Of a stretch of 64,000 nucleotides of DNA, positions 1 through 64,000 are shown piece after piece. The notes beneath the pieces are model-generated. The model was given only the letters and a program-made list of their open reading frames with translations. It made no database searches and was not told the DNA's origin. Numbering within the stretch: the stretch's first letter is position 1; every line of letters begins with the position of its first letter. This DNA comes from Nitrospira sp. (GTDB lineage Bacteria > Nitrospirota > Nitrospiria > Nitrospirales > Nitrospiraceae), in assembly GCA_030123625.1 (NCBI GenBank), contig CP126121.1:2458179-2522178 (forward strand), in the 5' to 3' direction. Both the position numbers and the translations under genes were made by a program.

Positions 1-72
1 CACTTCGGTCGCAATGTATCCCCAGATTTCCGCAAGGTCGGCTTCCGCTGCGTCGGTGAGGTGGAGGGTCAA
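1..72 (-). CDS. parE: ParE/RelE-type toxin, 5' part only (cut by window edge)
   Basis: Only the first 24 codons are inside the window. The reading frame starts at a TTG whose bases overlap the TGA stop of the antitoxin upstream (TTGA overlap), a translational coupling usual in toxin-antitoxin operons. The visible N-terminus has the pattern L-T-x-A-A-E-x-D-L-x-x-I-W-x-Y-I, the usual opening of ParE toxins, in which the first strand is followed by a helix carrying A..DL..I. ParE proteins inhibit gyrase and are neutralised by ParD; that role is inferred from family and position. The C-terminal catalytic or binding residues cannot be judged. Confidence 0.75.
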   Translation of the reverse strand, partial: MTLHLTDAAEADLAEIWGYIATEV

Positions 73-344
73 GGCTTGGCTGATAACTTCCTCCCTCTGG
101 CAATAATGCGCTTTTTATCAAACTGACGTACCCGGCCAGCAGCAATATCGGCTAATCCCTTATCGATGTCGGCTTTCAGTGCCGCGAATTCCTGAGACTG
201 AAATGCCCGGCGTTGTTTCCATTCGCGCACGGCTTCGCGCACTACTTCACTGGTAGAGGCATAGTCTCCATCATCAACCGCTGCTTTGATAACCGCTGCC
301 ATGTCAGTGGGCATGGTGATGGTCATGCGTTCAATACTCGCCAT
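69..344 (-). CDS. parD: ParD-family ribbon-helix-helix antitoxin
   Basis: A 91-residue protein. The N-terminal strand ERMTITMP followed by two helices (TSEVVREAVREWKQRR) is a typical ribbon-helix-helix DNA-binding fold of ParD/CC2985-type antitoxins. The basic C-terminal tail probably binds the toxin. I chose the ATG at 344 because GGAGG lies 6 bases upstream; an in-frame ATG ten codons earlier lies inside the operator and has no ribosome binding site. The toxin frame begins inside the stop codon. A perfect palindrome just upstream fits autorepression by the antitoxin or the complex. Confidence 0.85.
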   Translation of the reverse strand: MASIERMTITMPTDMAAVIKAAVDDGDYASTSEVVREAVREWKQRRAFQSQEFAALKADIDKGLADIAAGRVRQFDKKRIIARGRKLSAKP

Positions 345-356
345 AGCATCCTCCGT

Positions 357-376
357 GTATGATTCATTAATCATAC
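357..376. promoter_or_regulatory. Palindromic operator of the parDE operon
   Basis: GTATGATT and AATCATAC form a perfect 8-bp inverted repeat with a 4-base spacer, 12 bases upstream of the parD start codon. A further copy of the half-site (TATCATAC) follows at 380-387, so there may be two or more bound dimers. Ribbon-helix-helix antitoxins bind such short palindromes; assignment to ParD is inferred from position. Confidence 0.6.
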
Positions 377-1022
377 TTTATCATACTATTCTGCTAAGGC
401 AATCGGAGATTTCACGCGGAGAATGTGCAACAGACTTCTGCAACAGTCAAGGAGTAGATTTTATGCGGGTTCGGGAAGTGTTGCAGAAGTTACCACTTAT
501 GAAACAGGCGATGAGGGATAAATGGCCGAAAGTGGTATCGTAAGATGGTACCACTTCGGCGGGATGTGGAGAGACGTTACAATACTTCCGGTTGGCCATT
601 ACCCTAAAGACGGCACTATTTTTTCTGGCCGATAGAATATAGACCGCGATAAGTCATGCGCCAAACAGCCAAATTGCACTGGGAATGGGCATGCCAGAAA
701 GTTCGGGTCATGTTGCATCACATCTTGTTCGTGTCTGGCTGAGCCTTCCTGCCAGACTTCTTCCGTCACCGCCTTGAGCGTATCTAAAGAAAATTCTTTC
801 CTGCCGCTCGCTGCGTAACCGTATAGTCGAAGCTTCTGGTGTGGACCGCGATAATACTAGCGCGCCTAGCTTGATGTCCAAAGTTGAATAAGAATAGGAG
901 CCAAGGCCTTACTTTGCGGAAGAGGTAGAGCGTAGTATGAATGGCTCAAGAATTGCGCGTGAAGAATCAAGCAGGTCGGCGTAGATGACTGCTTCAGCGA
1001 ACAGCGAATAAGGAGGCCGATT
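377..1022. other. Gene-poor stretch with a hairpin and a tiny ORF
   Basis: No convincing gene. A 26-codon plus-strand ORF at 463-543 has a good ribosome binding site (AAGGAG, 8 bases before ATG) and opens like small toxin proteins (M-R-V-R-E-V-L-Q-K-L), but stops at once. The stop lies in the loop of an inverted repeat (525-537 with 549-560, arms GCCGAAAGTGGTA and TACCACTTCGGC, one bulge). An 11-bp word GACCGCGATAA occurs at 642 and again at 844. I read this as decayed or spacer DNA. Confidence 0.4.
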
Positions 1023-1862
1023 ATGGCGAGGAAGGAACTCCATGAAGCAGGCTCTTTCGTCACAGACGGTGAGGATATGAGCAAGACCCATCCTTCGCGG
1101 CGGGAAATTCTGGCTCGGGGAAGCAAGATGGCGCTCGGCATGGGGGTTGCGACCCTGCTTGGCAACGTCGGAATTTTCCAAGAGCAATCCTATGGAATGG
1201 ATCGATCTACACCCAATCTCCTCGATTCACTGGCGCCCGCCCGCACGGCCTTGCTGGTGATCGACATGCAGCGGGACTTTCTCCTACCGGAGGGTTACGC
1301 GGCGCAGGCAGGGCTCGACATTGCGCCGTTGGTCGCGACCATCCGTCCGATCGAAAAGCTGCTTGCCGTGGGGCGAAAAGCCGGACTGCTGATCGTGCAT
1401 ACCCGCGAAGGCCATGTGCCGGACCTGTCCGATTGTCCGCCATACAAACTGGAGCGGAGTCGAAGGGCCGGTGCGGAAATCGGTTCGAAAGGTCCGCTCG
1501 GTCGTCTGTTGGTGCGGGGTGAAGTCGGGCACGATTTCGTGGAGACCTTACGTCCCTTGGAACGGGAGATCGTTATCGACAAGCCCGGCTATAGCGCGTT
1601 CGCTCACACCGGATTACCACAAGTGCTGGCGAAACACGGCATTAAAACACTCATTTTAACGGGCGTCACCACGGAGGTGTGCGTCAGCTCCACGTTACGC
1701 GCTGCAATCGACCTTGGGTACCGCTGTATCACGGTGAGTGATGCCTGCGCTTCGGGAAATCCCGCCCTGCACAAAGCTGCATTGGCTATGATCGGCGTGG
1801 AAGGCGGCATCTTCGGCGAAGTCGCCACAACCTCAGAGGTCATTGAGCGATTCACCCGCTGA
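1023..1862 (+). CDS. Isochorismatase-like cysteine hydrolase, possibly Tat-exported
   Basis: A 279-residue member of the isochorismatase/nicotinamidase-like superfamily, which hydrolyses amides or vinyl ethers through a cysteine. The triad is visible as Asp81 (in LLVIDMQRDF), Lys187 (IDKPGYSAF) and Cys220 (TTEVCVSST), the last in the form common in biuret or ureidoacrylate-type amidohydrolases. Ahead of the domain are about 60 extra residues with a twin-arginine motif (SRREIL, 25-30) and a mildly hydrophobic stretch (35-50), which looks like a Tat signal. GGAGG lies just before the ATG at 1023. An in-frame ATG at 1077 would keep the twin arginine. The substrate cannot be told from sequence. 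Confidence 0.8.
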   Translation: MARKELHEAGSFVTDGEDMSKTHPSRREILARGSKMALGMGVATLLGNVGIFQEQSYGMDRSTPNLLDSLAPARTALLVIDMQRDFLLPEGYAAQAGLDIAPLVATIRPIEKLLAVGRKAGLLIVHTREGHVPDLSDCPPYKLERSRRAGAEIGSKGPLGRLLVRGEVGHDFVETLRPLEREIVIDKPGYSAFAHTGLPQVLAKHGIKTLILTGVTTEVCVSSTLRAAIDLGYRCITVSDACASGNPALHKAALAMIGVEGGIFGEVATTSEVIERFTR

Positions 1863-1893
1863 TAGAGATCCTTGGTGACCGAACCGAACCACA

Positions 1894-2211
1894 TCAATCC
1901 GCATCTCGCTGAATCGTCGAGGCATAGCCGTCTTCCGACACATAGGCTTTGACCTGATCGCCGATCGTCACGCGATCCATCTTGGTATGATCGTCGACGC
2001 GGACACGGGTCGTTTCGCCGTTGCTCTCCTTGATGGACACATGCCTTGTTCCGATATCCTGGATCCTCCCCGTGACCGAATCCTGTTTGATCCGCTCTCC
2101 CAAGGTCGGTGAAGCTGCTCGTCGTTCGGACGCCGTCTGACTGCATCCCAACGTCCCGACAGAAAGCGCTACCGTGGTCACAAGAGCAATGTGTAATAGG
2201 TTGACTCCCAT
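1894..2211 (-). CDS. Small lipoprotein of unknown function
   Basis: A 105-residue protein with a hydrophobic signal and a lipobox (SVGTLGC, Cys at about 23). The mature part has regular short strands (VTGRIQDIG, HVSIKESNG, TTRVRVDD, GDQVKAYVSEDG), suggesting a small beta barrel such as an OB-like fold. AAGGAGGTGCCGTT precedes the ATG, a strong ribosome binding site. It is convergent with the upstream cysteine hydrolase, with about 30 bases between stops. I do not recognise a specific family. Confidence 0.7.
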   Translation of the reverse strand: MGVNLLHIALVTTVALSVGTLGCSQTASERRAASPTLGERIKQDSVTGRIQDIGTRHVSIKESNGETTRVRVDDHTKMDRVTIGDQVKAYVSEDGYASTIQRDAD

Positions 2212-2508
2212 AACGGCACCTCCTTCAGTTCTCTTAGTTGATTCTAGCTTGGAAGTACCACGGCCCCATGCTAGGAGTGGCCCTAGCCGCAGCTTTCTGC
2301 ATCAACGACTCGTCATCGGATTACCGCGATCGACGAGACAGTATGGGCCGGAGGACACGGCAGCGTGTTGTCGTTGCCGGTCATGGAATGTGCGATGGAC
2401 AAGGAGGCTACATTATCCGAGACGGAACGAAAAGTCTCTGTCGTAGCCGTTTGGTAAGGTTGGTGAAAGACTACATGAACAGGAGGGAGATAAAACTTCG
2501 GCATGCTC
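2212..2508. other. Intergenic region, nothing convincing
   Basis: Holds the ribosome binding site of the lipoprotein gene at one end. A plus-strand frame of 104 codons (2238-2552) runs through it and into the next gene on the opposite strand, but has no ribosome binding site and an irregular composition, so I do not count it as coding. Confidence 0.4.
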
Positions 2509-2721
2509 TCATGCAGCTGCGCGACGGCTTCGCACCCAATAGACTCGTCTAGTATCCAGGGTGACATCGGCTTGACCTGTCCGACTTAAAAAGTCGACGG
2601 CTAAGAACACTTGATTCCAGGTCAAGTCGGGACAGAGTTGCGTGACGTCGTCCAACGAACAAGCTGTATCGCGTTCTTCCAGCACGGACCGGACACGATC
2701 AACGATACCTGCCTCACCCAT
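2509..2721 (-). CDS. Small winged-helix-like protein
   Basis: A 70-residue protein. Predicted helices (VDRVRSVLEER, SLDDVTQLCP, WNQVFLAVDFLSRTG) followed by a beta wing (ADVTLDTRRVYWVR) give a minimal winged helix-turn-helix layout, so DNA binding is plausible. It has an AGGTG ribosome binding site just upstream of the ATG. It stands alone between two gene-poor stretches, and no partner or target is visible. Confidence 0.6.
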   Translation of the reverse strand: MGEAGIVDRVRSVLEERDTACSLDDVTQLCPDLTWNQVFLAVDFLSRTGQADVTLDTRRVYWVRSRRAAA

Positions 2722-3287
2722 GAGTCACCTCGCTTCCTGATATCAGATCGGATGGAGCACATTATGTGCCAAGCTGAAGTTTCATGAATCTTTCCGCACA
2801 CCAAGCGTCCTGAACTCATAAAACAGGCATGGCGAGCGGTTATAAGACTAAGCATGGATACTTAGGAAGACCGATTCAATCTTGCCTTAGCTTTGAACTG
2901 AGCGGATTCCAAAAGTCGCAGAGTGCGCAATCGCTCTTTAAGAAACCAGATTTGAGGGTTGGATGTCTGATGGTTACCTGTTTCAGCCAGGCAGTCGGCT
3001 CAGTGCACGGTATAGTTAGGTAACTCCTTGGCCTTGATTTTGCACAGAATAAAGATCGTGTGGTTTTCATACAGCGTAGAGCAGGTAAACCGATTGTGTT
3101 GGCTACCATACATCCATCATGACATCCATCCAGCAGATTGTACGAGGAAGTGTCCATGTTCATCGCAAGACGAGATTCAAGCACGGATGTCATACGTGTG
3201 ACGACATGGCACTAAAGGAAACGTGTCAAGGATTTGAGGGGGGTGTCTATGTTTCAACAAGTCGAGCAAGTAGAGAAGGAGGCAAGT
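2722..3287. other. Long intergenic region upstream of a Usp gene
   Basis: About 560 bases with lower GC than the surroundings and no ORF that looks coding on either strand. No tRNA-like cloverleaf or clear terminator was found. It presumably carries the promoter of the downstream universal stress gene; a small RNA cannot be excluded. Confidence 0.35.
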
Positions 3288-3785
3288 ATGTCGGCCGCCG
3301 GGCGAATCCTTCTGGCCGTCGACGAGTCCGAAAACTCTCATCGCGTTGTCCAGTATGTTGGATCCCTTCTGAGCCGAACACCCGATGCCGTCATCACCCT
3401 CTTTCATGTGCTGAAGCCCATGCCGCGGAGATTGCTGGAGCATGGTGGGTCGGAGAATCCGGCGGTCGAAGAGCAATTGAGCGTGCAATTGCGCAATGAG
3501 CAGGACGCTTGGATTCGGAAAGAACGAGAAGCCGAGTGTCACGTCCTGAAGCAGGCGTGCGAGACGCTGGCACAATCCGGGTTCGACATGAGCCGCGTGA
3601 CGGTAAAGTATGGTCATGACGACGATATTGCCAGAAATATCCTCGAAGAGGCGCGGAGCGGGCATCACGGTACCATCGTCGTGGGGCGACAAGGGATATC
3701 GCGGATCAAACAGATCTTCGGCGGCGGCACGACCGACCATCTTCTGCACGCCGCCAAGGGGTTTGCAATTTGGGTGGTGGCATGA
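3288..3785 (+). CDS. Universal stress protein, single domain
   Basis: A 165-residue UspA-fold protein (RILLAVDESENS at the N-terminal strand). These proteins bind ATP or AMP and act in stress survival. The nucleotide-binding loop reads GRQG followed by nine residues and GGGT, so the usual G(S/T) is changed to GG, and binding may be weaker. AGGAGG five bases before the ATG at 3288 decides the start; an ATG at 3249 behind a G-rich run is the alternative. The neighbour downstream is a type II NADH dehydrogenase on the same strand, 118 bases away. This is one of five Usp genes in the window. Confidence 0.85.
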   Translation: MSAAGRILLAVDESENSHRVVQYVGSLLSRTPDAVITLFHVLKPMPRRLLEHGGSENPAVEEQLSVQLRNEQDAWIRKEREAECHVLKQACETLAQSGFDMSRVTVKYGHDDDIARNILEEARSGHHGTIVVGRQGISRIKQIFGGGTTDHLLHAAKGFAIWVVA

Positions 3786-3903
3786 AAACGGGTGGAGACT
3801 CGTACCTTCTGCAATACCTTCCGGGACCCGTACTTCTCCCGCTCCGACTTCCGGCCCCTCACCCTCATGCTCTCCGGAACCTCTCCGCCCTCGCTGAGGT
3901 TGT

Positions 3904-5214
3904 ATGGTGAACGGAAAGCCACGCGTGGTGATTCTGGGCGGCGGGTTCGGCGGGATGTATGCCGCGTTGGAATTTGAACGCGCGCTGGCGCGCGGAGCCG
4001 CCTTGGACGTGACCCTCGTCAATCACGACAACTTTTTTCTCTTCACCCCGATGCTGCACGAGGTCGCCGCGAGCGACCTCGATATCACCAATATCGTCAG
4101 CCCGATCCGCAAGCTGCTGCGTCGTGTGACGTTCTTTCATGGCGAGATCGAAGCCATCGATCTCCAGCATCAACGTGTCGGCCTGTCGCATGGGCATGAG
4201 CAACATTGCCACTCGCTGCCGTACGACCATCTGGTATTGGCCCTCGGGTCGACCACGAATTTCTTTGATATCCCCGGCTTGGCCAACCGTGCGTTCACCA
4301 TGAAATCGCTGAGCGACGCGATTGTGCTGCGCAACCATCTCATTGCGAATTTGGAGGAAGCCGACTTTGAGTGCGGGGGGACACTGCGTGAGTCCTTGCT
4401 GAATTTCGTCGTGGCGGGCGGCGGCTTCGCGGGGGTCGAGACCATCGCGGCCATGAATGACTTTCTGCGGGAGGCGGTGCGGTTCTTTCCGCATCTTCGG
4501 GCGGACATGCTTCGGATCATTCTGGTCAGTTCGGGGAAGGTCATCTTGCCGGAGCTGGGGGAAAAACTCGGCACGTACGCGCAGCGCAAACTCATCGAGC
4601 AGAAAGTGGAAATCCATGCGAACTGTAAAGTCACTGTGGTGACGGATCAGGACGTCATGCTCAGCGATGGGACCACGGTGCCGACCAATACGCTGGTCTG
4701 GACCGCCGGCATCAGTCCGCATGCCCTCTTGGACACGCTGCCCTGCCCAAAAACGAAGGGCCGAGTCCTCGTCAACGAGTACCTGGAAGTTCCGGGGTGG
4801 CCTGGTCTCTGGGCCTTAGGCGACTGTGCGCTCGTACCGGATCGCAAAACCGGAACCTTCCATCCGCCGACCGCGCAACATGCGCTGCGTGAAGGACGAG
4901 TGGCGGCGCGCAATATCTTGGCAACCGTTCGGGGCGACCGGATGAAACCGTTCCTCTACTCGACGCTCGGGCTCCTAGCCCCCATTGGAAAACGGACCGG
5001 CGTCGCAAACATTCTCGGCATCAACTTTTCCGGCTTCATCGCCTGGTGGCTGTGGCGGACGATTTACTTGCTGAAGCTGCCTCGATTTGAGAAGAAACTG
5101 CTCGTGGCCTTGGACTGGACTTTGGACGTGTTGTTTTCAAAGGATCTGGTCCATTTCCGAACGACGCGCCCTCGTATTCTGCCGACATCGGCAGAATTGA
5201 AGAAATCCGCCTGA
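3904..5214 (+). CDS. ndh: Type II NADH dehydrogenase-like FAD oxidoreductase
   Basis: A 436-residue two-dinucleotide-binding flavoprotein. The first Rossmann motif (GGGFGG, 12-17) should hold FAD and the second (VVAGGGFAGVE, about 168-178) NAD(P)H. The GDCA motif (ALGDCALVP) closes the FAD site, and an amphipathic or hydrophobic tail (FSGFIAWWLWRTIYLL) would anchor the protein to the inner face of the membrane. Length and order match NDH-2, which passes electrons from NADH to quinone without pumping protons. The ATG follows GAGGTTGT. A sulfide:quinone reductase-like role is less likely because no redox cysteine pair is seen near the flavin. Confidence 0.85.
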   Translation: MVNGKPRVVILGGGFGGMYAALEFERALARGAALDVTLVNHDNFFLFTPMLHEVAASDLDITNIVSPIRKLLRRVTFFHGEIEAIDLQHQRVGLSHGHEQHCHSLPYDHLVLALGSTTNFFDIPGLANRAFTMKSLSDAIVLRNHLIANLEEADFECGGTLRESLLNFVVAGGGFAGVETIAAMNDFLREAVRFFPHLRADMLRIILVSSGKVILPELGEKLGTYAQRKLIEQKVEIHANCKVTVVTDQDVMLSDGTTVPTNTLVWTAGISPHALLDTLPCPKTKGRVLVNEYLEVPGWPGLWALGDCALVPDRKTGTFHPPTAQHALREGRVAARNILATVRGDRMKPFLYSTLGLLAPIGKRTGVANILGINFSGFIAWWLWRTIYLLKLPRFEKKLLVALDWTLDVLFSKDLVHFRTTRPRILPTSAELKKSA

Positions 5215-5285
5215 ATCCCTCCCCCCTCGCATCATGAACCGCCGACCCGGACCTCGGACTATAAATCACTGAGGACGAAGCCTCG

Positions 5286-5550
5286 CCTAGCCCGCATTAT
5301 TCATGACGGTTCGTCGCGAAATCGCGCAGTCGCATAGCGAGGTCCACGGCGCGAAGAATAATGAGCGCCACGTTTGTGGACGCCGCCGAGTTGGTGAGGC
5401 GGCGGTGTCTTGCACGCGGAGTCCTGAGAGACCGAGGCGTACTTGAAACAGTACGTCGAGGTCGCGAGAGGCGAGCCTGCCCGCCGAAGGCTTGTCGCAG
5501 CAGCGAATCCGCGATTGCAGCAGAAACGTTCATGAATAATGCGGGCTAGG
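5286..5550. repeat. MITE-like element with perfect 21-bp terminal inverted repeats
   Basis: The 265-bp segment begins with CCTAGCCCGCATTATTCATGA (21 bases, 5286-5306) and ends with its exact reverse complement (5530-5550). No transposase frame is inside. Internal features include a short hairpin CGTACT-TGAAAC-AGTACG and CG-rich inverted words. A target duplication is not obvious. The layout, short non-coding with perfect ends, fits a miniature inverted-repeat transposable element moved in trans. It fills most of the 436-base gap between the NADH dehydrogenase and a lipoprotein gene. Confidence 0.75.
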
Positions 5551-5650
5551 TCTCCGCGATACGGCTTGCGCCCTGAAGGGGACTCCGCTATATAGGAGCG
5601 GGTAAACCGCGCCGGCTCACGATTGTCGCCGTAAAGGAGGAATGCTAATT

Positions 5651-6070
5651 ATGAAGAGGATGCCGCTTGGAATTATGCGTATCGGCTTCGCGTGCCTGTT
5701 GTCGGCGGCTGGTTGCGCCTCGGAACAGACCGCGAGGCAGCCGGCATCAGTCAGTCCATCCGTGTCGCCGGCCATGACTGAGCCGGTCTCCGTTGGGCCG
5801 TCGGATTCCCTGAAGGCGTGCCTGGGGAGGATTTCGACCGATTCCAGCGAGGGGACAAAGATGGTCGCCGAACAAAGTTGTCAGGACAATGAAAAGCTTC
5901 ATCAAGGCATAGTCGGGACAGCCATCGCGAAAAGCGGCAATCGCGCATCCGCCGGGACGCAAGGTGATTCGCTCGATGCCTGCATAGCGCGTATCCCCGC
6001 AGACGCGACTACAGGTCAGCGAATGTTGGCGGAGGAAAGCTGTAAACGCGATCAGTTGATGCATCGGTAA
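5651..6070 (+). CDS. Lipoprotein with two cysteine-containing repeats
   Basis: A 139-residue lipoprotein (lipobox LSAAGC). The mature part holds two copies of a module of about 33 residues, each with the pattern D-S-L-x-A-C-(x)3-R-I-(x)2-D-(x)3-G-x-(x)-M-(V/L)-A-E-(x)-S-C. Each copy has two cysteines that could form a helical-hairpin disulfide. The start at 5651 is set by AAAGGAGG ten bases upstream; an ATG at 5642 is too close to that site. Function unknown; I recognise no named domain. Confidence 0.7.
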   Translation: MKRMPLGIMRIGFACLLSAAGCASEQTARQPASVSPSVSPAMTEPVSVGPSDSLKACLGRISTDSSEGTKMVAEQSCQDNEKLHQGIVGTAIAKSGNRASAGTQGDSLDACIARIPADATTGQRMLAEESCKRDQLMHR

Positions 6071-6228
6071 GAGCCGGAACGTATTTCACAACGCTTGGGC
6101 TGGCGCACCGATTTGGGCTCGTGGACATCGCTCTCTGGACCGGGTTTCCGTAAGGGCCGAGCGCCTACCGCCGCATCACGATACGTAATGAACAAGATGC
6201 AGCCATGCCGTGTCCTTCAAGGACGCTG

Positions 6229-6561
6229 ATGCTTCGTGCACGAACCTGGTCTCTCGTCTGCTTGTTGTGGATTATAGTTGCGGGCTGCGCCTTCGGTGCC
6301 GGTTCGGGTCTTTCCGATTCCCCCAGCGACGGAGCAATCTCCGAAGAAGTGGAGGCCAAGCTTGCAGGCGATCAATTCGGAGGGTTGTCGGAGGTTCTGG
6401 TCGCAACCGAAGCAGGCGTCGTGACGCTGGTGGGCACGGTCAAACGGGCGGAGCAGAAAGCCAGGGCGGCGGATCTCGCCCGCCAAGTCAAAGGCGTGAA
6501 ACGGGTGAAGAACGACCTTGAAATCCAGCGGACCGAAGGCGGAGAGGCGCCTACACAATAA
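6229..6561 (+). CDS. BON-domain lipoprotein
   Basis: A 110-residue protein with a signal and lipobox (IIVAGC). The mature region is one BON domain: helix (ISEEVEAKL), strand with VLVATEAGVVTLVGTV, then the helix AEQKARAADLARQVKGVKRVKNDLEI. BON domains bind phospholipid surfaces, and small BON lipoproteins (OsmY, DolP type) support envelope integrity under stress. I prefer the ATG at 6229 because AAGGA stands six bases before it; 6205 is an alternative. It is convergent with the AsmA-like gene, with a MITE-like element between them. Confidence 0.8.
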   Translation: MLRARTWSLVCLLWIIVAGCAFGAGSGLSDSPSDGAISEEVEAKLAGDQFGGLSEVLVATEAGVVTLVGTVKRAEQKARAADLARQVKGVKRVKNDLEIQRTEGGEAPTQ

Positions 6562-6627
6562 CCGCGGCACAGGTCATGCCGCACTATTCGCCATCTCCGA
6601 TGGCGCCGGAGCCTCCCGGTAGCCGTA

Positions 6628-6751
6628 CAGGATGCTCAAAAAGGCTGTCCAGCGCGGCCGCAGCGAGCGAAGAGGCGAAGCGTACACTTTTCGGTACGTT
6701 GAGCCTCTGAACGACGCGAGAACAAAGCTGGCGGACTTTTTCAGCATCCTG
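6628..6751. repeat. Short MITE-like element with imperfect 25-bp inverted ends
   Basis: The left end (6628-6653) reads CAGGATGCTCAAAAAGGCTG and onward; the right end (6727-6751) is nearly its reverse complement (CAGGATGCTGAAAAAGTCCG read from the other strand). The inside is GC-rich, non-coding and contains CGTAC...GTACG inverted words. The element ends exactly where the stop codon of the AsmA-like gene begins. The core TGAAAAAGTCCGCC recurs at 51903-51923. Confidence 0.7.
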
Positions 6752-9700
6752 TTAGAGACCCCTTGTTCCTTCCTGCACTCCATCCTCCTCTACGGGCGAA
6801 TCACCCTCGGCCATGGAAAAGGCTTTTTCAGGGAGGGTGATCGCATTCACCAGCAGATCGAAGGCCAATTTCGCCGTTCCCTTCGCTCCGGCCATCAAGG
6901 ATTCGGCCGGCAAGTAAACGACGGTGGGATCTTTCGCCGAGCCTTTGACTTCGAAAATGGCGGTGTCGAATCCATGCCGCTCACCCGAAAAGAGTTTTCC
7001 GAACAACGGCACGCTTTTGAGAAGGTCGAAGTATTGGCCGAGCGGACTCGCCACCACCACTCCATCGAATGTATCGTCGATGAAATCATATCGCGCCGTT
7101 CCGCTGATTTTCAGGATCGGACTATCCAGCAGGAATTCACTGATGTGGATGATGCCATGCTCAACGCCGAACACGAACTTCAATCGGTCGAACGGCACCC
7201 CATCCTCGGTGAGATCCGTCTTGCCTTTCAGCAATGCCGGCAAATTGATGAGAACCAGCACCTTGGAGATCACCGGCGCGTAAAAGAGACGCCCCTGCTC
7301 AATCATGATGGAAATCGGACGGCGGCTGGTGATCGAGGAATGAAAGACGCGGTCCTGTCCGAACTCCGCTTGGACTCCTCCCTTGGCCGTCATCCAGCCG
7401 TTGATTCGCGGCTGTTCTTCTACGAGAGAAAGGAGGTGGTCGATCGGCACGCCGCTGACGCCGAACGTGCTGCGGACCCACCGCGAGCCCCGTTCCGGGA
7501 TATTCAGAATGACACGCCCCGCGAGATGACCGTCATCCGTATCGCCGCTGATTCTGTCGATCTTCAAACTTCCATGGTCGAACTGAATCCGACATGAGAG
7601 TCCGCTTACCAAAGATCGCCTATAATAGAGATAATCAATCAGCACTGTGGCGTCGAGCGAACCATTCGCCCACCAGGCTCCGATGGCGGACGGTGAATTG
7701 GAAGCGGACGAGCCGAGAGGACCTACGGGTTTCAGCGAGGCGACATCGATCTGTGGGGATTGAACGACTAATTTTGCCCTCGGGGCATCCAACCAATCCG
7801 TTATGGATCCCGACAAGCGCATATCGCTGTCGCCGACGGTGAAGGTCAGCTGTTGAATGTCGATGTTCTTGCCGTTGAAGCGCAGCCGCACGAAAAGATT
7901 TTTGATGGGGTCTTGGAACTGCCCTTCGACCATCCCTTTGTCGAAGCGTAGCCGGCCGCTCGTGACCCATGACGCGCGGTCCATGGCCCGTCCCTCCATT
8001 GTGAGCCCTGCCTCGATGACGCCGGCGCTGACCGACCCGAATTTCACGCCTCGAGGCAGCTTACCCAATGAAAGCGCGTCGGACCGTATTTTCGCTCGGA
8101 ACTCCCATTCATTCGCCAGCCGGATCAGCCCTTCACCGGTCAACCTGACCGGCGGAAGGATGAATTCGCAGCGCCTGACCGACAAGAGCAGGTCCTTTTG
8201 GAGCCGGCCCTCAAACCGTATCCCAGCCGGCGCCCCTTTGGCTTTGTCGAACACATCGGCAACGTGGAAGTCGGTCTCGTCCAGCGCGAGTCTCCCTTGG
8301 AAATGGGGTGTGCGAACATGACCGGTTATGGAGGCGCTCAATGAGACGGGACCGTCAACATTCAGTTTGAATGTTTCACCACCGGCTCCGTGCAACCACG
8401 GGGCAAGATCTTCTCCATCGGCCGTGATCGTCAGCGCCACGCCCTGAAATGACGGCTCATCCGCAAGGGTCACTCTGCCTCCGGCCTCCACTCGCGCGAA
8501 GCCGGCTTGGCCGCTCAGATGGTCTAGGCGGACTTCCTTGGGGAGAATTCTTACGGCGGCTTCAATCTGTCGAAATGGGACCGACACGTCGTGATGCCGA
8601 AATCCAAGGTTATGGATCGCTATGGAGACCTCCTCTATGTCCAAGCCTCCCTTACCGGGCCGACCGGCCACATGCGCCACCATCCCGACCTCTCCGGTAA
8701 CCTGCTCATAGTGAGATAGATTCAGCACCCTCTGCGAAAAGTTGCCCTGATTGTTCAGCAATGCGACCAGATCCGGCGCCCGAACCTCTCCCGAGATACG
8801 GGCATCCACCATCGGCTCCTGTCTCCATTCAGTGATGAGTACAGTCCCATCGGAAAGACGAACCGGCCCATAGTTTCCCCGCAGAGCGGTCACTCGGATT
8901 TGTCCGAGATCGTAGAGCACCGTCGCCGACAGGTCTCGGACAGCGGGATGGGTACCGCCGGGGAGGAAGCGCCCGTCACGGATTTCCGCGGTCCCGGCAA
9001 TGCGGAGGTGTTCGGGCCGCCCCAAGGCGCCTTCCACATGCGTATCGTGCACTGAGATGGATCCCTCGACGGCGTGCTCGGACAGTGTATTCCGCAGGCC
9101 GGAGTGAATCCATTCTACCGGCACCTGATTCAGAGTTTGTTTCAACGGCACAGAAGAAGACGACAGGTCTGCGGATACACGAGGCTCTGCTGTGCCGAGC
9201 CCTGTCACGGTGGCGGTTCCCTGCAGGGAAACATCGGAAAATCCGGCTCGCCAATCTGCCACAATGAGATCGTATCCGGCAGAACGAGGCACCAGCCGCA
9301 GATGTCCGAGCAATTGGACCGGCGGGAAGGAACCACTTGGAAGAGGACGCAGACCAAACGCTCCGGCGACGTGACGAACGTCCAACCTATGAATACGGAT
9401 AGTCCCTTCCGCTTGCGCCAAGGCCGCAGCCTGCGGCGATGCTTCATCCGTTCCGTTCAACAGAACAAGCGAGCCGTCTATATTCAACAAGGCGCTGTCG
9501 GCCGAGCCCTGCGGTATTTCTCCGGATACCTGGATCTTCACCGAGCGTCCCGCTATGTCCTCGGTCATCGTCAGCTGCAGCGAGGTCACGAGCAAGGGAT
9601 CCGTCTGAACCGATCCCGATCGGTCCACAATCGTGATCCCGCCGTCCACGATTAAGAGATTGCGTACAAGGGCCAGGAAGCCGAACGGGGTTCCTTTCTT

Positions 9701-10144
9701 TTCTGAAGCAGTTTCCGGCTTCCTCTCACCAATGGTCCATTGTCCCGATGGATCACGCCGCACGGTGACAAGCGGGTGTTCGAGAACCACCTGTGTTGCC
9801 ACGGCTCGACCTTCCAACAAGGGACCGATCTGAAGCGCGACATCCACATGTGTTGCGGACAAGAGAGGCGCGTCGAGTTGCCGATCAAACATCTTCACAT
9901 GGCGGAGAACCAATCGAGGGCGAGAGAACAATCTGAGTTCCAAATCCTCGAACTCCAAACGATGGCCGGTCCGCTGTTCGATCTGGTGGACCAAAACATT
10001 CGTGACGGCATGCGTGTTGAGAGACCATGAAATCGCCCACACGGCCGCCGCTATGAGACCGATTGCGAGCATCATGAAAAGAAGGAACTTACCCCGAGAC
10101 CGGGATACGTTGCGGGATACGGTGGAGGGAATCTGTTCGTCCAT
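6752..10144 (-). CDS. AsmA-like / bridge-type envelope protein, 1130 residues
   Basis: A very long protein with one N-terminal transmembrane segment (FLLFMMLAIGLIAAAVWAI, about residues 20-40) and then an AsmA-like N-terminal domain (HRLEFEDLELRLFSRPRLVLRHV), long stretches of repeating beta strands, and an AsmA C-terminal region (FDGVVVASPLGQYFDLLKSVPLFGKLF, with GFDTAIFEVKGSAKDP). Members such as YhdP, TamB and AsmA form periplasmic beta grooves that carry phospholipid between membranes in Gram-negative bacteria; that role is inferred. The start is the ATG at 10144; a TTG 21 bases upstream is an alternative. The stop codon abuts a MITE-like element. Confidence 0.8.
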   Translation of the reverse strand: MDEQIPSTVSRNVSRSRGKFLLFMMLAIGLIAAAVWAISWSLNTHAVTNVLVHQIEQRTGHRLEFEDLELRLFSRPRLVLRHVKMFDRQLDAPLLSATHVDVALQIGPLLEGRAVATQVVLEHPLVTVRRDPSGQWTIGERKPETASEKKGTPFGFLALVRNLLIVDGGITIVDRSGSVQTDPLLVTSLQLTMTEDIAGRSVKIQVSGEIPQGSADSALLNIDGSLVLLNGTDEASPQAAALAQAEGTIRIHRLDVRHVAGAFGLRPLPSGSFPPVQLLGHLRLVPRSAGYDLIVADWRAGFSDVSLQGTATVTGLGTAEPRVSADLSSSSVPLKQTLNQVPVEWIHSGLRNTLSEHAVEGSISVHDTHVEGALGRPEHLRIAGTAEIRDGRFLPGGTHPAVRDLSATVLYDLGQIRVTALRGNYGPVRLSDGTVLITEWRQEPMVDARISGEVRAPDLVALLNNQGNFSQRVLNLSHYEQVTGEVGMVAHVAGRPGKGGLDIEEVSIAIHNLGFRHHDVSVPFRQIEAAVRILPKEVRLDHLSGQAGFARVEAGGRVTLADEPSFQGVALTITADGEDLAPWLHGAGGETFKLNVDGPVSLSASITGHVRTPHFQGRLALDETDFHVADVFDKAKGAPAGIRFEGRLQKDLLLSVRRCEFILPPVRLTGEGLIRLANEWEFRAKIRSDALSLGKLPRGVKFGSVSAGVIEAGLTMEGRAMDRASWVTSGRLRFDKGMVEGQFQDPIKNLFVRLRFNGKNIDIQQLTFTVGDSDMRLSGSITDWLDAPRAKLVVQSPQIDVASLKPVGPLGSSASNSPSAIGAWWANGSLDATVLIDYLYYRRSLVSGLSCRIQFDHGSLKIDRISGDTDDGHLAGRVILNIPERGSRWVRSTFGVSGVPIDHLLSLVEEQPRINGWMTAKGGVQAEFGQDRVFHSSITSRRPISIMIEQGRLFYAPVISKVLVLINLPALLKGKTDLTEDGVPFDRLKFVFGVEHGIIHISEFLLDSPILKISGTARYDFIDDTFDGVVVASPLGQYFDLLKSVPLFGKLFSGERHGFDTAIFEVKGSAKDPTVVYLPAESLMAGAKGTAKLAFDLLVNAITLPEKAFSMAEGDSPVEEDGVQEGTRGL

Positions 10145-10336
10145 TGTCTGCCGCGCCAAGGGCAATTCTTATGCGAGAAGCCTGTCAAGCCACTTCGCCT
10201 GCTTGATTCTGCCACTCTACAGGAGTGATTTTGGCATACAAGCAGCTGGACTTTGGAGAGGGGGAATCCCTAAGCCCAACATGAGCCTGAACAGATTCGG
10301 CTCCATAAATTCTCTTTGAGCGGCCTGCAGTTGGCT

Positions 10337-10355
10337 AACGCCTCTCAAAGGCGTT
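10337..10355 (-). terminator. Hairpin directly after hicB
   Basis: AACGCCT and AGGCGTT form a 7-bp stem with a 5-base loop one base beyond the hicB stop codon. There is no long U tract, so it may terminate weakly or protect the 3' end. Confidence 0.45.
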
Positions 10356-10356
10356 G

Positions 10357-10581
10357 TTATGCGGCTTCTACTTCGACGTGATCGCTTGTGGAGGCAGGAG
10401 CCGGAATCGGTTGACCCTGTTCCTTCAATCCCTCTAAGTGAAGCGCAATCGCTTCACGAATCAGCGATAGAACCTCCTCCCTCGATTCGCCGGCCGCGAC
10501 ACAGCCCGGAAGATCCGGAACGTACGCCCCATAGGAACTTGGGCCCTTTTCCACGACAACAAGGTAACGCATACGCTTCAC
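10357..10581 (-). CDS. hicB: HicB-family antitoxin
   Basis: A 74-residue protein with the HicB partial RNase H-like fold (MRYLVVVEKG, YGAYVPDLPGCVAAGES, then the helix REEVLSLIREAIALHLEGL). It lacks the extra C-terminal helix-turn-helix or ribbon-helix-helix of long HicB forms. It neutralises the HicA toxin encoded immediately upstream; their frames overlap by four bases (ATGA). Order is toxin first, as in many HicAB pairs. Confidence 0.9.
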   Translation of the reverse strand: MKRMRYLVVVEKGPSSYGAYVPDLPGCVAAGESREEVLSLIREAIALHLEGLKEQGQPIPAPASTSDHVEVEAA

Positions 10582-10772
10582 CTTTCCTTCTTGAGCCCGG
10601 CTTGCTTGATCGCACTATTCAACGTACCGGGCGGAATGTCAACGTTCGGCTTTCCTGCAACCGTCACGGTTCCCTTCTTCGTCGGATGATGAAATTGGCG
10701 ATGACTTCCCTTCATTCTCACCTGATACCACCCATCGGCCTCAAGCAGCTCGATGAGTTCTTTAACCTTCAT
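10578..10772 (-). CDS. hicA: HicA-family mRNA interferase toxin
   Basis: A 64-residue HicA protein. It shows the double-stranded RNA-binding-like fold and catalytic histidine in GSHRQFHHPTK, preceded by DGWYQVR and followed by VTVAGKPN and the C-terminal helix PPGTLNSAIKQAGL. HicA cleaves mRNA and tmRNA until bound by HicB. The module looks complete, in contrast to a second, truncated HicA at 47237. Confidence 0.9.
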   Translation of the reverse strand: MKVKELIELLEADGWYQVRMKGSHRQFHHPTKKGTVTVAGKPNVDIPPGTLNSAIKQAGLKKER

Positions 10773-10865
10773 GCGTAGAAGTGTCCTCCCGCTCTATTTC
10801 TGAGCCGCATAAGAGCTGGCTCTTCCGTGTTCTGTTCGTCTCACACCATCGACTGTCCCGAGCAT

Positions 10866-10886
10866 AACGCCATAATTGCTGGCGTT
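10866..10886 (-). terminator. Weak hairpin downstream of vapC
   Basis: AACGCC and GGCGTT, separated by nine bases, form a 6-bp stem in the 196-base gap between vapC and hicA. No U tract follows on either strand. It could end the vapBC transcript. Confidence 0.3.
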
Positions 10887-10968
10887 TCAATGAGACCAAC
10901 TGTGGAGATTTGTATCACGGGAGACATTTAAGGGGGGAAGGATACTTTCAATCCCAGGGAGTGGTCGT

Positions 10969-11340
10969 TCAGTCGGACGATTCAAAATGACAGCGCAGTC
11001 TTCTGGCGGCGTTTCGCAAAGGCTGATCGAGCGTCCAGAGTGTTACGTGCTGAAGCATTGTCGAGGCGAGGAGGTGTATGTCGATCCAACCTAAGCCCTG
11101 TCCAAAGAGCTTATGGGTTTCGATAAACGTCAGGACTTCCTGATATTCAATGATGGGCGTGGTAGGCAACACGGCCAGAGACTCGATCACCTCAGACCGA
11201 TGCTTCATGTTGCCGCAGGCGATTTCTCCAATGACGAGCGGGTGACAGACAACCAGGTCGTTGTCCAGCAGCCGTTGGAGAGCGGGAGAATTGTTACGAA
11301 GGTGATCGATCCACACGGAAGTGTCGACCAGTATGGCCAC
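10969..11340 (-). CDS. vapC: VapC PIN-domain ribonuclease toxin
   Basis: A 123-residue PIN-domain protein. The metal-binding acidic residues are visible in ILVDTSVWIDHLR (Asp6), VIGEIACGN (Glu), and GLGWIDIHLLAS (Asp), followed by LWTLDQPL. VapC toxins are Mg-dependent RNases that cut specific RNAs, often tRNA. The gene follows vapB with a two-base gap. Confidence 0.9.
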   Translation of the reverse strand: MAILVDTSVWIDHLRNNSPALQRLLDNDLVVCHPLVIGEIACGNMKHRSEVIESLAVLPTTPIIEYQEVLTFIETHKLFGQGLGWIDIHLLASTMLQHVTLWTLDQPLRNAARRLRCHFESSD

Positions 11341-11342
11341 GA

Positions 11343-11534
11343 CTAAGCGGACCGACGTCGGCGGATGTCTTTCAGATGGGGTTCAGTGCCGCCCAGCCGA
11401 GCGAGCCGTTTAGCAGCTTCGCGTGAGATGAGGGCTTCGAGCCCCAAGCGTACGAGCTGCGTCTTTTCCTGCACGCCGGTGAGTTGCACTGCGCGCTTAA
11501 TGAGATGGTCGTCAATATTGAGTGTGGTACGCAT
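11343..11534 (-). CDS. vapB: VapB-family antitoxin
   Basis: A 63-residue type II antitoxin of the VapB/MazE-like ribbon-helix-helix class (MRTTLNIDDHLIKRAVQLTG). Its middle helix EKTQLVRLGLEALISREAAKRLA and basic tail would cover the VapC active site. I use the ATG at 11534 (family start M-R-T-T-L); an ATG two codons earlier is possible. There is no ribosome binding site, and the predicted promoter places the transcript start at or within a few bases of the start codon, so translation may be leaderless. Confidence 0.85.
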   Translation of the reverse strand: MRTTLNIDDHLIKRAVQLTGVQEKTQLVRLGLEALISREAAKRLARLGGTEPHLKDIRRRRSA

Positions 11535-11541
11535 ATGCATG

Positions 11542-11571
11542 AATATGCATGGTGGAGGCATGTACTGTCAA
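11542..11571 (-). promoter_or_regulatory. Predicted vapBC promoter with palindromic ATGCAT words
   Basis: On the minus strand a perfect -35 TTGACA (11571-11566) is followed after 18 bases by CATATT (11547-11542), four of six matches to the -10 consensus. The start codon lies about seven bases beyond. Inverted ATGCATAT / ATATGCAT words (11531-11550) overlap the -10 and start codon and are a likely VapB operator. Confidence 0.5.
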
Positions 11572-11685
11572 GGAGTGCATTGAGTCACCACGGGCAAAAA
11601 ATAATATAGAATGTAGATCATCCTCGTGCAAAAGATCCACTTCATCGGTTAGACGTCAAGCCATCAGCCGCCGGCAAGAGGAAGC

Positions 11686-12819
11686 TCAATCCAGTGATTT
11701 CTGAAACCGCGCCACGCTGACAGCCAACATGACGAAGGCTAAGAGACCCATGGCCGTCATCTGCGGCCACAGCGCGTCCAGTCCCACGCCTTTTAAGTAA
11801 ACGCCGCGCAGTACCTCCAGAAAATACCGCAACGGGTTGAGGTAGGTGAGAGTTTGCAGCCACTCCGGCATGCTGCTGATGGGGGTGCCGAAGCCGGAGA
11901 AAGTGATGGCCGGCATGTTGAAGAAAAATCCTGACACCATCGCCTGCTGCTGCGTCATCGAAATGGTTGAGATGAACAGTCCGATGCCCAGCATGCAGAG
12001 GATGAAGAGGACGCTCCCGATTGCGAGGACGCCGATGCTTCCACGGAACGGCACGCCGAACCAGAAGGTGCCCACCAGCGAAACAAGGGTTGTATCGAAC
12101 AGCCCGATCAGAAAGAAAGGCACGGTCTTGCCGAGAATGAACTCCAGCCGGCCGATCGGTGTGACCATAATCTGTTCGAGCGTGCCGATTTCCCGCTCGC
12201 GGACCACGGCAAACGCCGTCAGGCTCACGACCATGACCAAGATCAAGTTGCCAATCACGCCGGGCACAAAAAACCATTGACTGTCGAAATTGACGTTGAA
12301 CAAGGGACGTCTCTCAAGAACGACCGAAGGAATCCTGGACGGAGCGAAAGGGGATGTGCGGAGAAGCTGCGTTCGTTGAAATTCCTGTGCGAATCGGGCG
12401 GCGATCTGGTTGATATAGCCGACCGCAATCAAGGCGGTATTGGAATTACTGCTGTCTACGATCACTTGCAACCGAGCCGTTTGACCTTTCCGGAGATCCT
12501 GCGCAAACCCCCCGTTGATCTGAAGCGCCACCACGACTTCTCCACGATCGATCAGGTCGTCGATCTCTCGACGGTCGTTGAGATATGCGCGGACATCAAA
12601 GTATGGACTCGCCGTAAAGCGCGACAGGAGTTCTCGGCTTACTTGACTATTGTCGTAATCCAGCGCCGCGGTGGGAATGTGGCGGACTTCCAAGGTCGCG
12701 GCGTAGCCGAAGATGAGCATTTGAATGATAGGAGGGGCGAACAATAGCGTACGGGTGCGTGTGTCCCGAAAGACTTGGATGAATTCCTTGATCAACATTC
12801 CGTGAAGGCGTCGCAACAT
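11686..12819 (-). CDS. ABC-2 type export permease (second permease of the operon)
   Basis: A 377-residue ABC-2 permease. An N-terminal membrane segment (TRTLLFAPPIIQMLIFGYA) is followed by a large extracytoplasmic domain (about 50-175) and five membrane segments, with the family signature YLNPLRYFLEVLRGVYLKG near the end. It resembles YbhR/YhhJ permeases, which pair with a sister permease and YbhF-type ATPases for drug or ion export. It is the last gene of a six-gene operon, nine bases after the sister permease. Confidence 0.9.
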   Translation of the reverse strand: MLRRLHGMLIKEFIQVFRDTRTRTLLFAPPIIQMLIFGYAATLEVRHIPTAALDYDNSQVSRELLSRFTASPYFDVRAYLNDRREIDDLIDRGEVVVALQINGGFAQDLRKGQTARLQVIVDSSNSNTALIAVGYINQIAARFAQEFQRTQLLRTSPFAPSRIPSVVLERRPLFNVNFDSQWFFVPGVIGNLILVMVVSLTAFAVVREREIGTLEQIMVTPIGRLEFILGKTVPFFLIGLFDTTLVSLVGTFWFGVPFRGSIGVLAIGSVLFILCMLGIGLFISTISMTQQQAMVSGFFFNMPAITFSGFGTPISSMPEWLQTLTYLNPLRYFLEVLRGVYLKGVGLDALWPQMTAMGLLAFVMLAVSVARFQKSLD

Positions 12820-12828
12820 GAAGGATTC

Positions 12829-13965
12829 CTATGCCAGCTTTTTGTGAAACGCGCGCGTGGCCAGGATCGTCAGGATTGCGGCGAAGAGGGCCAACGCAAG
12901 CAAATCGTCCGCAAGGAAAGGAAGCGACGTTCCTTTCAGAAAGACATCGCGCAGAATCGTCATGAAATAGCGAGCCGGGATGAGATAGGTCATGACTTGG
13001 ATCACCGTCGGCATCTGGTCGATGGGATACAGAAACCCCGAGAGTAGAAAGGCGGGGAGAAATGTGGCGATCAACGCAGCTTGACTGGCGGCGAGTTGAG
13101 ATTTGGCCACCACCGAAATGACGTATCCCAGCGATAGCACGACGACCAGAAACAGGGTGCAGCTGAGGAACAACACCGTCCACTGCCCGCGAAAGGGCAC
13201 CTCGAACCACCAGATTGCCACCGCGGCGCAGAGAACCGTGTCCAATAGTCCGATCACAAAATACGGCACGAGTTTCCCGATCATGAGTTCAAGGGGCGTG
13301 ATCGGCGTGGAGATGAGTTGCTCCATGGTGCCGCGCTCCCACTCTCTCGCGATCGTCAGTGACGTGAGAAAAGAGCCGATGACGGCCATGATGATGGCGA
13401 TGACCCCGGGAACGATATTGGCGGTGCTCTCAAGGTTTTCGTTGAACCAAGTCCTGGTGTCGACACTCAACGGAGACTGGACCGTGCTCGGTCCGTGGCG
13501 CTGAATCCAGTCGAGGCGAAGGCGTTGATTATAGGACTGAACGACGGCTTCACTGTAACTGAGACTGATATTGGCGGTGTTATTGTCGGTGGCGTCGACC
13601 AGCGCTTGGACCGCGACGGGGCCGCCCGCACTCAACTGCTCGGAGAAATCGACCGGAATGACGATGGCTAGGCGGCAGGCCCCTGAGTCGAGCGCTTCGA
13701 TCAACGCCGGATAATTGTCCACGGCCTTGACGATGCGAAAATACTCAGACGCTTGAAAATGTTTCAGAAGGTCCTGGCTTTGCTGGCTGCCTGCGCGATC
13801 GTAGACATACACCGGGATGTGTTGGACATCGAAACGAACACCATAGCCGAAGGCCAGCATGAGAAGCAGCGGCATCGTCACGGTAATCAACAGACTGGCG
13901 AGATCACGGCGAATCTGGAGCGTTTCCTTGCGGATCACGGCGATGAGTCGGTGCCGACGCATCAA
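12829..13965 (-). CDS. ABC-2 type export permease (first permease of the operon)
   Basis: A 378-residue ABC-2 permease with the same plan as the next gene: one N-terminal segment (LASLLITVTMPLLLMLAFGYG), an extracytoplasmic loop of about 130 residues, and five C-terminal membrane segments with YLIPARYFMTILRDVFLKG. It is YbhS-like. The start overlaps the stop of the ATPase gene upstream by four bases, so the products are probably made in matched amounts and form a heterodimeric pore. Confidence 0.9.
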   Translation of the reverse strand: MMRRHRLIAVIRKETLQIRRDLASLLITVTMPLLLMLAFGYGVRFDVQHIPVYVYDRAGSQQSQDLLKHFQASEYFRIVKAVDNYPALIEALDSGACRLAIVIPVDFSEQLSAGGPVAVQALVDATDNNTANISLSYSEAVVQSYNQRLRLDWIQRHGPSTVQSPLSVDTRTWFNENLESTANIVPGVIAIIMAVIGSFLTSLTIAREWERGTMEQLISTPITPLELMIGKLVPYFVIGLLDTVLCAAVAIWWFEVPFRGQWTVLFLSCTLFLVVVLSLGYVISVVAKSQLAASQAALIATFLPAFLLSGFLYPIDQMPTVIQVMTYLIPARYFMTILRDVFLKGTSLPFLADDLLALALFAAILTILATRAFHKKLA

Positions 13966-14912
13966 GTCCTTTGGCCGCTCAATCGCGCGGTCAGCGAGAC
14001 GAAGACATCTTCCAAGCTTGCGCGGATGGGTTCGATCCGCGACACGGCGACCCCATGTGCCGATAGGGCGTCGCGGAGACGCGGGATACCGGTCTGCGCG
14101 TCCGGCACGACGACGTGCAGCGCCTTGCCGAACAAGGCGACATCCTGAGTGTCCGGAGCTTGCTGCAGGACGTCGAGCGCCGGGCCGAGCCGATCACATT
14201 CAATCAGAAGAAGCTCGCCGGTCATGGTCTGCTGTTTCAACTCCGTCGGCGAACCGGCGGCCACGATCCGGCCTTGAAAAATCAGCACCAGACGATTGCA
14301 GTACTCCGCCTCGTCCATGTAGTGCGTGGTGACAAGCACGGTCACTCCTTCGGCCGCCATCGCATGGATCAACTCCCAAAATCGACGACGCGAGATCGGA
14401 TCGACGCCGGATGTCGGTTCGTCCAAGAAGAGAATCGACGGGCGATGGAGCACGGCGCAGCCTAAGGCGAGCCGTTGTTTCCATCCGCTGGGCAGCGTAC
14501 CGGTGACCGTCGATTCTCGGCCGGCCAAGCCGGCCATGTCGAGCACCCACTGCGTGCGTTCGTTGAGGAGCGATGCCGGCACATCGTACATATCGGCAAA
14601 GAATCGAATGTTTTCGATCACGTGAAGGTCGTTGTAGAGCGAAAACTTCTGCGACATGTACCCGATCCGGCGGCGCACCTCTTCGGGCTCCCTGGCGACA
14701 TCAAAGCCGGCCACCAAGGCCTGTCCTGCTGAGGGGCGAAGCAGGCCGCAGAGCATACGGATCGTCGTGGATTTGCCGGAGCCGTTCGGGCCCAAGAAGC
14801 CGACGACCTCTCCGGCCCGCGCTTCTAGATTGATATGGTCCACCGCGACGAAGTCGCCGAAGCGTTTGACGAGATCATGCGCGAGCACAGGTATCGTATC
14901 GTGATCCGTCAC
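13962..14912 (-). CDS. ABC transporter ATPase (second ATPase)
   Basis: A 316-residue ABC ATPase. Walker A is GPNGSGKST, Walker B ILFLDEPTSGVD, and the switch histidine follows (VTTHYMDEAEYC). The signature motif is altered to LPSGWKQR (normally LSGGQ), as is known in one half of YbhF-type ATPases. The C-terminal extension (about 230-316) is typical of exporters of this class. Both neighbouring frames overlap by four bases. With the other ATPase it corresponds to the two halves of the fused E. coli YbhF. Confidence 0.9.
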   Translation of the reverse strand: MTDHDTIPVLAHDLVKRFGDFVAVDHINLEARAGEVVGFLGPNGSGKSTTIRMLCGLLRPSAGQALVAGFDVAREPEEVRRRIGYMSQKFSLYNDLHVIENIRFFADMYDVPASLLNERTQWVLDMAGLAGRESTVTGTLPSGWKQRLALGCAVLHRPSILFLDEPTSGVDPISRRRFWELIHAMAAEGVTVLVTTHYMDEAEYCNRLVLIFQGRIVAAGSPTELKQQTMTGELLLIECDRLGPALDVLQQAPDTQDVALFGKALHVVVPDAQTGIPRLRDALSAHGVAVSRIEPIRASLEDVFVSLTARLSGQRT

Positions 14913-15844
14913 GCTGTTTCTCCGGTGGTTGCCGACGTAGCAGCGACGAACAAGTCTTCGATCGTCGGCTCGACTTCTTCCAGGCGGTTGAACGCCAGGC
15001 CTGCCGTCTGGAGCGTCGCCCGAAGCTCGGGAATGCGACGCGCGGCATCGTCCACCACGAGATGGACACCATCGCCGACGAGCAAGGCGTTGAGCACGCC
15101 GGTTGCTTCGCCGAGGGCGGCTCGAATGCGACGGGGCTCATGACCGACGATCGACACCACTGCGCCATGAAGGCGTCTCTTCAATCCGGCAGGCGTCTCG
15201 CAATATAGCATCTGTCCCTGATGGAGCAGCGCCACCCGATGGCAGCGTTCGGCTTCGTCGAGATACGACGTCGACATCAGAATGGCAATGCCTTCGTTCA
15301 GCAGCGAGTACAGGATACGCCAGAAATCTCGCCGTGAAACCGGATCGACGCCGTTGGTCGGTTCATCAAGCAGGATCACAAGGGGGCGATGGATCAGGGC
15401 GCAGACGAGACCAAGTTTTTGTTTCATTCCTCCGGAGAGCTTGGCGGCCAACCGAGCCGTAAAGGGACTCATGCCGGCGGCGTCGAGCAATTGCCGAGAC
15501 CGCGCCTCTCGTTCCGCGCGGGACACACCGAACACATCGGCATAGAAACGAATGTTTTCCGCGACGGTCAGATCTTCGTAGAGTCCGAAACGTTGCGGCA
15601 TGTAGCTCAGGCGGGCTTTGGCCGATTCCGGCTCGCGGACGATATCGGCGCCCGCGACGGTCGCCGATCCCCCATCGGGTGAGAGCACGCCGGCCAGCAT
15701 TCGAAGCGTCGTCGTCTTTCCCGCTCCATCAGGGCCCACCAACCCAAAAATCTCACCGGCATGCACTTCGAATGTGAGGCGGTTGACGGCTGTGACTCCG
15801 GGAAAGTGCTTCGTCAGTTCCGATGCGGCGACGGAGGGCGGCAT
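14909..15844 (-). CDS. ABC transporter ATPase (first ATPase)
   Basis: A 311-residue ABC ATPase with Walker A GPDGAGKTTT, an intact signature LSGGMKQKLGL, and Walker B VILLDEPTNGVD. Where a switch histidine is expected the sequence has MSTSYLDEAERC, so it lacks that histidine (a serine-tyrosine replaces Thr-His); this also occurs in the matching half of YbhF. The canonical signature of this subunit and the canonical histidine of its partner could together make one good ATP site. Start three bases after the HlyD gene. Confidence 0.9.
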   Translation of the reverse strand: MPPSVAASELTKHFPGVTAVNRLTFEVHAGEIFGLVGPDGAGKTTTLRMLAGVLSPDGGSATVAGADIVREPESAKARLSYMPQRFGLYEDLTVAENIRFYADVFGVSRAEREARSRQLLDAAGMSPFTARLAAKLSGGMKQKLGLVCALIHRPLVILLDEPTNGVDPVSRRDFWRILYSLLNEGIAILMSTSYLDEAERCHRVALLHQGQMLYCETPAGLKRRLHGAVVSIVGHEPRRIRAALGEATGVLNALLVGDGVHLVVDDAARRIPELRATLQTAGLAFNRLEEVEPTIEDLFVAATSATTGETA

Positions 15845-15847
15845 AGA

Positions 15848-16852
15848 TCATTGTTTCGGCGACACGTCGATGATCGCTTCAGCCGGCATGCCTGGTTTAA
15901 GCTCGTGGTTCGGGTTTTCCAGATCTATTTTAATGCGATAGACGAGTGTCACACGCTCCTTGTAAGTCTCCACGCTCTTCGGCGTGAACTCGGCTTGCGA
16001 CGCGATGAACGACACGCGACCGTGATAATCCTTGCCGGGGTATGTGTCCGTGCGCACGATGGCCGGTTGATCCCACCGAACTCGACCCAGATCCGTCTCG
16101 TTGATATAGCCTCGCATCCAGAGCCGGTCGACATCGGCGATCGTGACGACCGGCGTTCCTGGAGCCACGACCTCGCCGAGTTCGGCCTGCCGCACCAAGA
16201 CCACGCCGGAGATCGGAGCCGAGAGGACGGTATAGGACAGATTCACTTTCGCCATCTCCAGATGCTCTTGGGCCAGCTGAAGATTGGCGCGCCGCACGGC
16301 GATTTCTTCCTTGCGGGTGCCTTCGACGATTTGGTCGTAGGTTTCCTTGATGCGTTGATACGTGGCCTCTGCTCGTTTCATCAACGTTTCCGCACTATGG
16401 ACGTCTTCTTGGGACACGGCTTGTTCACCGAGAAGGGCTTGGCGTCGGTAGAATTCGGCACGTTTGAGCTCGCGATCAGACTGCGCGTCGATCAGAGATT
16501 GCTTGGCGGCCTGAATCTCCTGTTTACGGCTCCCGGCCAAGGCCAACTTCAACTCAGCCTCTCGTGTCCGTATCGTGGCCTCGTCCATGCTTACTTGCTG
16601 GCGATAATCGTCGTCGTCCAGTCTGGCCAACAGGTCGCCCTTGTCGACAGATTGGCCCTCTTGGACCGGCAGCTCCACGATGCGGCCCGGCACTTTAAAG
16701 CCCACTACACTCTCATGCGCTTCGATGTTGCCCGCTATCCTGAGCGTATTGTCGGTCGCCCGCTCGGCTAATGAGCCCACATAGAGATATCCACCGGCGA
16801 TCGCCGCCAGGACGGCAAGCACTATGACCACTATTCGTTTCTTCGCTTCCAT
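15848..16852 (-). CDS. HlyD-family periplasmic adaptor (YbhG-like)
   Basis: A 334-residue membrane-fusion protein: N-terminal membrane anchor (RIVVIVLAVLAAIAGGYLYV), biotinyl-lipoyl halves (FKVPGRIVELPVQEGQSVDKGDLLARLD), a long coiled-coil hairpin (about 85-190, rich in E/A/R/Q) and a beta-barrel part (SAPISGVVLVRQAELGEVV). It should link the ABC permeases to an outer membrane channel. No TolC-like gene is in the operon. The order regulator, adaptor, ATPases, permeases matches the E. coli ybiH(cecR)-ybhGFSR operon. Confidence 0.9.
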   Translation of the reverse strand: MEAKKRIVVIVLAVLAAIAGGYLYVGSLAERATDNTLRIAGNIEAHESVVGFKVPGRIVELPVQEGQSVDKGDLLARLDDDDYRQQVSMDEATIRTREAELKLALAGSRKQEIQAAKQSLIDAQSDRELKRAEFYRRQALLGEQAVSQEDVHSAETLMKRAEATYQRIKETYDQIVEGTRKEEIAVRRANLQLAQEHLEMAKVNLSYTVLSAPISGVVLVRQAELGEVVAPGTPVVTIADVDRLWMRGYINETDLGRVRWDQPAIVRTDTYPGKDYHGRVSFIASQAEFTPKSVETYKERVTLVYRIKIDLENPNHELKPGMPAEAIIDVSPKQ

Positions 16853-16858
16853 ACAATG

Positions 16859-17509
16859 TCAATATGGTCGCGATGACCGGACTCTCTCCGTGGTCAATCC
16901 TTCCAGCACGACCCGCATGATGGCGGTAAAGCCGCTTTTGGGTGTGAGACCAAGTTCCTCCATCTTGGACGGATTCATCACGGCCCGTACCGCGCCCAGG
17001 AGGATTTCGATCGCCAGTTTGGGTGGAATGTCCTGGCGGATGAGTCCGGCTCGGCGACCTTCCAGGAACACCTTGCCGAAATGACGTTGAATCAAGTCCC
17101 GCCTCCGGCCCTCCACCACCGCAAACAACTCCGGCGACTCGCGGCGGATGTCACGCAAGAACGGCGGCCGAATCTCCTCCATGTGTCCCTGCACACATTC
17201 GAGGAGACGGCGCAGCGCCACGAGGCAATCGGATGAGGATACGGAGGTAATGCGACTCAGATCGGCATCGACGTTCCGGAACTTTTCAAGGATGACGGCT
17301 TCCACGAGCGCCGTTTTGCTCGGAAAACAGGCGTAGAGCGTCTTTTTGCTCATGGCCATCTCATGAGCCAGATCGTCCATCGTGACGTTCCGAAACCCAT
17401 GGGCAAAAAAGTGATGTCGAGATTCTCTGATGATGCGTTGGAAGGACTTTTGCGCGGGAGATTCCACTACCGGTTTCACGCGCGATATGGGGGACTTCTT
17501 CGTCATCAC
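16859..17509 (-). CDS. TetR-family repressor of the exporter operon
   Basis: A 216-residue TetR/AcrR regulator. The N-terminal helix-turn-helix reads GFRNVTMDDLAHEMAMSKKTLYACFPSKTALVEAV (in parts), and the C-terminal half would bind ligand. It is the first gene of the exporter operon, with six bases to the adaptor gene. A 28-bp palindrome covers its promoter, so it very likely represses the whole operon, including itself. The start codon is only ten bases beyond the -10 box and has no clear ribosome binding site. Confidence 0.9.
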   Translation of the reverse strand: MMTKKSPISRVKPVVESPAQKSFQRIIRESRHHFFAHGFRNVTMDDLAHEMAMSKKTLYACFPSKTALVEAVILEKFRNVDADLSRITSVSSSDCLVALRRLLECVQGHMEEIRPPFLRDIRRESPELFAVVEGRRRDLIQRHFGKVFLEGRRAGLIRQDIPPKLAIEILLGAVRAVMNPSKMEELGLTPKSGFTAIMRVVLEGLTTERVRSSRPY

Positions 17510-17512
17510 TCT

Positions 17513-17546
17513 GGAAACTATACTAGTACTTCTAGTTTCCAGTCAA
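17513..17546 (-). promoter_or_regulatory. Exporter operon promoter overlapped by a palindromic operator
   Basis: On the minus strand TTGACT (17546-17541) and TATAGT (17522-17517) are separated by 18 bases, a strong sigma-70 type promoter. The palindrome GGAAACTA-N12-TAGTTTCC (17513-17540) spans the spacer and the -10 box exactly. This is the size and symmetry expected for a TetR-family operator. The predicted transcript start lies within about five bases of the regulator's ATG. Confidence 0.75.
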
Positions 17547-17614
17547 TGCGGTGCAAGCGCCGGGCTGTTGCTGCCGGCTTTGAAGCTATACCTCCGGGAT
17601 AATGACGCGCCCAT

Positions 17615-20005
17615 CTATTTTTCTTTGCTTTCGCTCCAGGCAGCCACTGCCTGCGCCATCTCTTCCAGTCGCAGAGCGGCACGCCCGAACACGGTGTCGG
17701 GTGGGTAGGAACCGTCAAGTCCTCGTTCGCCCACCGGGATGCCGGTGAGTAATTCCAAAGCTTCCTCGATCATATTCACGGCATAGACCGAAAAATGTCC
17801 GGACTCGACGGCCTCGACGACGTCGCGTCGAAGGGCCAAATGCTTGGTGTTGCGGGCGGGGATGATCACGCCCTGTTTTCCGGTCAATCCCTTCCGGGAA
17901 CAGGATTCGAAGAAACCCTCGATCTTTTCGTTCACCCCTCCGATCGGCTGTATTTCGCCCAGCTGATTGACGGAGCCGGTCACGGCCAGCCATTGATGAA
18001 TCGGCAGATCGGCCAGACTGGAGAGAATGGCGGCGAGCTCGGCCACGGCGGCGCTGTCGCCTTCCACTTCGGAATAGGTCTGCTCAAAGGTCAATGAGGC
18101 GCTCACCGCGAAGGGATGAACGCCGGCAAACTTGCCGGCTAAATATCCGGCTAACGTCAGCACCCCTTTGCTGTGAATCGTCCCGGCGAGTTCCGCCTCC
18201 CGCTGGATATCGATCACGCCCTTGGTGCCGACATATGTTCGAGCCGTGATGCGCGTGGGCCGACCGAACGCGTAGTCGCCGAGCTGATAAACCGAGAGGC
18301 CGTTGACCTGACCGACGACGTCGCCGTCAAGATCGACCATCAACGTTCCCTCTTTGATCTCATCCTGAATCCAGTGCTCGACCAGATTGGAACGACGGCG
18401 TTTATGCGTGACGGCAGCATCGACGTCCGCCCGCGTCACAAAAGAATGGCCATCCTTTCTGGCCCAGTATCCGGCTTCGCGGATGAGATCGCTGATGAGG
18501 CTGAACCGGAGCGACAGACGATCATGCCGATCGGCGAAACGGAGTCCTTGCCGAATGATTTCGGCCACCGCATCGGCACCGAAGTGCGGGAGCCCTTCTT
18601 CGCGGCAGAGTTTGCCGATGAATCGAGCATATTGCCGGTCCTGGCGCTCGCTTCTCGCGACCTCGGTGTCGAAGTCCGCCTTTACCTTGAAAAGCTTCCC
18701 GAAGTCTTCTTCATACGCTTGCAGGATATGGTAGAGGATGGGCGGCCCGACCATGATGACCTTGACGTTCACCGGGATGGGTTCAGGCCTCAGTCCCGCC
18801 GTCGAGAATCCGTAGAATTCTCCGGGATCTTCGATCTTCACCTCGCCTGTCTTAATCACGCGCTTTAACGCATCCCACGAGAAGGGTTGGCGCAGCATGT
18901 CCAACGCATTCACGATCAAGTAGCCTCCGTTGGCCAGCAGCACGGCACCGGCGCGGATCTCCATGAAGTCGGTGTACATCACACCCATGTGGGCACGCCG
19001 CTCGATCTTCCCGATCAGATTGGTATAGGTCGGGTGCGATTCGTCGATGACTGGGGCACCTGCCGTCGGGTCGTGCTGGACAATGAGATTAACCAGAAAG
19101 CGCGTCATGTCCGGTCGCTTGAATTCCAAGCCGGGGATGGCGATGGTGGGACCTTCGTGCGGGAGAAAGTCCTTGTAATGATGAACGATATCGTCTCGAA
19201 CCTGTTCCAGAAAGGTGGAAACAGCGGACAAGTTTTGATAGGTCCGTCGTAGGGTTTCATAACGGCCTTCCAAGATGTTCATGACCAATTGGCGATCCAG
19301 GTGTTGCTGCCGATGTTCAGCCTCTTTCTCAAGGCCGTGGATACGGACATGGAACTCACGGATTTCGCCTTCAAGGGCCTTGCGTCGTTCACTCAAGTCC
19401 CGCTGTTCCTCGTCGGTCATCGCTTCCATATCAGCGTCGGTCATGGACTTGCCGGCCTTGAGGGGGACAATCCCGAAGCCGACCGAGGTTTCCTCAAACC
19501 CAAACCCGCGAGTGCGGCTGAGTTCCGTCAGTTCATGGAAGAGCGCTTTTTTCTTGGTATCGATGTCGTCGTGCAATTTAGCTTTGGCATCGAGATACTT
19601 CTTGCTCTCAAACGCCAGAGGGATGTCGCGCCGCAATCCCTCGATGAATCCCGCCATTTCTCGTTTGAACGCTGCGCCTTGTCCGGCCGGAAGCGCGAGA
19701 GAGGTCGGACGAGAGGGGTCTTGGAAGTTATTGACATAGCACCAGTCGGACGGGGCGGGAGCCGCTTGAGCCAGGCGTTTCACCATCTGTCGAACGAGCG
19801 TGCCTTTCCCCGTGCCGACGGGACCTGATATGTACAGATTGAATCCGGGGCTCTTCACGTGCAGCCCGAATTCCAGGGCCTCAACCGCCCGTTCCTGCCC
19901 GATGATTTCCGTGAGGGGTTCCAACTCGCTCGTATCTTCAAAGCCGAGTTGCGCCGGGTCGATGATCGGCGAGAGCATTGAGACAGGAACTTTGAATTTG
20001 TCCAT
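17615..20005 (-). CDS. Lon-family ATP-dependent protease (LonB/YcbZ-like)
   Basis: A 796-residue AAA-protease of the archaeal-LonB/YcbZ type: an N-terminal domain without a classical Lon substrate domain, Walker A GPVGTGKGT (61-69), a long helical insertion (about 170-260), and a C-terminal serine-lysine protease domain. The catalytic dyad is Ser651 (VEGDSAAV) and Lys694 (GGVNEKIEG). It should degrade unfolded or regulatory proteins in the cytosol. It starts six bases after the ribosome-hibernation gene, forming a two-gene stress operon. Confidence 0.88.
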   Translation of the reverse strand: MDKFKVPVSMLSPIIDPAQLGFEDTSELEPLTEIIGQERAVEALEFGLHVKSPGFNLYISGPVGTGKGTLVRQMVKRLAQAAPAPSDWCYVNNFQDPSRPTSLALPAGQGAAFKREMAGFIEGLRRDIPLAFESKKYLDAKAKLHDDIDTKKKALFHELTELSRTRGFGFEETSVGFGIVPLKAGKSMTDADMEAMTDEEQRDLSERRKALEGEIREFHVRIHGLEKEAEHRQQHLDRQLVMNILEGRYETLRRTYQNLSAVSTFLEQVRDDIVHHYKDFLPHEGPTIAIPGLEFKRPDMTRFLVNLIVQHDPTAGAPVIDESHPTYTNLIGKIERRAHMGVMYTDFMEIRAGAVLLANGGYLIVNALDMLRQPFSWDALKRVIKTGEVKIEDPGEFYGFSTAGLRPEPIPVNVKVIMVGPPILYHILQAYEEDFGKLFKVKADFDTEVARSERQDRQYARFIGKLCREEGLPHFGADAVAEIIRQGLRFADRHDRLSLRFSLISDLIREAGYWARKDGHSFVTRADVDAAVTHKRRRSNLVEHWIQDEIKEGTLMVDLDGDVVGQVNGLSVYQLGDYAFGRPTRITARTYVGTKGVIDIQREAELAGTIHSKGVLTLAGYLAGKFAGVHPFAVSASLTFEQTYSEVEGDSAAVAELAAILSSLADLPIHQWLAVTGSVNQLGEIQPIGGVNEKIEGFFESCSRKGLTGKQGVIIPARNTKHLALRRDVVEAVESGHFSVYAVNMIEEALELLTGIPVGERGLDGSYPPDTVFGRAALRLEEMAQAVAAWSESKEK

Positions 20006-20011
20006 CGTCGT

Positions 20012-20563
20012 CTACGGCACCTTCGTGATGGGCGGCGGGAGCGTGACGACTGTTGCCTGTGGACCTTTGTCACCCTGCTCCAAGCCGAAGACGACTTCCG
20101 TGCCGTCTTCCAGTTCCTCAAGCGTGAGTCCTTGCAGCGCATTCGCATGAAAATAGACCTCACCGCCGCCCTCTCGCAGGATAAAGCCGTATTGCTCCTT
20201 GGGGAACAGCTTGCTAATCACCCCGCGATGAGGCGGCACGGGAGGCAGGCGTACTTCAGTCTCGGCGCGTTTGTCGCGATATTTGCGGAGTTCGATGCCG
20301 ACTGCGTCAAACGCGTCGCGGATCGCTTCTTCGAATGTTTTGTTCTCTTTTCGGGCGGTCAGGGTATGGCGTCCGGGCAATGTCACGATGATGAGCGCCT
20401 CCGCCACGTTCGCGAGTTTCTTATGGTGCCGATTTTTGGTCAACGTGACTCGGCCGTGAATTAAGTCGTCGTGCCCTCGTTGCAAATCATCCATGCGGGC
20501 TTCAATCTCCATTTTCCACCGGGGGGTCATGGTGACATTGCGGCTTTCAATTTCCAGTTCCAT
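20012..20563 (-). CDS. Hibernation-factor (HPF) domain fused to a cold-shock domain
   Basis: A 183-residue fusion. The N-terminal 105 or so residues match the S30AE/HPF fold (ESRNVTMTPRWKMEIEARMDDL, RVTLTKNRHHKK, EALIIVTLPGRHTLTARKEN, FEEAIRDAFDAVGIEL). The C-terminal 60 residues form a cold-shock barrel (RGVISKLFPKEQYGFILREGG, EVYFHANAL). HPF domains bind the 30S decoding region to silence ribosomes, and cold-shock domains bind RNA; the fusion should act on ribosomes or mRNA in stress. The start at 20563 is set by GGAGG four bases before ATG. Confidence 0.88.
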   Translation of the reverse strand: MELEIESRNVTMTPRWKMEIEARMDDLQRGHDDLIHGRVTLTKNRHHKKLANVAEALIIVTLPGRHTLTARKENKTFEEAIRDAFDAVGIELRKYRDKRAETEVRLPPVPPHRGVISKLFPKEQYGFILREGGGEVYFHANALQGLTLEELEDGTEVVFGLEQGDKGPQATVVTLPPPITKVP

Positions 20564-20833
20564 TGTGCCTCCACATCTTGATGGTTCAGCTGTCACCAAC
20601 CGGGTCGCAAACGATATGCCGACTTGATTAGAGTGAAGGGTTATCAGAAACTCAGCAAGGCCTATCGATTTGTGGGGCCTTGGTTCTTACGGCTGATTTC
20701 GCCATTGGCGCCTTTTTCCACAGTGACCGGCCGACTGCTGGAGCTGAATGCGACAATCTTCGTTCTCGACATCGCCATTGACGGATCATCGAATGGCTGT
20801 AGAGCGGGAATATGACTTGCGTACTGTAGCGGT

Positions 20834-21919
20834 ATGTCAAAGTTGAGCAAACTTGCACTGGAAGAGTATTTGCGGACGCGTTTTGGCCCCTCCGTCAAGC
20901 TGCGGTCCTATGGAGTTATCGGCAAAGAGAGTTCCAAAGGGGCACAGAAGCGTTATGGGTACGGCACGCCGGTCAAATTGACGTTCCAAATCGGTCAACG
21001 AGTTCAATCTGCCGTCCTCGAAACCATGAAGCCGGGTCCGTTCGGGCATGAACATATGGCCGATCGCGCTCAAGCCATGTTGTGGGACTACGATTCCTAT
21101 GGACGCCTGCCTCGCCATGTGAAGGCCCTTGATGTGGGTGCGTTCGATACCAAGCAGGCGCTCTTTTCTGTAGCCGAGGCACGGGAATTCTTCGTCCTGA
21201 ATGAATGGACCGAGGGGACAAGCTATCACGGGGATCTTGAGCGATTGATGAAAGGCGGCACGTTACGGAAGTCGGATCGACAACGCGCAATCGCCTTGGC
21301 GCGCTATCTGGCCACAATCCATGCGAAAAAGCGGCGTGATCCGGATTTGTACAAGCGTCGGCTGCGTGAATTGATCGGTCACGGCGAATGCATCATGGGA
21401 TTGACCGACAGCTATCCGGCGCGCTGCGGCTTTATTACCGGCGATCTATTGCGGACAGTGGAGGAAGCCTGCAATCGATGGCGATGGCGCCTTCGCGATA
21501 AAGCCCATCGGTTGTCCCAGGTTCACGGAGATTTCCATCCATACAATGTGCTGTTCCGTACCGGGACGGATTTTGCGGTGTTGGATCGGTCTCGAGGAGA
21601 ATGGGGCGAGCCGGCCGACGACATCACCGCGATGACGATCAACTATCTGCTCAATTCATTGATTCGTTGGGGGACGCTCAAGGGGCCATTCGAGGTCTTG
21701 TTCCGGCTGTTCTGGGATACCTATGTGGAAACCAGCGGCGATAAGGAAGTGATGGAAACGACCGCACCATTCTTCGCCTTTCGCGGCCTGGTCGTAGCCA
21801 GCCCGCTCTGGTATCCCAATTTGTCGACTGAGATCCGGCGCAGCCTGTTTCATTTCATCGAGAATGTCCTCGATGTGTCGTGCTTTGAACCGGAGCGAGT
21901 GAATGAATACTGCATTTGA
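20834..21919 (+). CDS. Aminoglycoside phosphotransferase-fold kinase, substrate unknown
   Basis: A 361-residue APH/choline kinase-like protein. The catalytic loop is HGDFHPYNVLF (near residue 230) and the metal-binding DFG-equivalent is LDRSRGEWGEPADDI. The loop aspartate and asparagine are present, so it is probably active, but the Asp of the second motif is followed by arginine rather than the usual F/W. The next gene on the same strand is an APS kinase-like P-loop protein. In other bacteria APH-like and P-loop kinase domains occur fused in one protein, so the two may work together. Antibiotic resistance is only one of many possible roles. The ribosome binding site is weak. Confidence 0.75.
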   Translation: MSKLSKLALEEYLRTRFGPSVKLRSYGVIGKESSKGAQKRYGYGTPVKLTFQIGQRVQSAVLETMKPGPFGHEHMADRAQAMLWDYDSYGRLPRHVKALDVGAFDTKQALFSVAEAREFFVLNEWTEGTSYHGDLERLMKGGTLRKSDRQRAIALARYLATIHAKKRRDPDLYKRRLRELIGHGECIMGLTDSYPARCGFITGDLLRTVEEACNRWRWRLRDKAHRLSQVHGDFHPYNVLFRTGTDFAVLDRSRGEWGEPADDITAMTINYLLNSLIRWGTLKGPFEVLFRLFWDTYVETSGDKEVMETTAPFFAFRGLVVASPLWYPNLSTEIRRSLFHFIENVLDVSCFEPERVNEYCI

Positions 21920-21923
21920 AAAG

Positions 21924-22040
21924 TCATTGGTCAATCGTCATTCGCCATTGGTGGAGAGTGAAGTCCATCGCGTGAGCACAATCAGTTAAGTCCAATCAAC
22001 CATTAACCATTCCCCATTGACCCATGACCATTGACCATCT
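21924..22040. repeat. Heptamer array between two kinase genes
   Basis: Left arm 21924-21951: TCATTGG, TCAATCG, TCATTCG, CCATTGG. Right arm 21999-22040: ACCATTA, ACCATTC, CCCATTG, ACCCATG, ACCATTG, ACCATCT. The arms are related as imperfect reverse complements (CATTGGT against ACCATTG). The spacer holds less regular DNA. The right arm runs through the start codon of the next gene (ATG at 22024). Confidence 0.75.
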
Positions 22041-22560
22041 CCCAAGCTTTGCCATTTGGCTCACCGGTTTGCCCGCCTCAGGGAAGAGCACCATCGTTGC
22101 CGCGCTCAAGCCGCAGCTGGAAGCGCTGAACTTATCCGTTGAAGTGCTGGAATCAGATGCGGTAAGGCGTACGCTGACGCCGACTCCGACCTACTCACAG
22201 CCGGAGCGGGATCTCTTTTACCGGGCTCTGGCGTTCATGGGCGCAAAGCTCGTATCGCACGGCGTTACGGTCATCTTCGATGCGACAGCCAACAGGCGCG
22301 CCTACCGTGACTTTGCCCGCAGCTTAATTCCCACATTCATTGAAGTGTGGGTGGAATGTCCATTGGAGCTGGCTATGCAGCGCGACTACAAGGGGACCTA
22401 TCAACGCGGACGACGAGGAGAATCCTCTACCGTACCGGGCCTGCAAGATCCCTACGAAGCGCCGTTGAACCCGGATGTGAGAATCGATACGACGAAGCTC
22501 TCAGCAAGGGAAGCAGCAGAAACAATATTGGAATATGTGAAGACGACAATAGCAGGCTGA
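22024..22560 (+). CDS. Adenylylsulfate kinase-like P-loop kinase
   Basis: A 178-residue P-loop kinase with Walker A GLPASGKST, then LESDAVRRTLTPTPTYSQPERD and IFDATANRRAYRDFAR, all in the order of CysC (APS kinase). Compared with true APS kinase the DGDxxR motif reads ESDAVR, and the 3'-phosphate donor site is less well kept, so the substrate may not be APS. No sulfate assimilation gene is close. The start codon lies inside a heptamer repeat, and the first six codons are therefore repeat-derived. No ribosome binding site is seen. Confidence 0.75.
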   Translation: MTIDHLPSFAIWLTGLPASGKSTIVAALKPQLEALNLSVEVLESDAVRRTLTPTPTYSQPERDLFYRALAFMGAKLVSHGVTVIFDATANRRAYRDFARSLIPTFIEVWVECPLELAMQRDYKGTYQRGRRGESSTVPGLQDPYEAPLNPDVRIDTTKLSAREAAETILEYVKTTIAG

Positions 22561-22632
22561 TTCTGCCGCTTCACGGCTCTTCTTGCATCGCTGCTTGATG
22601 AGGCTCTCCCTCGCTCGATATAGTGCCGTGTC

Positions 22633-25600
22633 ATGCATAAGAAGCTTGCGTCCAATCGTAGAGAGAGGGACGGTCCCCTTTCGGAAGCGAGAGCAGACCC
22701 CCTTACTTCTGCTCCCGCCTCAGCAGCGCTTCTTGCCGCATTTCGCGCTCTCGCCGTCAACGATCTGTACACGATGGCTCCGAAGCAGTCTGTTGTCCGG
22801 GGGTACGACTATTATCGGCAGCAGCGGCTTCAGCACTATGCCTGGAGCGAGGATCGCGCCATGTTGACCGCGCAAGTGCGAGGAACCAGGCTGTACGAAG
22901 TCATCTTTTCTCTCGACGACGGGTTCCTGTCCGCCTCCTGCGATTGCCCGGCATGGGATCCCGACTGGCTCTGTAAACATGTCCTTTGCGCCTCTTTTGC
23001 CACCAAGCATCTGCTTTCACCTGAGACGTTCCAATTGCTCGACCGGCAACAATCCCACCTAGCCGCGCTCCGAACTGAGTTGCTTGGCGAGCTCGCCGAA
23101 TCGGGTTCGAGCAAGGGGACAGGCACTTCTCCAAGGGAGGACGGTCTTGCGTCGGGCTATGAAATCGTGATCGACGCCGTCCGGCCGTATCCGCAACTCG
23201 TGATCCACCGGGACGGTGTGCGGCTTCCTGCAGGGTGGGCCTCCGCGTTGCCGGCCGAGCTGCGTCCAATGCTGAATCCGTCCTGGTTTGCATCGGGGTG
23301 TGGAGATGAGCCCTTACAGCGCTATCTCGGCCGCTCCAAGCACCGATTCCCGATCGTGCTGAAAACCTGCCAAGAATCGATCACTCTTCAATGGGCGCCG
23401 TCGGTCCAGTGTCGGAGCAAGACGGAGATTGCTGTCGCGGGCGAGGGCGTGAAAGTTCGCGCGGTCTGTGTGGCAGATGGGATAGCGCTCGACCGGATCG
23501 TTCGCGTCCGCAACTTCGTGGCGGATGTGAGAGGCCGTCGCTTGCTCCTTATGGAGGACGAAAGCGGATGGGCCTCGTTCCGCGTGTTGCGAGACGGGTT
23601 CAAGGGGTTCAACGCTTATCAGTATGGAGAACCGGGTGAGACGTTGTGCGCGGCGATCTTGCCGGACGGCCGGGGCTGTGGGCGCCTGCATGGCATTCAT
23701 GATGAGACGGAGTTCACCGTCTCACGAGATGAGTTCCGATCCGCGCAGATCGATCTGATCCACAAACAGGCCGACAAGACCCTGCGCGATCTTCTGTTGC
23801 GCGTGGATGGGGCAGAAGCACAGGTTCATCCGTCTGTCCCTGTGTCGGCGGCCGAAGAGGTATCGTACTCGTTGATTCTGGCGCCTCTCTCCGACGAGGC
23901 CGGCGCGCCGACCACCGCATGGACGTTGCAGGCGCAATGCCGGCGCGGCGATGGCCCGTTTGCGCCGAGCGCCTCGACCTTTTCCTTTATCTCAGCGTTG
24001 GAACAGGGCCGTTATGTTTCCCCTCCGTTGCGGGCGCAGAAACGCAAGGTCGTGCTCTACGATCTGTTCTTCACGTTGCTCACGGTCGGCGAAGCCAAGG
24101 AACGGGACCGCCGCATCAAGACGGCGCTGGACCAGACCGATTGGACGCGGAGCATTCGTCTTGAGGCTGCTCAATGGCTGAGACACCATCTGTCGGTATA
24201 TGTCAGGCCGGATGTGCGATTGCAGGTTGAGAACGAGCGGTGGACGTTGCAGGCGATCGACAAAAGCCGCGAAATGTTGCTGTACCGAATTCCATTCGAA
24301 GTCTTTGGTTTGGAGGCTTTTCGCGGGATGCAGCCGTACGATGCTATGACGATCGACTCCCAGGTGCTGTTCCAACGTTTGCCGGATCTCTTGGAAAAAC
24401 TGACGGCAGCCGAGATCACGTTGCTCTACGAAGACCAGCCGCTCCGAACCACTCGATGGGACTGCTCCGTGCAAGTCGGACGTCAGGACCGAGAGGAGAC
24501 CGGGATCGAGTGGTTCGAGATCCGGCCGGAAATTCGCTGCGACGGCATGTCGGTCAATGAGGCGGAATGGCGGCAAGCTCTCCGGCAGGGCGGACTGATC
24601 CGGACGACGCACGGCTTGCGGGTTTTGGACAGCCGGACCATGGAACGGCTGCGCGCGATCATCGGCCTCACGGGTGAAGCCCGGGCGGATCGGAAAACAG
24701 CGGAAGTCGTCCGCGTGCCCAGGTTGCAGATCCTCGACTGGCTGGCGTTGCGAGAGCAGGGCATCCCCGTGTCGTTGCCAGCCGAGGACGAGGCGGTGCT
24801 GGCACGTTTGCTGGGATTCGAGCGGATCGAGAAACCGCCGTTGCCGAAAGGCGTCCATGCGGTGCTTCGTCCTTACCAGCGGGAGGGCTATGCCTGGCTG
24901 ACATTTCTCTACGAGCACCGGTTCGGCGCCTGCCTGGCCGACGACATGGGATTGGGGAAGACTCTCCAAACCATCTGCCTGCTGGCCGCCATCGAGGAGG
25001 GACGCTTCAAGGCGGCTCGCGGAGTGAAGGGACCTCATCTGATCGTCGTGCCGACGAGTCTCCTCTTCAACTGGGAACAGGAACTGGCGCGTTTCGCGCC
25101 CGGCTTGAAGGTCCATGTCTACAGTGGAAACGATCGGGCGCTTCATGTCAAAGACGGCGAGGTAGTGATCACGACCTATGGGCTTGTCCGCCGCGACATC
25201 GAGACCTTGGAGCGGATGACCTTTCATGTGATCGTGTTCGATGAAGCGCAGGCGGTAAAGAATATCCTGGCTGACACAACGGGCGCGGTCCGCCGACTCA
25301 AGGGGCGCTTCAAGATCGCGCTGACCGGCACGCCGATTGAAAACCATCTGGGCGAGTATTTCTCCGTGATCGATCTGTGCGTGCCCGGACTCCTCGGCGA
25401 GTACGAGCGGTTCAAAACGGATGTGAAACGGGTCGCGGATCGCACGCTCGATCGGTTGCTGCGCCGGACGCGGCCTTTTATTCTACGACGGACCAAAGCC
25501 GAGATTCTCCATGACCTCCCGCCGAAAACGGAGCATGAGGTATTCCTCGAGTTGACCGACCGCCAAAAGGCGCTCTACCAACAGACGGTCGCCCAGGTTC

Positions 25601-26259
25601 GCTCCACGATCGACGATGCCTATCGCACCAAGACCTCCGGGCAGGCGCAACTCATCGCGCTCACCGCCATTCTCACACTTCGACAAGTCTGTCTTTCGCC
25701 CCGCCTCCTCACGAACCAAACCGATGAGAGCTCGCCCAAGCTCGGCTTCCTGGTGGAGCGTCTGCAAGTCTTGCGCGACGAGGGGCACAGCGCCCTGGTG
25801 TTCTCGCAGTTCACCAGCTTTCTGGACCTCGTGCAAGAAGCGTGCACCAGGCACGCGCTGCCCTATCATCGGCTGGATGGGTCCACTGCGGCGGCCGCGC
25901 GTAAGGCCCGAGTGACGGCGTTTCAGACCGGTGAACAGCCTGGCGTGTTTCTCTTGAGTCTCAAGGCGGGCGGGCAGGGGCTGAATCTCACCAGAGCGAG
26001 TTATGTCTTTCATCTGGACCCCTGGTGGAATCCGGCGGTGGAGCGCCAGGCGTCGGATCGCGCGCACCGCATCGGGCAACAGCGGCCCGTTTCAATCGTG
26101 CGGATTCTCATGCGCCACAGCATCGAGGAGAAGATGATGGCGCTCAAACAGCGGAAGCTCGAGTTGTACGATGCGGTGATGGCCGGCGTGGCGCGCGGGT
26201 CCGGGCAAGGCGTGCTGACCAAAGCCGACTTCGACTTCCTGCTCTTGCCGAGTGCATGA
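22633..26259 (+). CDS. SWIM zinc-finger SNF2-family helicase
   Basis: A 1208-residue SWI2/SNF2 ATPase. The SWIM zinc finger (Cys103, Cys105, Cys114, His116 in CDCPAWDPDWLCKHVLCA) lies near the N-terminus, followed by a long bacterial SNF2-associated region (about 250-700). The helicase motifs are Walker A DDMGLGKT (about 770), DEAQ (about 868), LTGTPIEN, and in the second lobe LDGSTAAAARK, GQGLNLTRA and DRAHRIGQ. Such proteins remodel DNA-protein complexes, for instance at stalled polymerase or in repair. It is single-copy here with no linked restriction genes, so a defence role is not supported. The start is uncertain: no ribosome binding site at 22633. Confidence 0.9.
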   Translation: MHKKLASNRRERDGPLSEARADPLTSAPASAALLAAFRALAVNDLYTMAPKQSVVRGYDYYRQQRLQHYAWSEDRAMLTAQVRGTRLYEVIFSLDDGFLSASCDCPAWDPDWLCKHVLCASFATKHLLSPETFQLLDRQQSHLAALRTELLGELAESGSSKGTGTSPREDGLASGYEIVIDAVRPYPQLVIHRDGVRLPAGWASALPAELRPMLNPSWFASGCGDEPLQRYLGRSKHRFPIVLKTCQESITLQWAPSVQCRSKTEIAVAGEGVKVRAVCVADGIALDRIVRVRNFVADVRGRRLLLMEDESGWASFRVLRDGFKGFNAYQYGEPGETLCAAILPDGRGCGRLHGIHDETEFTVSRDEFRSAQIDLIHKQADKTLRDLLLRVDGAEAQVHPSVPVSAAEEVSYSLILAPLSDEAGAPTTAWTLQAQCRRGDGPFAPSASTFSFISALEQGRYVSPPLRAQKRKVVLYDLFFTLLTVGEAKERDRRIKTALDQTDWTRSIRLEAAQWLRHHLSVYVRPDVRLQVENERWTLQAIDKSREMLLYRIPFEVFGLEAFRGMQPYDAMTIDSQVLFQRLPDLLEKLTAAEITLLYEDQPLRTTRWDCSVQVGRQDREETGIEWFEIRPEIRCDGMSVNEAEWRQALRQGGLIRTTHGLRVLDSRTMERLRAIIGLTGEARADRKTAEVVRVPRLQILDWLALREQGIPVSLPAEDEAVLARLLGFERIEKPPLPKGVHAVLRPYQREGYAWLTFLYEHRFGACLADDMGLGKTLQTICLLAAIEEGRFKAARGVKGPHLIVVPTSLLFNWEQELARFAPGLKVHVYSGNDRALHVKDGEVVITTYGLVRRDIETLERMTFHVIVFDEAQAVKNILADTTGAVRRLKGRFKIALTGTPIENHLGEYFSVIDLCVPGLLGEYERFKTDVKRVADRTLDRLLRRTRPFILRRTKAEILHDLPPKTEHEVFLELTDRQKALYQQTVAQVRSTIDDAYRTKTSGQAQLIALTAILTLRQVCLSPRLLTNQTDESSPKLGFLVERLQVLRDEGHSALVFSQFTSFLDLVQEACTRHALPYHRLDGSTAAAARKARVTAFQTGEQPGVFLLSLKAGGQGLNLTRASYVFHLDPWWNPAVERQASDRAHRIGQQRPVSIVRILMRHSIEEKMMALKQRKLELYDAVMAGVARGSGQGVLTKADFDFLLLPSA

Positions 26260-26388
26260 TCCCGGGGAACTGTCGCCCTTCCGATCCGCATGAGTAGTGG
26301 CTTACGCGTGAAGGAAACGCTTGCGGGAGCGTTGCCGAAACGTCAGCAACGGTAGTTGAAGCGTGGGCGGAGTTGCATCGCCTGTCGC

Positions 26389-26420
26389 TTGCCAGGCAGC
26401 CATGCCAGCCATTATAATGG
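26389..26420 (+). promoter_or_regulatory. Promoter with palindromic operator of the phd-relE pair
   Basis: TTGCCA (26389-26394) and a perfect TATAAT (26413-26418) are 18 bases apart. The -10 box sits inside the perfect 12-bp palindrome CCATTATAATGG (26409-26420), a probable binding site for the Phd-type antitoxin. Confidence 0.65.
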
Positions 26421-26447
26421 CCATTTAACAGCCTATGAGAGGTGGTT

Positions 26448-26726
26448 ATGCCGCAGGTCGACGAGTTTGTCTCTATCACAGAAGCCAAGAATAAGTTGTT
26501 GGATCTGATCAGACGCATGAAACACAAGCAGGAGATCGTCGCGATCACGCGCGACGGTGTTCCGTCGGCGGTACTGCTGAGTATGGATCAATTCGAGGGC
26601 CTTATGGAGACGATCGAGATTCTCAGTGATCAGAAGTCGATGCGAGGCCTTCGTCGGTCCTTAAGGCAGGCGGAGAAAGGCCACTGGGTTTCTCACGAGG
26701 CGGTATTCGGCCGTGACACTCCGTGA
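26448..26726 (+). CDS. Phd/YefM-family antitoxin
   Basis: A 92-residue protein. The Phd/YefM fold is seen in VSITEAKNKLLDLIRRM and IVAITRDGVPSAVLLSMDQFEGLMETIEIL. Its C-terminal region would wrap the toxin. I prefer the ATG at 26448, which has GAGG six bases upstream, over a GTG two codons earlier. The stop is overlapped by the start of the toxin gene. Confidence 0.88.
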   Translation: MPQVDEFVSITEAKNKLLDLIRRMKHKQEIVAITRDGVPSAVLLSMDQFEGLMETIEILSDQKSMRGLRRSLRQAEKGHWVSHEAVFGRDTP

Positions 26727-27019
26727 AAGGGTACCGCGCACGCTATACCCAGGAGGCGGCCGAGCGAATCCGAAAACTCCACCCTCAAGTCAAACGTGAG
26801 ATCAAGCAGGCCATCAAAGAACTCCTGGTATCCCCGCTTGCCGGACATGCGCTTCAGTTCGAATTAGCGGGGCTGCGTGCTTATCGTATCCGGACGTATC
26901 GAATCATCTATCGGCTCAATGATGACGAATCCTGCATCGATGTCATTTTTGTGGGTCCCCGCCGGAGCGTTTACGAAGAGTTGAGAACGTACCTCCTCTC
27001 TGAACACGGAAGAAACTAA
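26723..27019 (+). CDS. RelE/ParE-family toxin
   Basis: A 98-residue RelE-fold toxin: ARYTQEAAERIRKLHPQVKREIKQAIKEL, AYRIRTYRIIYRLNDD, and CIDVIFVGPRRSVYEEL. The Arg-rich strand RAYRIRTYRIIYR and the C-terminal VGPRR with Tyr resemble RelE-type mRNA interferases that cut in the ribosomal A site. It starts at a GTG that overlaps the antitoxin stop by four bases (GTGA). Confidence 0.88.
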   Translation: MKGYRARYTQEAAERIRKLHPQVKREIKQAIKELLVSPLAGHALQFELAGLRAYRIRTYRIIYRLNDDESCIDVIFVGPRRSVYEELRTYLLSEHGRN

Positions 27020-27035
27020 ATGCCATCCTGGTGTT

Positions 27036-27677
27036 TCACGATAGATACTGCACAAACCATCTTCCCGCCTGTTCCGCCACCTGTTCCAGAGTTCCTGGTT
27101 CTTCGAAGAGATGGGTCGCGCCGGGGACGATGACCAGTTTCTTCTCGCAAGTAAGCAGATCGTAGGCCGACTGGTTCATCTCAATCACCGGCTCATCGTG
27201 GCCTCCGACGATCAACAAGGTCGGAGCAGTAACCGACGGGAGGTACGGTTCAGCCAGGTCCGGCCGTCCTCCTCGCGATACCACGGCCTTGATGTTCGAT
27301 GGCTCTCGGGCGGCGGCCTGCAAAGCCGCTCCGGCACCGGTGCTGGCACCGAAATAACCGATCCCTAGGTTCCTGGTCCGCGGTTCCGCTTCCAACCAGC
27401 CTTTGGCCGTCAACAGCCGATCAGCCAGCAGGTTGACATCAAACACTTTGCGTCGATCGTCTGCTTCTTCATCGGTTAAGAGATCCAGCAGCAACGTGGA
27501 AAGTCCGTTTTGCTGTAAACGGCGGGCGACGAAATTATTGCGCGGACTCAATCGTCCGCTCCCGCTGCCGTGCGCAAAGACGACGACACCTCGCGGTTCG
27601 GCCGGAAGTCCGAGTATGCCCTCCAGGGTAATGTGCCCTTTTGTAATTCTGACGGTGTGCTCGTGCAAGGATGTCAT
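27036..27677 (-). CDS. Alpha/beta hydrolase (dienelactone hydrolase-like)
   Basis: A 213-residue alpha/beta hydrolase. The nucleophile elbow is GASTG (in GYFGASTGAGAAL), the acid is in VGGHDEPV and the histidine in PGATHLFEEPG, so the triad is complete. The oxyanion region FAHGSGSGRLSPRN is typical of a family often found next to or fused with phosphoribosyltransferases. The start overlaps the stop of the pentapeptide gene by four bases. It is the last gene of the NAD-salvage operon. Substrate unknown. Confidence 0.85.
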   Translation of the reverse strand: MTSLHEHTVRITKGHITLEGILGLPAEPRGVVVFAHGSGSGRLSPRNNFVARRLQQNGLSTLLLDLLTDEEADDRRKVFDVNLLADRLLTAKGWLEAEPRTRNLGIGYFGASTGAGAALQAAAREPSNIKAVVSRGGRPDLAEPYLPSVTAPTLLIVGGHDEPVIEMNQSAYDLLTCEKKLVIVPGATHLFEEPGTLEQVAEQAGRWFVQYLS

Positions 27678-29119
27678 GGTCGTCCCCGCTTCTTGGCGGG
27701 ACTGCAGGGAGCCGGACGGCTGAGTTCAGACGGCAATTTGGTCTGGTCATCGACGCAGGCGGCATTGAGTTGTGTCTGTGTGAGACCGATGGCCGACGAG
27801 AGTATGGCGCCCTTGAGGTTTGCGCGAGTCAAGTCCGCTGAGTCGAGCCGAGCACCGCTCAAGTCGGCTCCGACTAGGGCGGAATTCTGGAGGTTGGTTT
27901 CCTGAAGATCGGCTTCCTGAAGATTGGCGCGGGTCATGTCGGAGTGGTTGAAATTCGACCCGCGAAGATTTGCGCCCACGAAATTGGAGGATTCCAGATT
28001 AGCCCTGTTGAAATGCGCATGGGCGAGGGAGGATTTTGGAGCGTAGGCTTCGCTCAGATCAGCGTTCATGAAGTTGGCGTGCGATCCCTTGGCCCCGATG
28101 AGGACCGCGCGATTGAGGTTCGCGTCAAGGAAATCGGCTTCATGGAGGACGGCGTGATAGAGAATAGCCATCCGGAGGTTCGCCGAGTGCATATCCGCCT
28201 TGACCAGCGCGGCCTCCTCCAGGTTGGCTCCTTCCAGGTCGGCGTCATGGAGGTCTGCATCCTGCAGCTCGGCATACCGGAGATCTGCGCCGCGAAGAAT
28301 CGCTTTCTTAAGATTTGCGCCGCGCAAATTCGTTTCGTCCAAATAGGCGCTTTCCAGGTCCGCTTCGATCAGTCGGGCTGCTTCCAAGTGCGCGCGGTCC
28401 AGCAGTGCGCCTTGAAGATTGGCGCGATGGAGATTGGCGTTGTTCAGGATGGCGCGACGCAGGTCGGCGCCTGCGAGATCGGCATTCACCAGCACCGCAT
28501 CTTTCAGGGTCGCTCCGTAAAAATATGCCTCGGCGAAATTGCCGTCGGTCAAGTCGGCAGAGGTGAGATCGGCTCCCTCCAATTGCGCCCGCTCGAGCGA
28601 GGCCCCGTTCAACTTGGCGCCGATCAGCACGGCGTCAAAGAGGGCGGCTTCGTCACCGACCGCTCGGGAGAGATTCGCCCCGGTGAGCCGGGCGCGGCGC
28701 AAATCGGCTCCAGAGAGATTGCCGTCTTCCAGAATGGATTTGGTGAGGTCAGCCCCGGCAAGACTGGCCTGAGCCAGATTGGCCTGGGACAGCTTTGCCT
28801 GCCGCAGGACTGTCCCCTCCAGATCAGCCCGTTCGAGATTCGCTCCCACGAGTGTTGCCCGGCTCAGATCTGCTTGACAGAGCTCGGCGCGTTTGGCATC
28901 CGGGTTTCCCCGATATTCCACCCATCGTTCATGCGAACGCACGAGAGCTTGCAATGTTTTGGCCGGGACAGATTTCTTCTTGTAGGGACTCTTACACATA
29001 GGGACCGTGGTCGCCGCCGCCTGGGAGGATGATGGACCGGCCGCCCCGGCCCATGAGGCGTGAAGTCCGAGGACGACGATAATGCCCACAACAATGGTCC
29101 TGATGGACAAGCGCTTCAT
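27674..29119 (-). CDS. Exported pentapeptide-repeat protein
   Basis: A 481-residue protein with an N-terminal signal (TIVVGIIVVLGLHASWAGA) and roughly 70 tandem A-(D/N)-L-x-x repeats from about residue 85 to 455, for example ADLSRATLVGANLERADLEG. The repeats should form a right-handed quadrilateral beta helix. Its function is unknown; some pentapeptide proteins mimic DNA, but an exported one more likely serves as a structural or binding surface. It lies between nicotinate phosphoribosyltransferase (18 bases upstream) and the hydrolase. The start is preceded by AAGGAG. Confidence 0.88.
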   Translation of the reverse strand: MKRLSIRTIVVGIIVVLGLHASWAGAAGPSSSQAAATTVPMCKSPYKKKSVPAKTLQALVRSHERWVEYRGNPDAKRAELCQADLSRATLVGANLERADLEGTVLRQAKLSQANLAQASLAGADLTKSILEDGNLSGADLRRARLTGANLSRAVGDEAALFDAVLIGAKLNGASLERAQLEGADLTSADLTDGNFAEAYFYGATLKDAVLVNADLAGADLRRAILNNANLHRANLQGALLDRAHLEAARLIEADLESAYLDETNLRGANLKKAILRGADLRYAELQDADLHDADLEGANLEEAALVKADMHSANLRMAILYHAVLHEADFLDANLNRAVLIGAKGSHANFMNADLSEAYAPKSSLAHAHFNRANLESSNFVGANLRGSNFNHSDMTRANLQEADLQETNLQNSALVGADLSGARLDSADLTRANLKGAILSSAIGLTQTQLNAACVDDQTKLPSELSRPAPCSPAKKRGRP

Positions 29120-29137
29120 CTCATGTCTCCTTCGCGG

Positions 29138-30442
29138 TTAGAGCCTGCGGTCAACCGTCTGCGCTAAGCCTTGCAAAGCCAAGGAAATCCGAACGTCATA
29201 GGGCGGCACCGTCTCCAGGGCTCGCAGCGATTCGGGAAGTTGTTCCACCTGCGCCGCTGCATGACGCCGCAGTTCGACCAATTCCGGCCATGACGCAAGG
29301 CGGCAGCCGTTCTTCATAACAGGTTGAAGCAGCGGTTCACCCGGCAATCGATCATCATGCGTCGTGACGATGTCGTGGTCCATATGTCCGTCGTCCCCAA
29401 GATATCGATAGACTTGTTTGCGGCCGGGCCAGGTAGCCTTGCCTTCCGATCGCTTGCGACAGGAACGTCCCCCATATTCTTGAAGTTTGTAGACGCAGTC
29501 CAACGAAGGGGCGTCAGAGGAGGTCGTCACCGCCGTGCCGACGGCGAAGCTGTCGATCGGCGCGCGGCTTTGGATCAGATCTCTCAGGCGATATTCATCC
29601 AGGTTGCCACTGGCAAGAATCTGGGCGTGAGGCAAGCCTCCTTCATCGAGGACACGTCGCACCTTTCGTGCATGGTCGGCCAGATCACCGCTGTCTAACC
29701 GTACTCCTTTGACGGTGATGCCCTTGGTTTTCAGTGTCAGCGCCAAGGACACGACCTTGTCGGCGGCGGCCTCCGTGTCGTAGGTGTCGATGAGAAGGAT
29801 GACGTTGGCCGGTTGAGTGTGTGCAAAATGCTCAAAGGCAACGCTTTCATCTTCGTGGGCTTGCACGAATGAATGGGCCATGGTTCCGTGCAGAGGAATT
29901 CGATACGCCATGCCGGCCAGATAGCTGGCCCGCGCGGCGAGGAGCCCGGCTTCGGCACCGTGCGCGCGGCGAAGCCCAAAATCGATGAGCGGCTTTCCTC
30001 CTGCGGCCAGCACGGAGCGCGCCGCTTTGGAGGCCACCATGGTTTGAAAGTTCAACAGGTTTATCACGCGACTCTCAATGAGCTGAGCCTCAGGGAGCGG
30101 GGCGACAATTTTGAAGATCGGCTCGTGGGGAAAGAAAATCGTTCCTTCCGCCATGGCTTCCACATCCCCGGTGAACCGCAGCGTTTCCAGGTAGTGAAGA
30201 AGCTGTGAACTGAACCGCCCGGATTGATCCAGCCAGGCCAGTTCTTCCTTGGAAACGCGTAACTCAGAAAGATAGTCCAACACCTGTTCGAGACCGGCCG
30301 CCATCAGGAAGTTTCGATGGGCCGGCAGTTTACGCACAAAGAACTCGAACACGGCCGGTTCGTCCATCCCTTGTTCTAAGTAGGCCTGGGCCATCGTGAG
30401 CTCATACAGATCCGTCAGCAGAGCGCTGGCCGAAGGATTCAT
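29138..30442 (-). CDS. pncB: Nicotinate phosphoribosyltransferase
   Basis: A 434-residue NAPRTase that makes nicotinate mononucleotide from nicotinate and PRPP in the Preiss-Handler NAD salvage path. The N-terminus has LTDLYELTMAQAYL, the middle INLLNFQT and SHRLRRAHG-type residues (FGLRRAHG), and the PRPP-phosphate region VRLDSGDLADHA. The start ATG at 30442 overlaps the stop of nicotinamidase by four bases. The pair nicotinamidase/NAPRTase converts nicotinamide to NaMN in two steps, so the operon order follows the pathway. Confidence 0.93.
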   Translation of the reverse strand: MNPSASALLTDLYELTMAQAYLEQGMDEPAVFEFFVRKLPAHRNFLMAAGLEQVLDYLSELRVSKEELAWLDQSGRFSSQLLHYLETLRFTGDVEAMAEGTIFFPHEPIFKIVAPLPEAQLIESRVINLLNFQTMVASKAARSVLAAGGKPLIDFGLRRAHGAEAGLLAARASYLAGMAYRIPLHGTMAHSFVQAHEDESVAFEHFAHTQPANVILLIDTYDTEAAADKVVSLALTLKTKGITVKGVRLDSGDLADHARKVRRVLDEGGLPHAQILASGNLDEYRLRDLIQSRAPIDSFAVGTAVTTSSDAPSLDCVYKLQEYGGRSCRKRSEGKATWPGRKQVYRYLGDDGHMDHDIVTTHDDRLPGEPLLQPVMKNGCRLASWPELVELRRHAAAQVEQLPESLRALETVPPYDVRISLALQGLAQTVDRRL

Positions 30443-31080
30443 ATCCTCAGCATCTCCCAGCGAACAGGCGCGGCTCCCAGGCACATCATCTCTTCTTCAG
30501 CGCGACGACCATCGTCGGGCTGCAGATTGACCGCCTTGACGCCGTCCATTAACAAACAGACGTCATAGCCTCGCATCCGAGCGTCCTTGGCCGAATTCAG
30601 GACACAATAATCGGTCGCCAATCCCCCGATGAAGAGACGATGCACGGTCAAGGCCCGTAGATGACGATCCAAAGCGGTGTGCTGGAAAGCGGAATAGGCT
30701 TCTTGGTCTCGGTCGATGGCTTTGTAAATGATGACGGCGGAGACGGGGGCCGGAAACGACGGCGGCGGCAGAGACCCGTGAGACCCGGCGACACAATGCA
30801 CGGGCCACGGACCTCCCTGGGGTTTGAAGGAGCAATGGTCGGGCGGGTGCCAATCACGAGTCAGAAAAATCGGCAGGCCGTGAGTCTGAAAGAGACGAAC
30901 ATAGTTCAAGAGAATCGGAATGATCGCATCACCGTCGCTGATTCCCAGCCTTCCTCCCGGTAGAAAATCATTCTGAATGTCGACGAGAAGCAACGCATCA
31001 TGCGGTGCGAGCGCAATCAGGGAGTCGCTGGGAAACCCGGCAGCCCGGCGATTTGTTGACCGAGGACATGACTCTGTCAT
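30439..31080 (-). CDS. pncA: Nicotinamidase (PncA-type)
   Basis: A 213-residue isochorismatase-fold amidase. The catalytic triad is Asp34 (LLVDIQNDF), Lys120 and Cys159 (GLATDYCV); the metal site is Asp76, His78 and His82 (RDWHPPDHCSF). These match PncA, which deamidates nicotinamide to nicotinate. It starts within the stop of the cytochrome c gene (ATGA overlap) and ends within the start of NAPRTase. The related hydrolase at 1023 lacks this metal motif, which sets the two apart. Confidence 0.93.
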   Translation of the reverse strand: MTESCPRSTNRRAAGFPSDSLIALAPHDALLLVDIQNDFLPGGRLGISDGDAIIPILLNYVRLFQTHGLPIFLTRDWHPPDHCSFKPQGGPWPVHCVAGSHGSLPPPSFPAPVSAVIIYKAIDRDQEAYSAFQHTALDRHLRALTVHRLFIGGLATDYCVLNSAKDARMRGYDVCLLMDGVKAVNLQPDDGRRAEEEMMCLGAAPVRWEMLRI

Positions 31081-31469
31081 CGTGCCTGTTGCGACAACAA
31101 GCGAATGTACGCCACGACGTCTTGCATTTCTCCATCGGTGAGCTGGCCGCGCCACGAATGCATCGGACTGAAGACGATGCCGTGTTCGATGGTCCGCAGC
31201 AACTCCTCATCGGATTTCAGGAACGACTGAAATCGCTGAAAATTGGCCGGGGGGACTTTCAGCGAAGCGGCGCCAGGTCCATCGCCCCGACCGCTTGGCC
31301 CATGGCAGTTTTGACAATGCCGCTCGTACACGGTTTTCCCGCGCGCACGGTCAGGCGGATAGTCCTGAGCGTAGAGTGAGGAGATCGAGGGCCCGTCTCC
31401 AATCAAAACCCCGAAGAGGCCTGCTGCAAGGAGCCGAAGCGGTATGAACTGCCACGGAGCTGCCGGCAT
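31077..31469 (-). CDS. Monoheme c-type cytochrome, exported
   Basis: A 130-residue protein with an N-terminal signal or anchor (FIPLRLLAAGLFGVLIG) and one CxxCH site (CQNCHGPSGRGDGPGA). The likely axial methionine is in FSPMHSWRG, followed by the usual C-terminal helix (LTDGEMQDVVAYIRLL). It is class I cytochrome c and should shuttle electrons in the periplasm. Its partners are not encoded nearby. It lies two bases after the zinc-ribbon gene and is coupled to nicotinamidase. The start at 31469 has an AAGAG site upstream. Confidence 0.85.
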   Translation of the reverse strand: MPAAPWQFIPLRLLAAGLFGVLIGDGPSISSLYAQDYPPDRARGKTVYERHCQNCHGPSGRGDGPGAASLKVPPANFQRFQSFLKSDEELLRTIEHGIVFSPMHSWRGQLTDGEMQDVVAYIRLLSQQAR

Positions 31470-31471
31470 GG

Positions 31472-31636
31472 CTAACTCTTCTTTGTGGTGTGGGCGATGA
31501 ATGGGCTGAAGAGCTGCTGCAGTTTTTTGCCGCCGCAGGCGGGGCATGTCACCATTCCAGCTTCATGCTCCTTCAATGTGACCACGATCAACGATTCCTT
31601 CCCGCAATCGAGGCACTTATAGTCGTACATCGGCAT
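31472..31636 (-). CDS. FmdB-type zinc-ribbon protein
   Basis: A 54-residue protein with two CxxC knuckles (CLDCG and CPACGG), starting MPMYDYKCLDCG, the signature of the FmdB/CxxC_CXXC_SSSS family. These small proteins probably bind zinc and may regulate or chaperone; the precise role is unknown. It is 19 bases after the Usp gene and two bases before the cytochrome c gene. Confidence 0.85.
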   Translation of the reverse strand: MPMYDYKCLDCGKESLIVVTLKEHEAGMVTCPACGGKKLQQLFSPFIAHTTKKS

Positions 31637-31655
31637 GGTGCGCCCCTTTCGACAA

Positions 31656-32519
31656 TCAGCCAAAAATCATGAGTGGATAGGTTCCCTGGTGCAACAGAGC
31701 ATGTGAAACACTGCCGAGCACCATGCGGGTAAGGCCGCGGCGCCCCCGGGATCCCATGAGAATAAGGTCTGGATTCAGCGCCTTGGCTTCCTGAAGAATT
31801 CCATCAACCGGAGTACCCAACGTCGTCAGTACGCGGGTTTGGTAGCCCCAAGGGATCAGTTTGGCTGCCATCTCGCCGAGAAAGTCGTTTGCCTTGCGGA
31901 GGGCGTGGGTTTCCATCTGCTCGGCTGAGACCGCGTCCACCGGCCAGGGAGGCCTGGTATGAGGAAGAACGGTGAACAGTGTAATCGTGGGAGGATCACG
32001 AAAGGGCTTCTGTTGAAGGAAGGAGAGGGCCTGGTCAGCATCGTAGGTTCCTTGTAAGGGAAGCAAGATGTGATGAAGCATTTTCAAGGGACCAGGAAGA
32101 ATCAGTTTCGCGCCCGGCGCGAAGGTCAGCACTCGGTGGGAGACGCTTCCAATGAGCCGTTCCTTGATCGGTCCAAGGCCTCGGGTACCCAAGAGAATCA
32201 GCCCCACCTTGAGTTGTTCAGCCAACGCCACGATCTGGTCCGCCGGAGATCCGACGACCAGATGCTTCGTGACCGGCCCGACATCCAACGGGAGCAACGA
32301 CACGATGCGATCCAGCAAACGGGTTCCATCGTCGCGCATGTTTCGCTCGACTGTTTCATACAGTTCTTGCGCCACTTCCGGCATCATCATCGGATAAGCC
32401 GGGCTAGGGACATCGAGCACGTGCACGATGTGCAATTCCTCGGCACGAGACAGGTATTTAAGGGATCGGACCGCCTCATATGAATGATCAGAACCGTCGA
32501 CAGTGAGCAAGATTTTCAT
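31656..32519 (-). CDS. Tandem universal stress protein
   Basis: A 287-residue protein with two UspA domains (1-140 and 147-287). Both keep the ATP-binding loop G-x2-G-x9-G-S: GTRGLGPIKERLIGS and GSRGRRGLTRMVLGS. Tandem Usps of this kind bind ATP and act as stress or energy sensors. It is the first gene of the operon that runs through a zinc ribbon, a cytochrome c and NAD salvage, so ATP sensing and NAD supply may be co-expressed. Confidence 0.9.
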   Translation of the reverse strand: MKILLTVDGSDHSYEAVRSLKYLSRAEELHIVHVLDVPSPAYPMMMPEVAQELYETVERNMRDDGTRLLDRIVSLLPLDVGPVTKHLVVGSPADQIVALAEQLKVGLILLGTRGLGPIKERLIGSVSHRVLTFAPGAKLILPGPLKMLHHILLPLQGTYDADQALSFLQQKPFRDPPTITLFTVLPHTRPPWPVDAVSAEQMETHALRKANDFLGEMAAKLIPWGYQTRVLTTLGTPVDGILQEAKALNPDLILMGSRGRRGLTRMVLGSVSHALLHQGTYPLMIFG

Positions 32520-32712
32520 AGCATCACCTTAGGACTGTGAATCTGCCGCTCCGTTTCAGCATCAATCATATGGGCCGTTGCCTGGTCATGAGCAGGGAGC
32601 ATGGTCTCGAAGCGCCGCACTCGCTTCGCTGAGGTGCGGCTCTGTCACTCCGAGGAATGTCCTGAGTCAGCAGGTCTGCGGCTGTCGCCATCCTGTTTCC
32701 TCCGGTCGATAT

Positions 32713-32808
32713 TTACTGGCAGTCTCCAGGGCAGAAGAAAACAAAATAGACGACAATCGCGAGACCTAGGCCTATTGCTCCAAGCAGAAGCCATTGAGCG
32801 CGTGTCAT
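32713..32808 (-). CDS. 31-residue single-pass membrane microprotein
   Basis: A complete small ORF: start MTRAQWLLLG, a transmembrane helix (GAIGLGLAIVVYFVFF) and a short C-terminal tail with two cysteines (CPGDCQ). GAGGAG lies four bases before the ATG, which is far better than chance for this short frame. The tail would lie outside the membrane if the N-terminus (one Arg) stays inside, and the Cys pair could form a disulfide or bind metal. It sits alone between two Usp genes. I recognise no family. Confidence 0.65.
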   Translation of the reverse strand: MTRAQWLLLGAIGLGLAIVVYFVFFCPGDCQ

Positions 32809-33154
32809 GCTCTCCTCATCACTGAAGAGGTGTGCAGCAAGACCAATGCCATTAGAAAGTGAGACCTAAGAATATAAAACGTGAAAAATATTCCTCAAGC
32901 ATAGCCTGTTACCTTGCACTCATACGTTTCACGTGGTGCCCTCTGCTGGCGCCTTCTGCTACAGAGAGTGAATGACCGCTGTAGCAGAGAGCCCCTCCCA
33001 AACCCAAACCGCTGATAGTGTATGGCATAGGGCAGAAACAAGAGACTCAGATCAATGCCGATTTCTTTCTCAAGCCACAAGCGACATGCCATTAAGCTCC
33101 CGGCTCGCACGGTGGCACCACCCTTGCTCGGCTCAAAGACAGGAGGATCTGCTC
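32809..33154. other. Promoter region between the microprotein and a Usp gene
   Basis: About 345 bases, moderately AT-rich near 32840-32900. The main feature is a perfect 10-bp inverted repeat, TCTGCTACAG (32955-32964) and CTGTAGCAGA (32979-32988), with a 14-base loop and no U tract, which could be a regulator site or hairpin upstream of the divergent or downstream genes. No coding frame is convincing. Confidence 0.4.
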
Positions 33155-33658
33155 ATGCCGCAAGAGGCGAATCTCTTCAAGACCATCCTGGTGCCGGTGG
33201 ATTTCTCTCCCTGCTCAGATGAGGCATTCCGGGTCGCCTGTCAGGTCGCGCGGTTGTGTAGAGCGACGCTGCTCGTTCTGCACGTGATCGATACCAGCGC
33301 CCTGGCCGCATTCAATCGACTGGGCCTGCTGGCCGTTCCGTCCGATGCCGCTCCACAGCGCCGTCGATTACGCCATCATGCCCGTCTAAATGTAAGGCAG
33401 TTGTTGGAGTCGAAAGCAGCCGCAGATGTGAAGATGACACGCCTGATTGTGGAGGGGGCGCCCTTCGTCGAGATCGCCAAAGTTGCGCGCATGGGGAATA
33501 TCGATCTCGTCGTCATGGGAAGCTACGGTGGGCGGTCCGGTAGTGTGGACAAGATTTTCTTCGGTAGCACGGCCGAAAAAGTCGTTCGCACCGCAGGGTG
33601 TCCCGTACTGACCGTGCCGCTTGCCGCATCCGCCTCACAACACAAATCGACGCGTTAA
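33155..33658 (+). CDS. Universal stress protein, single domain
   Basis: A 167-residue UspA-fold protein (FKTILVPVDFSPCSDEAF). The nucleotide loop reads GSYG, then eleven residues, then GS, two longer than the standard nine, so ATP binding is likely but not certain. AGGAGG eight bases before the ATG sets the start at 33155. It is followed after 19 bases by a cupredoxin gene and then by another Usp, all on the same strand. Confidence 0.88.
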   Translation: MPQEANLFKTILVPVDFSPCSDEAFRVACQVARLCRATLLVLHVIDTSALAAFNRLGLLAVPSDAAPQRRRLRHHARLNVRQLLESKAAADVKMTRLIVEGAPFVEIAKVARMGNIDLVVMGSYGGRSGSVDKIFFGSTAEKVVRTAGCPVLTVPLAASASQHKSTR

Positions 33659-33677
33659 CGAACAGATGGAGGAGATC

Positions 33678-34109
33678 ATGATTATTGGAGGAAATCGAGC
33701 GCAGTGGCGGAGATGGGGAATGGCGGTATCCATAGCATGTCTGGCCGGGATGTATGGCGCAGCCATTCAGGCACAATCCGAACAAGTGGTGGAAGTCACG
33801 ATCAAGGATTATCGGTTTGTGACGAAGCAGAGTCCGTTGCGCCTGGGGTTTCCTACCGCCATTACAGTTCGGAATGAAGACGCCGTACGGCATGATTTCG
33901 GGTCGACCATGTTCGAGGGAATTCCGACACAGATAGAAAAAGACGGCGTGATTGCGTATGGCCGAGGGGTGGGGGGTGTCTTTCTCGACCCGAAACAGGA
34001 CGCCACGATTCGATTTGACATGACGCGGCCGGGTCGGCAGGTCTTTCGTTGCTCTATTCATCCGACGATGAGCGGAGAATTGCTTTTGCTGAGTGCGGAG
34101 GCGGTGTGA
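33678..34109 (+). CDS. Exported cupredoxin-like copper protein
   Basis: A 143-residue protein with a signal (GMAVSIACLAGMYGAAIQA) and a cupredoxin barrel. The type 1 copper ligands are His72 (RHDFGS), Cys125, His128 and Met131 (FRCSIHPTM). It should be a periplasmic electron carrier or copper binder. GGAGG five bases before the ATG sets the start. The stop overlaps the GTG start of the following tandem Usp, so a periplasmic copper protein is translationally coupled to a cytosolic stress protein. Confidence 0.88.
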   Translation: MIIGGNRAQWRRWGMAVSIACLAGMYGAAIQAQSEQVVEVTIKDYRFVTKQSPLRLGFPTAITVRNEDAVRHDFGSTMFEGIPTQIEKDGVIAYGRGVGGVFLDPKQDATIRFDMTRPGRQVFRCSIHPTMSGELLLLSAEAV

Positions 34110-35104
34110 GTGTGTCGCCAGAAAAACCGACCATTCTCTTTGCGACCGACGGGTCGCCTGGATCGGCGACAGCGGAGGCCTATGCCTGCGGGTTGGCCCG
34201 GTCATGGGGCGCCTCATTAACCGTGATGAGCGTGCTGGAATTTCCTCCCGGGATGAATCCGGACTATGCGGTGAATCGACTGTATCTGGATGAATTGATG
34301 AAGGACGTCACGGCGAAATTAACGGAATTGAAAGCGCGTGCGGTCGCCCTCGGGATTCCCGTACAATCGTACATTGCAACAGGAATCCCGAGTGAGGAAG
34401 TATTGACCGCCGCGCGGGCCGAAGAGGCCGAATTGATCGTGGTCGGAACGAGGGGGAAGACCGGTCTCGAACATATCTTGCTGGGAAGCACGGCTGAGCG
34501 AATCATTCGGAGGGCTTCTTGTCCCGTTTTGGCCGTCCCAATGGACATACAGCGGGCGGATGGAAACTCGAACACCGAAAAGCCGAGCGCTACACCGAAG
34601 CGAATGCTCGTGCCGGTGGATTTTTCCGACTGTTCGCTCGATGCCTTTGAGTATGCAGCGTTGATTGCACAACGATCGAACGCCTCTCTGAAACTTCTTC
34701 ATGTGCTGGAGCCGGTGTCGTACGGCCTCGATTTTACGCTTCCCCATAGGGCTCAGAGGGAATCGAGCAAGACGGCCGTCACGGAGCGGTTATCGAATCT
34801 CGCCTCCGCGCTCATATCCGCCGGCCTTGCGTCCGACTTCCTGATTTCGGGAGGGTTGCCGGCCGATTCCATTCTCGATGCGGCGCGTGCTCAGTCGGTC
34901 GACATGATCGTCATGGGGACTCATGGCCGTCGAGGCTTGTCTCATGTATTATTCGGCAGTGTCGCGGAATCCGTCGTGCGGAGATCGTCGTGTCCTGTGC
35001 TGACCGTACGGATCCCAAAGTTACCGCCGGGCCATCGCCGTGTCCTTTCAGGACAATCGATGCCGACAATGTTTAACCCAGGAGCGAGTCATGGCAACCC
35101 GTAG
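34106..35104 (+). CDS. Tandem universal stress protein
   Basis: A 332-residue protein with two UspA domains. Both have the ATP loop: GTRGKTGLEHILLGS and GTHGRRGLSHVLFGS. The start is a GTG that overlaps the cupredoxin stop (GTGA) behind GGAGG; a second GTG six bases later is an alternative. The 3' end overlaps the next gene by 14 bases, which continues the operon. Confidence 0.9.
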   Translation: MSVSPEKPTILFATDGSPGSATAEAYACGLARSWGASLTVMSVLEFPPGMNPDYAVNRLYLDELMKDVTAKLTELKARAVALGIPVQSYIATGIPSEEVLTAARAEEAELIVVGTRGKTGLEHILLGSTAERIIRRASCPVLAVPMDIQRADGNSNTEKPSATPKRMLVPVDFSDCSLDAFEYAALIAQRSNASLKLLHVLEPVSYGLDFTLPHRAQRESSKTAVTERLSNLASALISAGLASDFLISGGLPADSILDAARAQSVDMIVMGTHGRRGLSHVLFGSVAESVVRRSSCPVLTVRIPKLPPGHRRVLSGQSMPTMFNPGASHGNP

Positions 35105-35315
35105 GACCTCAACCAGAAAAGTAAAAGGCCGAACCCCCTCCGCAGCCGGCCAAGCCAGGAAGTCCGTCGAATTGCCGGATGGAATATGGGACCGGATTTC
35201 GCGGAAAGCGTACGAGCTCTGGGAACAGCGCGGACGCCAAGAAGGCAGTGCGCTTCGGGATTGGCTCGACGCGGAAGAAATCATCATGGAAGAAATCCAT
35301 GAAGCACGCGAGTGA
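35091..35315 (+). CDS. DUF2934-family small protein
   Basis: A 74-residue protein. The C-terminal half has the DUF2934 pattern (IWDRISRKAYELWEQRGRQEG, then DWLDAEEIIMEEI), which predicts two helices. The N-terminus is basic. The function of DUF2934 is unknown; such proteins are often near stress genes. AGGAG precedes the ATG at 35091. The gene overlaps the Usp upstream and the next gene downstream (17 bases). Confidence 0.85.
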   Translation: MATRRTSTRKVKGRTPSAAGQARKSVELPDGIWDRISRKAYELWEQRGRQEGSALRDWLDAEEIIMEEIHEARE

Positions 35316-36675
35316 ACAAGCGGTAGGATTCTGGACTCCTCGGTCTCCCTCTTTGGATGGAGCGCTCTCCCGCTTGGAAAACCTTTCGCGTAAACCGGAA
35401 TTCAGGTGGCAACGGGAACTGGCACAGGCGCGCGCACTCAAGCCGTACTTGGAAGGGAGCACAGGACGGCTTGTCTCGCCGTTGGAACAAGAAATAGAAC
35501 TGGCGCGTCTCTACCTGTTCTGCGACTATTATCCGGATGACGGGCAACTGACGCTTATCGAACAACTGCGGGACGTCATCACCGAACACATTTCCGACGA
35601 GGAGCGGCAGTGGCTCGATCCTTTAAAACATTCTTATCTCGATATACTGAAACCAACCTCGTCGCCTCAACTCGGCCAAGATCTCGTGCTGCAATCACTT
35701 GCTGATGGAACGAGGCTGGTCCTACCCCGTGGAGAATTCGTCAAGAATTTTGCGGCGGACCGCCCGTTGGTGACCCGTGTCATTCATGATCCACACACCC
35801 AGGAGCCCGACAGGGCCGTATGGGCCGGTTGTGGAATCGCCCTGTCACAAGCCGAGGCAAAGGCCTTGCTCGACATCACGTCGGAATGGCGCCGAGAGAT
35901 GGAGATGACGACCGGATCCTTTGCACTGGGAGAATGGAAGGAGTTTGCCAAGCGATTCGGCTACATGATTCTCTGGGCGTTCGCTCAACGGCGCATGGAT
36001 GCCTTGGTGGATGCCGTCGTCCATATCGGATATCGCACTCCGGACGGCCGACCTTATCTCTATGCGGTCGCTCTGTATGACCACCACGAGCATCGATTCT
36101 TCACGGAAGTTCTGTCGGGCATGGACGAATTTCATATCGAAAAGCCGAGTGGGGATGATACGCAGAGCGCCGTGAGGGATCGGTCTTTGGTCGGGCAATG
36201 GGTACAACACGAAGGGAGTGGGCTCGTCGCCCGACTCACGCTCACCGCGTTTCAACTCATCGTGGAATGCGACAGCCCGCAGCGGCTGGACTCCATCAAG
36301 CATCGGCTCGCGGCCTCGTTGGGATTTTCGTTGCATTTCCGAGGCGAGACGTTGACGCCGCCGGCCCGGCAACTATCAATGGCCGAACTCATGTCCGAGG
36401 AACCCCCGACGTTGGTCGTGACGCCGGAAGAAGATCGGACGTTGCTCAACCAATTCCTGGAGAAAGCGTACTTGGAGTGGTCGGATCAGCCTCATCTCGC
36501 GCTCGGCGGACAAACGCCTCGGCATGCGGCGGCAACTGCGGCGTTGCGGGGCAAGGTCGGTGAGCTGATCGACGACATGGAACGGCACGATCCGGGTCGT
36601 CAGCGGTTTGGGAAGACGGCCTTCAGCTATAACCGGCTTCGCGCCCATGTCGGCTTGGAAGAACGGCCGGAGTAG
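35299..36675 (+). CDS. Conserved hypothetical protein with ParS/MbcA-like tail
   Basis: A 458-residue protein of mainly helical N-terminal half and mixed C-terminal half. Near the C-terminus it has W-x-D-x-P-H-L-A-L-G-G-x-T-P-R-H-A-A (residues about 400-418) followed by VGELIDDMER, a motif also seen at the end of MbcA/ParS/Xre-type antitoxins and of SEC-C-linked proteins. It has no signal or membrane segment. The start ATG at 35299 overlaps the DUF2934 gene; its ribosome binding site is weak. Function unknown, but it belongs to the Usp operon. Confidence 0.7.
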   Translation: MKHASEQAVGFWTPRSPSLDGALSRLENLSRKPEFRWQRELAQARALKPYLEGSTGRLVSPLEQEIELARLYLFCDYYPDDGQLTLIEQLRDVITEHISDEERQWLDPLKHSYLDILKPTSSPQLGQDLVLQSLADGTRLVLPRGEFVKNFAADRPLVTRVIHDPHTQEPDRAVWAGCGIALSQAEAKALLDITSEWRREMEMTTGSFALGEWKEFAKRFGYMILWAFAQRRMDALVDAVVHIGYRTPDGRPYLYAVALYDHHEHRFFTEVLSGMDEFHIEKPSGDDTQSAVRDRSLVGQWVQHEGSGLVARLTLTAFQLIVECDSPQRLDSIKHRLAASLGFSLHFRGETLTPPARQLSMAELMSEEPPTLVVTPEEDRTLLNQFLEKAYLEWSDQPHLALGGQTPRHAAATAALRGKVGELIDDMERHDPGRQRFGKTAFSYNRLRAHVGLEERPE

Positions 36676-36765
36676 CGCCTTGCCTCCTGACAAGATGGAG
36701 TATACAACCATGCCGGAGATGAAGAAGAAGTTAAGGCTCGATGAGACATCGTCTAGGAGAAGCCG

Positions 36766-38013
36766 ATGACAGAACAACGTCCGACGGTCGGTATGCTCGT
36801 CGGTGGCGGGCCGGCTCCGGGAATCAATAGTGTCATCAGCGCGGCCACGATCCGCAGTATTCTCGGAGGATCGGATGTGTTGGGGATCATCGATGGATTT
36901 AAATGGCTCATGGATGGGAGCACGGGACAAGTACGCCCGCTCTCGATCGAGGACGTGAGCCGAATCCATTTCCAGGGAGGGTCCTACCTGGGCACGTCAC
37001 GTGCGAACCCGACCACACGCGCGGAGTCGCTCGACAACGTGGTGTTTGCGCTGTCGAGTCTCGGTATCACGCGCTTGATGACGATCGGCGGGGACGATAC
37101 GGCGTTTTCGGCGATGAAGCTGGAGGAACGAGCCGGCGGTCGCTTTCAAGTCGTCCACATCCCCAAGACCATCGACAACGATCTTGACCTTCCTTATGGC
37201 ATTCCGACGTTCGGGTTTCAAACCGCTCGTCACGTCGGGGCCGAGATCGTGAAGAATCTGATGGTGGATGCCCGCACCACCACCCATTGGTACTTGGTCG
37301 TGACCATGGGACGCAAGGCAGGCCATCTGGCCTTGGGTATCGGAAAGGCAGCCGGTGCGACGCTGACGATCATTCCGGAGGAGTTTCGCGAACGGCCTGT
37401 CAAGCTGCAACGAGTCGTCGATCTTTTGATCGGAGCCGTGATTAAGCGGTTGGATCATGGTCGGGCCTACGGGGTTGCGGTGCTGTCCGAAGGACTGATC
37501 GAAATTCTCGACCCGCGCGATCTCGGCGGGTTGGAGCACGTTGAGCGAGACGAATATGGTCATTTGCGGATGAATCAGGTGGATGTCGGCGATGTGTTGC
37601 GGCGCGAATCGACGAAGCAGCTTCACCGGTTGGGATTGTCCACCAGCCTGGTGGCGAAGAACGTGGGGTATGAGCTCCGCTGCGCCGATCCGATTCCCTA
37701 CGATATCGAATACACTCGAGATCTCGGCTATTGTGCCGCTCAATATTTACTCGACGGCGGGACCTCGTCCATGGTCTCGATTCAAAACGGACGGTTCACG
37801 CCGATTCCGTTTAAGCAGCTGATGGATTCCTCCACCGGACGGGCCAAAGTGAGAATGGTGGACATGGATTCCCAGTCCTATCAAATCGCCCGGCAATACA
37901 TGATTCGTCTCACCGAGGACGACCTGAAGGATCAGGATGCGCTGGGTCGCTATGCCGCGTTGACCGGCCTGTCTCCAGAAGCATTTCGAGAACGGTTCAG
38001 CACAGTCCTCTGA
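36766..38013 (+). CDS. 6-phosphofructokinase, PPi-dependent type
   Basis: A 415-residue phosphofructokinase. The phosphate-donor site reads GGDDT (108-112) and PKTIDND (133-139). In ATP-dependent enzymes the corresponding residues are Gly and Gly; Asp111 and Lys134 are the marks of pyrophosphate-dependent enzymes, so it probably uses PPi and works reversibly in glycolysis or gluconeogenesis. AGGAG stands before the ATG. It lies between Usp genes, which suggests that it belongs to an energy-stress response rather than to a glycolytic operon. Confidence 0.9.
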   Translation: MTEQRPTVGMLVGGGPAPGINSVISAATIRSILGGSDVLGIIDGFKWLMDGSTGQVRPLSIEDVSRIHFQGGSYLGTSRANPTTRAESLDNVVFALSSLGITRLMTIGGDDTAFSAMKLEERAGGRFQVVHIPKTIDNDLDLPYGIPTFGFQTARHVGAEIVKNLMVDARTTTHWYLVVTMGRKAGHLALGIGKAAGATLTIIPEEFRERPVKLQRVVDLLIGAVIKRLDHGRAYGVAVLSEGLIEILDPRDLGGLEHVERDEYGHLRMNQVDVGDVLRRESTKQLHRLGLSTSLVAKNVGYELRCADPIPYDIEYTRDLGYCAAQYLLDGGTSSMVSIQNGRFTPIPFKQLMDSSTGRAKVRMVDMDSQSYQIARQYMIRLTEDDLKDQDALGRYAALTGLSPEAFRERFSTVL

Positions 38014-38043
38014 ACAATATGGATGCATCAAAGGGTATCCGAC

Positions 38044-38901
38044 ATGAAGATTCTTGCGGCAACTGATGGATCGAAACATGGTAACTGGGCGATCGAATGG
38101 TTGGCGGAGATACCGTTCGCCGTGCAGCCGGTCGTCCGTGTCCTCCATGTCGTCGATGTGGCGAGCATTCGGGCTCCGTTTATGATCCAACCGGCGGTCG
38201 TCGGGACTGCACGGTATATTCAGTCCGAAGTGAAGCGGATGGAAACGGCGGCGAAATCCACAAAAAAAGAATCGGAGGGTTTGTTGTCGACACTCGGTTT
38301 GAACGGGACCGTCACGATCGATCAAGGCGGTGTGGCAACCACGATCATGAAGCATGCGCAACGTGGGGTAGGACTTCTGTCGATCGGGTGCCGAGGCTTG
38401 GATGCCCTGGATCGATTCATGCTGGGCAGCATTTCAAACCATGCCATCCACCATGCCCCTTGCTCCGTACTGGTCGTGAAAGAGAACCCTCGACCCGTCA
38501 AACATGTGGTGTTAGGGATCGACGGGTCGGCAGCGTCGGATAAAGCGGTGAAGTTCCTGATGCGCTATGTCGATTCGGCCCCGGACGGTCCGGGTCATGA
38601 ACCGGTCATGGTGACGGTGACGCATGCGGTGCCTTATTTCAAGTTTCCGGAGGTCAAAGAGACGGGGAAAGCGCTGGTACAGCGTTATGGTGCTAAGCTC
38701 GCGAAATCAGGCTTCCAGATACGTGAAGCCTTGAGGCTGGGAAAGCCGGCTGACGAGATTCTGAAGGTGGCCAAACAGGATAAGGCGGACCTGATCGTGA
38801 CCGGAGCAAAAGGATTGGGCGCGATCCGCCGTGTCCTCCTCGGCAGCGTCTCCACCCGGGTGGTGCAACATGCCCATTGCGGAGTGCTCGTGGTCCGCTG
38901 A
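38044..38901 (+). CDS. Tandem universal stress protein
   Basis: A 285-residue protein with two UspA domains. The ATP loops are GCRGLDALDRFMLGS and GAKGLGAIRRVLLGS, both complete. It starts 30 bases after the phosphofructokinase stop, so the two are probably co-transcribed. The ATG at 38044 (M-K-I-L-A-A-T-D-G-S) is the family start; seven extra in-frame codons upstream have no ribosome binding site. Confidence 0.9.
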   Translation: MKILAATDGSKHGNWAIEWLAEIPFAVQPVVRVLHVVDVASIRAPFMIQPAVVGTARYIQSEVKRMETAAKSTKKESEGLLSTLGLNGTVTIDQGGVATTIMKHAQRGVGLLSIGCRGLDALDRFMLGSISNHAIHHAPCSVLVVKENPRPVKHVVLGIDGSAASDKAVKFLMRYVDSAPDGPGHEPVMVTVTHAVPYFKFPEVKETGKALVQRYGAKLAKSGFQIREALRLGKPADEILKVAKQDKADLIVTGAKGLGAIRRVLLGSVSTRVVQHAHCGVLVVR

Positions 38902-39005
38902 TCATCTTAAGTAGGGGATAGCCCATGGCTGCTTAAACAGCTTGACGGCAAGGAGGAAGGCGCAATAGACTGACGCCCTCTCGGATACACCAAGGGAGAG
39001 GCCTT

Positions 39006-39692
39006 ATGACAGCATTAATGAAAATCGATCAAGACTCGCTTCCCGATCGTTTAGTGACGGGGCTTTCAAAAATCGGGTTGGCGATGAAGAGCCGCGCATG
39101 GAGACGGAAGGGACGGCAAGGTATCGGTCCCCTGCAAATCCAAGTGCTGACGTTTCTCCGGTCTCGGCCGAATCAGTCGGCTACCGTCTCCACGATCGCC
39201 CGAGAACTCTCCGTGAAGTTGCCGACCGCTTCTGAAGTCATCCGAACGCTTGAGCATAAGCGTTTGGTCCGCCGACGCCGTCGAGAGATCGACAATCGCG
39301 TCGTGACCGTTCATCTCACCTCACTTGGAGCGAAGGCAGGTCACGTGGAAAACCGATGGCCGGAGATCCTCGCGTCTGCTACCGAGAATTTATCGATGCA
39401 AGAGCAGGTCTCTCTTCTGACCGCGCTCGTGAAGCTGATCCGCGCGCTTCAATTGCAGGGAGAAATTCCGGTTGCGCGCATGTGCATCTCTTGCGAGCAT
39501 TTCCGTCAGCATGTCCATGCGGAATCGGACCAACCGCATCATTGCGCCTTCTACAATGTTGCGTTCGGGGATCAGGCATTTCGCCTTGATTGTCCCGAGT
39601 ACGTGGAAGCCGCAGCGGAAGATCCGAGCAGTAATGCCGACTCTCACAAGGCTGCGAGCGTGACCCAAACTCAAAGCCTAAGCGCCGGCTGA
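39006..39692 (+). CDS. MarR-family regulator with a four-cysteine tail
   Basis: A 228-residue regulator. The MarR winged helix covers about 20-150 (GIGPLQIQVLTFLRSRP, VSTIARELSVKLPTASEVIRTLE, LVRRRRREIDNRVVTVHLT). The extra C-terminal part has Cys160, Cys163, Cys180 and Cys196 (CxxC-x16-C-x15-C) with nearby His residues, which would suit a zinc or iron-sulfur site and so a redox or metal sensor. GGGAGAG precedes the ATG. Its last 15 bases overlap the 3' end of the convergent lipoprotein gene. Confidence 0.82.
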   Translation: MTALMKIDQDSLPDRLVTGLSKIGLAMKSRAWRRKGRQGIGPLQIQVLTFLRSRPNQSATVSTIARELSVKLPTASEVIRTLEHKRLVRRRRREIDNRVVTVHLTSLGAKAGHVENRWPEILASATENLSMQEQVSLLTALVKLIRALQLQGEIPVARMCISCEHFRQHVHAESDQPHHCAFYNVAFGDQAFRLDCPEYVEAAAEDPSSNADSHKAASVTQTQSLSAG

Positions 39693-40256
39693 CGGCTTAT
39701 CATCCGACAACTTCTGTAGTGATTGCTCTGCTGGATTGATGTAGATCGGTCGGTCCGCTTCGATTTGCCTCATTAAGTCTTCCAAAGCCGCTTGCAACGC
39801 GATTTCGACGGGGTCACGGTCTGAAGCAGTGACCCACCGTACCGATGATCCCACTGCGGTGTGTTCGGCGCGATATGACTTGATAGGTCGGACGCCTTCG
39901 CTCATCTCTGCTTGCAAGCCGATTCGGTAATGATAGAGATTGCTGCGAGTGGTCAGCGTCAGTTTCGTGGCCACACGAAGCGTCAGGTCGGCCGAGTCAA
40001 ATGAGACTGAAGTAAAGGTGCCTCGTTGCTGCAGATATCGCAAGACCGCCTGTTTCAGATCGAGATGGGACCATTCCAGCAGGACGATGCCTGGTCGATG
40101 GTCCGGGCCTTCCATTGAAACCGGGCTGATAACCGCCTGAAGGGTTCGAGGGATGGCGATAGAGGATACGTTCTGGGGAAGAGGCGTCACCTGAATTCGA
40201 TGGACGCACCCCGCCCATGCGACGCATGTGATCAGCAGGAGTATTTTGAACGTCAT
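39678..40256 (-). CDS. Lipoprotein, possibly transport-associated
   Basis: A 192-residue lipoprotein (lipobox VAWAGC). The mature part begins VTPLPQNVSSIAIPRTL and has strands (LTLRVATKLTLTTR, YHYRIGLQAEMS) with a final helix (VEIALQAALEDLMRQIEAD), a layout like outer-membrane transport auxiliary lipoproteins. I do not recognise the family. The 3' end overlaps the convergent MarR gene by 15 bases. The start is uncertain between 40256 and 40268, with no good ribosome binding site at either. Confidence 0.65.
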   Translation of the reverse strand: MTFKILLLITCVAWAGCVHRIQVTPLPQNVSSIAIPRTLQAVISPVSMEGPDHRPGIVLLEWSHLDLKQAVLRYLQQRGTFTSVSFDSADLTLRVATKLTLTTRSNLYHYRIGLQAEMSEGVRPIKSYRAEHTAVGSSVRWVTASDRDPVEIALQAALEDLMRQIEADRPIYINPAEQSLQKLSDDKPSAGA

Positions 40257-40322
40257 TGAAGGGGGCATGGACGATCACGGGGCTGGGCCTACGACTCGCG
40301 CCACCGTGTTCTGATCTGCCGA

Positions 40323-40814
40323 TTATGGAATCGAGTCCGCAGGGGGCCCTGACAGGACCTCCAAATCTTTCAACGCTCGAGCGGCATGTTCTCGGTAAGC
40401 GCGTTCCGTGGGTTCCGTGTAGGTATCGACCACACGTCGGTACGAGGCACGGGCTTTTTCCGGCTGCTGTTTGATCGCGAAATACTGCCCCAACGCAATC
40501 CAGTTCTCAGCCGCTGTTCCACGAGCGATTTTCATCAGCGCGAATTCACGCTCAACCTGCGACGTTCCCTGCAACTGACCCTGCTTCCTGACGGTATTCG
40601 CCATCTGATCGGCCATACGTTCGATTTGTTCGTTTTCATGGACTGCCGATTCCACTCGATTGGCCCTGAGGTGGTTGTAGAAGTTCTCGACATGGTCTTT
40701 CATGACCTCCGCTCGTCGTTGATACGAGTCTTGTGCGCAACCCGACAGAATGAAGACGAACAACAAGATGACACTTGCCGTTCGGTAGATGAAGGGGCGA
40801 ATAGAGATCTTCAC
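40323..40814 (-). CDS. Lipoprotein with helical, TPR-like mature part
   Basis: A 163-residue lipoprotein (lipobox FILSGC). The mature part is helical and includes a TPR-like pair (AAENWIALGQYFAIKQQPEKARASYRRVVDTY, in parts). I place the start at a GTG at 40814 (V-K-I-S-I-R-P-F) with GAGG five bases upstream; the longer frame upstream is basic and lacks a signal. It precedes the other lipoprotein in the same direction, with a 66-base gap. Function unknown. Confidence 0.7.
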   Translation of the reverse strand: MKISIRPFIYRTASVILLFVFILSGCAQDSYQRRAEVMKDHVENFYNHLRANRVESAVHENEQIERMADQMANTVRKQGQLQGTSQVEREFALMKIARGTAAENWIALGQYFAIKQQPEKARASYRRVVDTYTEPTERAYREHAARALKDLEVLSGPPADSIP

Positions 40815-41049
40815 ATGGGCCTCGTGGATAAGAGTCCTCGTACGTCTATGCGTCGAGTCTAGCACACACTCAGCCGTGCACACACTAGCTCGATCGGCGC
40901 ATATTCTCATCCTCGGAGAACGGCCGACCTGGGTCGCGAAGCCCCTTGAACCTCTCACAATGGCTGAGCTATCTTAGTTCCCGGGTTTTCCTAAACAAGA
41001 GCTTAGGTCAATATAAGATGGCCTTCGATTAAGTAAGGAGGAGAATGAC

Positions 41050-41475
41050 ATGGGAAAGAGCTTAAAAGGGACCAAGAGTCACGACAATTTAAAACATGCG
41101 TTTGCGGGGGAATCACAAGCCAATCGCCGATATCTGTATTTTGCGCGACGGGCCGATATTGAAGGCTATCCGGACGTCGGCGGGCTCTTCCGGGACACCT
41201 CGGAAGCCGAAACGGGCCATGCCTTCGGTCATCTGGATTTTTTGAAAGAGGTGGGAGATCCGGCAACCGGCGTGCCGATGGGGAACACCGACGCCAATCT
41301 TAAATCCGCCATCGAAGGTGAAACATACGAGTATACGCAGATGTATCCCGGGATGGCGAAGACCGCGCGGGACGAAGGATTTCCCGAGTTGGCCGAATGG
41401 TTTGAAACCTTGGCGAAAGCCGAACGGTCCCACGCCAATCGGTTTCAAAAGGGATTGGATAGCCTGAAGGCGTAA
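41050..41475 (+). CDS. Rubrerythrin-type diiron protein without rubredoxin domain
   Basis: A 141-residue ferritin-like four-helix protein. The iron ligands are in [41 protein letters not shown] and [12 protein letters not shown] (E..., ExxH pattern). It lacks the C-terminal rubredoxin domain, so electrons must come from another protein; the neighbouring Fe-S protein is the obvious candidate. Rubrerythrins reduce hydrogen peroxide. AAGGAGGAG stands eight bases before the ATG. First gene of a three-gene set. Confidence 0.9.
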
Positions 41476-41569
41476 CAGCCTGCTAGCAGGTCACGCGCAG
41501 CGGTCAGTTTTCGACGTGGCGGGGGATCCGTCGGCGAAGGCTGGCCGCTGGTCGTTTTTGGAGAGACGA

Positions 41570-42850
41570 ATGAAGGGTCTCAGTCTCATCACACCGATCG
41601 ATCCCAAACAGTTGGAAAAAGAAACGCTGCGGATCTATGAGGTCTGTGACGGTTGTCGGCGCTGCTTCAATCTTTGTCCATCGTTCAACACGCTATTGGA
41701 TCGGATCGATGTGTATGGGGGTGATGTGGCCAAGCTGACCCCGACCGATCATCATCGCGTCGTCGACGAATGCTACTACTGTAAGCTCTGCTTCAATCAT
41801 TGCCCCTATACTCCGCCGCATCACTACGAAATCGACTTTCCGCATTTGATGGTCGCCTGGAAGAAGCGTCTTGCGGCGGAGCGCGGCGTTCGGTTGCGGG
41901 ATCGCCTCTTGATCATGACCGATGTGATCGGAAGACTCGGCAGTGCGACCGCCTCCATTACCAACCGTCTGTTGGAGAACCCAGGTGTGCGCGGCATTCT
42001 GGAACGAGTCATGGGGATTCATCGGGACCGCCGAGTCCTGCATTTTTCCGGAGAGACGTTTCCCCGCTGGTTCGGCCGTCGAACCAGGACGGCCACAGGC
42101 GATTCACCCGTCCGCAAGGTGGCCCTGTTTTCCAGTTGCCTCGTGAATTTCCAAGTGACCGATGTCGGCAAGGCCACGGTGCAGGTGCTGGAGAAAAACG
42201 GGGTCCGAGTAGTCGTACCGGAGCAACGCTGCTGCGGCATGCCCAGTTTCGATATTGGAGACACCCAGGCGATTCAACAGGCTGCTCGAAGCAACGTCGC
42301 GTCATTGTACCCGTTGGTCGCCGAGGGATATGATGTGGTGGTCCCGACCGTCAGTTGCAGCTTGATGCTGAAACGCGAGTACCCGGAGCTCCATCGCGAT
42401 GAGCAGACCAAACGGGTGGCGGAGCGGACCTTCGATGTCTGCGAATATCTGATGGCGATGAAAAAGGCGGGCCGATTGGCGACGGATTTCACCAAGAAGC
42501 CTGGGCGTGTTGCCTATCAGATTCCCTGTCATCTCAGAGACCAGAATATCGGGTTCAAATCCAGGGAGCTCATGGAGTGCGCGGGGGCCCAGGTCGAGGT
42601 GATCGAACAATGTTCGGGGCACGACGGCTCATGGTCGGCGAAAACGGAGTTTTTCCCGTTGTCCATGAAAATCGCCGGCAAGGCCGCGCGCGTGATCGAG
42701 CAAACACCGGCCGACCTCGTCGCGTCGGACTGTCCGTTGGCGGGGTTACAATTGGAGCAAGCCGGCGCGTCGGCCCATGCGAAAGGAAAGGCTGTCCTGC
42801 ATCCGATTCAGATCGTCCGCGATGCGTATGGGCTCTCTCCACAAGAGTGA
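41570..42850 (+). CDS. Heterodisulfide reductase-like Fe-S protein
   Basis: A 426-residue protein. Two ferredoxin-type [4Fe-4S] motifs lie at the N-terminus (CDGCRRCFNLCP and CYYCKLCFNHCP), and the C-terminal part has two CCG-type domains, one as EQRCCGMPS and the second degraded (ECSGHDGSW-like, EQCSGHDG). It belongs to the GlpC/HdrD-like family and should pass electrons. In many bacteria this gene sits between rubrerythrin and DUF3501, as here. GGAGAG precedes the ATG at 41570. Confidence 0.88.
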   Translation: MKGLSLITPIDPKQLEKETLRIYEVCDGCRRCFNLCPSFNTLLDRIDVYGGDVAKLTPTDHHRVVDECYYCKLCFNHCPYTPPHHYEIDFPHLMVAWKKRLAAERGVRLRDRLLIMTDVIGRLGSATASITNRLLENPGVRGILERVMGIHRDRRVLHFSGETFPRWFGRRTRTATGDSPVRKVALFSSCLVNFQVTDVGKATVQVLEKNGVRVVVPEQRCCGMPSFDIGDTQAIQQAARSNVASLYPLVAEGYDVVVPTVSCSLMLKREYPELHRDEQTKRVAERTFDVCEYLMAMKKAGRLATDFTKKPGRVAYQIPCHLRDQNIGFKSRELMECAGAQVEVIEQCSGHDGSWSAKTEFFPLSMKIAGKAARVIEQTPADLVASDCPLAGLQLEQAGASAHAKGKAVLHPIQIVRDAYGLSPQE

Positions 42851-42878
42851 TGGATCGGAAGTAAAAAACGGAGCTCCT

Positions 42879-43475
42879 GTGAAGGCGATCACTTCCAACG
42901 ATGTCATCCCGTACGAAGAATATGAACGGCAGAGAGAAGCCTTTCGCGCGAAGATCATCGCGCTGAAGCAGCGGCGCCGAATTTCCGTCGGCCCATTGAT
43001 CACCGTCGTTTTTGAAAATCGTGAGACACTCCGGTTTCAGATTCAGGAAATGATCCGAACCGAGCGAATCGTCGATCCGGTCAAGGTGCAGGATGAGCTG
43101 GATGTATACAACGCGCTCTTGCCGCAGCAGAACGAGCTGAGCGCCACCCTCTTGATCGAGATCACCGATGAGGCGAAGATGAAGGAGAAGCTCGATCAGT
43201 TCATGGGACTGGATCACGGCGAGAAAATGGCCATCATTGCCGACGGAGAAGAAGCCTTCGGCGAGTTCGAAGGCGGGCGAAGTCATGAGACGAAAATCAG
43301 CGCGGTCCATTTCGTCAGGTTTCGGCCGACCGCCACGATGAAAAGGGCCTTTGCGGACCTGACTCGGCCGGTGACGATTCGCGTGAACCATGGTACGTAC
43401 CATCAAGAGGTTCCTGTCCCGGGCAGCATGCGGGAAGAGTGGCTCGCCGATTTGAAAGGCGGTGCTGAGTGTTAA
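42879..43475 (+). CDS. DUF3501-family protein
   Basis: A 198-residue DUF3501 protein (ITSNDVIPYEEYERQREAFR, RISVGPLITVVFENRETLRFQIQEM). Its role is unknown, but it is regularly found with rubrerythrin and the Fe-S oxidoreductase, so it probably serves in the same peroxide or iron-linked path. The start is a GTG at 42879 with GGAG upstream. The last three codons and the stop (GCTGAGTGTTAA) are part of a heptamer repeat, so the C-terminus A-E-C is repeat-encoded. Confidence 0.85.
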   Translation: MKAITSNDVIPYEEYERQREAFRAKIIALKQRRRISVGPLITVVFENRETLRFQIQEMIRTERIVDPVKVQDELDVYNALLPQQNELSATLLIEITDEAKMKEKLDQFMGLDHGEKMAIIADGEEAFGEFEGGRSHETKISAVHFVRFRPTATMKRAFADLTRPVTIRVNHGTYHQEVPVPGSMREEWLADLKGGAEC

Positions 43476-43555
43476 GTGTTGGATGCTGAGTTTTTTAACG
43501 GTTTCAACCATCGTGTCATAACTCAGCACTCAGGACTCGGAACTCAGCACTGAAG
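43465..43555. repeat. Inverted heptamer array between DUF3501 and pterin synthase genes
   Basis: Left arm 43465-43492: GCTGAGT, GTTAAGT, GTTGGAT, GCTGAGT. Spacer of 28 bases. Right arm 43521-43555: ACTCAGC, ACTCAGG, ACTCGGA, ACTCAGC, ACTGAAG. The arms are reverse complements of the same heptamer, with small variations, and could fold into a long imperfect hairpin. The left arm includes the stop codon of DUF3501; the right arm ends five bases before the next ATG. Confidence 0.85.
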
Positions 43556-43559
43556 AACG

Positions 43560-44336
43560 ATGCCCCCTGTTTTACTGACCAAGCGCATCGAATTCGCCGC
43601 CGCCCATCGCTATGTACGGGCGGAATGGGATGAAGACAAGAACCGCACGGTGTTCGGACGCTGCTACAATCCTCCCGCCCATGGACATAACTATTTGCTG
43701 GAAGTGACGGTCTCCGGCGAGATTGATCCGAAGACCGGAATGGTCGTCAATTTATTCGATTTGAAGCGGGTATTGCTCGCGGTGCTGGAAGAATTCGATC
43801 ACAAGAACCTGAACCTCGACATGCCCTACTTCGAAAACCGGATTCCCACATCGGAGAATTTTGCGCATGTCCTCTGGACGAAATTGGCTTCCCAACGAGA
43901 TATCGGCACACTGTATGCCCTCCGGCTCTGCGAGGATGAAGATCTGTATGCCGAGGTCACGATAGCCGACCGCCCGGATGTCGCCGCCGTCGCCAAGCGA
44001 TATTCGTTCAATGCCATCCAAGACAGTCATGAGGGGCGGGACTGGGACTGCTACGTAACGGTTCACGGGACGATCGATTCCATGACAGGCATGGCGACCG
44101 ATATCGGCGTGCTGGACCGACTGGTGCAGGACCGGGTCATCAAACCATTCGACCGGCAGGATCTTCGGCAGGTGCTTGGCTCCGAAACGGTGAGGGGGGA
44201 AGCCCTTGCTAAGGCGATCTGGGATCGTCTCGTCGGTCGCCTTTCAGGTGGAACGCTTCGCAACGTCCGTCTTGTGCAAACCCGCGATCTCTCGTTCGAC
44301 TACACCGACCTTCAGGACGAACGGACCGGTCATTGA
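43560..44336 (+). CDS. Tandem 6-pyruvoyltetrahydropterin synthase / QueD-like protein
   Basis: A 258-residue protein of two PTPS domains. The first (1-130) has the zinc histidines His16, His41 and His43 (AAAHRY, PAHGHNY) and the catalytic Cys35 (GRCYNPP), with the substrate Glu in the LCEDEDLYAEV strand. The second (about 145-258) keeps the fold pattern (KRYSFNAIQ, YVTVHGTIDSMTGMATDIGVLD) but lacks the HGHNY zinc motif. It may make 6-carboxytetrahydropterin for queuosine or a biopterin-type product. The degenerate half may be structural. Confidence 0.85.
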   Translation: MPPVLLTKRIEFAAAHRYVRAEWDEDKNRTVFGRCYNPPAHGHNYLLEVTVSGEIDPKTGMVVNLFDLKRVLLAVLEEFDHKNLNLDMPYFENRIPTSENFAHVLWTKLASQRDIGTLYALRLCEDEDLYAEVTIADRPDVAAVAKRYSFNAIQDSHEGRDWDCYVTVHGTIDSMTGMATDIGVLDRLVQDRVIKPFDRQDLRQVLGSETVRGEALAKAIWDRLVGRLSGGTLRNVRLVQTRDLSFDYTDLQDERTGH

Positions 44337-44633
44337 ATTTCGGAGGCTGTCAGTCTGCGCTGAGCCCGTCGAAGCACACAAATCGAGTTTTCCTGCAACC
44401 TAGGAGTTCACTCCCGCGATCCGGCATCCGAGGTCTCGAACGAAGTACATTCGGCAGGTGGATCGGATTAGATTCACACTGTATCTGTTTAGCTCGCTCG
44501 CCACTTTTTTCCCGAGTCTCAGATTCTCTCGCCGTTGAAAATCTTGCATGAAACTCATCGAGTTCGCTAAAAGCAAGTGGCATATCCATTGCTTCCCTGG
44601 CAAGCATTACTGAGTAATATCCCGGAGGCTTCG
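44337..44633. other. Intergenic region, no gene seen
   Basis: Just under 300 bases. Apart from the ribosome binding site of the patatin-like gene (GGAGG at its right end) I see no coding frame, hairpin terminator or repeat. A minus-strand frame at 44350-44607 has no ribosome binding site and is not credible. Confidence 0.35.
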
Positions 44634-46109
44634 ATGTCCAAGTCCCTTATAGCATCTTCCGTTGCCGTGCTGACCTTATCCGGGTGTTTTGCAAAGGTTC
44701 AGACTCTACCAGCCCATCCTCAATCCGAGACGCCCGTCTTTGCATCGATCGAGGAGCCGACTACGCTTGTGGGAATCGCTTTGTCGGGGGGAGGCAGTCG
44801 AGCCGCTACGTTCGCTGCGGGCGCGCTCGAAGCATTGGCCGCTTATCCAGTCGAACAAAACGCGAGAACGGTCAGTCTCTTGGAGACCGTCACGCATATG
44901 TCGAGTGTCTCGGGAGGCAGCCTTGCCGCCGCGTATTTTGCGATGAAGAAACCGGGTAAGGAGGAGCAAGTCCTTCAAGGTTCGTCGTTGTCCCCGGCCT
45001 ATAGGAAATTTTTTTCAACCTTTCAACGTGACATGCAGATGAACTTCCAAGGCCGAGCGTTGGCCCGTCAGCTGTTCTTCTTCCGTGCCTTCAATCCATC
45101 CAAGTTGGCGTATTCACTTGCCGAGGTCTGGGACAGCAACTTTTTCGACGAACGCACGTTTGTCTCGCTGTACGAGCGTGAGCAAAGAGGTGATACGCCT
45201 CGGATTATTCTCAATGGGACCATCTACAACACCGGACGTAGACTCGCGCTTACCACCTTGGGGCCGCACGATTTTCGCTACGATTTTGTCGAACACTTAC
45301 GAGAGAGTTTCGACCAACGCGGCGTGAAGATGAGTCCCACCGGTCGGGAGGAGTTCGAGCGAAGTATCGCGACGGCTAAAAAACAGTTCATGCCGTTCAC
45401 CTTCGAGGACATCGGCGTTGACCACCGCACCTTGCCGATTTCTTTGGCCGTCGCGTCGTCTGCATCGTTTCCGCCCATCGTGGGGCCTGTTACGTATTGG
45501 GCCGAGAGAGGGGACCGCTATATCCATGTCGGCGACGGCGGACTTTTCGACAATCTGGGAACCGAATCGCTCACCACCCTGTTCTTGAGCAAGATTCCGA
45601 ACGATCCACAAACCAACCGGCGTGGTCTGATCGTGGTTGTCGATTCGTCATTCCCCTTTTCAGCGGGCGAGGAGTCATTAAACCGGAACACCAAAGGCTT
45701 TCAGGTGTTCCGGAAAGATCCGGCGCGTATTGTCGGCATCATGGAGGCCCGGGCCAATGCCTATCAGACGATGTTGTGGCAGAGCTTACGCAGTCAGGAC
45801 GTCTTGCTGCCCGACTATGATCATCTGAAGATCGTCGTTCTTCGCCACATCGACGCCAAGTGGGAACGGGGCTATGAAGACCTCCCGGAGGTTTGCCGGA
45901 GTAGATTTTCGCATGCGGTGACTTCGAAACAGATTCAAGCAGCTGTGAGTCAGATTCCCACGCAATTTAAGATCGAAGATGAGTGTGACGGCGCATTACT
46001 GATTCAGGCAGGTCGTCAGGTCGTGAACCAGCAGCGCGAATTGCTCGATCGGTTTTTTCACGGCACGAAACCTCCGGAGGCATTACGCCATGACACATCG
46101 TCCGGCTAA
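44634..46109 (+). CDS. Patatin-like phospholipase, lipoprotein
   Basis: A 491-residue lipoprotein (lipobox LTLSGC). The patatin domain has the oxyanion motif SGGGSRAATFAAG, the nucleophile SVSGGS (M-S-S-V-S-G-G-S) and the catalytic aspartate DGGLFDN, so the Ser-Asp dyad is complete. Patatins hydrolyse phospholipid or acyl-lipid esters; the lipid anchor places it in the envelope. GGAGG six bases before the ATG sets the start. A second, shorter patatin-like lipoprotein lies 2.4 kb downstream. Confidence 0.88.
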   Translation: MSKSLIASSVAVLTLSGCFAKVQTLPAHPQSETPVFASIEEPTTLVGIALSGGGSRAATFAAGALEALAAYPVEQNARTVSLLETVTHMSSVSGGSLAAAYFAMKKPGKEEQVLQGSSLSPAYRKFFSTFQRDMQMNFQGRALARQLFFFRAFNPSKLAYSLAEVWDSNFFDERTFVSLYEREQRGDTPRIILNGTIYNTGRRLALTTLGPHDFRYDFVEHLRESFDQRGVKMSPTGREEFERSIATAKKQFMPFTFEDIGVDHRTLPISLAVASSASFPPIVGPVTYWAERGDRYIHVGDGGLFDNLGTESLTTLFLSKIPNDPQTNRRGLIVVVDSSFPFSAGEESLNRNTKGFQVFRKDPARIVGIMEARANAYQTMLWQSLRSQDVLLPDYDHLKIVVLRHIDAKWERGYEDLPEVCRSRFSHAVTSKQIQAAVSQIPTQFKIEDECDGALLIQAGRQVVNQQRELLDRFFHGTKPPEALRHDTSSG

Positions 46110-46269
46110 GGGAAACGTCATTACAGACGCCCCGGTCACCGGTTCCCCTGCCGCAGCGCGGTCGGTCTCCAACGACCACCACAACTTTCCGACGTGCTGG
46201 CTGAGGAATATAAGGCACTCTACAAGCCGCCGCTTTCTTTCACGGAAGTGACGATCGCCGGAACTTCTT
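46110..46269. other. Decayed DNA after the patatin-like gene
   Basis: Contains a short open stretch ending with E-E-Y-K-A-L-Y-K-P-P-L-S-F-T-E-V-T-I-A-G before a stop, coding-like in composition but without a start. I read it as a gene remnant, perhaps part of the broken gene that follows. Confidence 0.35.
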
Positions 46270-46796
46270 GTGACGATACCTATTCTTGGCCTTGATTTAG
46301 ATTCAGCATTCCTAGCGCACTCACGTTCCAAGCGCAGTTCTCACTGCTCCTGGGACAACTATTCCAGCTACGATCAGGCACTCCTCGCAATTCAGCGTGC
46401 ATTGCACGACATCGCCGGTGTAATGAATGCACGCCTCATCGATGCCCATTCGTTCTGCTGGATGCTGGTGCGGATGAAGTTGCCCGCCGCGAACTCGCCG
46501 GTCATTATCCCAGCGCCAAGGTCATCAGTGGTTTACAGGCAAGTACGTTCACGACCAAACCACCATCAAACGAGATCGATGCTGACATTAATTTTGACAA
46601 GATGGACGAAAAGCAGTTTGCCCAGCGCGACGCAGAGCGCCGGCGCTTAGGACAGCTGGCACAAGACATTGCTATACAGTCGGAACTCAAGCGTTTGCGC
46701 GAGGCTGGATATCATAATCCAGAACAAACGGTTCGCCCGGTCTGGGACGAACCGGGTCGAGCGGAGAAGTTTCTCAAGATTGCCTCTCTTCACTAA
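46270..46796 (+). pseudogene. Frameshifted gene remnant, family not recognised
   Basis: Two coding-like segments lie in different frames. The first (46270 to about 46480) ends with ALHDIAGVMNARLIDAHSFCWML. The second, from about 46470 to the stop at 46794-46796, reads ADEVARRELAGHYPSAKVISG, then DADINFDKMDEKQFAQRDAERRRLG and NPEQTVRPVWDEPGRAEKF. The break falls near 46470-46480 and needs a one-base shift. The segments together suggest a once-longer nuclease- or restriction-associated type protein, but I cannot name it with confidence. Confidence 0.5.
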
Positions 46797-47033
46797 ATTA
46801 CCTGGCCTCGATTCGTACTCCAGGAGATTGAAGAAAGGGTTCTTGTGTACACCATTAACCACCTCTTCTTCGAAGCCGTGCTTCATGAGGCGCTCGCTCC
46901 GGCGGTGTGATCAGAGAAATCCAGGCGATCACGCCACGCCTCTTGAGACTCGTACGGTAAGCCGTTGCGGGCTGGACATTGGGTATGTACGGGACTACCA
47001 TGTGCGAATACTACCTCTTGATGCGAGACGGCT
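46797..47033. other. Intergenic decayed stretch before hicB
   Basis: Holds a short start-less frame (VLVYTINHLFFEAVLHEALAPAV then stop) that looks like the tail of a lost gene. No ribosome binding site or promoter is clear for the hicB-like gene that follows. Confidence 0.3.
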
Positions 47034-47240
47034 ATGAGTGAATTGATCTTTGTCGTGGAAGAGGCTCCTGAGGGCGGGTACATTGCGCGCGCACTCGGGC
47101 AATCAATCTTCACCGAAGCGGACACGCTGGCTGAACTGCCGGGGAAAGTCCGTGAGGCGGTTCGTTGTCACTTTGAAGAAGGCCAGGCTCCGAAGGTCGT
47201 CCGCCTTCACCATGTCCGCGAGGAAGTTATCGCCGTATGA
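47034..47240 (+). CDS. HicB-like antitoxin (short form)
   Basis: A 68-residue protein with the HicB-like fold (LIFVVEEAPEGGYIARALGQSIFTEAD, then LAELPGKVREAVRCHF). It belongs to the short type that partners a HicA starting M-R-L-P-R-D-L-S-G. It overlaps the toxin gene by four bases (ATGA). The toxin is truncated, so this antitoxin now stands without a functional partner. Confidence 0.8.
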   Translation: MSELIFVVEEAPEGGYIARALGQSIFTEADTLAELPGKVREAVRCHFEEGQAPKVVRLHHVREEVIAV

Positions 47241-47386
47241 GGCTTCCCCGCGATCTGTCCGGACGCGATCTCGCCCAAACCCTTCGCAAACTCGGCTATT
47301 CGATCACCCGCCAGGCCGGCAGTCACCTCCGACTCACTGTGGAGTTCCTTCCTCTCGACATGCTAAACAGGAATCAGCTCGTGTGA
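47237..47386 (+). pseudogene. Truncated HicA toxin
   Basis: A 49-codon frame. Residues 1-34 match a HicA of the MxLPRDLSG type (DLAQTLRKLGYSITRQAGSH), including the catalytic histidine in GSHLRLT. After LRLT the sequence turns into unrelated residues (VEFLPLDMLNRNQLV) and stops. The conserved VTVP-x-H strand and the C-terminal helix of about 30 residues are missing, so the toxin is probably inactive. Confidence 0.75.
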
Positions 47387-47392
47387 GGAACG

Positions 47393-47569
47393 ATGAGTGC
47401 GACGGGTTCGTTGTTTATCGGGATCGTAGGGTCGCTCCTATTTTTGATCAGTGTCTTTGCGTTCAGTCAGCGAAATTGGAAAGCCGGTTTGTTATGGCTA
47501 TTGATCGGCGCAGGACTCATCGCCCTTTTAACTTACATGGATAAGCCGTCGGCGAATTTGTGGCGATGA
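47393..47569 (+). CDS. 58-residue two-helix membrane protein
   Basis: A small protein with two predicted transmembrane helices: SLFIGIVGSLLFLISVFAF and GLLWLLIGAGLIALLTYM, joined by a short basic loop (SQRNWKA). Start ATG at 47393 with AGGA five bases upstream, six bases after the truncated hicA. Function unknown. It is too short for a named domain. Confidence 0.6.
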   Translation: MSATGSLFIGIVGSLLFLISVFAFSQRNWKAGLLWLLIGAGLIALLTYMDKPSANLWR

Positions 47570-47628
47570 CGGTCATCTGTTCTGACCTAGACGAGAGCCT
47601 CACAATCGAACGTCGTGCTCCGATACCC

Positions 47629-48321
47629 TTACCACGGAATCGGCTTTCGATCTCGGATGAATAGGCCGGTCATCGACTGAGGCGCTTCCGTAGCCAGCCA
47701 CACGATCGTATCCGCACCCTGTTCCACTGAACGAGGCGCCTCGCTTCCTCCCATCTCAGTCCGTACCCACCCCGGGTCCACGGAATTCACTGCTATGCCT
47801 GAGCTCTTGAGTGCCGCAGCGAATTTGCCCGTCACGCCGTTGAGCGCGGTTTTGGAAATGCCATAGGCTGGGACCGATGTGCCCATGCCGGTCAATCGTC
47901 CCACTGCGCTCGAGACGTTGATGATCCGAGCCGCTGCACTGTGACGGAGCAACGGCAGGAAGGCCTGGATGACGAGCAAGGGACCGATCGTGTTGGTCTC
48001 CAACATTCGCCGGAGCCGATCGGGAGGGAGAGTGAGGACCGAATCATCATGGCCGCTCAAGATGCCGGCATTGTTCACGAGGACGTCGAGATGATCGACA
48101 GTCTGGGCGATGGTTTTCACAGCCTGATCGATACTTTCTTGATCAGTGACATCGAGAACGACGGGGATAACGGACGGAGTGGAGAGGGAGACTGCGGCTC
48201 GTTCGATGGAATCGAGAGATCGTCCGGTTAGAAACACCCGCCATTGTTTTGCCGCCAGTTGTCGGACGACCTCCAGGCCGATGCCTCTATTGGCACCCGT
48301 GACCAGGGCAATGCCGGGCAT
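47629..48321 (-). CDS. Short-chain dehydrogenase/reductase
   Basis: A 230-residue classical SDR. The NAD(P) motif is TGANRGIG (9-16), with LVNNAG, and the active site INVSSAVG with Y-G-I-S-K. A basic residue after the second strand (TGRSLD) favours NADPH. Such enzymes reduce ketones or aldehydes; the substrate is unknown. GGAGG seven bases before the ATG sets the start at 48321; 16 extra upstream codons are not part of the fold. Confidence 0.88.
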   Translation of the reverse strand: MPGIALVTGANRGIGLEVVRQLAAKQWRVFLTGRSLDSIERAAVSLSTPSVIPVVLDVTDQESIDQAVKTIAQTVDHLDVLVNNAGILSGHDDSVLTLPPDRLRRMLETNTIGPLLVIQAFLPLLRHSAAARIINVSSAVGRLTGMGTSVPAYGISKTALNGVTGKFAAALKSSGIAVNSVDPGWVRTEMGGSEAPRSVEQGADTIVWLATEAPQSMTGLFIRDRKPIPW

Positions 48322-48486
48322 ACGCTGCCTCCACCTGCTGAAAAGCTTTCTTATATCAGTTCCCTGCACCGGTGTAGCGTTCCGTCCTCTTCAAGCCTTG
48401 CATGTCTTTATCAAGCGTCCTACAATCACCCCGCCTCTGGAAATTACTCATGCTTATGATGTTTCTAGCCACGCATTGGACCTGAT

Positions 48487-49782
48487 ATGCGGTTAGATCG
48501 GCTGTTATCCGCTACGATCTGTCTCTGTGTGGCCATTGCGGGCTGTCAGATGTTGCCGGGCAACTGGCGACCGGGATGGAATGAGCCTTGGGACGACGGA
48601 AAGCCGGTCGCGGAGACGGCCGGATCTTGGAAGCTGACCGAGGCTGAAACGCAAGACGGCCGCTTCCTGGCCCTCGCAGTTTCCGGCGGCGGCAGCCGGG
48701 CGGCTAATTTCGGCGCGGCGGTGATGCTGGAACTCCAGCAGCGTGGTCTGCTGGAACAAGCGGATGTCATTAGCGGCGTCTCAGGCGGCACGTTGCCCGC
48801 CGTCTATTATGGGCTGGGTGCCAAGGCCGGTCCTTTCACCGCCCCGGCCCTGCGCGAGGCGCTCGGCTATGACTTTCAGAGCAGTTGGATCCGCCGCTGG
48901 TTTCTGCCGCACAACATCTTACGTTATTGGCTGGCCGACTTCACCCGTTCCGATATCATGGTTCAGGTGTTCAACAACCAACTGTACCATGAGGCGACCT
49001 TCGCCGATCTGAAGCTGCACCCGAAGATCCTGCTCAACGCGACCGTTCACAATGATCATACTCGCTTCACCTTTACCGACGATCGCTTTGCGTTGTTGCG
49101 TTCCGCCCTCGCGCCATACCGGGTTGCGAACGCGGTCAACGCATCATCCGCCTTTCCCGGCGCCTTTCAGGATGTGACGCTTCAGTGGTACATGGACCGG
49201 CCGCATTACATGCATCTCTACGACGGCGGTCCCATCGACAATCTGGGCATTCAGGCCGTCGTCGAGTATTTGAACCGCAACATCCTGGGGACGACGCTCG
49301 ATCGTCTCTTTCCCCATGGCTGCCTGATCATCGCGATCGACGCGACACCCGCCAGCGAGCATCCGGACCTCAATGCCAGAATTTCCAGCCGGCAATTCGC
49401 GGACTATTTCATCGACACGAACGCGCTCGATGCGACGGATGCCATGTTGATGGAAGCGCGCAGAACCCTCCTCGCGCGCATGGAAATTCCTACTGAACAG
49501 CAAGATAAACAGGTGCGAGGCCGGCTGCCGGTAAACGATTTGCATCAATGCAACTGTCATGTGCTTCATCTCTCTCTTCGGCATTTGCTCTACGGCGACG
49601 ATTCGGAGGAGACTATACAATTGGCCGAGCGAGTGACCGAGATCAAGACGAAGTTTTGGATCGGGAAAGACGAGCAGGACGCGCTCTACCGAGCGGCCGA
49701 TGTCATCATGAAGGAACTGGACGTGCAGCATCTCCTTTCAGACGAATCACTGAAGCCTCAATGTGCGGCGAGCAAACAGTGA
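48487..49782 (+). CDS. Patatin-like phospholipase, lipoprotein (second copy)
   Basis: A 431-residue lipoprotein (lipobox VAIAGC). The patatin motifs are SGGGSRAANF, the nucleophile SGVSGGT, and the aspartate in YDGGPIDN. It shares domain order and the GSRAA motif with the protein at 44634, but the rest has diverged, so they are distant paralogs. It would act on envelope lipids. The ribosome binding site is weak. Confidence 0.88.
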   Translation: MRLDRLLSATICLCVAIAGCQMLPGNWRPGWNEPWDDGKPVAETAGSWKLTEAETQDGRFLALAVSGGGSRAANFGAAVMLELQQRGLLEQADVISGVSGGTLPAVYYGLGAKAGPFTAPALREALGYDFQSSWIRRWFLPHNILRYWLADFTRSDIMVQVFNNQLYHEATFADLKLHPKILLNATVHNDHTRFTFTDDRFALLRSALAPYRVANAVNASSAFPGAFQDVTLQWYMDRPHYMHLYDGGPIDNLGIQAVVEYLNRNILGTTLDRLFPHGCLIIAIDATPASEHPDLNARISSRQFADYFIDTNALDATDAMLMEARRTLLARMEIPTEQQDKQVRGRLPVNDLHQCNCHVLHLSLRHLLYGDDSEETIQLAERVTEIKTKFWIGKDEQDALYRAADVIMKELDVQHLLSDESLKPQCAASKQ

Positions 49783-49845
49783 TCCACAGATCATTATCTT
49801 TCGCCCTCCCACGTCTCTGGGTTTTCTATCGAGTCTGAAGCATGC

Positions 49846-50301
49846 TTAATGCTTCTGCGGATGGTGGTCCCCGCCTGTTTGTGCGGCCCCGCCTTTGGTG
49901 TCACGCGGAGTAAAGCGGGCTGCATAGGCTTCGTGCTCCGGCAGCCTGAGGAAGACAATGATTCCGGTATCCGGATGAATCGTAAATTCCCCGGTACCCT
50001 TCAGCCTATTTTCACCGGACGGTTCCAACTCCACCTGGATTTTGGCCTTCTCATACCCATGTTGGATGGTGGCCTTGGCTTTGGCCCCATCAGTGGGAAT
50101 GGCCTTGTCGGAATGATCCGTTACATACAGCACCAGTTCTCCGTCCTTGGCGACCAGCTCTAAATGGTATGGCCCTGCGGCAAGCGATTGCCCGCCGTGG
50201 AAGGCCTTCACGGGATCAGACTGTTTCGCCGTGTGCGCTTCAACCGGCACCGTCGCGAGCAGCGTTGCGCACAAACCTAAGTTCCTCAGCAGATGTTTCA
50301 T
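49846..50301 (-). CDS. Exported protein with histidine-rich tail, paralog of next gene
   Basis: A 151-residue exported protein (signal GLCATLLATVPVEA). The mature domain begins HGGQSLAAGPYHLELVAKDGELVLYVTDHSDKAI and ends with GGDHHPQKH. Several conserved histidines suggest metal, perhaps copper, binding. It is paralogous to the adjacent protein (50317): same order of HGG, GPYHLELVA, YVTDH, GTFxLxP and AYAARF motifs. The two are in one transcript with a 15-base gap. Confidence 0.75.
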   Translation of the reverse strand: MKHLLRNLGLCATLLATVPVEAHTAKQSDPVKAFHGGQSLAAGPYHLELVAKDGELVLYVTDHSDKAIPTDGAKAKATIQHGYEKAKIQVELEPSGENRLKGTGEFTIHPDTGIIVFLRLPEHEAYAARFTPRDTKGGAAQTGGDHHPQKH

Positions 50302-50316
50302 GATCGGTTCTTCCCA

Positions 50317-50796
50317 TCAATGCTTCGGTGGATGGTGATGGTGGTGCGGGCCGGCATCATGCGCATGGGATGGAGCTTTCTCTCCCTGTTCGCTCTTGGG
50401 TTTCAGCGGCATGAAGCGCGCGGCATAGCCGTCTTGATCCGGCAGTTTTATGAAAACGACTACGACGGTATTTGGCGTCAGCGAAAAGGTGCCGGAGCCT
50501 CTGAGAATATTGTCGCCGACCGGGTGCATGTTCACCTGCGTCCAGGTTGAGCCATTCTCGATGTTGGCTTTGGCTAGGCCGCCGTCCACGCTGATGGCAT
50601 TGTCTGCATGGTCCGTGACATACACAGTGAGGTCTCCATTCTTGGCGACCAATTCCATATGAAACGGACCGGTCATGCGCAATTGCCCGCCGTGCGGAGC
50701 CTCAACGGATTCGAAATATTCGTCGGTATGGGCATGAGCCGGGAATGAAACACCCAGGATGACACCGATTACGAGAGCCGCAATCATATTGTTCAT
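50317..50796 (-). CDS. Exported protein with polyhistidine tail, metal-binding candidate
   Basis: A 159-residue exported protein (signal AALVIGVILGVSFPAHA). The core is PHGGQLRMTGPFHMELVAKNGDL, YVTDHADNAI, and the C-terminus is a run of histidines (HAHDAGPHHHHHPPKH). The tail suits nickel, zinc or copper binding. It lies directly upstream of its paralog. GGAGG stands ten bases before the ATG at 50796; an ATG three codons later is possible. Not found with efflux genes here. Confidence 0.78.
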   Translation of the reverse strand: MNNMIAALVIGVILGVSFPAHAHTDEYFESVEAPHGGQLRMTGPFHMELVAKNGDLTVYVTDHADNAISVDGGLAKANIENGSTWTQVNMHPVGDNILRGSGTFSLTPNTVVVVFIKLPDQDGYAARFMPLKPKSEQGEKAPSHAHDAGPHHHHHPPKH

Positions 50797-50891
50797 GCTC
50801 AGGTTGCCTCCTCACTGCCCTTCAACGCTTCCAGTGATCCGGCTGCGGTGGAAAGGTTTCTCCCGATTCAACTACTCAGTCTGCATGGACG

Positions 50892-51221
50892 CTACTTGAG
50901 CAGGTGGTCTGAAATGAGTGCGGCGAGTTCGGCCGGCTCGACGACTCCTTCACGCGTGAGCAGTAATGTACCATGCGCAAAGAAATGAGTGGTGGGGTAT
51001 GTCTCAAACGTGTGGGCTTTCTTGATCTCACGACAGCGGCCGGGCACATGCATCTTGGCCTTACCGATTTTGATCTCGGGAAATTTCGCAGCCGTCGCTT
51101 CAAGAATGGGATCGTAAACCTTACAGGGCTCGCAGGCGGCAAGGCCATAAGCGACGACCGCACCGGCGCTGTCGGTGAATTCTTTGTAATTGGCGTCGCT
51201 GACGTCAAGGACGGTGCTCAT
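50892..51221 (-). CDS. Thioredoxin-family protein (CxxC = CEPC)
   Basis: A 109-residue thioredoxin-fold protein without signal. The redox motif is Cys30-E-P-Cys33 (GLAACEPCKV), with the cis-proline in FETYPTTHFF. It could reduce the peroxiredoxin encoded upstream on the same strand. The start at 51221 is the family start; the 66 bases before it that remain in frame are made of heptamer repeats, and no Shine-Dalgarno site is present, so translation may be coupled or depend on the repeat. Confidence 0.82.
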   Translation of the reverse strand: MSTVLDVSDANYKEFTDSAGAVVAYGLAACEPCKVYDPILEATAAKFPEIKIGKAKMHVPGRCREIKKAHTFETYPTTHFFAHGTLLLTREGVVEPAELAALISDHLLK

Positions 51222-51302
51222 ACAGAGTGTCGAGTCCTGAGTGCTAAGTGCTGAGTTTGAGGACGACTCTCCCAACTCAGCACTCAACGCTCAGCACTGC
51301 TT
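51222..51302. repeat. Inverted heptamer array filling the peroxiredoxin-thioredoxin gap
   Basis: Left arm 51222-51256: ACAGAGT, GTCGAGT, CCTGAGT, GCTAAGT, GCTGAGT. Spacer 51257-51274. Right arm 51275-51302: ACTCAGC, ACTCAAC, GCTCAGC, ACTGCTT. The same heptamer word as at 43465. The array starts at the base after the thioredoxin start codon and ends in the peroxiredoxin stop codon, so it is the whole intergenic gap. Confidence 0.85.
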
Positions 51303-51771
51303 AGTTTAATTTGGAGAGCGCATCAAGGATCTCCTTGTCCTCTCGCGCCGTCTTGATTTCCTGTACCTTTACGTAGGAGACCTTGCCGTTCTTATCGACG
51401 ATCACCGTCGCACGCTTGGAACAGTTCAACGGTTCAAAGTAGAGGCCATACGACTTGGCCGTCGTCCGATGCACGTCGGACAACAGGCGGTGTTTCAGGT
51501 CCAAGGAATCCGCCCAGGCTTTGTGAGAGAAGAAGCTGTCGCAGCTGATGCCGAACAATTCCGCATTGGCGGACTGGAACTTGGGGAAATCGTCGGTCAG
51601 ACACTTGTTCTCACCCTGGCAGACCGGGCTCCAATCGAGAGGGTAGAAGCAGAGCACGACGTTTTTCTTGCCTTTGTAGTCGCTCAACTTCACGTCCTTC
51701 TGGTCTTGATCTTTGAGATTGAAGTCCGGTGCTGTATCGCCCACCTTGATTTCCGGTGCTACGTCGCTCAT
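51301..51771 (-). CDS. Peroxiredoxin (AhpC/TSA family)
   Basis: A 156-residue peroxiredoxin. The peroxidatic Cys51 is in [12 protein letters not shown] (usual PxxxTPVC, here S), with Cys57, a Cys in FGISCDSF and one in LNCSKRA as possible resolving partners. It reduces peroxides with electrons from thioredoxin, which is encoded next in the operon. AAGGAGG stands six bases before the ATG at 51771. Confidence 0.9.
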
Positions 51772-51902
51772 TACAAACCTCCTTCTATTAGATCTGTATG
51801 GGTGATTGCTGTACGAGGTCTCGGATTGGCAGGACCCCACCATGAACGATAAACTTTGTAACCTGTGGTTTAAGGGGATGTCAACGGTCCGACAGGCCTA
51901 AC

Positions 51903-51923
51903 GGGCTGTTGAAAAAGTCCGCC
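51903..51923. repeat. Solitary end of the 6628-type MITE
   Basis: GGGCTGTTGAAAAAGTCCGC plus one base matches the inner core of the terminal repeats at 6628-6751 (TGAAAAAGTCCGCC). I see no matching inverted end within 300 bases, so this is a fragment or a diverged copy. It lies in the 247-base region between the peroxiredoxin start and the stop of the gene at 52019. Confidence 0.5.
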
Positions 51924-52018
51924 GACTTCATGAAGGCCCAGGTTGAGGTTAAGGGTAAGCGAATCAAGTCTCCACTCAGCTTTAGCCTTGACCTCAGCCT
52001 GTTCGGTTCTCGACGGAC

Positions 52019-52771
52019 TCACGAGGTTTGAAGTTCTCGGAAACCCAACATTCGGCCGGCTGGTGCGGCGGTCCGATAATTCCTGACGCGAATCGTACGA
52101 CTCAGCTGAGGAAGGTCGAGCGCGGTTCCGACTTTCGGTGGATGTCCCACCCGCAGCAATTCGCCGGCCGACTCCATCAATACTTCCTTAGCTGTACCGT
52201 CGGAAAGTCCTTTGGCCATAAACACTTCAACCTCGTCCAGCCCGAACTTGCTGAGTCCTAGTGAGTAGGACCACACCCGGTCCGGTTGGGAGGTGTCGTC
52301 ATGGACGATCGACACGTGATCATCTAAAAGGAAACTTGCGAGCGTACGAGGCTGCCAATCCGAGGGATTGACGTACGCTTGGGTAATGACGTCATACGCC
52401 GTGCCTTGAGACAACAGAGTCAGACAACGAGCCAGGCGCGCTGCGAGTAGAACGGTATCGGGCATGTCGCGATGAGAGGCCATGGACGGTGCGACGGCAC
52501 CCATGAGGTCATGCTCCCAAGCCAACTGCTTCATGATGTCGGTAACATGGCTCTTCGGCAGCGGCATCACGACATGAGCCGACCAAGGACCATGCGTCGC
52601 CTGCCAGGATTCGGCCGAACTCTCTTCATGTCGGATGGCCAATGGAGCGCCATACTCACGCTCATACAGCAGTTTCAGCTCATCGCTGGAAGGGGCTGTG
52701 CCGCGATAGCCGATGAAATAAAGCGGGGGCCGCTTGGCGGAGGGCCTGGGCGATTTCTTGCGGATTCTCAT
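52019..52771 (-). CDS. Conserved protein, DUF4261-like C-terminus
   Basis: A 250-residue protein without signal. The N-terminal half has alternating strands and helices (LYFIGYRGTAPSSDELKLLY), and the C-terminus (LGLSKFGLDEVEVFMAKGLS) resembles the end of DUF4261 proteins. It has a very basic start (MRIRKKSPRPSAKRP). The ATG at 52771 lies at the edge of a heptamer array that separates it from bipA. Function unknown. Confidence 0.65.
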   Translation of the reverse strand: MRIRKKSPRPSAKRPPLYFIGYRGTAPSSDELKLLYEREYGAPLAIRHEESSAESWQATHGPWSAHVVMPLPKSHVTDIMKQLAWEHDLMGAVAPSMASHRDMPDTVLLAARLARCLTLLSQGTAYDVITQAYVNPSDWQPRTLASFLLDDHVSIVHDDTSQPDRVWSYSLGLSKFGLDEVEVFMAKGLSDGTAKEVLMESAGELLRVGHPPKVGTALDLPQLSRTIRVRNYRTAAPAGRMLGFRELQTS

Positions 52772-52776
52772 CTCAA

Positions 52777-52837
52777 ATCTCGTTCCTCGTGGAGTGTATC
52801 TCGCAAACAAACGACGCTTCACGCTTCACGAACGACA
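52777..52837. repeat. Heptamer array between bipA and the DUF4261-like gene
   Basis: Left arm 52777-52804: ATCTCGT, TCCTCGT, GGAGTGT, ATCTCGC. Right arm 52810-52837: AACGACG, CTTCACG, CTTCACG, AACGACA. The right arm is regular with CG every seven bases; the left is weaker. The array fills the gap between the gene start at 52771 and the bipA stop at 52840. Confidence 0.7.
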
Positions 52838-52839
52838 TT

Positions 52840-54696
52840 TCATTTCCCCGCCTTCCTGGCTTTGCGGCGGTCTTCTGGGTTCAGCAGCCGCTTCCGGAGT
52901 CGCAGGTTCTGCGGGGTCACCTCGACCAACTCATCGGCCCCGATGTATTCCAAAGCGAATTCCAGCGTCATTTCACGCGGAGGCGTGAGTACCAAGGCTT
53001 CATCTGAACCGGAGGCCCGCATGTTGGTGAGATGCTTCTCTTTGCACACATTCACATCGAGGTCCTCATCTCGGCTGTTCTGGCCCACGACCATCCCTCG
53101 GTAGACTTCGATGCCGGGCCCGATGAACATGGTCCCGCGTTCCTGGGTCATAAAGATGGCATAACCCGTACTGACACCGTCTTCGTAGGCGACAAGCGAG
53201 CCATGCGGGGCGACGATTAGGTCCCGCTCTTCCGCCGATTCGTAGGCCGAAAAGACATGGTGCAGAATGACGGTCCCACGGGTCTTCGCCAGGAGCATGT
53301 TCTTCAACCCCATAATCCCTCGGGTTGGAATGTGGTATTCCAAATGCATCTCGCTGGTGCCGACATCGGAGTGAATGAGGCGCATGTGCCGCATTTCGCC
53401 GCGACGTTTACCGACCTCTTCGATGACCGTGCCCTGATAGGTTTCCGGCACCTGAATAGTCAACTCCTCGTAGGGCTCCATGACGGCGCCGCCTTCACGG
53501 TGAAGAATGACTTCCGGTTGCGAAACTTGTAGCTCATACCCTTCCCGCCGCATCTGTTCGATCAACACCGCGAGATGGAGCTCGCCTCGGCCCGCCACGA
53601 GGAAGCGGTCGGCGCTGTCTGTCTCATTGACGCGAAGCGACACGTTGGTTTCCAATTCCTTGAACAGGCGCTCACGTAAATGGCGTGACGTCAGGAACTT
53701 GCCTTCTCGCCCGGCAAAGGGGCTGTTGTTCACTGAAAAGGTCATCTGAACGGTCGGCTCGTCGATCGAGACGCGCGGAAGAGCGACCGGACGCTCGGCA
53801 TCGGCGATGGTATCGCCGATACTCACCTCATCGAGCCCCGCCACTGCGACAATTTCCCCGGCTTCCGCCCGCTCCGTATCCGTTCGTTCGAGGCCGGAAT
53901 AGACCGCCAAGTCCGAGACCTTGCCTGTGGTCTGAGCCCCATTCTTACCGAGCACTACGACGCTTTGTCGCCGGGAGATCGATCCCGATTGGATCTTGCC
54001 GATACCCAGCTTGCCTTTGTAGGCATCCTGGGCCAGGGCCAATACCAGTATCTGAAGCGGAGCCTCGGCGTGAATGGCAGGGGCGGGAATTTTATCCAGA
54101 ACGACGTCGAGCAACGGCGCGATTTCAACGCCGGGTTTATTGACATCGAGTGTGGCGGTGCCCTTGATCGCCGAGGTGTAGACAATGGGGAAGTCGAGTT
54201 GTTCGTCGGTGGCTCCCAGATGGACGAAGAGATCGAACGTACGGTTGACGACATCGTCGATCACGGCGTCCGGTCGATCGATTTTATTAATCACCACGAT
54301 GGCCTTGTGACCCAGCGAAAGAGCCTTGCGCAACACGAAGGTCGTTTGCGGCATCGGGCCTTCCTTGGCGTCAATCAGCAGCAGTACGCCGTCCACCATT
54401 CTCAAGGTACGTTCCACTTCACCGCCGAAATCAGCATGACCTGGCGTATCGACAATATTGATCTTCACACTGTTGTAGATGACGCTCGCATTCTTGGCTC
54501 GGATCGTGATCCCGCGTTCTCGCTCCTGATCCATCGAATCCAAAATGCGTTCGCCCATGTCGTCGATCTTGCGATGGACATGGGTTTGGCGAAGCAGGGC
54601 ATCGACTAACGTCGTCTTGCCGTGGTCGACATGGGCGATGATGGCGATGTTGCGGATATCGCTTCGGCGGTCATGAGGGGCACGTATCATGGTCAT
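52840..54696 (-). CDS. typA: GTPase BipA/TypA
   Basis: A 618-residue translational GTPase of the BipA family. Motifs in order: G1 AHVDHGKTT, switch I RERGITI, G3 [12 protein letters not shown]4 NKIDRP, then EF-G-like domains III and V ([32 protein letters not shown] in parts) and the BipA C-terminal domain. It binds the ribosome and is needed at low temperature and other stresses. I take the start at 54696 (M-T-M-I-R-A-P); a predicted promoter and a terminator-like hairpin lie just upstream. It is convergent to nothing and divergent from the PBP1A gene. Confidence 0.93.
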
Positions 54697-54720
54697 AGTT
54701 GAGTTGTTCCCGTGAGCGGC

Positions 54721-54750
54721 AAAAAAAAGACGCCCCGCTATCGAGGCGTC
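54721..54750 (-). terminator. Terminator-like hairpin in the bipA leader
   Basis: On the minus strand GACGCC and GGCGTC form a 6-bp GC-rich stem with a 10-base loop, followed at once by eight U (54728-54721). This is a canonical intrinsic terminator, but it lies between the bipA promoter and start codon and begins about at the predicted transcript start. No upstream minus-strand gene needs it. It may be an attenuator or a 5' stabiliser. Confidence 0.65.
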
Positions 54751-54756
54751 GATAAA

Positions 54757-54785
54757 ATTATACATGAGCGTCGATCGTCTCACAA
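54757..54785 (-). promoter_or_regulatory. Predicted bipA promoter
   Basis: On the minus strand TTGTGA (54785-54780) and a perfect TATAAT (54762-54757) are 17 bases apart. Predicted transcript start about 54750. Confidence 0.7.
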
Positions 54786-54887
54786 GCGATCATTCGGGTG
54801 ACATTCGCGGTGGAAGCTTGAGTTTTGAGAAGACGCATTGTAAGGTTTTCCAGCTCGCCTATCGGATTTCCTCGGGAGAGAATTCTC

Positions 54888-57290
54888 ATGCCAGGCGATG
54901 AACGGTTCATCGAGATTCAGGAACGGCCACGCCGTCGCCTGCGCTCATGGCAGATCGCATTCATCAGTGCCGTGGCGGTCACCATCGTCGGAGCCACGAC
55001 GGCCGTGGGGGTCGTGTGGCATTTTGCGCAGGATCTTCCCTCTCTCGACCTGCTCCAAAACTACCAACCCAGTCTCGTCACCACCGTCTATTCGGATGAT
55101 CGTCAGCCCATCGGCCAATTCTTCATCGAACGCCGTATCTTGACGCCGCTTCCTGAAATTCCCAAAACGCTGACACAGGCCGTCATCGCGACGGAAGACG
55201 CGCGATTTTTCGAACACCCGGGGTTGGACTATATCGGGATGCTGCGCGCGGCTTGGACGAACATTCGGCACGGAGGGCGGAAGGTCGAAGGCGCCAGCAC
55301 GATCACACAACAATTGGCTCGTTCGCTCTTTCTCTCGTCCGAGCGGTCCTATGAGCGGAAGATTCGTGAGCTCATCTTGGCCTACAAGATGGAGGCTGTG
55401 TCGGGCAAAGAACAGATTCTCGAAACCTACCTGAACCAAATCTACTTCGGGCAGGGGGCCTACGGCGTGGGCTCAGCGGCTCATTCCTATTTCGGAAAAG
55501 ACGTCCGAGCGCTGACTCTGGCCGAATCCGCGTTTTTAGCCGGTCTGCCGAAGTCGCCCAGCCGGTTTTCTCCTTTCACCGCCTATGAATTGGCGAAGAA
55601 GCGCCAAGAGCATGTTCTCGCGCGAATGGAGGAGGTTGGGTTTATTACAGCAGCGGAACGGGACGCGGCCGCTCGCGAAAAATTGAATTTCCATCGGCCT
55701 GGAAGCGAACACCTTGCGCCATACTTCGTCGAATACGTCCGTCAACTGCTTGTGGCGAAGTACGGAGAGTCCATGGTGTACAAGGGCGGTCTCCAAATTT
55801 ACACGACCTTGAATTTGGAGATGCAAAAAGCCGCTGAGTCAGCGTTCTTGAACGGGGTTCGCGAGCTCGACAAGCGGGAAGGCTGGCGAGGGCCTCGGCG
55901 AACAGTCGATTTGGCGGCCGTTCAGCCCGTGGGCCTGGCCCAGGCGGATCAGCTGCTCAAACCCGGCTATCTCGGTGAAGGGGTCGTCTTAAGGGTGGCA
56001 AAGGATCATTATGTGGTCCAAGTCGGCGCATTTACCGCGAAGCTGGCGTTTGACGACATGGCATGGGCCAAGCGGATACTCAAAGGGCCGGATCCCGCGG
56101 TGGACTTCATCGTGAACCCGAATCTCAAATCACTGTTGAAACCTGGGGATGTCATCGAAATCGGCGTGAAGAAGCTCACCAAAGATGGAGTGCAACTCAC
56201 ACTGGAGCAGACGCCGATCGTCGAAGGAGGATTGATCGCGATCGATCCTAAAGGGGGTGCGATTCGCGCGATGGTGGGTGGATATGATTTCTCCCGCAGT
56301 GAATACAACCGTGCGGTGCAGGCTCACCGGCAACCGGGGTCTGCGTTCAAGCCGCTCATTTATGCGACCGCGATGAGTCAAGGGTTGAGCCCTGCCACAC
56401 AGATCCTCGATGCCCCGGTCGTCTATGAGCAGGAAGAGGACGATAAGATTTGGAAGCCGGAAAATTACGGCCGCAAGTTTCACGGCATGGTGAGTCTCCG
56501 GGATGCGCTGGCTCAGTCACATAATCTTGCGACGGTTCGATTGTTGGACAAGGTCGGTGTGAAAAACGTGATCGAGTTCTCGCGTACTGTCGGGGTCACG
56601 AGCCCGCTCCCTGCCGATCTGTCCTTGGGACTCGGCACATCTTCCGTAGGCTTGATGGAATTGACGTCGGTGTATGGCGTATTTTTGAATCAGGGAAGTC
56701 GAGTGGAACCCTTTGCGGTCAAATCGGTCAAAGATAACATGGGTAAGGTGCTGGAAGTGACCGAGTCCGAGCCTCATGAAGTCATCGCCAAAGAAACCGC
56801 CTATTTGATTGTCAACATGATGGAGGATGTCGTGCAGAGGGGAACCGGGCAAGCGGCGAAGGTGCTGGGGCGCCCGATTGCCGGGAAAACCGGTACGACG
56901 AACGACTACATCAATGCCTGGTTTATCGGTGGAACACCGAATCTGGTCGCCGGCGTCTATGTCGGCTTTGACGATCGCCGCTCCCTCGGAGAGAGCGAGA
57001 CGGGAGCCCGTTCAGCCTTACCGATTTGGACCGCGTTCATGAAAGAGGCGCTGAAGCAGCTTCCTGTCGTCCCGTTTGAGATTCCCGACGGGGTGACCTT
57101 TGTGAAAGTCGATGCCGCCACCGGACTTTTGGAATCAGAGCAAGAAGGAGAAGCGGAAAAAGGAACGGTTGAACTCTTTGCAAAGGGGAGTGAGCCTACT
57201 CAGAAAGCGCAGCGTCGACCGGATCCAACGGATTTTTATAAGCTCGATCAGATTCCCGAGGGACAGCCGGCTGGAGACGGAAACTTGTAG
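54888..57290 (+). CDS. mrcA: Penicillin-binding protein 1A-type transglycosylase/transpeptidase
   Basis: An 800-residue class A PBP. An N-terminal anchor (IAFISAVAVTIVGATTAVGVV) is followed by the GT51 domain (ATEDARFFEHPGLDYIG, GASTITQQLARSLFLS, LNQIYFGQGAYGV) and an OB-like insert. The transpeptidase has the nucleophile SAFK, then SHN and KTGTTND. It polymerises and cross-links peptidoglycan. The start at 54888 has GGGAGAG upstream; the frame extends 21 codons further without a better start. It diverges from bipA. Confidence 0.92.
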   Translation: MPGDERFIEIQERPRRRLRSWQIAFISAVAVTIVGATTAVGVVWHFAQDLPSLDLLQNYQPSLVTTVYSDDRQPIGQFFIERRILTPLPEIPKTLTQAVIATEDARFFEHPGLDYIGMLRAAWTNIRHGGRKVEGASTITQQLARSLFLSSERSYERKIRELILAYKMEAVSGKEQILETYLNQIYFGQGAYGVGSAAHSYFGKDVRALTLAESAFLAGLPKSPSRFSPFTAYELAKKRQEHVLARMEEVGFITAAERDAAAREKLNFHRPGSEHLAPYFVEYVRQLLVAKYGESMVYKGGLQIYTTLNLEMQKAAESAFLNGVRELDKREGWRGPRRTVDLAAVQPVGLAQADQLLKPGYLGEGVVLRVAKDHYVVQVGAFTAKLAFDDMAWAKRILKGPDPAVDFIVNPNLKSLLKPGDVIEIGVKKLTKDGVQLTLEQTPIVEGGLIAIDPKGGAIRAMVGGYDFSRSEYNRAVQAHRQPGSAFKPLIYATAMSQGLSPATQILDAPVVYEQEEDDKIWKPENYGRKFHGMVSLRDALAQSHNLATVRLLDKVGVKNVIEFSRTVGVTSPLPADLSLGLGTSSVGLMELTSVYGVFLNQGSRVEPFAVKSVKDNMGKVLEVTESEPHEVIAKETAYLIVNMMEDVVQRGTGQAAKVLGRPIAGKTGTTNDYINAWFIGGTPNLVAGVYVGFDDRRSLGESETGARSALPIWTAFMKEALKQLPVVPFEIPDGVTFVKVDAATGLLESEQEGEAEKGTVELFAKGSEPTQKAQRRPDPTDFYKLDQIPEGQPAGDGNL

Positions 57291-57298
57291 CGCCGTGA

Positions 57299-57511
57299 TT
57301 ATGATTTCGAATCTTGATACTCCTCGTGCCAAGCCATCTGAATCGCCTCCAGGATTTTCTCGTTCGATTTCTTAGGGTCGTCCTTAAACTCCGGCAGAGC
57401 GACGACCCACGCATGCATGTCGGTAAAGCGCATGGTAAGCGGATCGGTCTCAGGATGTTCCTCTACCAACCGGATGGCGATTTCTTCGGTATCTTGCCAC
57501 TTCAGGTCCAT
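57299..57511 (-). CDS. iscX: IscX, Fe-S assembly adaptor
   Basis: A 70-residue IscX protein (MDLKWQDTEEIAIRLVEEHPETDPLTMRFTDMHAWV in parts). The acidic surface with W and DLTEIA-like helix is kept. IscX binds IscS and iron and adjusts cluster assembly. It ends the isc operon, but a 69-base gap with a heptamer array separates it from hscA. It is convergent with the PBP1A gene, eight bases between stops. Confidence 0.92.
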   Translation of the reverse strand: MDLKWQDTEEIAIRLVEEHPETDPLTMRFTDMHAWVVALPEFKDDPKKSNEKILEAIQMAWHEEYQDSKS

Positions 57512-57515
57512 TTTT

Positions 57516-57585
57516 CCCCTCGTATCTCGTCGCTCGTGAAACGTGAAGCGCGATACGAAATACGCTTCACGAGATGCGCTTCACG
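57516..57585. repeat. Ten-unit heptamer array between hscA and iscX
   Basis: Ten consecutive heptamers, each ending in CG at exact seven-base steps (57521-22 through 57584-85): CCCCTCG, TATCTCG, TCGCTCG, TGAAACG, TGAAGCG, CGATACG, AAATACG, CTTCACG, AGATGCG, CTTCACG. TGAAGCG and CTTCACG units are partly inverted. The last unit includes the hscA stop codon. This is the most regular array in the window. Confidence 0.9.
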
Positions 57586-59401
57586 TTACTTCAGAAACTT
57601 TTTTCCCTCTCAGACCCTTTTTGAGGGAATCTTCCAGCATTACGACGTTCAAATGCTTGGCGGCCTGTTCGAGTTCCAGCATACGTGCCCGGATGGCACG
57701 GGGATCTGTTCCGTCCTTTGTGGTGGACAATTGCGACAATGCAGTGCGGATAGCATCGGCTTCCTCAGGTGCCACCAGATGTCCCGCTTCCGCCAATGAT
57801 TTATCGGTCGTCTTGATTAAGGCTTCGGCATCTAAGCGAGCTTCGATCAGCTTCCGTGCGTTGATATCATCCGCGGCAAACTTGAACGAGTCCTCGATCA
57901 TTTTCTCCACTTCGATGTCGGACAATCCGTAGGAAGGTTTGACCTCGATCGATTGACTTTGGCCCGTCCGCATGTCCGTCGCCGTGACATTCAAGATTCC
58001 GTTGGCATCGATCAAGAAGGTTACCTCAATGCGCGGTACGCCGGCCGGGAGAGGAGGAACCTTGAGGCGAAATCGTGCCAAGCTCCGGTTGTCTTTGACG
58101 AGTTCGCGCTCGCCTTGCAGGATATGAATGTCTACTCCGGTCTGACCGTCGACATAGGTCGTGAACATTTCCTTGGAGCTCGCCGGGATGGTCGTATTCC
58201 GGCGGATCAGACTGCTCATGACGCCGCCCATCGTTTCGATGCCGAGAGATAGGGGCGTCACATCGAGCAACAGCATATCTGTCGTCCCGCCGCCGAGAAT
58301 ATCGGCTTGAACAGCCGCCCCCAGTGCGACGACTTCATCCGGATTCAGGTGGCAATGCGGAGATTTCCCGAACAGCGCTTCCACGAGCTGCCGAACCAAC
58401 GGCATGCGAGTGGAGCCGCCCACCAAGACCACTTCATCAATGTCTTTCGGGTTGAGTCCGGCGTCCTTTAACGCCATACGACAAGGAACCAAAGTGCGTT
58501 CAATCACACTCCTCGCCAGCGATTCAAGCTGATCACGCGTCAGCTCTCTGGTAAAGCGTCCTTTGTTCTCCGGTAGCTCGACGGCGATCTCGGTCTTGAG
58601 ATCGTCCGAAAGGCGTATCTTTGCACGTTCAGCTTCCAGCCGGACGGCCTGTATGTGGTCGGGATAGCCGCTTAGGTCGATTCCTTCGCGCTCTCGGATT
58701 TCTCCTATAAAGAGATCAACCAACAAACGATCGACATCGTCTCCGCCAAGATGTGTATCTCCATGAGTCGCGAGCACTTCAAAGATACCGTCTTTCAATT
58801 TCAGTATCGATATATCGAACGTGCCGCCCCCGAAATCATACACGGCGATCGTGCCTTGCGTGTTTTTCTGAAGTCCGTAAGCCAGAGAGGCGGCGGTCGG
58901 CTCATTGATGATCCGCAAGACTTCCAACCCGGCAATGAGACCGGCATCTTTGGTGGCCTGTCGCTGGCTGTCATTGAAGTAAGCAGGAACGGTAATGACG
59001 GCCTTCGTGATGCTTTCGCTGAGATATGCCTCCGCGCGTAACCTCAATTCCTTGAGGATCATGGCGGAGATCTGCGGCGGCGAGTAACTCTTTTGGCCCA
59101 GTCGGATCCGAATGACGCCGCCGGTTTCAGTGAGGTGGTACGGAAAATAGGCGAGCTCGTTCTCGACATCGGCTAACCCCTTGCCCATGAAACGCTTCAC
59201 GGAATAGACGGTACGCTCGGGATTTCGTGTTAAATGCTCTTTCGCCGAATCTCCGACAATCAGTCCGTTGTCCGTCAAGGCCACGACCGACGGGACCATC
59301 GTCCGACCGTTGCGGTCCGGGACAATACAGGGCTGCCCGTCCTTCATGTACGCCACCAGCGAATTGGTTGTGCCGAGATCGATGCCGACTATACGTGCCA
59401 T
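57581..59401 (-). CDS. hscA: HscA, Hsp70-type Fe-S chaperone
   Basis: A 606-residue Hsp70 of the HscA type. The ATPase domain has GIDLGTTNSLVAY at the start, IINEPTAASLAYG and VLVGGSTRMP; the substrate domain contains TYVDGQTGVDIHILQGERE and FLIDANGILNVTATD. HscA pulls on the LPPVK loop of IscU to release the nascent cluster, and IscU here has that motif (98-102). It follows hscB, 22 bases downstream, in the isc operon. Confidence 0.95.
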   Translation of the reverse strand: MARIVGIDLGTTNSLVAYMKDGQPCIVPDRNGRTMVPSVVALTDNGLIVGDSAKEHLTRNPERTVYSVKRFMGKGLADVENELAYFPYHLTETGGVIRIRLGQKSYSPPQISAMILKELRLRAEAYLSESITKAVITVPAYFNDSQRQATKDAGLIAGLEVLRIINEPTAASLAYGLQKNTQGTIAVYDFGGGTFDISILKLKDGIFEVLATHGDTHLGGDDVDRLLVDLFIGEIREREGIDLSGYPDHIQAVRLEAERAKIRLSDDLKTEIAVELPENKGRFTRELTRDQLESLARSVIERTLVPCRMALKDAGLNPKDIDEVVLVGGSTRMPLVRQLVEALFGKSPHCHLNPDEVVALGAAVQADILGGGTTDMLLLDVTPLSLGIETMGGVMSSLIRRNTTIPASSKEMFTTYVDGQTGVDIHILQGERELVKDNRSLARFRLKVPPLPAGVPRIEVTFLIDANGILNVTATDMRTGQSQSIEVKPSYGLSDIEVEKMIEDSFKFAADDINARKLIEARLDAEALIKTTDKSLAEAGHLVAPEEADAIRTALSQLSTTKDGTDPRAIRARMLELEQAAKHLNVVMLEDSLKKGLRGKKVSEVT

Positions 59402-59423
59402 GTCAAAAATGCTGAAAAGGTTT

Positions 59424-60146
59424 TCAGGCGATTGTTGCAGTCAAGTCATTGACAATATTATTGATATATGTCCGATGCGACAGGAGATCGCGCATTTGCT
59501 TCAGGATTCTGTCCCGTTCCGCCCTCGCCGGGCTCGTGGCTTCTCCGGTATCTTGTAGCTTATCCCAGTCGGCAAACAACTGCCGAAGTTTGGATTCCAT
59601 CTCTTCCTTGCGTCGCTCCAACGCCTCCTGTTCAGTCTGCAGAGTAACGCGGAGCCGGTGGCCCTGATCCGAACCACGATCCGATGCCCGGTATTCTTCC
59701 AGGGTATCTTGAAGCTCCAGAATTTCTTCGAAGAGATCGGCCGGCGGGGAAGTTCTAATGTCTTTGACCGACCCGGTCTCCAGAGCCAATAGGTATTCCG
59801 CTCGCTGAATGGGATCCCGGAGTGTGCGATAGGCAGTATTGAGAACAGCGGCATTGCTGAGGCTGATGGTCTGTTCGGCCTGGCTCTTGGTTTGATAAAA
59901 GTCAGGATGAAATGTCCGGCTCAGCTCGTAGAACTTGGCCTCCAATTTCTTTGGGTCGAGCGTGAGGCGCCGTGGAAACCCAAGACAAGTGAAATAGTCG
60001 GTTTCTTTTGAAACCGGCTGGACCTTCACGCAACGCTCACAGAAGTATTCCCCCGTCACTTCCGACTGACAATGCCAGCACATGCTACGGGCCATCTGCA
60101 GCTGGCGACGGGGATCTGAAGAAATTGATGATTGATCGTTAGCCAT
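59424..60146 (-). CDS. hscB: HscB J-protein with N-terminal tetracysteine zinc finger
   Basis: A 240-residue co-chaperone of HscA. Cys23, Cys26, Cys36 and Cys39 (CWHCQSEVTGEYFCERC) form a CxxC-x9-CxxC motif that precedes the J domain. The J domain has the HPD triad at 80-82 (FHPDFYQ) and the C-terminal helices that bind IscU. E. coli HscB lacks the tetracysteine part, whereas eukaryotic HSC20 has one. The gene start is 3 bases beyond a terminator-like U tract and has no Shine-Dalgarno site, so its expression is probably lower than that of iscRSUA. Confidence 0.9.
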   Translation of the reverse strand: MANDQSSISSDPRRQLQMARSMCWHCQSEVTGEYFCERCVKVQPVSKETDYFTCLGFPRRLTLDPKKLEAKFYELSRTFHPDFYQTKSQAEQTISLSNAAVLNTAYRTLRDPIQRAEYLLALETGSVKDIRTSPPADLFEEILELQDTLEEYRASDRGSDQGHRLRVTLQTEQEALERRKEEMESKLRQLFADWDKLQDTGEATSPARAERDRILKQMRDLLSHRTYINNIVNDLTATIA

Positions 60147-60149
60147 GAG

Positions 60150-60180
60150 CAAAAACGGGCATGGGCACCGTGCCATGCCC
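60150..60180 (-). terminator. Intrinsic terminator between iscA and hscB
   Basis: On the minus strand GGGCATGG and CCATGCCC (60180-60173 and 60164-60157) form a perfect 8-bp stem with an 8-base loop, followed by GTTTTTG. It lies just before the hscB start codon, so read-through must set hscBA expression. Confidence 0.75.
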
Positions 60181-60207
60181 GGTCGGCTTCTCCTGCTCGC
60201 ATCTTAA

Positions 60208-60564
60208 TCAGGCTGAGAATGATTCTCCGCAGCCGCAGGTCTTGTTGGCGTTCGGGTTGAGAAACTTGAAGTTTCCGCCCATGAGGTCCTTTTGGTAGTC
60301 CAATTGGGTTCCTTGGAGATAAATGGCGCTCTTCGCATCGACGATCACTCTGATACCATCGATCTCATAGACTTGATCGTACTGTCCGATCTTCTCATCG
60401 AAATTAATCGTGTAGCTGAGGCCCGAACAGCCTCCTCCCTTCACCCCGAGGCGGAGTCCGCCTCCTTCGATTCCTTGGACATTGATCAGTCGCTTAACTT
60501 CCTTCAAGGCTGCGTCGGTGAGCGAGATGATCGGAGCCTGCGTCTCGATATTTGTCGTGTCCAT
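60208..60564 (-). CDS. iscA: IscA / A-type Fe-S carrier
   Basis: A 118-residue A-type carrier. The three cluster ligands are Cys46 (GGGCSGLSY), Cys110 and Cys112 (CGCGESFSA). It carries clusters from IscU to target proteins. GGGAG stands upstream of the ATG at 60564; the extra 30 codons in frame upstream overlap iscU and are not part of the family. It follows iscU by 22 bases. Confidence 0.93.
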   Translation of the reverse strand: MDTTNIETQAPIISLTDAALKEVKRLINVQGIEGGGLRLGVKGGGCSGLSYTINFDEKIGQYDQVYEIDGIRVIVDAKSAIYLQGTQLDYQKDLMGGNFKFLNPNANKTCGCGESFSA

Positions 60565-60586
60565 TGTGACGCTCCCTTCGTGACCG

Positions 60587-60985
60587 TTACTTCGTGTCGA
60601 TCGGCTGCGCATCAGCCTTCTGCTGATAATCGGCCAATGCGGCTTTAATGGCATCTTCCGCGAGGACCGAGCAATGAATTTTCACCGGTGGAAGATTCAG
60701 TTCTTGCACAATATCCGTATTCTTTATTTTCTGAGCTTCCTCGATCGTCTTCCCCTTGAGCCATTCGGTGGCCAGGCTGGAACTGGCGATCGCGGACCCG
60801 CACCCGAAGGTCTTGAACCTAGCATCGACGATCGTATCGTCCTGCACCTTGATCTGCAGCTTCATCACGTCGCCGCACTCCGGGGCACCCACCATCCCGG
60901 TACCTATGCCTTCCTCGTCCTTCTTAAAGCTTCCCATATTACGGGGATTGTTGAAGTGATCGACGACCTTATCGCTGTATGCCAT
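60587..60985 (-). CDS. iscU: IscU scaffold protein
   Basis: A 132-residue scaffold. The cluster ligands are Cys37, Cys62 and Cys105, with Asp39 beside Cys37 (GAPECGD), and the HscA recognition motif LPPVK at 98-102. It receives sulfur from IscS and iron to build a [2Fe-2S] cluster. It lies 30 bases after iscS in the operon. Confidence 0.96.
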   Translation of the reverse strand: MAYSDKVVDHFNNPRNMGSFKKDEEGIGTGMVGAPECGDVMKLQIKVQDDTIVDARFKTFGCGSAIASSSLATEWLKGKTIEEAQKIKNTDIVQELNLPPVKIHCSVLAEDAIKAALADYQQKADAQPIDTK

Positions 60986-61015
60986 GATGTCCTCCGACTA
61001 TACGTTGTATCTCAG

Positions 61016-62233
61016 TTAGTGTGCCGCCCACTGAACGGATTTCAGGTCCACGCCCTCTTTCGCCATTTCATAGAGCGGGGACATTTCGCGCAACTTAGTC
61101 ACCACCTCAATAACCTTCTTGATCGTATAGTCAATCTCGTCATCGGTGTTGAAACGACCCAAACCGAAACGGATCGAGGAGTGAGCGAGCTCGGTTCCGA
61201 CGCCGAGTGCGCGCAATACATATGAAGGTTCCAGGGTGGCTGATGTGCAGGCCGAACCGGACGAGAGCGCAATATCCTTCATGCCCATGAGCAGTGATTC
61301 ACCTTCGACGTAGGCGAACGAAATATTGAGGTTGCCCGGCAAACGGTTCGTCGGATGGCCGTTCAGATAACTTTCTTCGAGAGCCGCCATGATGTCTGTC
61401 TGGAGACGGTCGCGCATCTTAGTCAGCCGTGCTGTCTCCACTGTCATTTCCTGCTCGCAAATTTCACAGGCTTTTCCGAATCCGACGATTAATGGTACCG
61501 GTAAGGTGCCGGACCGCATGCCACGTTCATGACCCCCTCCGTCCATCTGCGCCGCGATTCGTACGCGGGGATTCCGCTTCCTGACGTAGAGCGCTCCGAC
61601 TCCCTTGGGTCCGTAGATTTTGTGGGCTGAGAACGACATGAGATCGATGCCCATGGCCTGGACATCGACCGGTATTTTCCCGACACCCTGGGTGGCATCG
61701 CAATGGAACAGCACCCCTTTCGCTTTCGCGATCTTACCGATTTCCTGGATGGGATTGATCGTGCCGATTTCATTGTTGGCCAGCATGACCGAGATCAAGA
61801 TCGTCTTGTCGGTGATGGCATTTTGCACGTCCTGTGGATTCACCATGCCGAACTTGTCGACCGGCAGATAGGTCACGGTTGCCAGCCCTTTGGCTTCAAG
61901 AGACTTGGCCGTATCAAGCACGGCCCGATGTTCCGTGGTTGCCGTGATGATGTGGGTGCCTTTCTCCTTGTACATCTCCAAGGCGCCCTTCAACGCCAAA
62001 TTGTCCGATTCAGTGGCGCCGCTGGTGAAGACGATTTCTTTTGAGTCGGCCTTGATGAGCTTCGCAATCTGTTTGCGGGCTTGTTCCACCGCTTCTTCTG
62101 CGGCCCAGCCAAAGGCATGACTACGACTGGCGGCATTACCGAACTTTTCCACGAAATAGGGCAGCATGGCCTCCAGAACTCGCGGGTCCATGGGAGTGGT
62201 GGAATGGTTATCGAGGAAAATGGGAAGCTTCAT
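61016..62233 (-). CDS. iscS: IscS cysteine desulfurase
   Basis: A 405-residue PLP enzyme. The PLP lysine is Lys205 ([12 protein letters not shown]) and the persulfide cysteine Cys329 ([19 protein letters not shown]). It is group I, with the longer mobile loop before the C-terminus. It supplies sulfane sulfur for Fe-S clusters and probably for thio-tRNA. The start ATG overlaps the stop of iscR by four bases. Confidence 0.96.
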
Positions 62234-62703
62234 CGTTCTACTCCTTGTGCCGAGGGAGACTGAATCGTGATGAGCGGTGTGCCGCCCATCATGTCTCCCA
62301 ACGTCATGTTATTCAGTAACTGATAGATGCTGTCTTGGATTTTCAGTAGCGGCGTGCGGATGTTACAGTGTTCAAGCTGCATACAGAATTCGCCATCTTT
62401 TTCGTGTGAGCAGTCGGTGATGGCAAGCGGGCCTTCGATGCTTTCGATAATTTGCGCAATCGTAATCTGCCTTGCACTTCGTGCCAGGAGATACCCTCCT
62501 TTGGGACCATTATGGCTTTCGATGAGGCCGTTCTTTGAGAGAACCTGAAGGACCTTCGCCAACAATTCCAAGGGAATGTTGTATTCTTCTGCGATCTCTT
62601 TCGTATTCACCACGCGGCCAGGAGTCACATCACCGAACTGGACCGAAGCAATGTGCTGCAGTGCCATGAGCGCATAATCGGCCTTTTTTGAAATCTTCAA
62701 CAT
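62230..62703 (-). CDS. iscR: IscR, Rrf2-family cluster-sensing regulator
   Basis: A 157-residue Rrf2 regulator. The winged helix is at the N-terminus ([43 protein letters not shown]). The [2Fe-2S] ligands are Cys98, Cys107 and Cys113 ([13 protein letters not shown]), close to the C-x5-C-x5-C-like spacing of IscR but longer in the first gap. Holo-IscR should repress its own operon. Palindromes between iscR and fdx are the probable sites. First gene of the isc operon. Confidence 0.93.
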
Positions 62704-62711
62704 TCCTATTG

Positions 62712-62762
62712 CCGATCTGTTTGATCGGAGACTATAATGATCTCCGATCTATCCGGTCGGAT
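62712..62762. promoter_or_regulatory. Divergent iscR/fdx promoter with nested palindromes
   Basis: Three inverted repeats: CCGATC (62712-62717) with GATCGG (62723-62728); GATCGGAGA (62723-62731) with TCTCCGATC (62741-62749), perfect with a 9-base loop; and ATCCG (62751-62755) with CGGAT (62758-62762). The loop of the second holds overlapping -10 boxes for both directions: TATAAT on plus (62733-62738, toward fdx) and TATAGT on minus (62736-62731, toward iscR). Neither has a good -35, as expected for activator-dependent or derepressible promoters. Confidence 0.65.
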
Positions 62763-62837
62763 TAAGCGTAGCACGCAGGTTTCATTGGTGTCAATACACA
62801 GTCAGAGTCCAGCGCTATCTCAGAAAGGAACAGGCAC

Positions 62838-63254
62838 ATGGGCGGGACAAACCCGTATATTGAAAAGACCGATTATGAGCTTCCCAAAGTCTCCTATACC
62901 GTGACATTTATTCAGCCGAATGGGAGTTCGACCGCAGTCTCAGTCGATCCTACAAAGATTCCCTACGGTGTTACTGGCCTGCCGGGAAGCATTTTAGATA
63001 TTGCAATGGGTCACGGAGTGGATTTGGAGCATGTCTGTGGTGGTGTGGTTGCTTGTTCGACCTGTCACGTTATCGTGAAACAGGGATTGGAAACTTGCAA
63101 TGAGGGAACCGACGATGAGTATGATCAGTTGGACGAAGCCCCCATGACGACATTACAGTCTCGTCTGGGGTGTCAGTGTGTGCCGAACGGAACCAAGGAT
63201 ATCGTCGTCGAAATTCCGGCCGTCAATAAAAATCTCGTGCGGGAGGGGCATTGA
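62838..63254 (+). CDS. fdx: [2Fe-2S] ferredoxin of the ISC type
   Basis: A 138-residue adrenodoxin-type ferredoxin. Ligands are Cys67, Cys73, Cys76 and Cys112 (CGGVVACSTCH and GCQC), the spacing of ISC ferredoxins. It gives electrons for cluster assembly on IscU. It is divergent from iscR, not in the operon as in E. coli. An N-terminal extension of about 18 residues is present. Downstream convergent gene is a reductase-like flavoprotein, possibly its electron donor. Confidence 0.92.
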   Translation: MGGTNPYIEKTDYELPKVSYTVTFIQPNGSSTAVSVDPTKIPYGVTGLPGSILDIAMGHGVDLEHVCGGVVACSTCHVIVKQGLETCNEGTDDEYDQLDEAPMTTLQSRLGCQCVPNGTKDIVVEIPAVNKNLVREGH

Positions 63255-63259
63255 TTCAT

Positions 63260-63336
63260 ACGCGTTGTTCGTTAAACGTTATTGGTTAAACGCAAGAATG
63301 AGGGTCTCGCGGTTAACGGTTACGATTCACGATAAC
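63260..63336. repeat. Degenerate heptamer array between fdx and the reductase gene
   Basis: Units by sevens: ACGCGTT, GTTCGTT, AAACGTT, ATTGGTT (GTT every seven bases, 63264-63287), AAACGCA, two irregular units, then GCGGTTA, ACGGTTA, CGATTCA, CGATAAC. Here both gene ends point toward each other, so this array is in a convergent gap. It is the least regular of the six. Confidence 0.6.
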
Positions 63337-63341
63337 TCTCT

Positions 63342-64000
63342 CTAATCGTACGTCTCTATCTTCACCTCTTTTCGATCGTACCCTCTCTCCATCAAATATG
63401 CACGCAGGGGCCGGACGAACGCTTTGGTCCCACAGATCATCGGAATCACTTTTGACTGTCCTTGGACCAGCGGCGTGAGCATGGACAAGGTTTTTCCCAC
63501 GGCTTCCGACTCTCCGTTTCGAGCGACCAGCGGAAGATAACGGAAAGAGGGATGTTGCATGGCCATGGTGAGCCATTCTGGATGAAACAGGACCTCATCC
63601 TCTTGGGGCGCTACGGCAATCAATAAAACGGGAGTTTGGATTTTCAAAAAAAACATCTGTTTAAGAAGGCATCGCATTGGGACAAGACCGGTGTAGCGTC
63701 CAATCAGCAGCAGCTCTCGATCCAGTGGTTGAGGCAGGATGAAATTTCCGTAAGGGCCCGACAACGGAACTTCATCTCCAGATCTCAGCTCATAGAGATA
63801 ATTGGAACCCAATCCTTGGGGGACGCGATCAAATATCAGCGTGAGTTCCCCATACGGGGACGAAGGATCGGCCATGGAATATGCGCGGTTGAGCGGCTGC
63901 TTTGGTCCCACCGGCAGTTTGAGAGAGACCCACTGCCCCGCTTGAAAAGGAATCTTGCTAGTCTTGGGCTTGACGACGAGTTGGCGGACGCGGGGCGTGA
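63342..64000 (-). CDS. Ferredoxin-NADP reductase-like flavoprotein, 5' end cut by window
   Basis: At least 219 residues, open to the window edge. The FAD-binding barrel has FQAGQWVSL and RAYSMADPS (RxYS motif), the GPYGNF loop for the isoalloxazine, then the NAD(P) domain (LLLIGRYTGLVPMRCLLKQ, PMICGTKAFVRPLRAYL). It is of the FNR or phenol-hydroxylase reductase superfamily. A ferredoxin or iron-sulfur domain could precede it beyond the window. Convergent with fdx, a plausible redox partner. Confidence 0.82.
   Translation of the reverse strand, partial: TPRVRQLVVKPKTSKIPFQAGQWVSLKLPVGPKQPLNRAYSMADPSSPYGELTLIFDRVPQGLGSNYLYELRSGDEVPLSGPYGNFILPQPLDRELLLIGRYTGLVPMRCLLKQMFFLKIQTPVLLIAVAPQEDEVLFHPEWLTMAMQHPSFRYLPLVARNGESEAVGKTLSMLTPLVQGQSKVIPMICGTKAFVRPLRAYLMERGYDRKEVKIETYD

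Follow-up and report, generated by a model that had tools for sequence, protein, structure and literature searches.

The locus under study is a short gap between two co-directional genes in the genome of a Nitrospira species, situated in a window (the whole analysed stretch of DNA) of 64,000 nucleotides. Two facing arrays of degenerate heptanucleotides occupy this gap, and five further gaps of the window hold comparable or weaker arrays. The individual features are:

43462-43492, + strand: left G/T-rich arm of gap 1, word AGTGCTG (class A), holding the TAA stop codon of the upstream gene (GAGTGTTAA); 23 of 31 pairs
43520-43550, + strand: right A/C-rich arm of gap 1, word ACTCAGC, ending 9 bp before the downstream ATG (43560); lag-7 score 15
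51233-51257, + strand: left arm of gap 2, class A, based on sequence, inverted-repeat score and alleles in 30 genomes
51274-51298, + strand: right arm of gap 2, class A, based on sequence and inverted-repeat score
51301-51768, - strand: peroxiredoxin gene next to gap 2; the other neighbour is a thioredoxin-like gene, also on the - strand
57540-57551, + strand: perfect 12-bp arm of gap 3 (hscA-iscX), class B (CGTGAAG); lag-7 segment 57519-57564, score 15
57576-57587, + strand: partner arm of gap 3, class B, based on inverted-repeat score
21928-21955, + strand: left arm of gap 4, class C (GTCATTG), between a 361-aa gene and a cysC-like adenylylsulfate kinase gene
22011-22037, + strand: right arm of gap 4, class C (CCATTGA), with the presumed start codon (22024) inside it
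63269-63332, + strand: degenerate class B inverted array (GGTTAAC/CGTTAAA) between convergent genes, arms 63269-63297 and 63305-63332
52775-52840, + strand: marginal site with two or three CGCTTCA units and a weak inverted partner

The initial annotation had reported degenerate heptamers at six gaps or more, inverted at the clearest sites, and the inverted repeat is stronger than in any of 60 mononucleotide shuffles at all six. Best scores against the shuffled maximum are 15 v 10 at 21924, 15 v 9 at 43465, 17 v 15 at 51222, 12 v 10 at both 57516 and 63260, and a marginal 10 v 9 at 52777. The period-7 signal is strong at four sites (segment scores of 19 at 21924, 15 at both 43465 and 57516, and 13 at 51222) and weak at the other two (10 at 52777, 7 at 63260). 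Neighbouring genes are convergent at 63260 and co-directional at the other five sites. The arrays were also said to run into the adjoining genes, which is seen at 43465, where the left arm contains the stop codon, and at 21924, where the right arm includes the presumed ATG start of cysC. The array at 63269-63332 is present in the congeners G016 and G018 and absent in G012 and G057.

For the genome as a whole, 40 stretches of 20 kb were sampled in addition to the window, amounting to 864 kb (18%) of the single-contig, 4.69 Mb genome (G000), together with 400 kb each from the congeners G052, G041 and G057. Part of the second batch of G000 stretches was chosen close to AGTGCTG sites already known, so that the first 464 kb give the more reliable densities. 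Periodicity was measured by comparing the sequence with itself at each lag and taking the maximal-scoring segments (+1/-1). In the first 464 kb, lag 7 yielded 16 segments scoring at least 12, all 16 of them intergenic, compared with 0 or 1 at each of lags 4-6, 8 and 10-11; lag 9 gave six, one of which is intergenic. Over 864 kb, 30 segments scoring at least 13 were obtained at lag 7, one being an artefact of masked Ns (stretch L142), and two each at lags 8, 10 and 11. Degenerate period-7 arrays, mostly intergenic, are thus about tenfold in excess over neighbouring periods in this sample. Intergenic autocorrelation likewise peaks at lag 7 (z 5.5), followed by lags 14 (z 3.8) and 21 (z 2.9) in that harmonic series, and is also raised at lags 3 and 5 (z 4.3 and 3.5). 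Abundance is species-specific: segments scoring at least 13 number 20 per 400 kb in G052, two in G041 (one due to masked Ns) and none in G057, so that G000 and G052 are rich in arrays and G041 and G057 nearly devoid of them.

The proposed genome-wide family of gap-filling inverted arrays, with a word common within each site, is borne out by these lag controls, and the excess of 7-bp periodicity which the annotation had suggested looking for is present throughout the sampled genome. Chance or an assembly artefact can practically be dismissed as an explanation, since lag controls, shuffles and recurrence across genomes all speak against it, the arrays occur in complete single-contig genomes and dozens of independent assemblies, and no point in its favour was found. 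The suspicion of an assembly artefact is thereby laid to rest. The remark that the word differs between loci is correct in that several words exist, but these group into few families, each of which is reused at several loci. In G000 the families have a conserved core, namely CTGAGNN (CTGAG plus two variable bases), CGTNANN and NGTCANT.

Regarding their anatomy, 39 well-formed hairpins whose two arms both carry the array word were collected from G000 and related genomes, each consisting of two opposite-strand arrays that face each other across a variable spacer. The left (5') arm contains more G than C in 37 of the 39 hairpins and the reverse in none, the 3' arm being C-rich. This polarity recurs in other phyla, where 30 further arrays found de novo comprise 23 G-first and six C-first cases (6:0 in convergent gaps). 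Loops differ from locus to locus, with neither a fixed length nor a conserved sequence. Both arms have the word in common, while the order of unit variants is not shared: copying of one arm from the other, which would mirror that order, was considered and rejected (median p 0.50 vs permuted units), the pooled excess arising partly from the flanks. Template switching, one of the origins initially suggested, is possible, but the order of units is not mirrored between the two arms. A conserved super-structure with AGTNNAA as third unit was likewise discarded as a general feature, as it occurs in only 8 of 155 arms; the arrangement AGTNCTG-AGTNNAA-AGTNCTG-AGTNCTG-AGT does recur in cyanobacteria, Nitrospira and a viral contig (L247, L251, L257, L278, L296, L341, L154:11890-11960). 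Besides 7-bp arrays, the congener G052 possesses inverted arrays of a 9-bp unit (TGGTCTGTC...GACAGACCA) with up to about 13 copies, which are also gap-filling with the G/T arm first (stretches L213, L214, L216 and L217; e.g., L214:16766-16888 and L213:4027-4117).

Within a genome, unit variants are shared across loci. In other phyla, each genome tends to have its own base at the variable position of AGTNCTG (R2 0.43, permutation p 0.0005), and in one acidobacterium a 14-bp super-unit with alternating G and A is common to about nine loci (55 alternating v 7 same steps). Such genome-wide sharing of variants between loci implies that local slippage alone is insufficient.

Gene orientation gives a divided picture. 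In this genus, 38 of 39 hairpins lie between co-directional neighbours, compared with 74% of comparable gaps (p 2e-4; home-made gene calls, with five orientations set by hand), and this near-exclusive setting suggests a link to transcription or operons. In other phyla, 37 of 59 flanked arrays are co-directional and 22 lie between convergent or divergent genes; hence, the orientation bias is not a property of the array class.

The behaviour of the arrays becomes most apparent from orthologous gaps, which were compared in up to 30 congeners each for gap 1 (the locus under study), gap 2 (peroxiredoxin-thioredoxin), gap 3 (hscA-iscX) and gap 4 (upstream of cysC). In every one of the 30 congeners an inverted array can be recognised in gap 2, built on one of three words (AGTGCTG, AGGACTG and GAAAGTC). 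Gap 1 is found with AGTGCTG arrays, with arrays of three other words, with half arrays comprising the right arm only, or as a 12-bp gap GGTGCGTAGCACC, which, stop codon included, looks like a collapsed hairpin. Among 30 relatives, gap 3 holds CGTGAAG arrays or GCGTATG arrays or measures just 16 bp. Gap 4 contains GTCATTG, GTGATGG or CAGC-type arrays or the collapsed form CAGTGATGAGTGATCAC, measuring 104 bp in G000 and, as a collapsed remnant, 5 bp in G016, G012 and G018. At two loci, the shortest orthologous gaps (GGTGCGTAGCACC; TCAGTGATGAGTGATCACAG) resemble collapsed arrays rather than clean empty sites. An orthologous gap may thus hold an array, no array, a seemingly collapsed small palindrome or another word, with no matching change in the flanking genes, and between sister species both arms switch word together. 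On a 30-genome tree, at least 8, 9, 11 and 8 state changes are required for the four gaps, the tree being a quick one with some weak branches and the gap states being scored by eye. Gap sequence is out of step with the species tree at all four gaps.

At gap 2, gap identity does not follow protein identity (Spearman -0.02; 0.12 by a second measure using nucleotide flanks). The sister genomes G054 and G007 share 96% and 95% identity in the flanking genes, but only 62% in the gap, which carries a different word, and G026 and G011 show 92 and 93% in the flanks and 55% in the gap. The distant pair G016 and G011, in turn, has flanks of 88% and 81% identity, while the gap is 93% identical over aligned positions (86% counting indels). 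Furthermore, the AGGACTG allele has a loop that is essentially single-copy within a genome and lies at the gap 2 locus, which points to exchange between orthologous loci. Two window gaps without arrays, 50797-50891 (adjoining gap 2) and 62704-62837, follow phylogeny in length and identity in six genomes; they may contain conserved promoters. Given replacement confined to the gap, a locus-specific loop and normal neighbouring gaps, whole arrays, arms plus loop, appear to be exchanged between orthologous loci. Alternatively, the gap 2 pattern may stem from old polymorphism together with strong constraint on the individual alleles. In G018 and G012 (L358/L353), the heptamer arrays of gaps 1 and 2 are additionally interrupted by an insert of the GCCCGCTTCGCCCGCTC...GCGGGCGAAGCGGGC type, which seems to belong to a different family of intergenic repeats.

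The arrays are by no means restricted to Nitrospira-like bacteria. A search of 84,980 species' genomes (257 Gb) with the pattern CTGAGTNCTGAGT-(8-38)-ACTCAGNACTCAG returned at least 120 matching stretches, where about 0.06 are estimated by chance. The 80 matches listed of these stem from Acidobacteriota, Cyanobacteria, Chloroflexota, Nitrospirota, Planctomycetota and Bacteroidota as well as Delta- and Gammaproteobacteria, so that identical word and form are found in at least seven phyla. Inverted AGTGCTG-type arrays are also present on two putative viral contigs, classed as viral in IMG/VR (L341:5573-5646 and L342:5911-6055). Neither the viral collection nor 59 congeners contained the reversed-polarity pattern, the forward pattern being rare there too (3 stretches, 3 genomes); for the congeners, such strict word-pattern counts are too strict for degenerate arrays.

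Intergenic heptamers of this kind have so far been noted piecemeal in few genera, each time with its own functional guess. The closest counterpart is found in Geobacter metallireducens, in the form of "predicted global regulator binding sites" of classes 1-3 (Aklujkar 2009, PMC2700814). These are degenerate tandem 7-9-mers, mostly in opposite-strand pairs with variable spacing, with several words per genome and one species being rich while a congener has none. In contrast, their words (GTTGCTYN, TCTCCGTS, MTYCTGA) were reported as unique to that genome, and a comparison of orthologous gaps does not feature in the main text. Intergenic heptamer arrays are also known for Xanthomonas (GGGAATC) and Nostoc (GGGGA(C/T)T), usually with four units of a G-rich word, 70 of 186 being convergent inverted pairs, and with length and sequence varying among close species (Rehm 2015, PMC4692102). 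However, those genomes have one G-quadruplex-forming word each (PMC4692102), whereas the present arrays use several words without G-runs, replaced at one gap; runs of at least three G per unit, the criterion applied to Xanthomonas, do not occur in AGTGCTG, CGTGAAN or GTCATTG. The TAACTGA repeats of Beggiatoaceae, Cyanobacteria and Bacteroidetes are intergenic heptamers with a patchy distribution over phyla as well, but they are direct, almost never inverted, and located upstream of start codons (MacGregor 2015, PMC4679880). Short pieces swapped for unrelated ones between conserved flanks have been described as dimorphic and "homeologous" small variable segments and ascribed to homology-assisted illegitimate recombination, with no tie to inverted short-period arrays (Touzain 2010, PMC2884548). 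Hence, contrary to the initial annotation, the inverted form as such is not new, being preceded by Xanthomonas and Geobacter metallireducens (PMC4692102, PMC2700814). What seems to be new is the word shared across phyla, the G-first arm order, the unit variants common to the loci of one genome, the lack of a G.U excess over A.C, and the way in which complete arrays are replaced at orthologous gaps, out of step with the species tree. In the literature searched, no description of AGTGCTG as a bacterial repeat was found.

The reading preferred here, to which about even chances are assigned, is that the arrays are non-coding DNA elements rather than gene-specific regulators; these elements would spread, become homogenised and replace one another as alleles through recombination. 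Arrays would arise and grow where single strands form hairpins, by slippage and template switching, and copies would then be homogenised among the loci of one genome. Gap alleles could pass from one species to another when short tracts recombine, with the conserved ends of the genes as anchors, and the arrays would persist because gaps tolerate them, any benefit stemming from the inverted architecture and not from the word. Four observations count against such elements: local slippage alone hardly accounts for one word being present in at least seven phyla; neither an enzyme nor an insertion boundary nor a target duplication was found; the co-directional setting in this genus suggests a tie to transcription or operons; and a purely neutral element would be expected to have disappeared from some genomes, as it has at gaps 1, 3 and 4, while gap 2 has kept its array in 30 of 30 genomes despite at least nine word changes.

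It is the persistence at gap 2, together with the joint change of word in both arms and the co-directional bias in this genus, that lends some appeal to a role in RNA. An intercistronic stem could protect or process the mRNA or set the translation ratio, as in the operon stoichiometry proposed initially, with words drifting and pairing kept by selection. Two class A hairpins are indeed predicted to be strong (z -5.7 and -4.7), but three of the six sites are predicted to be no more stable than shuffled sequences, and within the window Rfam 15 yields no match at gathering score. If pairing in the transcript were under selection, G.U should be tolerated and A.C should not. On the sense strand, G.U:A.C amounts to 43:45 at 38 loci of this genus and 40:30 at 37 loci elsewhere (83:75 in sum; upper 95% limit of the G.U share in arrays, 0.61), and to 45:59 at gaps 1-3 pooled, compared with 20:2 for tRNA stems from the same data. 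These tRNA stems were relied on as control because terminator-like hairpins, the other intended positive control, gave 26:24 and are probably mostly chance hairpins. With no excess of G.U over A.C, the counts lend no support to strong selection on RNA pairing; they may be compatible with weak selection, or with selection acting on arrays that have had too little time to diverge. Taking also the 22 of 59 arrays between convergent or divergent genes in other phyla into account, the RNA role is considered rather unlikely.

Still less probable are binding sites for a nucleoid protein or a global regulator, in which each 7-mer would be a half-site and the inverted pair would join two protein clusters. 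Each word consists of a conserved core with variable positions (CTGAGNN, CGTNANN), pairing is inverted and one word recurs across phyla, all of which would suit such a protein, and binding of HU/IHF was already proposed for the Geobacter arrays (PMC2700814). Unrelated words in one genome and even in one gap, however, misfit a single sequence-specific protein, as do 7- and 9-bp periods in one genome; the 9-bp arrays of identical architecture in a congener also speak against the fixed 7-bp step that the annotation had envisaged. Another analogy is provided by REP/REPIN elements (BIMEs), which are dispersed intergenic palindromes between co-directional genes as well. REPs measure 20-40 bp, bear a GTAG or CGTC tag and are usually accompanied by a RAYT transposase. 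Although dispersal over many loci with genome-specific variants and the presence on two viral contigs would agree with miniature elements mobilised in the same manner by a transposase, this too is improbable: GTAG and CGTC occur at the foot of the hairpin in 4 and 3 of 78 ends (5.1 and 2.1 expected), fixed length and a conserved loop between loci are lacking, and gap 2 loops are locus-specific.

A bolder version, which we hold to be unlikely, would regard the arrays as a bacteria-wide, largely unrecognised element class that keeps its inverted, G-arm-first architecture, with a dedicated process copying words between loci and swapping hairpin cassettes of about 90 bp between species at fixed gaps whose boundaries are the gene ends. 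The evidence as a whole unites intergenic heptamer arrays from at least seven phyla into one class by architecture and polarity, and one gap can trade its entire array while the adjoining genes remain nearly identical. Two old questions thereby become testable: does selection or mere tolerance maintain such repeats, and by what route do non-coding alleles of less than 100 bp pass from one species to another? Arrays of two words were additionally observed in a tRNA cluster and around an apparent rpmG (ribosomal protein L33) at L045:15656-16100 and 17600-17860, in gaps between genes that are usually highly expressed.

Follow-up and report, generated by a model that had tools for sequence, protein, structure and literature searches.

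Stem-loops located at the 5' end stabilise the ompA and papA mRNAs of Escherichia coli. The leader of bipA in Nitrospira shares with them a hairpin that lies at, or close to, the start of the mRNA, although a terminator-type U-tract is outside the definition of those stabilising elements. The closest kind of element to the bipA leader is the rimP-leader (Rfam RF01770), in which a lone conserved terminator hairpin followed by a U-tract likewise precedes a ribosome-maturation gene. Its description presents a sequence-conserved stem with no visible antiterminator, the proposed regulator being a protein that acts in termination or antitermination (Naville and Gautheret, 2010, PMC2965389). The two leaders differ in: (i) the stem motif, which is GGGc..gCCC in the rimP-leader and CGCC..GGCG in the bipA leader, thus leaving the latter outside RF01770; (ii) the position of the hairpin, since the Bacillus subtilis rimP leader is 180 nt long (PMC2965389) whereas the bipA hairpin begins at the predicted +1; and (iii) the gene behind the hairpin, which encodes a 30S factor in the case of rimP and a 50S factor in the case of bipA.

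The greA leader also carries a terminator close to the promoter, with minority read-through to the gene: about one third of the transcripts pass the leader terminator (PMC6829880). The terminated RNA, GraL, has 37-59 nt, compared with the approximately 30 nt predicted for bipA. In addition, the stretch transcribed before the GraL hairpin (+1 to +18) matters for regulation, while in bipA this stretch would have at most about 5 nt; GraL termination is imprecise; and its gene and sequence are unrelated to the bipA leader (PMC6829880). In more general terms, the mapping of 3' ends in E. coli suggests extensive premature termination in 5' UTRs, and the portion of that text consulted contains no mention of bipA or typA (PMC7815308). 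A search of a limited literature collection gave no relevant work on bipA leader attenuation or on Nitrospira transcription starts.

The DNA analysed here (hereafter, the window) is a stretch of 64,000 nt from a Nitrospira sp. genome (contig CP126121.1). The bipA (typA) coding sequence is located on its minus strand (54696-52840; 618 aa), and its product matches the TypA/BipA model TIGR01394 with 859.6 bits against a cut-off of 757.3. The ATG (54696-54694) occupies a position that is conserved in relatives. Upstream of bipA there is a divergent gene of the PBP1A family (54888-57290, plus strand) and, hence, no directly adjoining same-strand gene that would require a terminator. Other features of the surroundings are a 267-aa open reading frame with no NCBIfam match, which follows bipA immediately and in the same orientation (52019-52822, minus), and an open reading frame of 606 aa, Hsp70/DnaK-like judging from the appearance of its sequence, which is convergent to the PBP1A gene (57581-59401, minus). 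The divergent PBP1A leader (54810-54887, plus strand) contains a conserved CTTGAGTTTT block, also present in relatives (e.g., L038:1369-1378) and, farther upstream, in loci where PBP1A may have moved away from bipA (e.g., L026, L029, L055).

Reading along the minus strand, the bipA promoter is composed of a -35 element, TTGTGA (54785-54780), whose CTTGT is kept in most relatives, and, after a spacer of 17 nt, a -10 element, TATAAT (54762-54757), which becomes TATACT or TATAGT in relatives. Following a gap of 6 nt, there is a stem-loop of 22 nt, GACGCCTCGATAGCGGGGCGTC (54750-54729), which can be written as GACGCCTCG-ATAG-CGGGGCGTC, and a T8 tract, U8 in the RNA, abuts the stem (54728-54721). 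The remaining 24 nt (54720-54697) include the ribosome-binding region (ACGGGAA...) and are too short for another promoter. Because the stem begins 6 nt past the -10 element, the expected +1 is the first base of the stem, that is, the 7th base after the -10, a position predicted from the usual spacing. From the location of the -10 and the U-tract, a terminated leader RNA of about 30 nt (54750-54721) is predicted. An earlier, sequence-only reading of this DNA had described the promoter, the GC-rich hairpin and the eight U before the bipA ATG, all of which was confirmed on the minus strand; likewise supported is its proposal that a hairpin resembling an intrinsic terminator coincides with the predicted start of transcription. 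The arrangement it gave is correct too, with measured distances of 6 nt from promoter to hairpin and 24 nt to the ATG (it had given about ten and 25, respectively), but the 6-bp stem it claimed has in fact 9 bp.

The promoter matches the consensus at 10 of 12 positions and is the best of four promoter-like sites in the 10 kb scanned, a number within chance (shuffle mean of 4.5); the conservation of the promoter is beyond chance, unlike the -35/-10 match taken alone. A regulon sharing this promoter was considered and rejected: GCTTGT-N18-20-TATAMT has three matches in the genome, and the reversed control has four and two on the two strands. Equally rejected was the possibility that the hairpin is part of a coding extension of bipA: in the window, the frame is open upstream through the hairpin, yet the leaders differ by insertions and deletions, and in many relatives a stop codon lies nearer (open frame of 623 aa).

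Regarding the strength of the hairpin, its 9-bp stem contains seven G-C pairs and closes a loop of 4 nt. When folded with one flanking base and the U8, its energy is -16.8 kcal/mol, and none of 200 shuffles was as stable. The temperature-dependent melting suggested by the sequence-only reading is not supported, and an RNA thermosensor, with a weak stem that masks the ribosome-binding site or start codon, was rejected: a GC-rich stem of 9 bp with about -15 to -17 kcal/mol is too stable, ends 32 nt before the ATG and leaves the start codon uncovered. The terminator score of the site is 44.4, and elsewhere in the window, both strands considered, only two scores exceed zero (17.3 and 4.5). In a sample of 464 kb (the window and 20 further pieces of 20 kb each, about 10% of the genome), the bipA site is the second strongest of 19 hits above zero, two of which exceed 40; first-order Markov controls yielded eight hits above zero and none above 20. 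It is also the only strong terminator of this sample with a promoter-like site directly before the stem, one weak terminator (score of 1.7) being likewise preceded by a poor promoter-like site. The sequence GGCGTCT7 occurs only once in the genome. The pattern TATAMT-N22-52-T7 returned five rows, two of them corresponding to the bipA leader, the only place where such a hairpin was seen when judged by eye. A repeated element was rejected, given that there is one site per genome. As a separate observation, strong intrinsic terminators are rare in this genome (six scoring above 20 per 464 kb, both strands), which may mean that most termination takes place via Rho or non-canonical signals.

In order to compare leaders, bipA loci were taken from 59 genomes of the genus, from 80 loci of named records (nearly all of them Nitrospira) and from the phylum; loci whose upstream sequence was too short were excluded, and each group of identical leaders was counted once (in one set of 80 rows, L046, L067, L096 and L105 were skipped and six repeats were removed). 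A sigma-70-like -10 element (TATAnT) is present in 84 of the 85 distinct leaders of the family, L067 being the only one that lacks both the -10 and the promoter-hairpin-U unit. In all 84 leaders with a -10, the hairpin lies 6-11 nt past it, which leaves a 5' overhang before the stem of 0-5 nt as counted from the predicted +1. The longest U-run has 8 nt in 53 leaders, 7 in 15, 9 in two and 6 or fewer in 14, so that 70 of 84 have at least 7. The U-tract directly behind the stem is kept and the leader sequence after it is not. A CGCC-N-GGCG core was found in 83 of 84 leaders, with a spacing of 9 in six, 10 in 74, 11 in two and 16 in one, where a different GGCG may be involved; in the form CGCC-N9-11-GGCG it is kept in 82 of 84. 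The leader without a core (L031) appears to be re-paired in another register. The core together with a U-run was recovered in 2 of 16,800 shuffled leaders, and the most distant member of the family (L134/L163, 79% protein identity) retains the core and a U7. The comparison of Nitrospira bipA leaders, which the sequence-only reading had put forward with a lack of conservation as the outcome that would speak against it, therefore shows a conserved hairpin.

A covariance model built from 71 leaders found 57 sites in 56 of the 59 Nitrospira genomes, essentially one per genome and at bipA; being trained on related leaders, the model recovers them partly by construction, and the informative result is that essentially nothing besides bipA leaders was found. 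By coordinates, 53 of these sites abut bipA, and two more precede bipA on reading (L198, L199). Another site (L197) is at a contig end, with the break at the T-tract and the start of bipA on another contig (L200), and the last, a second site matched by the model, likewise lies where a contig ends (G023:C133). The three genomes without a site correspond to a contig that begins inside bipA (G014), a genome in which nothing matched bipA (G015) and a leader that has the hairpin with a degraded U-tract or none (G058). One genome bin (G028) has two bipA leaders, an intact one (L198, G028:C170) and an altered one (L201, G028:C25), in which other sequence replaces everything upstream of the 3' arm of the hairpin; variation between strains or a join made during assembly could account for this.

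Beyond the family, no promoter-hairpin-U unit was seen by eye in seven bipA loci from other Nitrospirota (L135-L141) or in two further loci from within the order (L161, L162). In L161, a short CGCC-N5-GGCG may be present immediately upstream of the ATG, without a U-run. In a 401-bp stretch at E. coli K-12 bipA there are three weak terminator-like sites, none of which combines a stem close to the promoter with an adjoining U-run behind it. With regard to known RNA families, RF01770 gave no match in the whole genome at E-values up to 1, the model being of limited sensitivity (only 1 of 14 control genomes passes the cut-off). At E-values up to 5, Rfam gave six weak sub-threshold hits in the interval 54500-54900 of the window, RF01770 not among them. 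The best one (sau-6072, E 0.026) reached 22.8 bits against a gathering threshold of 50, and these hits were taken as chance hairpin-plus-U matches, not as family membership. No family reached its gathering threshold in five relatives.

The pairing of the stem is supported by covariation. Across 71 distinct rows, 88.6% of the cells in the nine stem pairs are paired, versus 42.9-57.3% with slid partners, and the covariation score is 0.256 versus 0.140 in shuffled alignments, none of 500 shuffles being as high; relatedness inflates such scores and these controls remove it only partly. Doubly changed cells amount to 40 in the true pairing and 27 in the best slid version. Five stem pairs show changes on both sides, a weaker measure that 28 of 500 shuffles also reach. 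The type of base pair varies in the outer and inner parts of the stem, while the four core pairs hardly vary: three never do so and one is broken in a single row. The loop sequence is not conserved among leaders.

Taken together, we consider, with a probability of roughly 0.6, that this promoter fused to an intrinsic terminator is a terminator-only attenuator that throttles bipA, and the unit probably limits the amount of BipA in Nitrospira. A GC-rich stem with its U-run is indeed located on the strand of the gene, between the promoter and the ATG, and the conserved position of the U-tract, directly behind the stem, favours termination. According to this attenuator reading, RNA polymerase would start at or just before the first stem base, transcribe the 22-nt hairpin and the U8, and pause on the latter; most complexes would then release the RNA of about 30 nt, and the remainder would read through to give the bipA mRNA. 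As the hairpin would be transcribed first, there would be no upstream RNA for an antiterminator, ligand sensing or translation. Hence, the fraction that reads through would depend on the polymerase and what acts on it (NusA, NusG, cold-shock-domain proteins, nucleotide supply) or, alternatively, on a protein that recognises the conserved CGCC/GGCG stem. Classical attenuators (riboswitch, T-box, leader peptide) depend on transcribed upstream RNA and, barring a longer upstream transcript, are excluded because only 0-5 nt precede the stem when counted from the predicted +1. A terminator so near the +1 may be less effective than its score says and, without a regulator, the unit would be a fixed throttle.

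NusA is able to raise intrinsic termination (PMC12691694), E. coli CspA, CspC and CspE (at metY-rpsO) and CspD (elsewhere) lower it (PMC9765468), and E. coli needs BipA for the maturation of its 50S subunit at low temperature (PMC8313970). Three matches to the cold-shock domain were found in this genome, and a cold-shock link of the bipA leader would be reasonable by analogy. A more specific version, which we regard as possible but rather doubtful, is a minimal factor-gated promoter-terminator, that is, a single hairpin from +1 on which a protein or a shift of the start site decides termination. The gating protein could be BipA itself, NusA or a cold-shock-domain protein; alternatively, the gate could be a small displacement of the start site into the 5' arm of the hairpin. 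The near-invariant CGCC/GGCG core, which exceeds what pairing needs, would then be a recognition mark.

Termination is not kept in every leader. With the bare hairpin scored in its best window, a choice on which the count of weak leaders depends, 55 of the 84 leaders count as strong, 13 as intermediate and 16 as weak, and the score is above zero in 63 and zero or lower in 21. Weak leaders arise in several separate changes on the bipA tree, and U-run length and stem energy weaken jointly (Spearman -0.65, uncorrected for kinship). In two leaders (L016, L043), the stem is kept and a proper U-run has been lost. These two, together with the weak leaders, are the main evidence against a pure terminator, and they lend some weight to a different explanation, unlikely on balance but the best of the rivals: a 5'-terminal stem-loop that protects the mRNA by hindering 5'-end-dependent decay, with the U8 as a spacer or as a site for S1 or cold-shock proteins, and termination as a minor event. 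This type of protection is established in E. coli; the hairpin lies within a few nucleotides of the predicted +1 in the 84 distinct leaders, persists in the 16 weak ones and is retained despite poor or lost U-tracts (L016, L043, L072, L123). Nevertheless, a U7-8 right behind a GC stem is unnecessary for protection, yet 70 leaders have it or a longer one, and the predicted overhang of 5 nt in 25 of 84 is above the ideal. The sequence-only reading had left a choice between a short attenuated RNA and 5' protection. Both are possible, the U8 favouring termination and the U-poor leaders that keep the hairpin favouring protection.

It is improbable that the inverted repeat CGCC-N10-GGCG acts at the DNA level as an operator for a dimeric regulator, over +1 to +22, with a secondary U-tract. 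Protein-binding palindromes and terminators can be confused or interconvert (PMC2965389), and the half-sites are almost invariant, 10 nt apart in 74 of 84 leaders. But the inner pairs between the half-sites covary (columns 26-33, with 23 doubly changed cells), the half-sites are 9 or 11 nt apart in eight leaders, the T8 would have no role, and a regulator would have a single site per genome.

Even less probable is that the hairpin terminates the transcript of an upstream gene, or stray transcription toward bipA, and lies beside the promoter by chance. PBP1A was found within about 1.5 kb in 72 of 116 loci with more than 400 nt upstream (a count that includes near-duplicates between the genus-genome and the named-record sets) and is divergent in all 72. 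Some relatives do have a same-strand gene upstream: according to a rough heuristic orientation, strong units comprise 46 divergent and 14 same-strand cases, and weak units three and 12, respectively. Nonetheless, units are weaker, not stronger, next to other neighbours (9 of 28 are strong, versus 46 of 53 next to PBP1A; three of the 84 leaders were too short), a trend that is confounded with ancestry and is opposite to that expected of an upstream gene's terminator. The promoter-hairpin-U unit persists where the upstream gene changes. Besides, as the hairpin sits downstream of the bipA promoter, 24 nt before the ATG with its U-tract, bipA's own transcript must cross it. That most units beside the divergent PBP1A are strong, with no upstream same-strand transcript, supports the attenuator. 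Finally, a trans-acting small RNA similar to GraL, which works both in cis and in trans (PMC6829880), is highly improbable, since the leader RNA would offer no unpaired seed besides an unconserved loop and the U-tail, and no Hfq match was found in the genome, an unremarkable absence for this family model because the same search was positive in only 5 of 14 control genomes.

A separate observation concerns the leaders of lepA (EF-4), in which a three-codon open reading frame, ATG-AGY-TAG, is found directly before an in-frame TTG in five of five cases (L229-L233). This TTG is likely the lepA start. The small open reading frame lies about 45 nt before the HIDHGK codons and shortly after a TTGACA/TATAAT-type promoter, and other genomes also present an in-frame TAG at such lepA matches.

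Should termination indeed take place, this family of nitrifiers would control a GTPase of ribosome assembly by means of a hairpin at +1 and without any sensing RNA. Such a leader would represent a clean natural test of (i) how read-through is determined by nothing but the state of the polymerase and the elongation factors; and (ii) how early an intrinsic terminator is able to act once the promoter has been left. A parallel to the rimP-leader would also emerge, with two ribosome-assembly factors behind lone terminators. Were the minimal factor-gated version true, an attenuator could hardly be smaller than the bipA leader of Nitrospira, and it would be linked to a 50S assembly factor.
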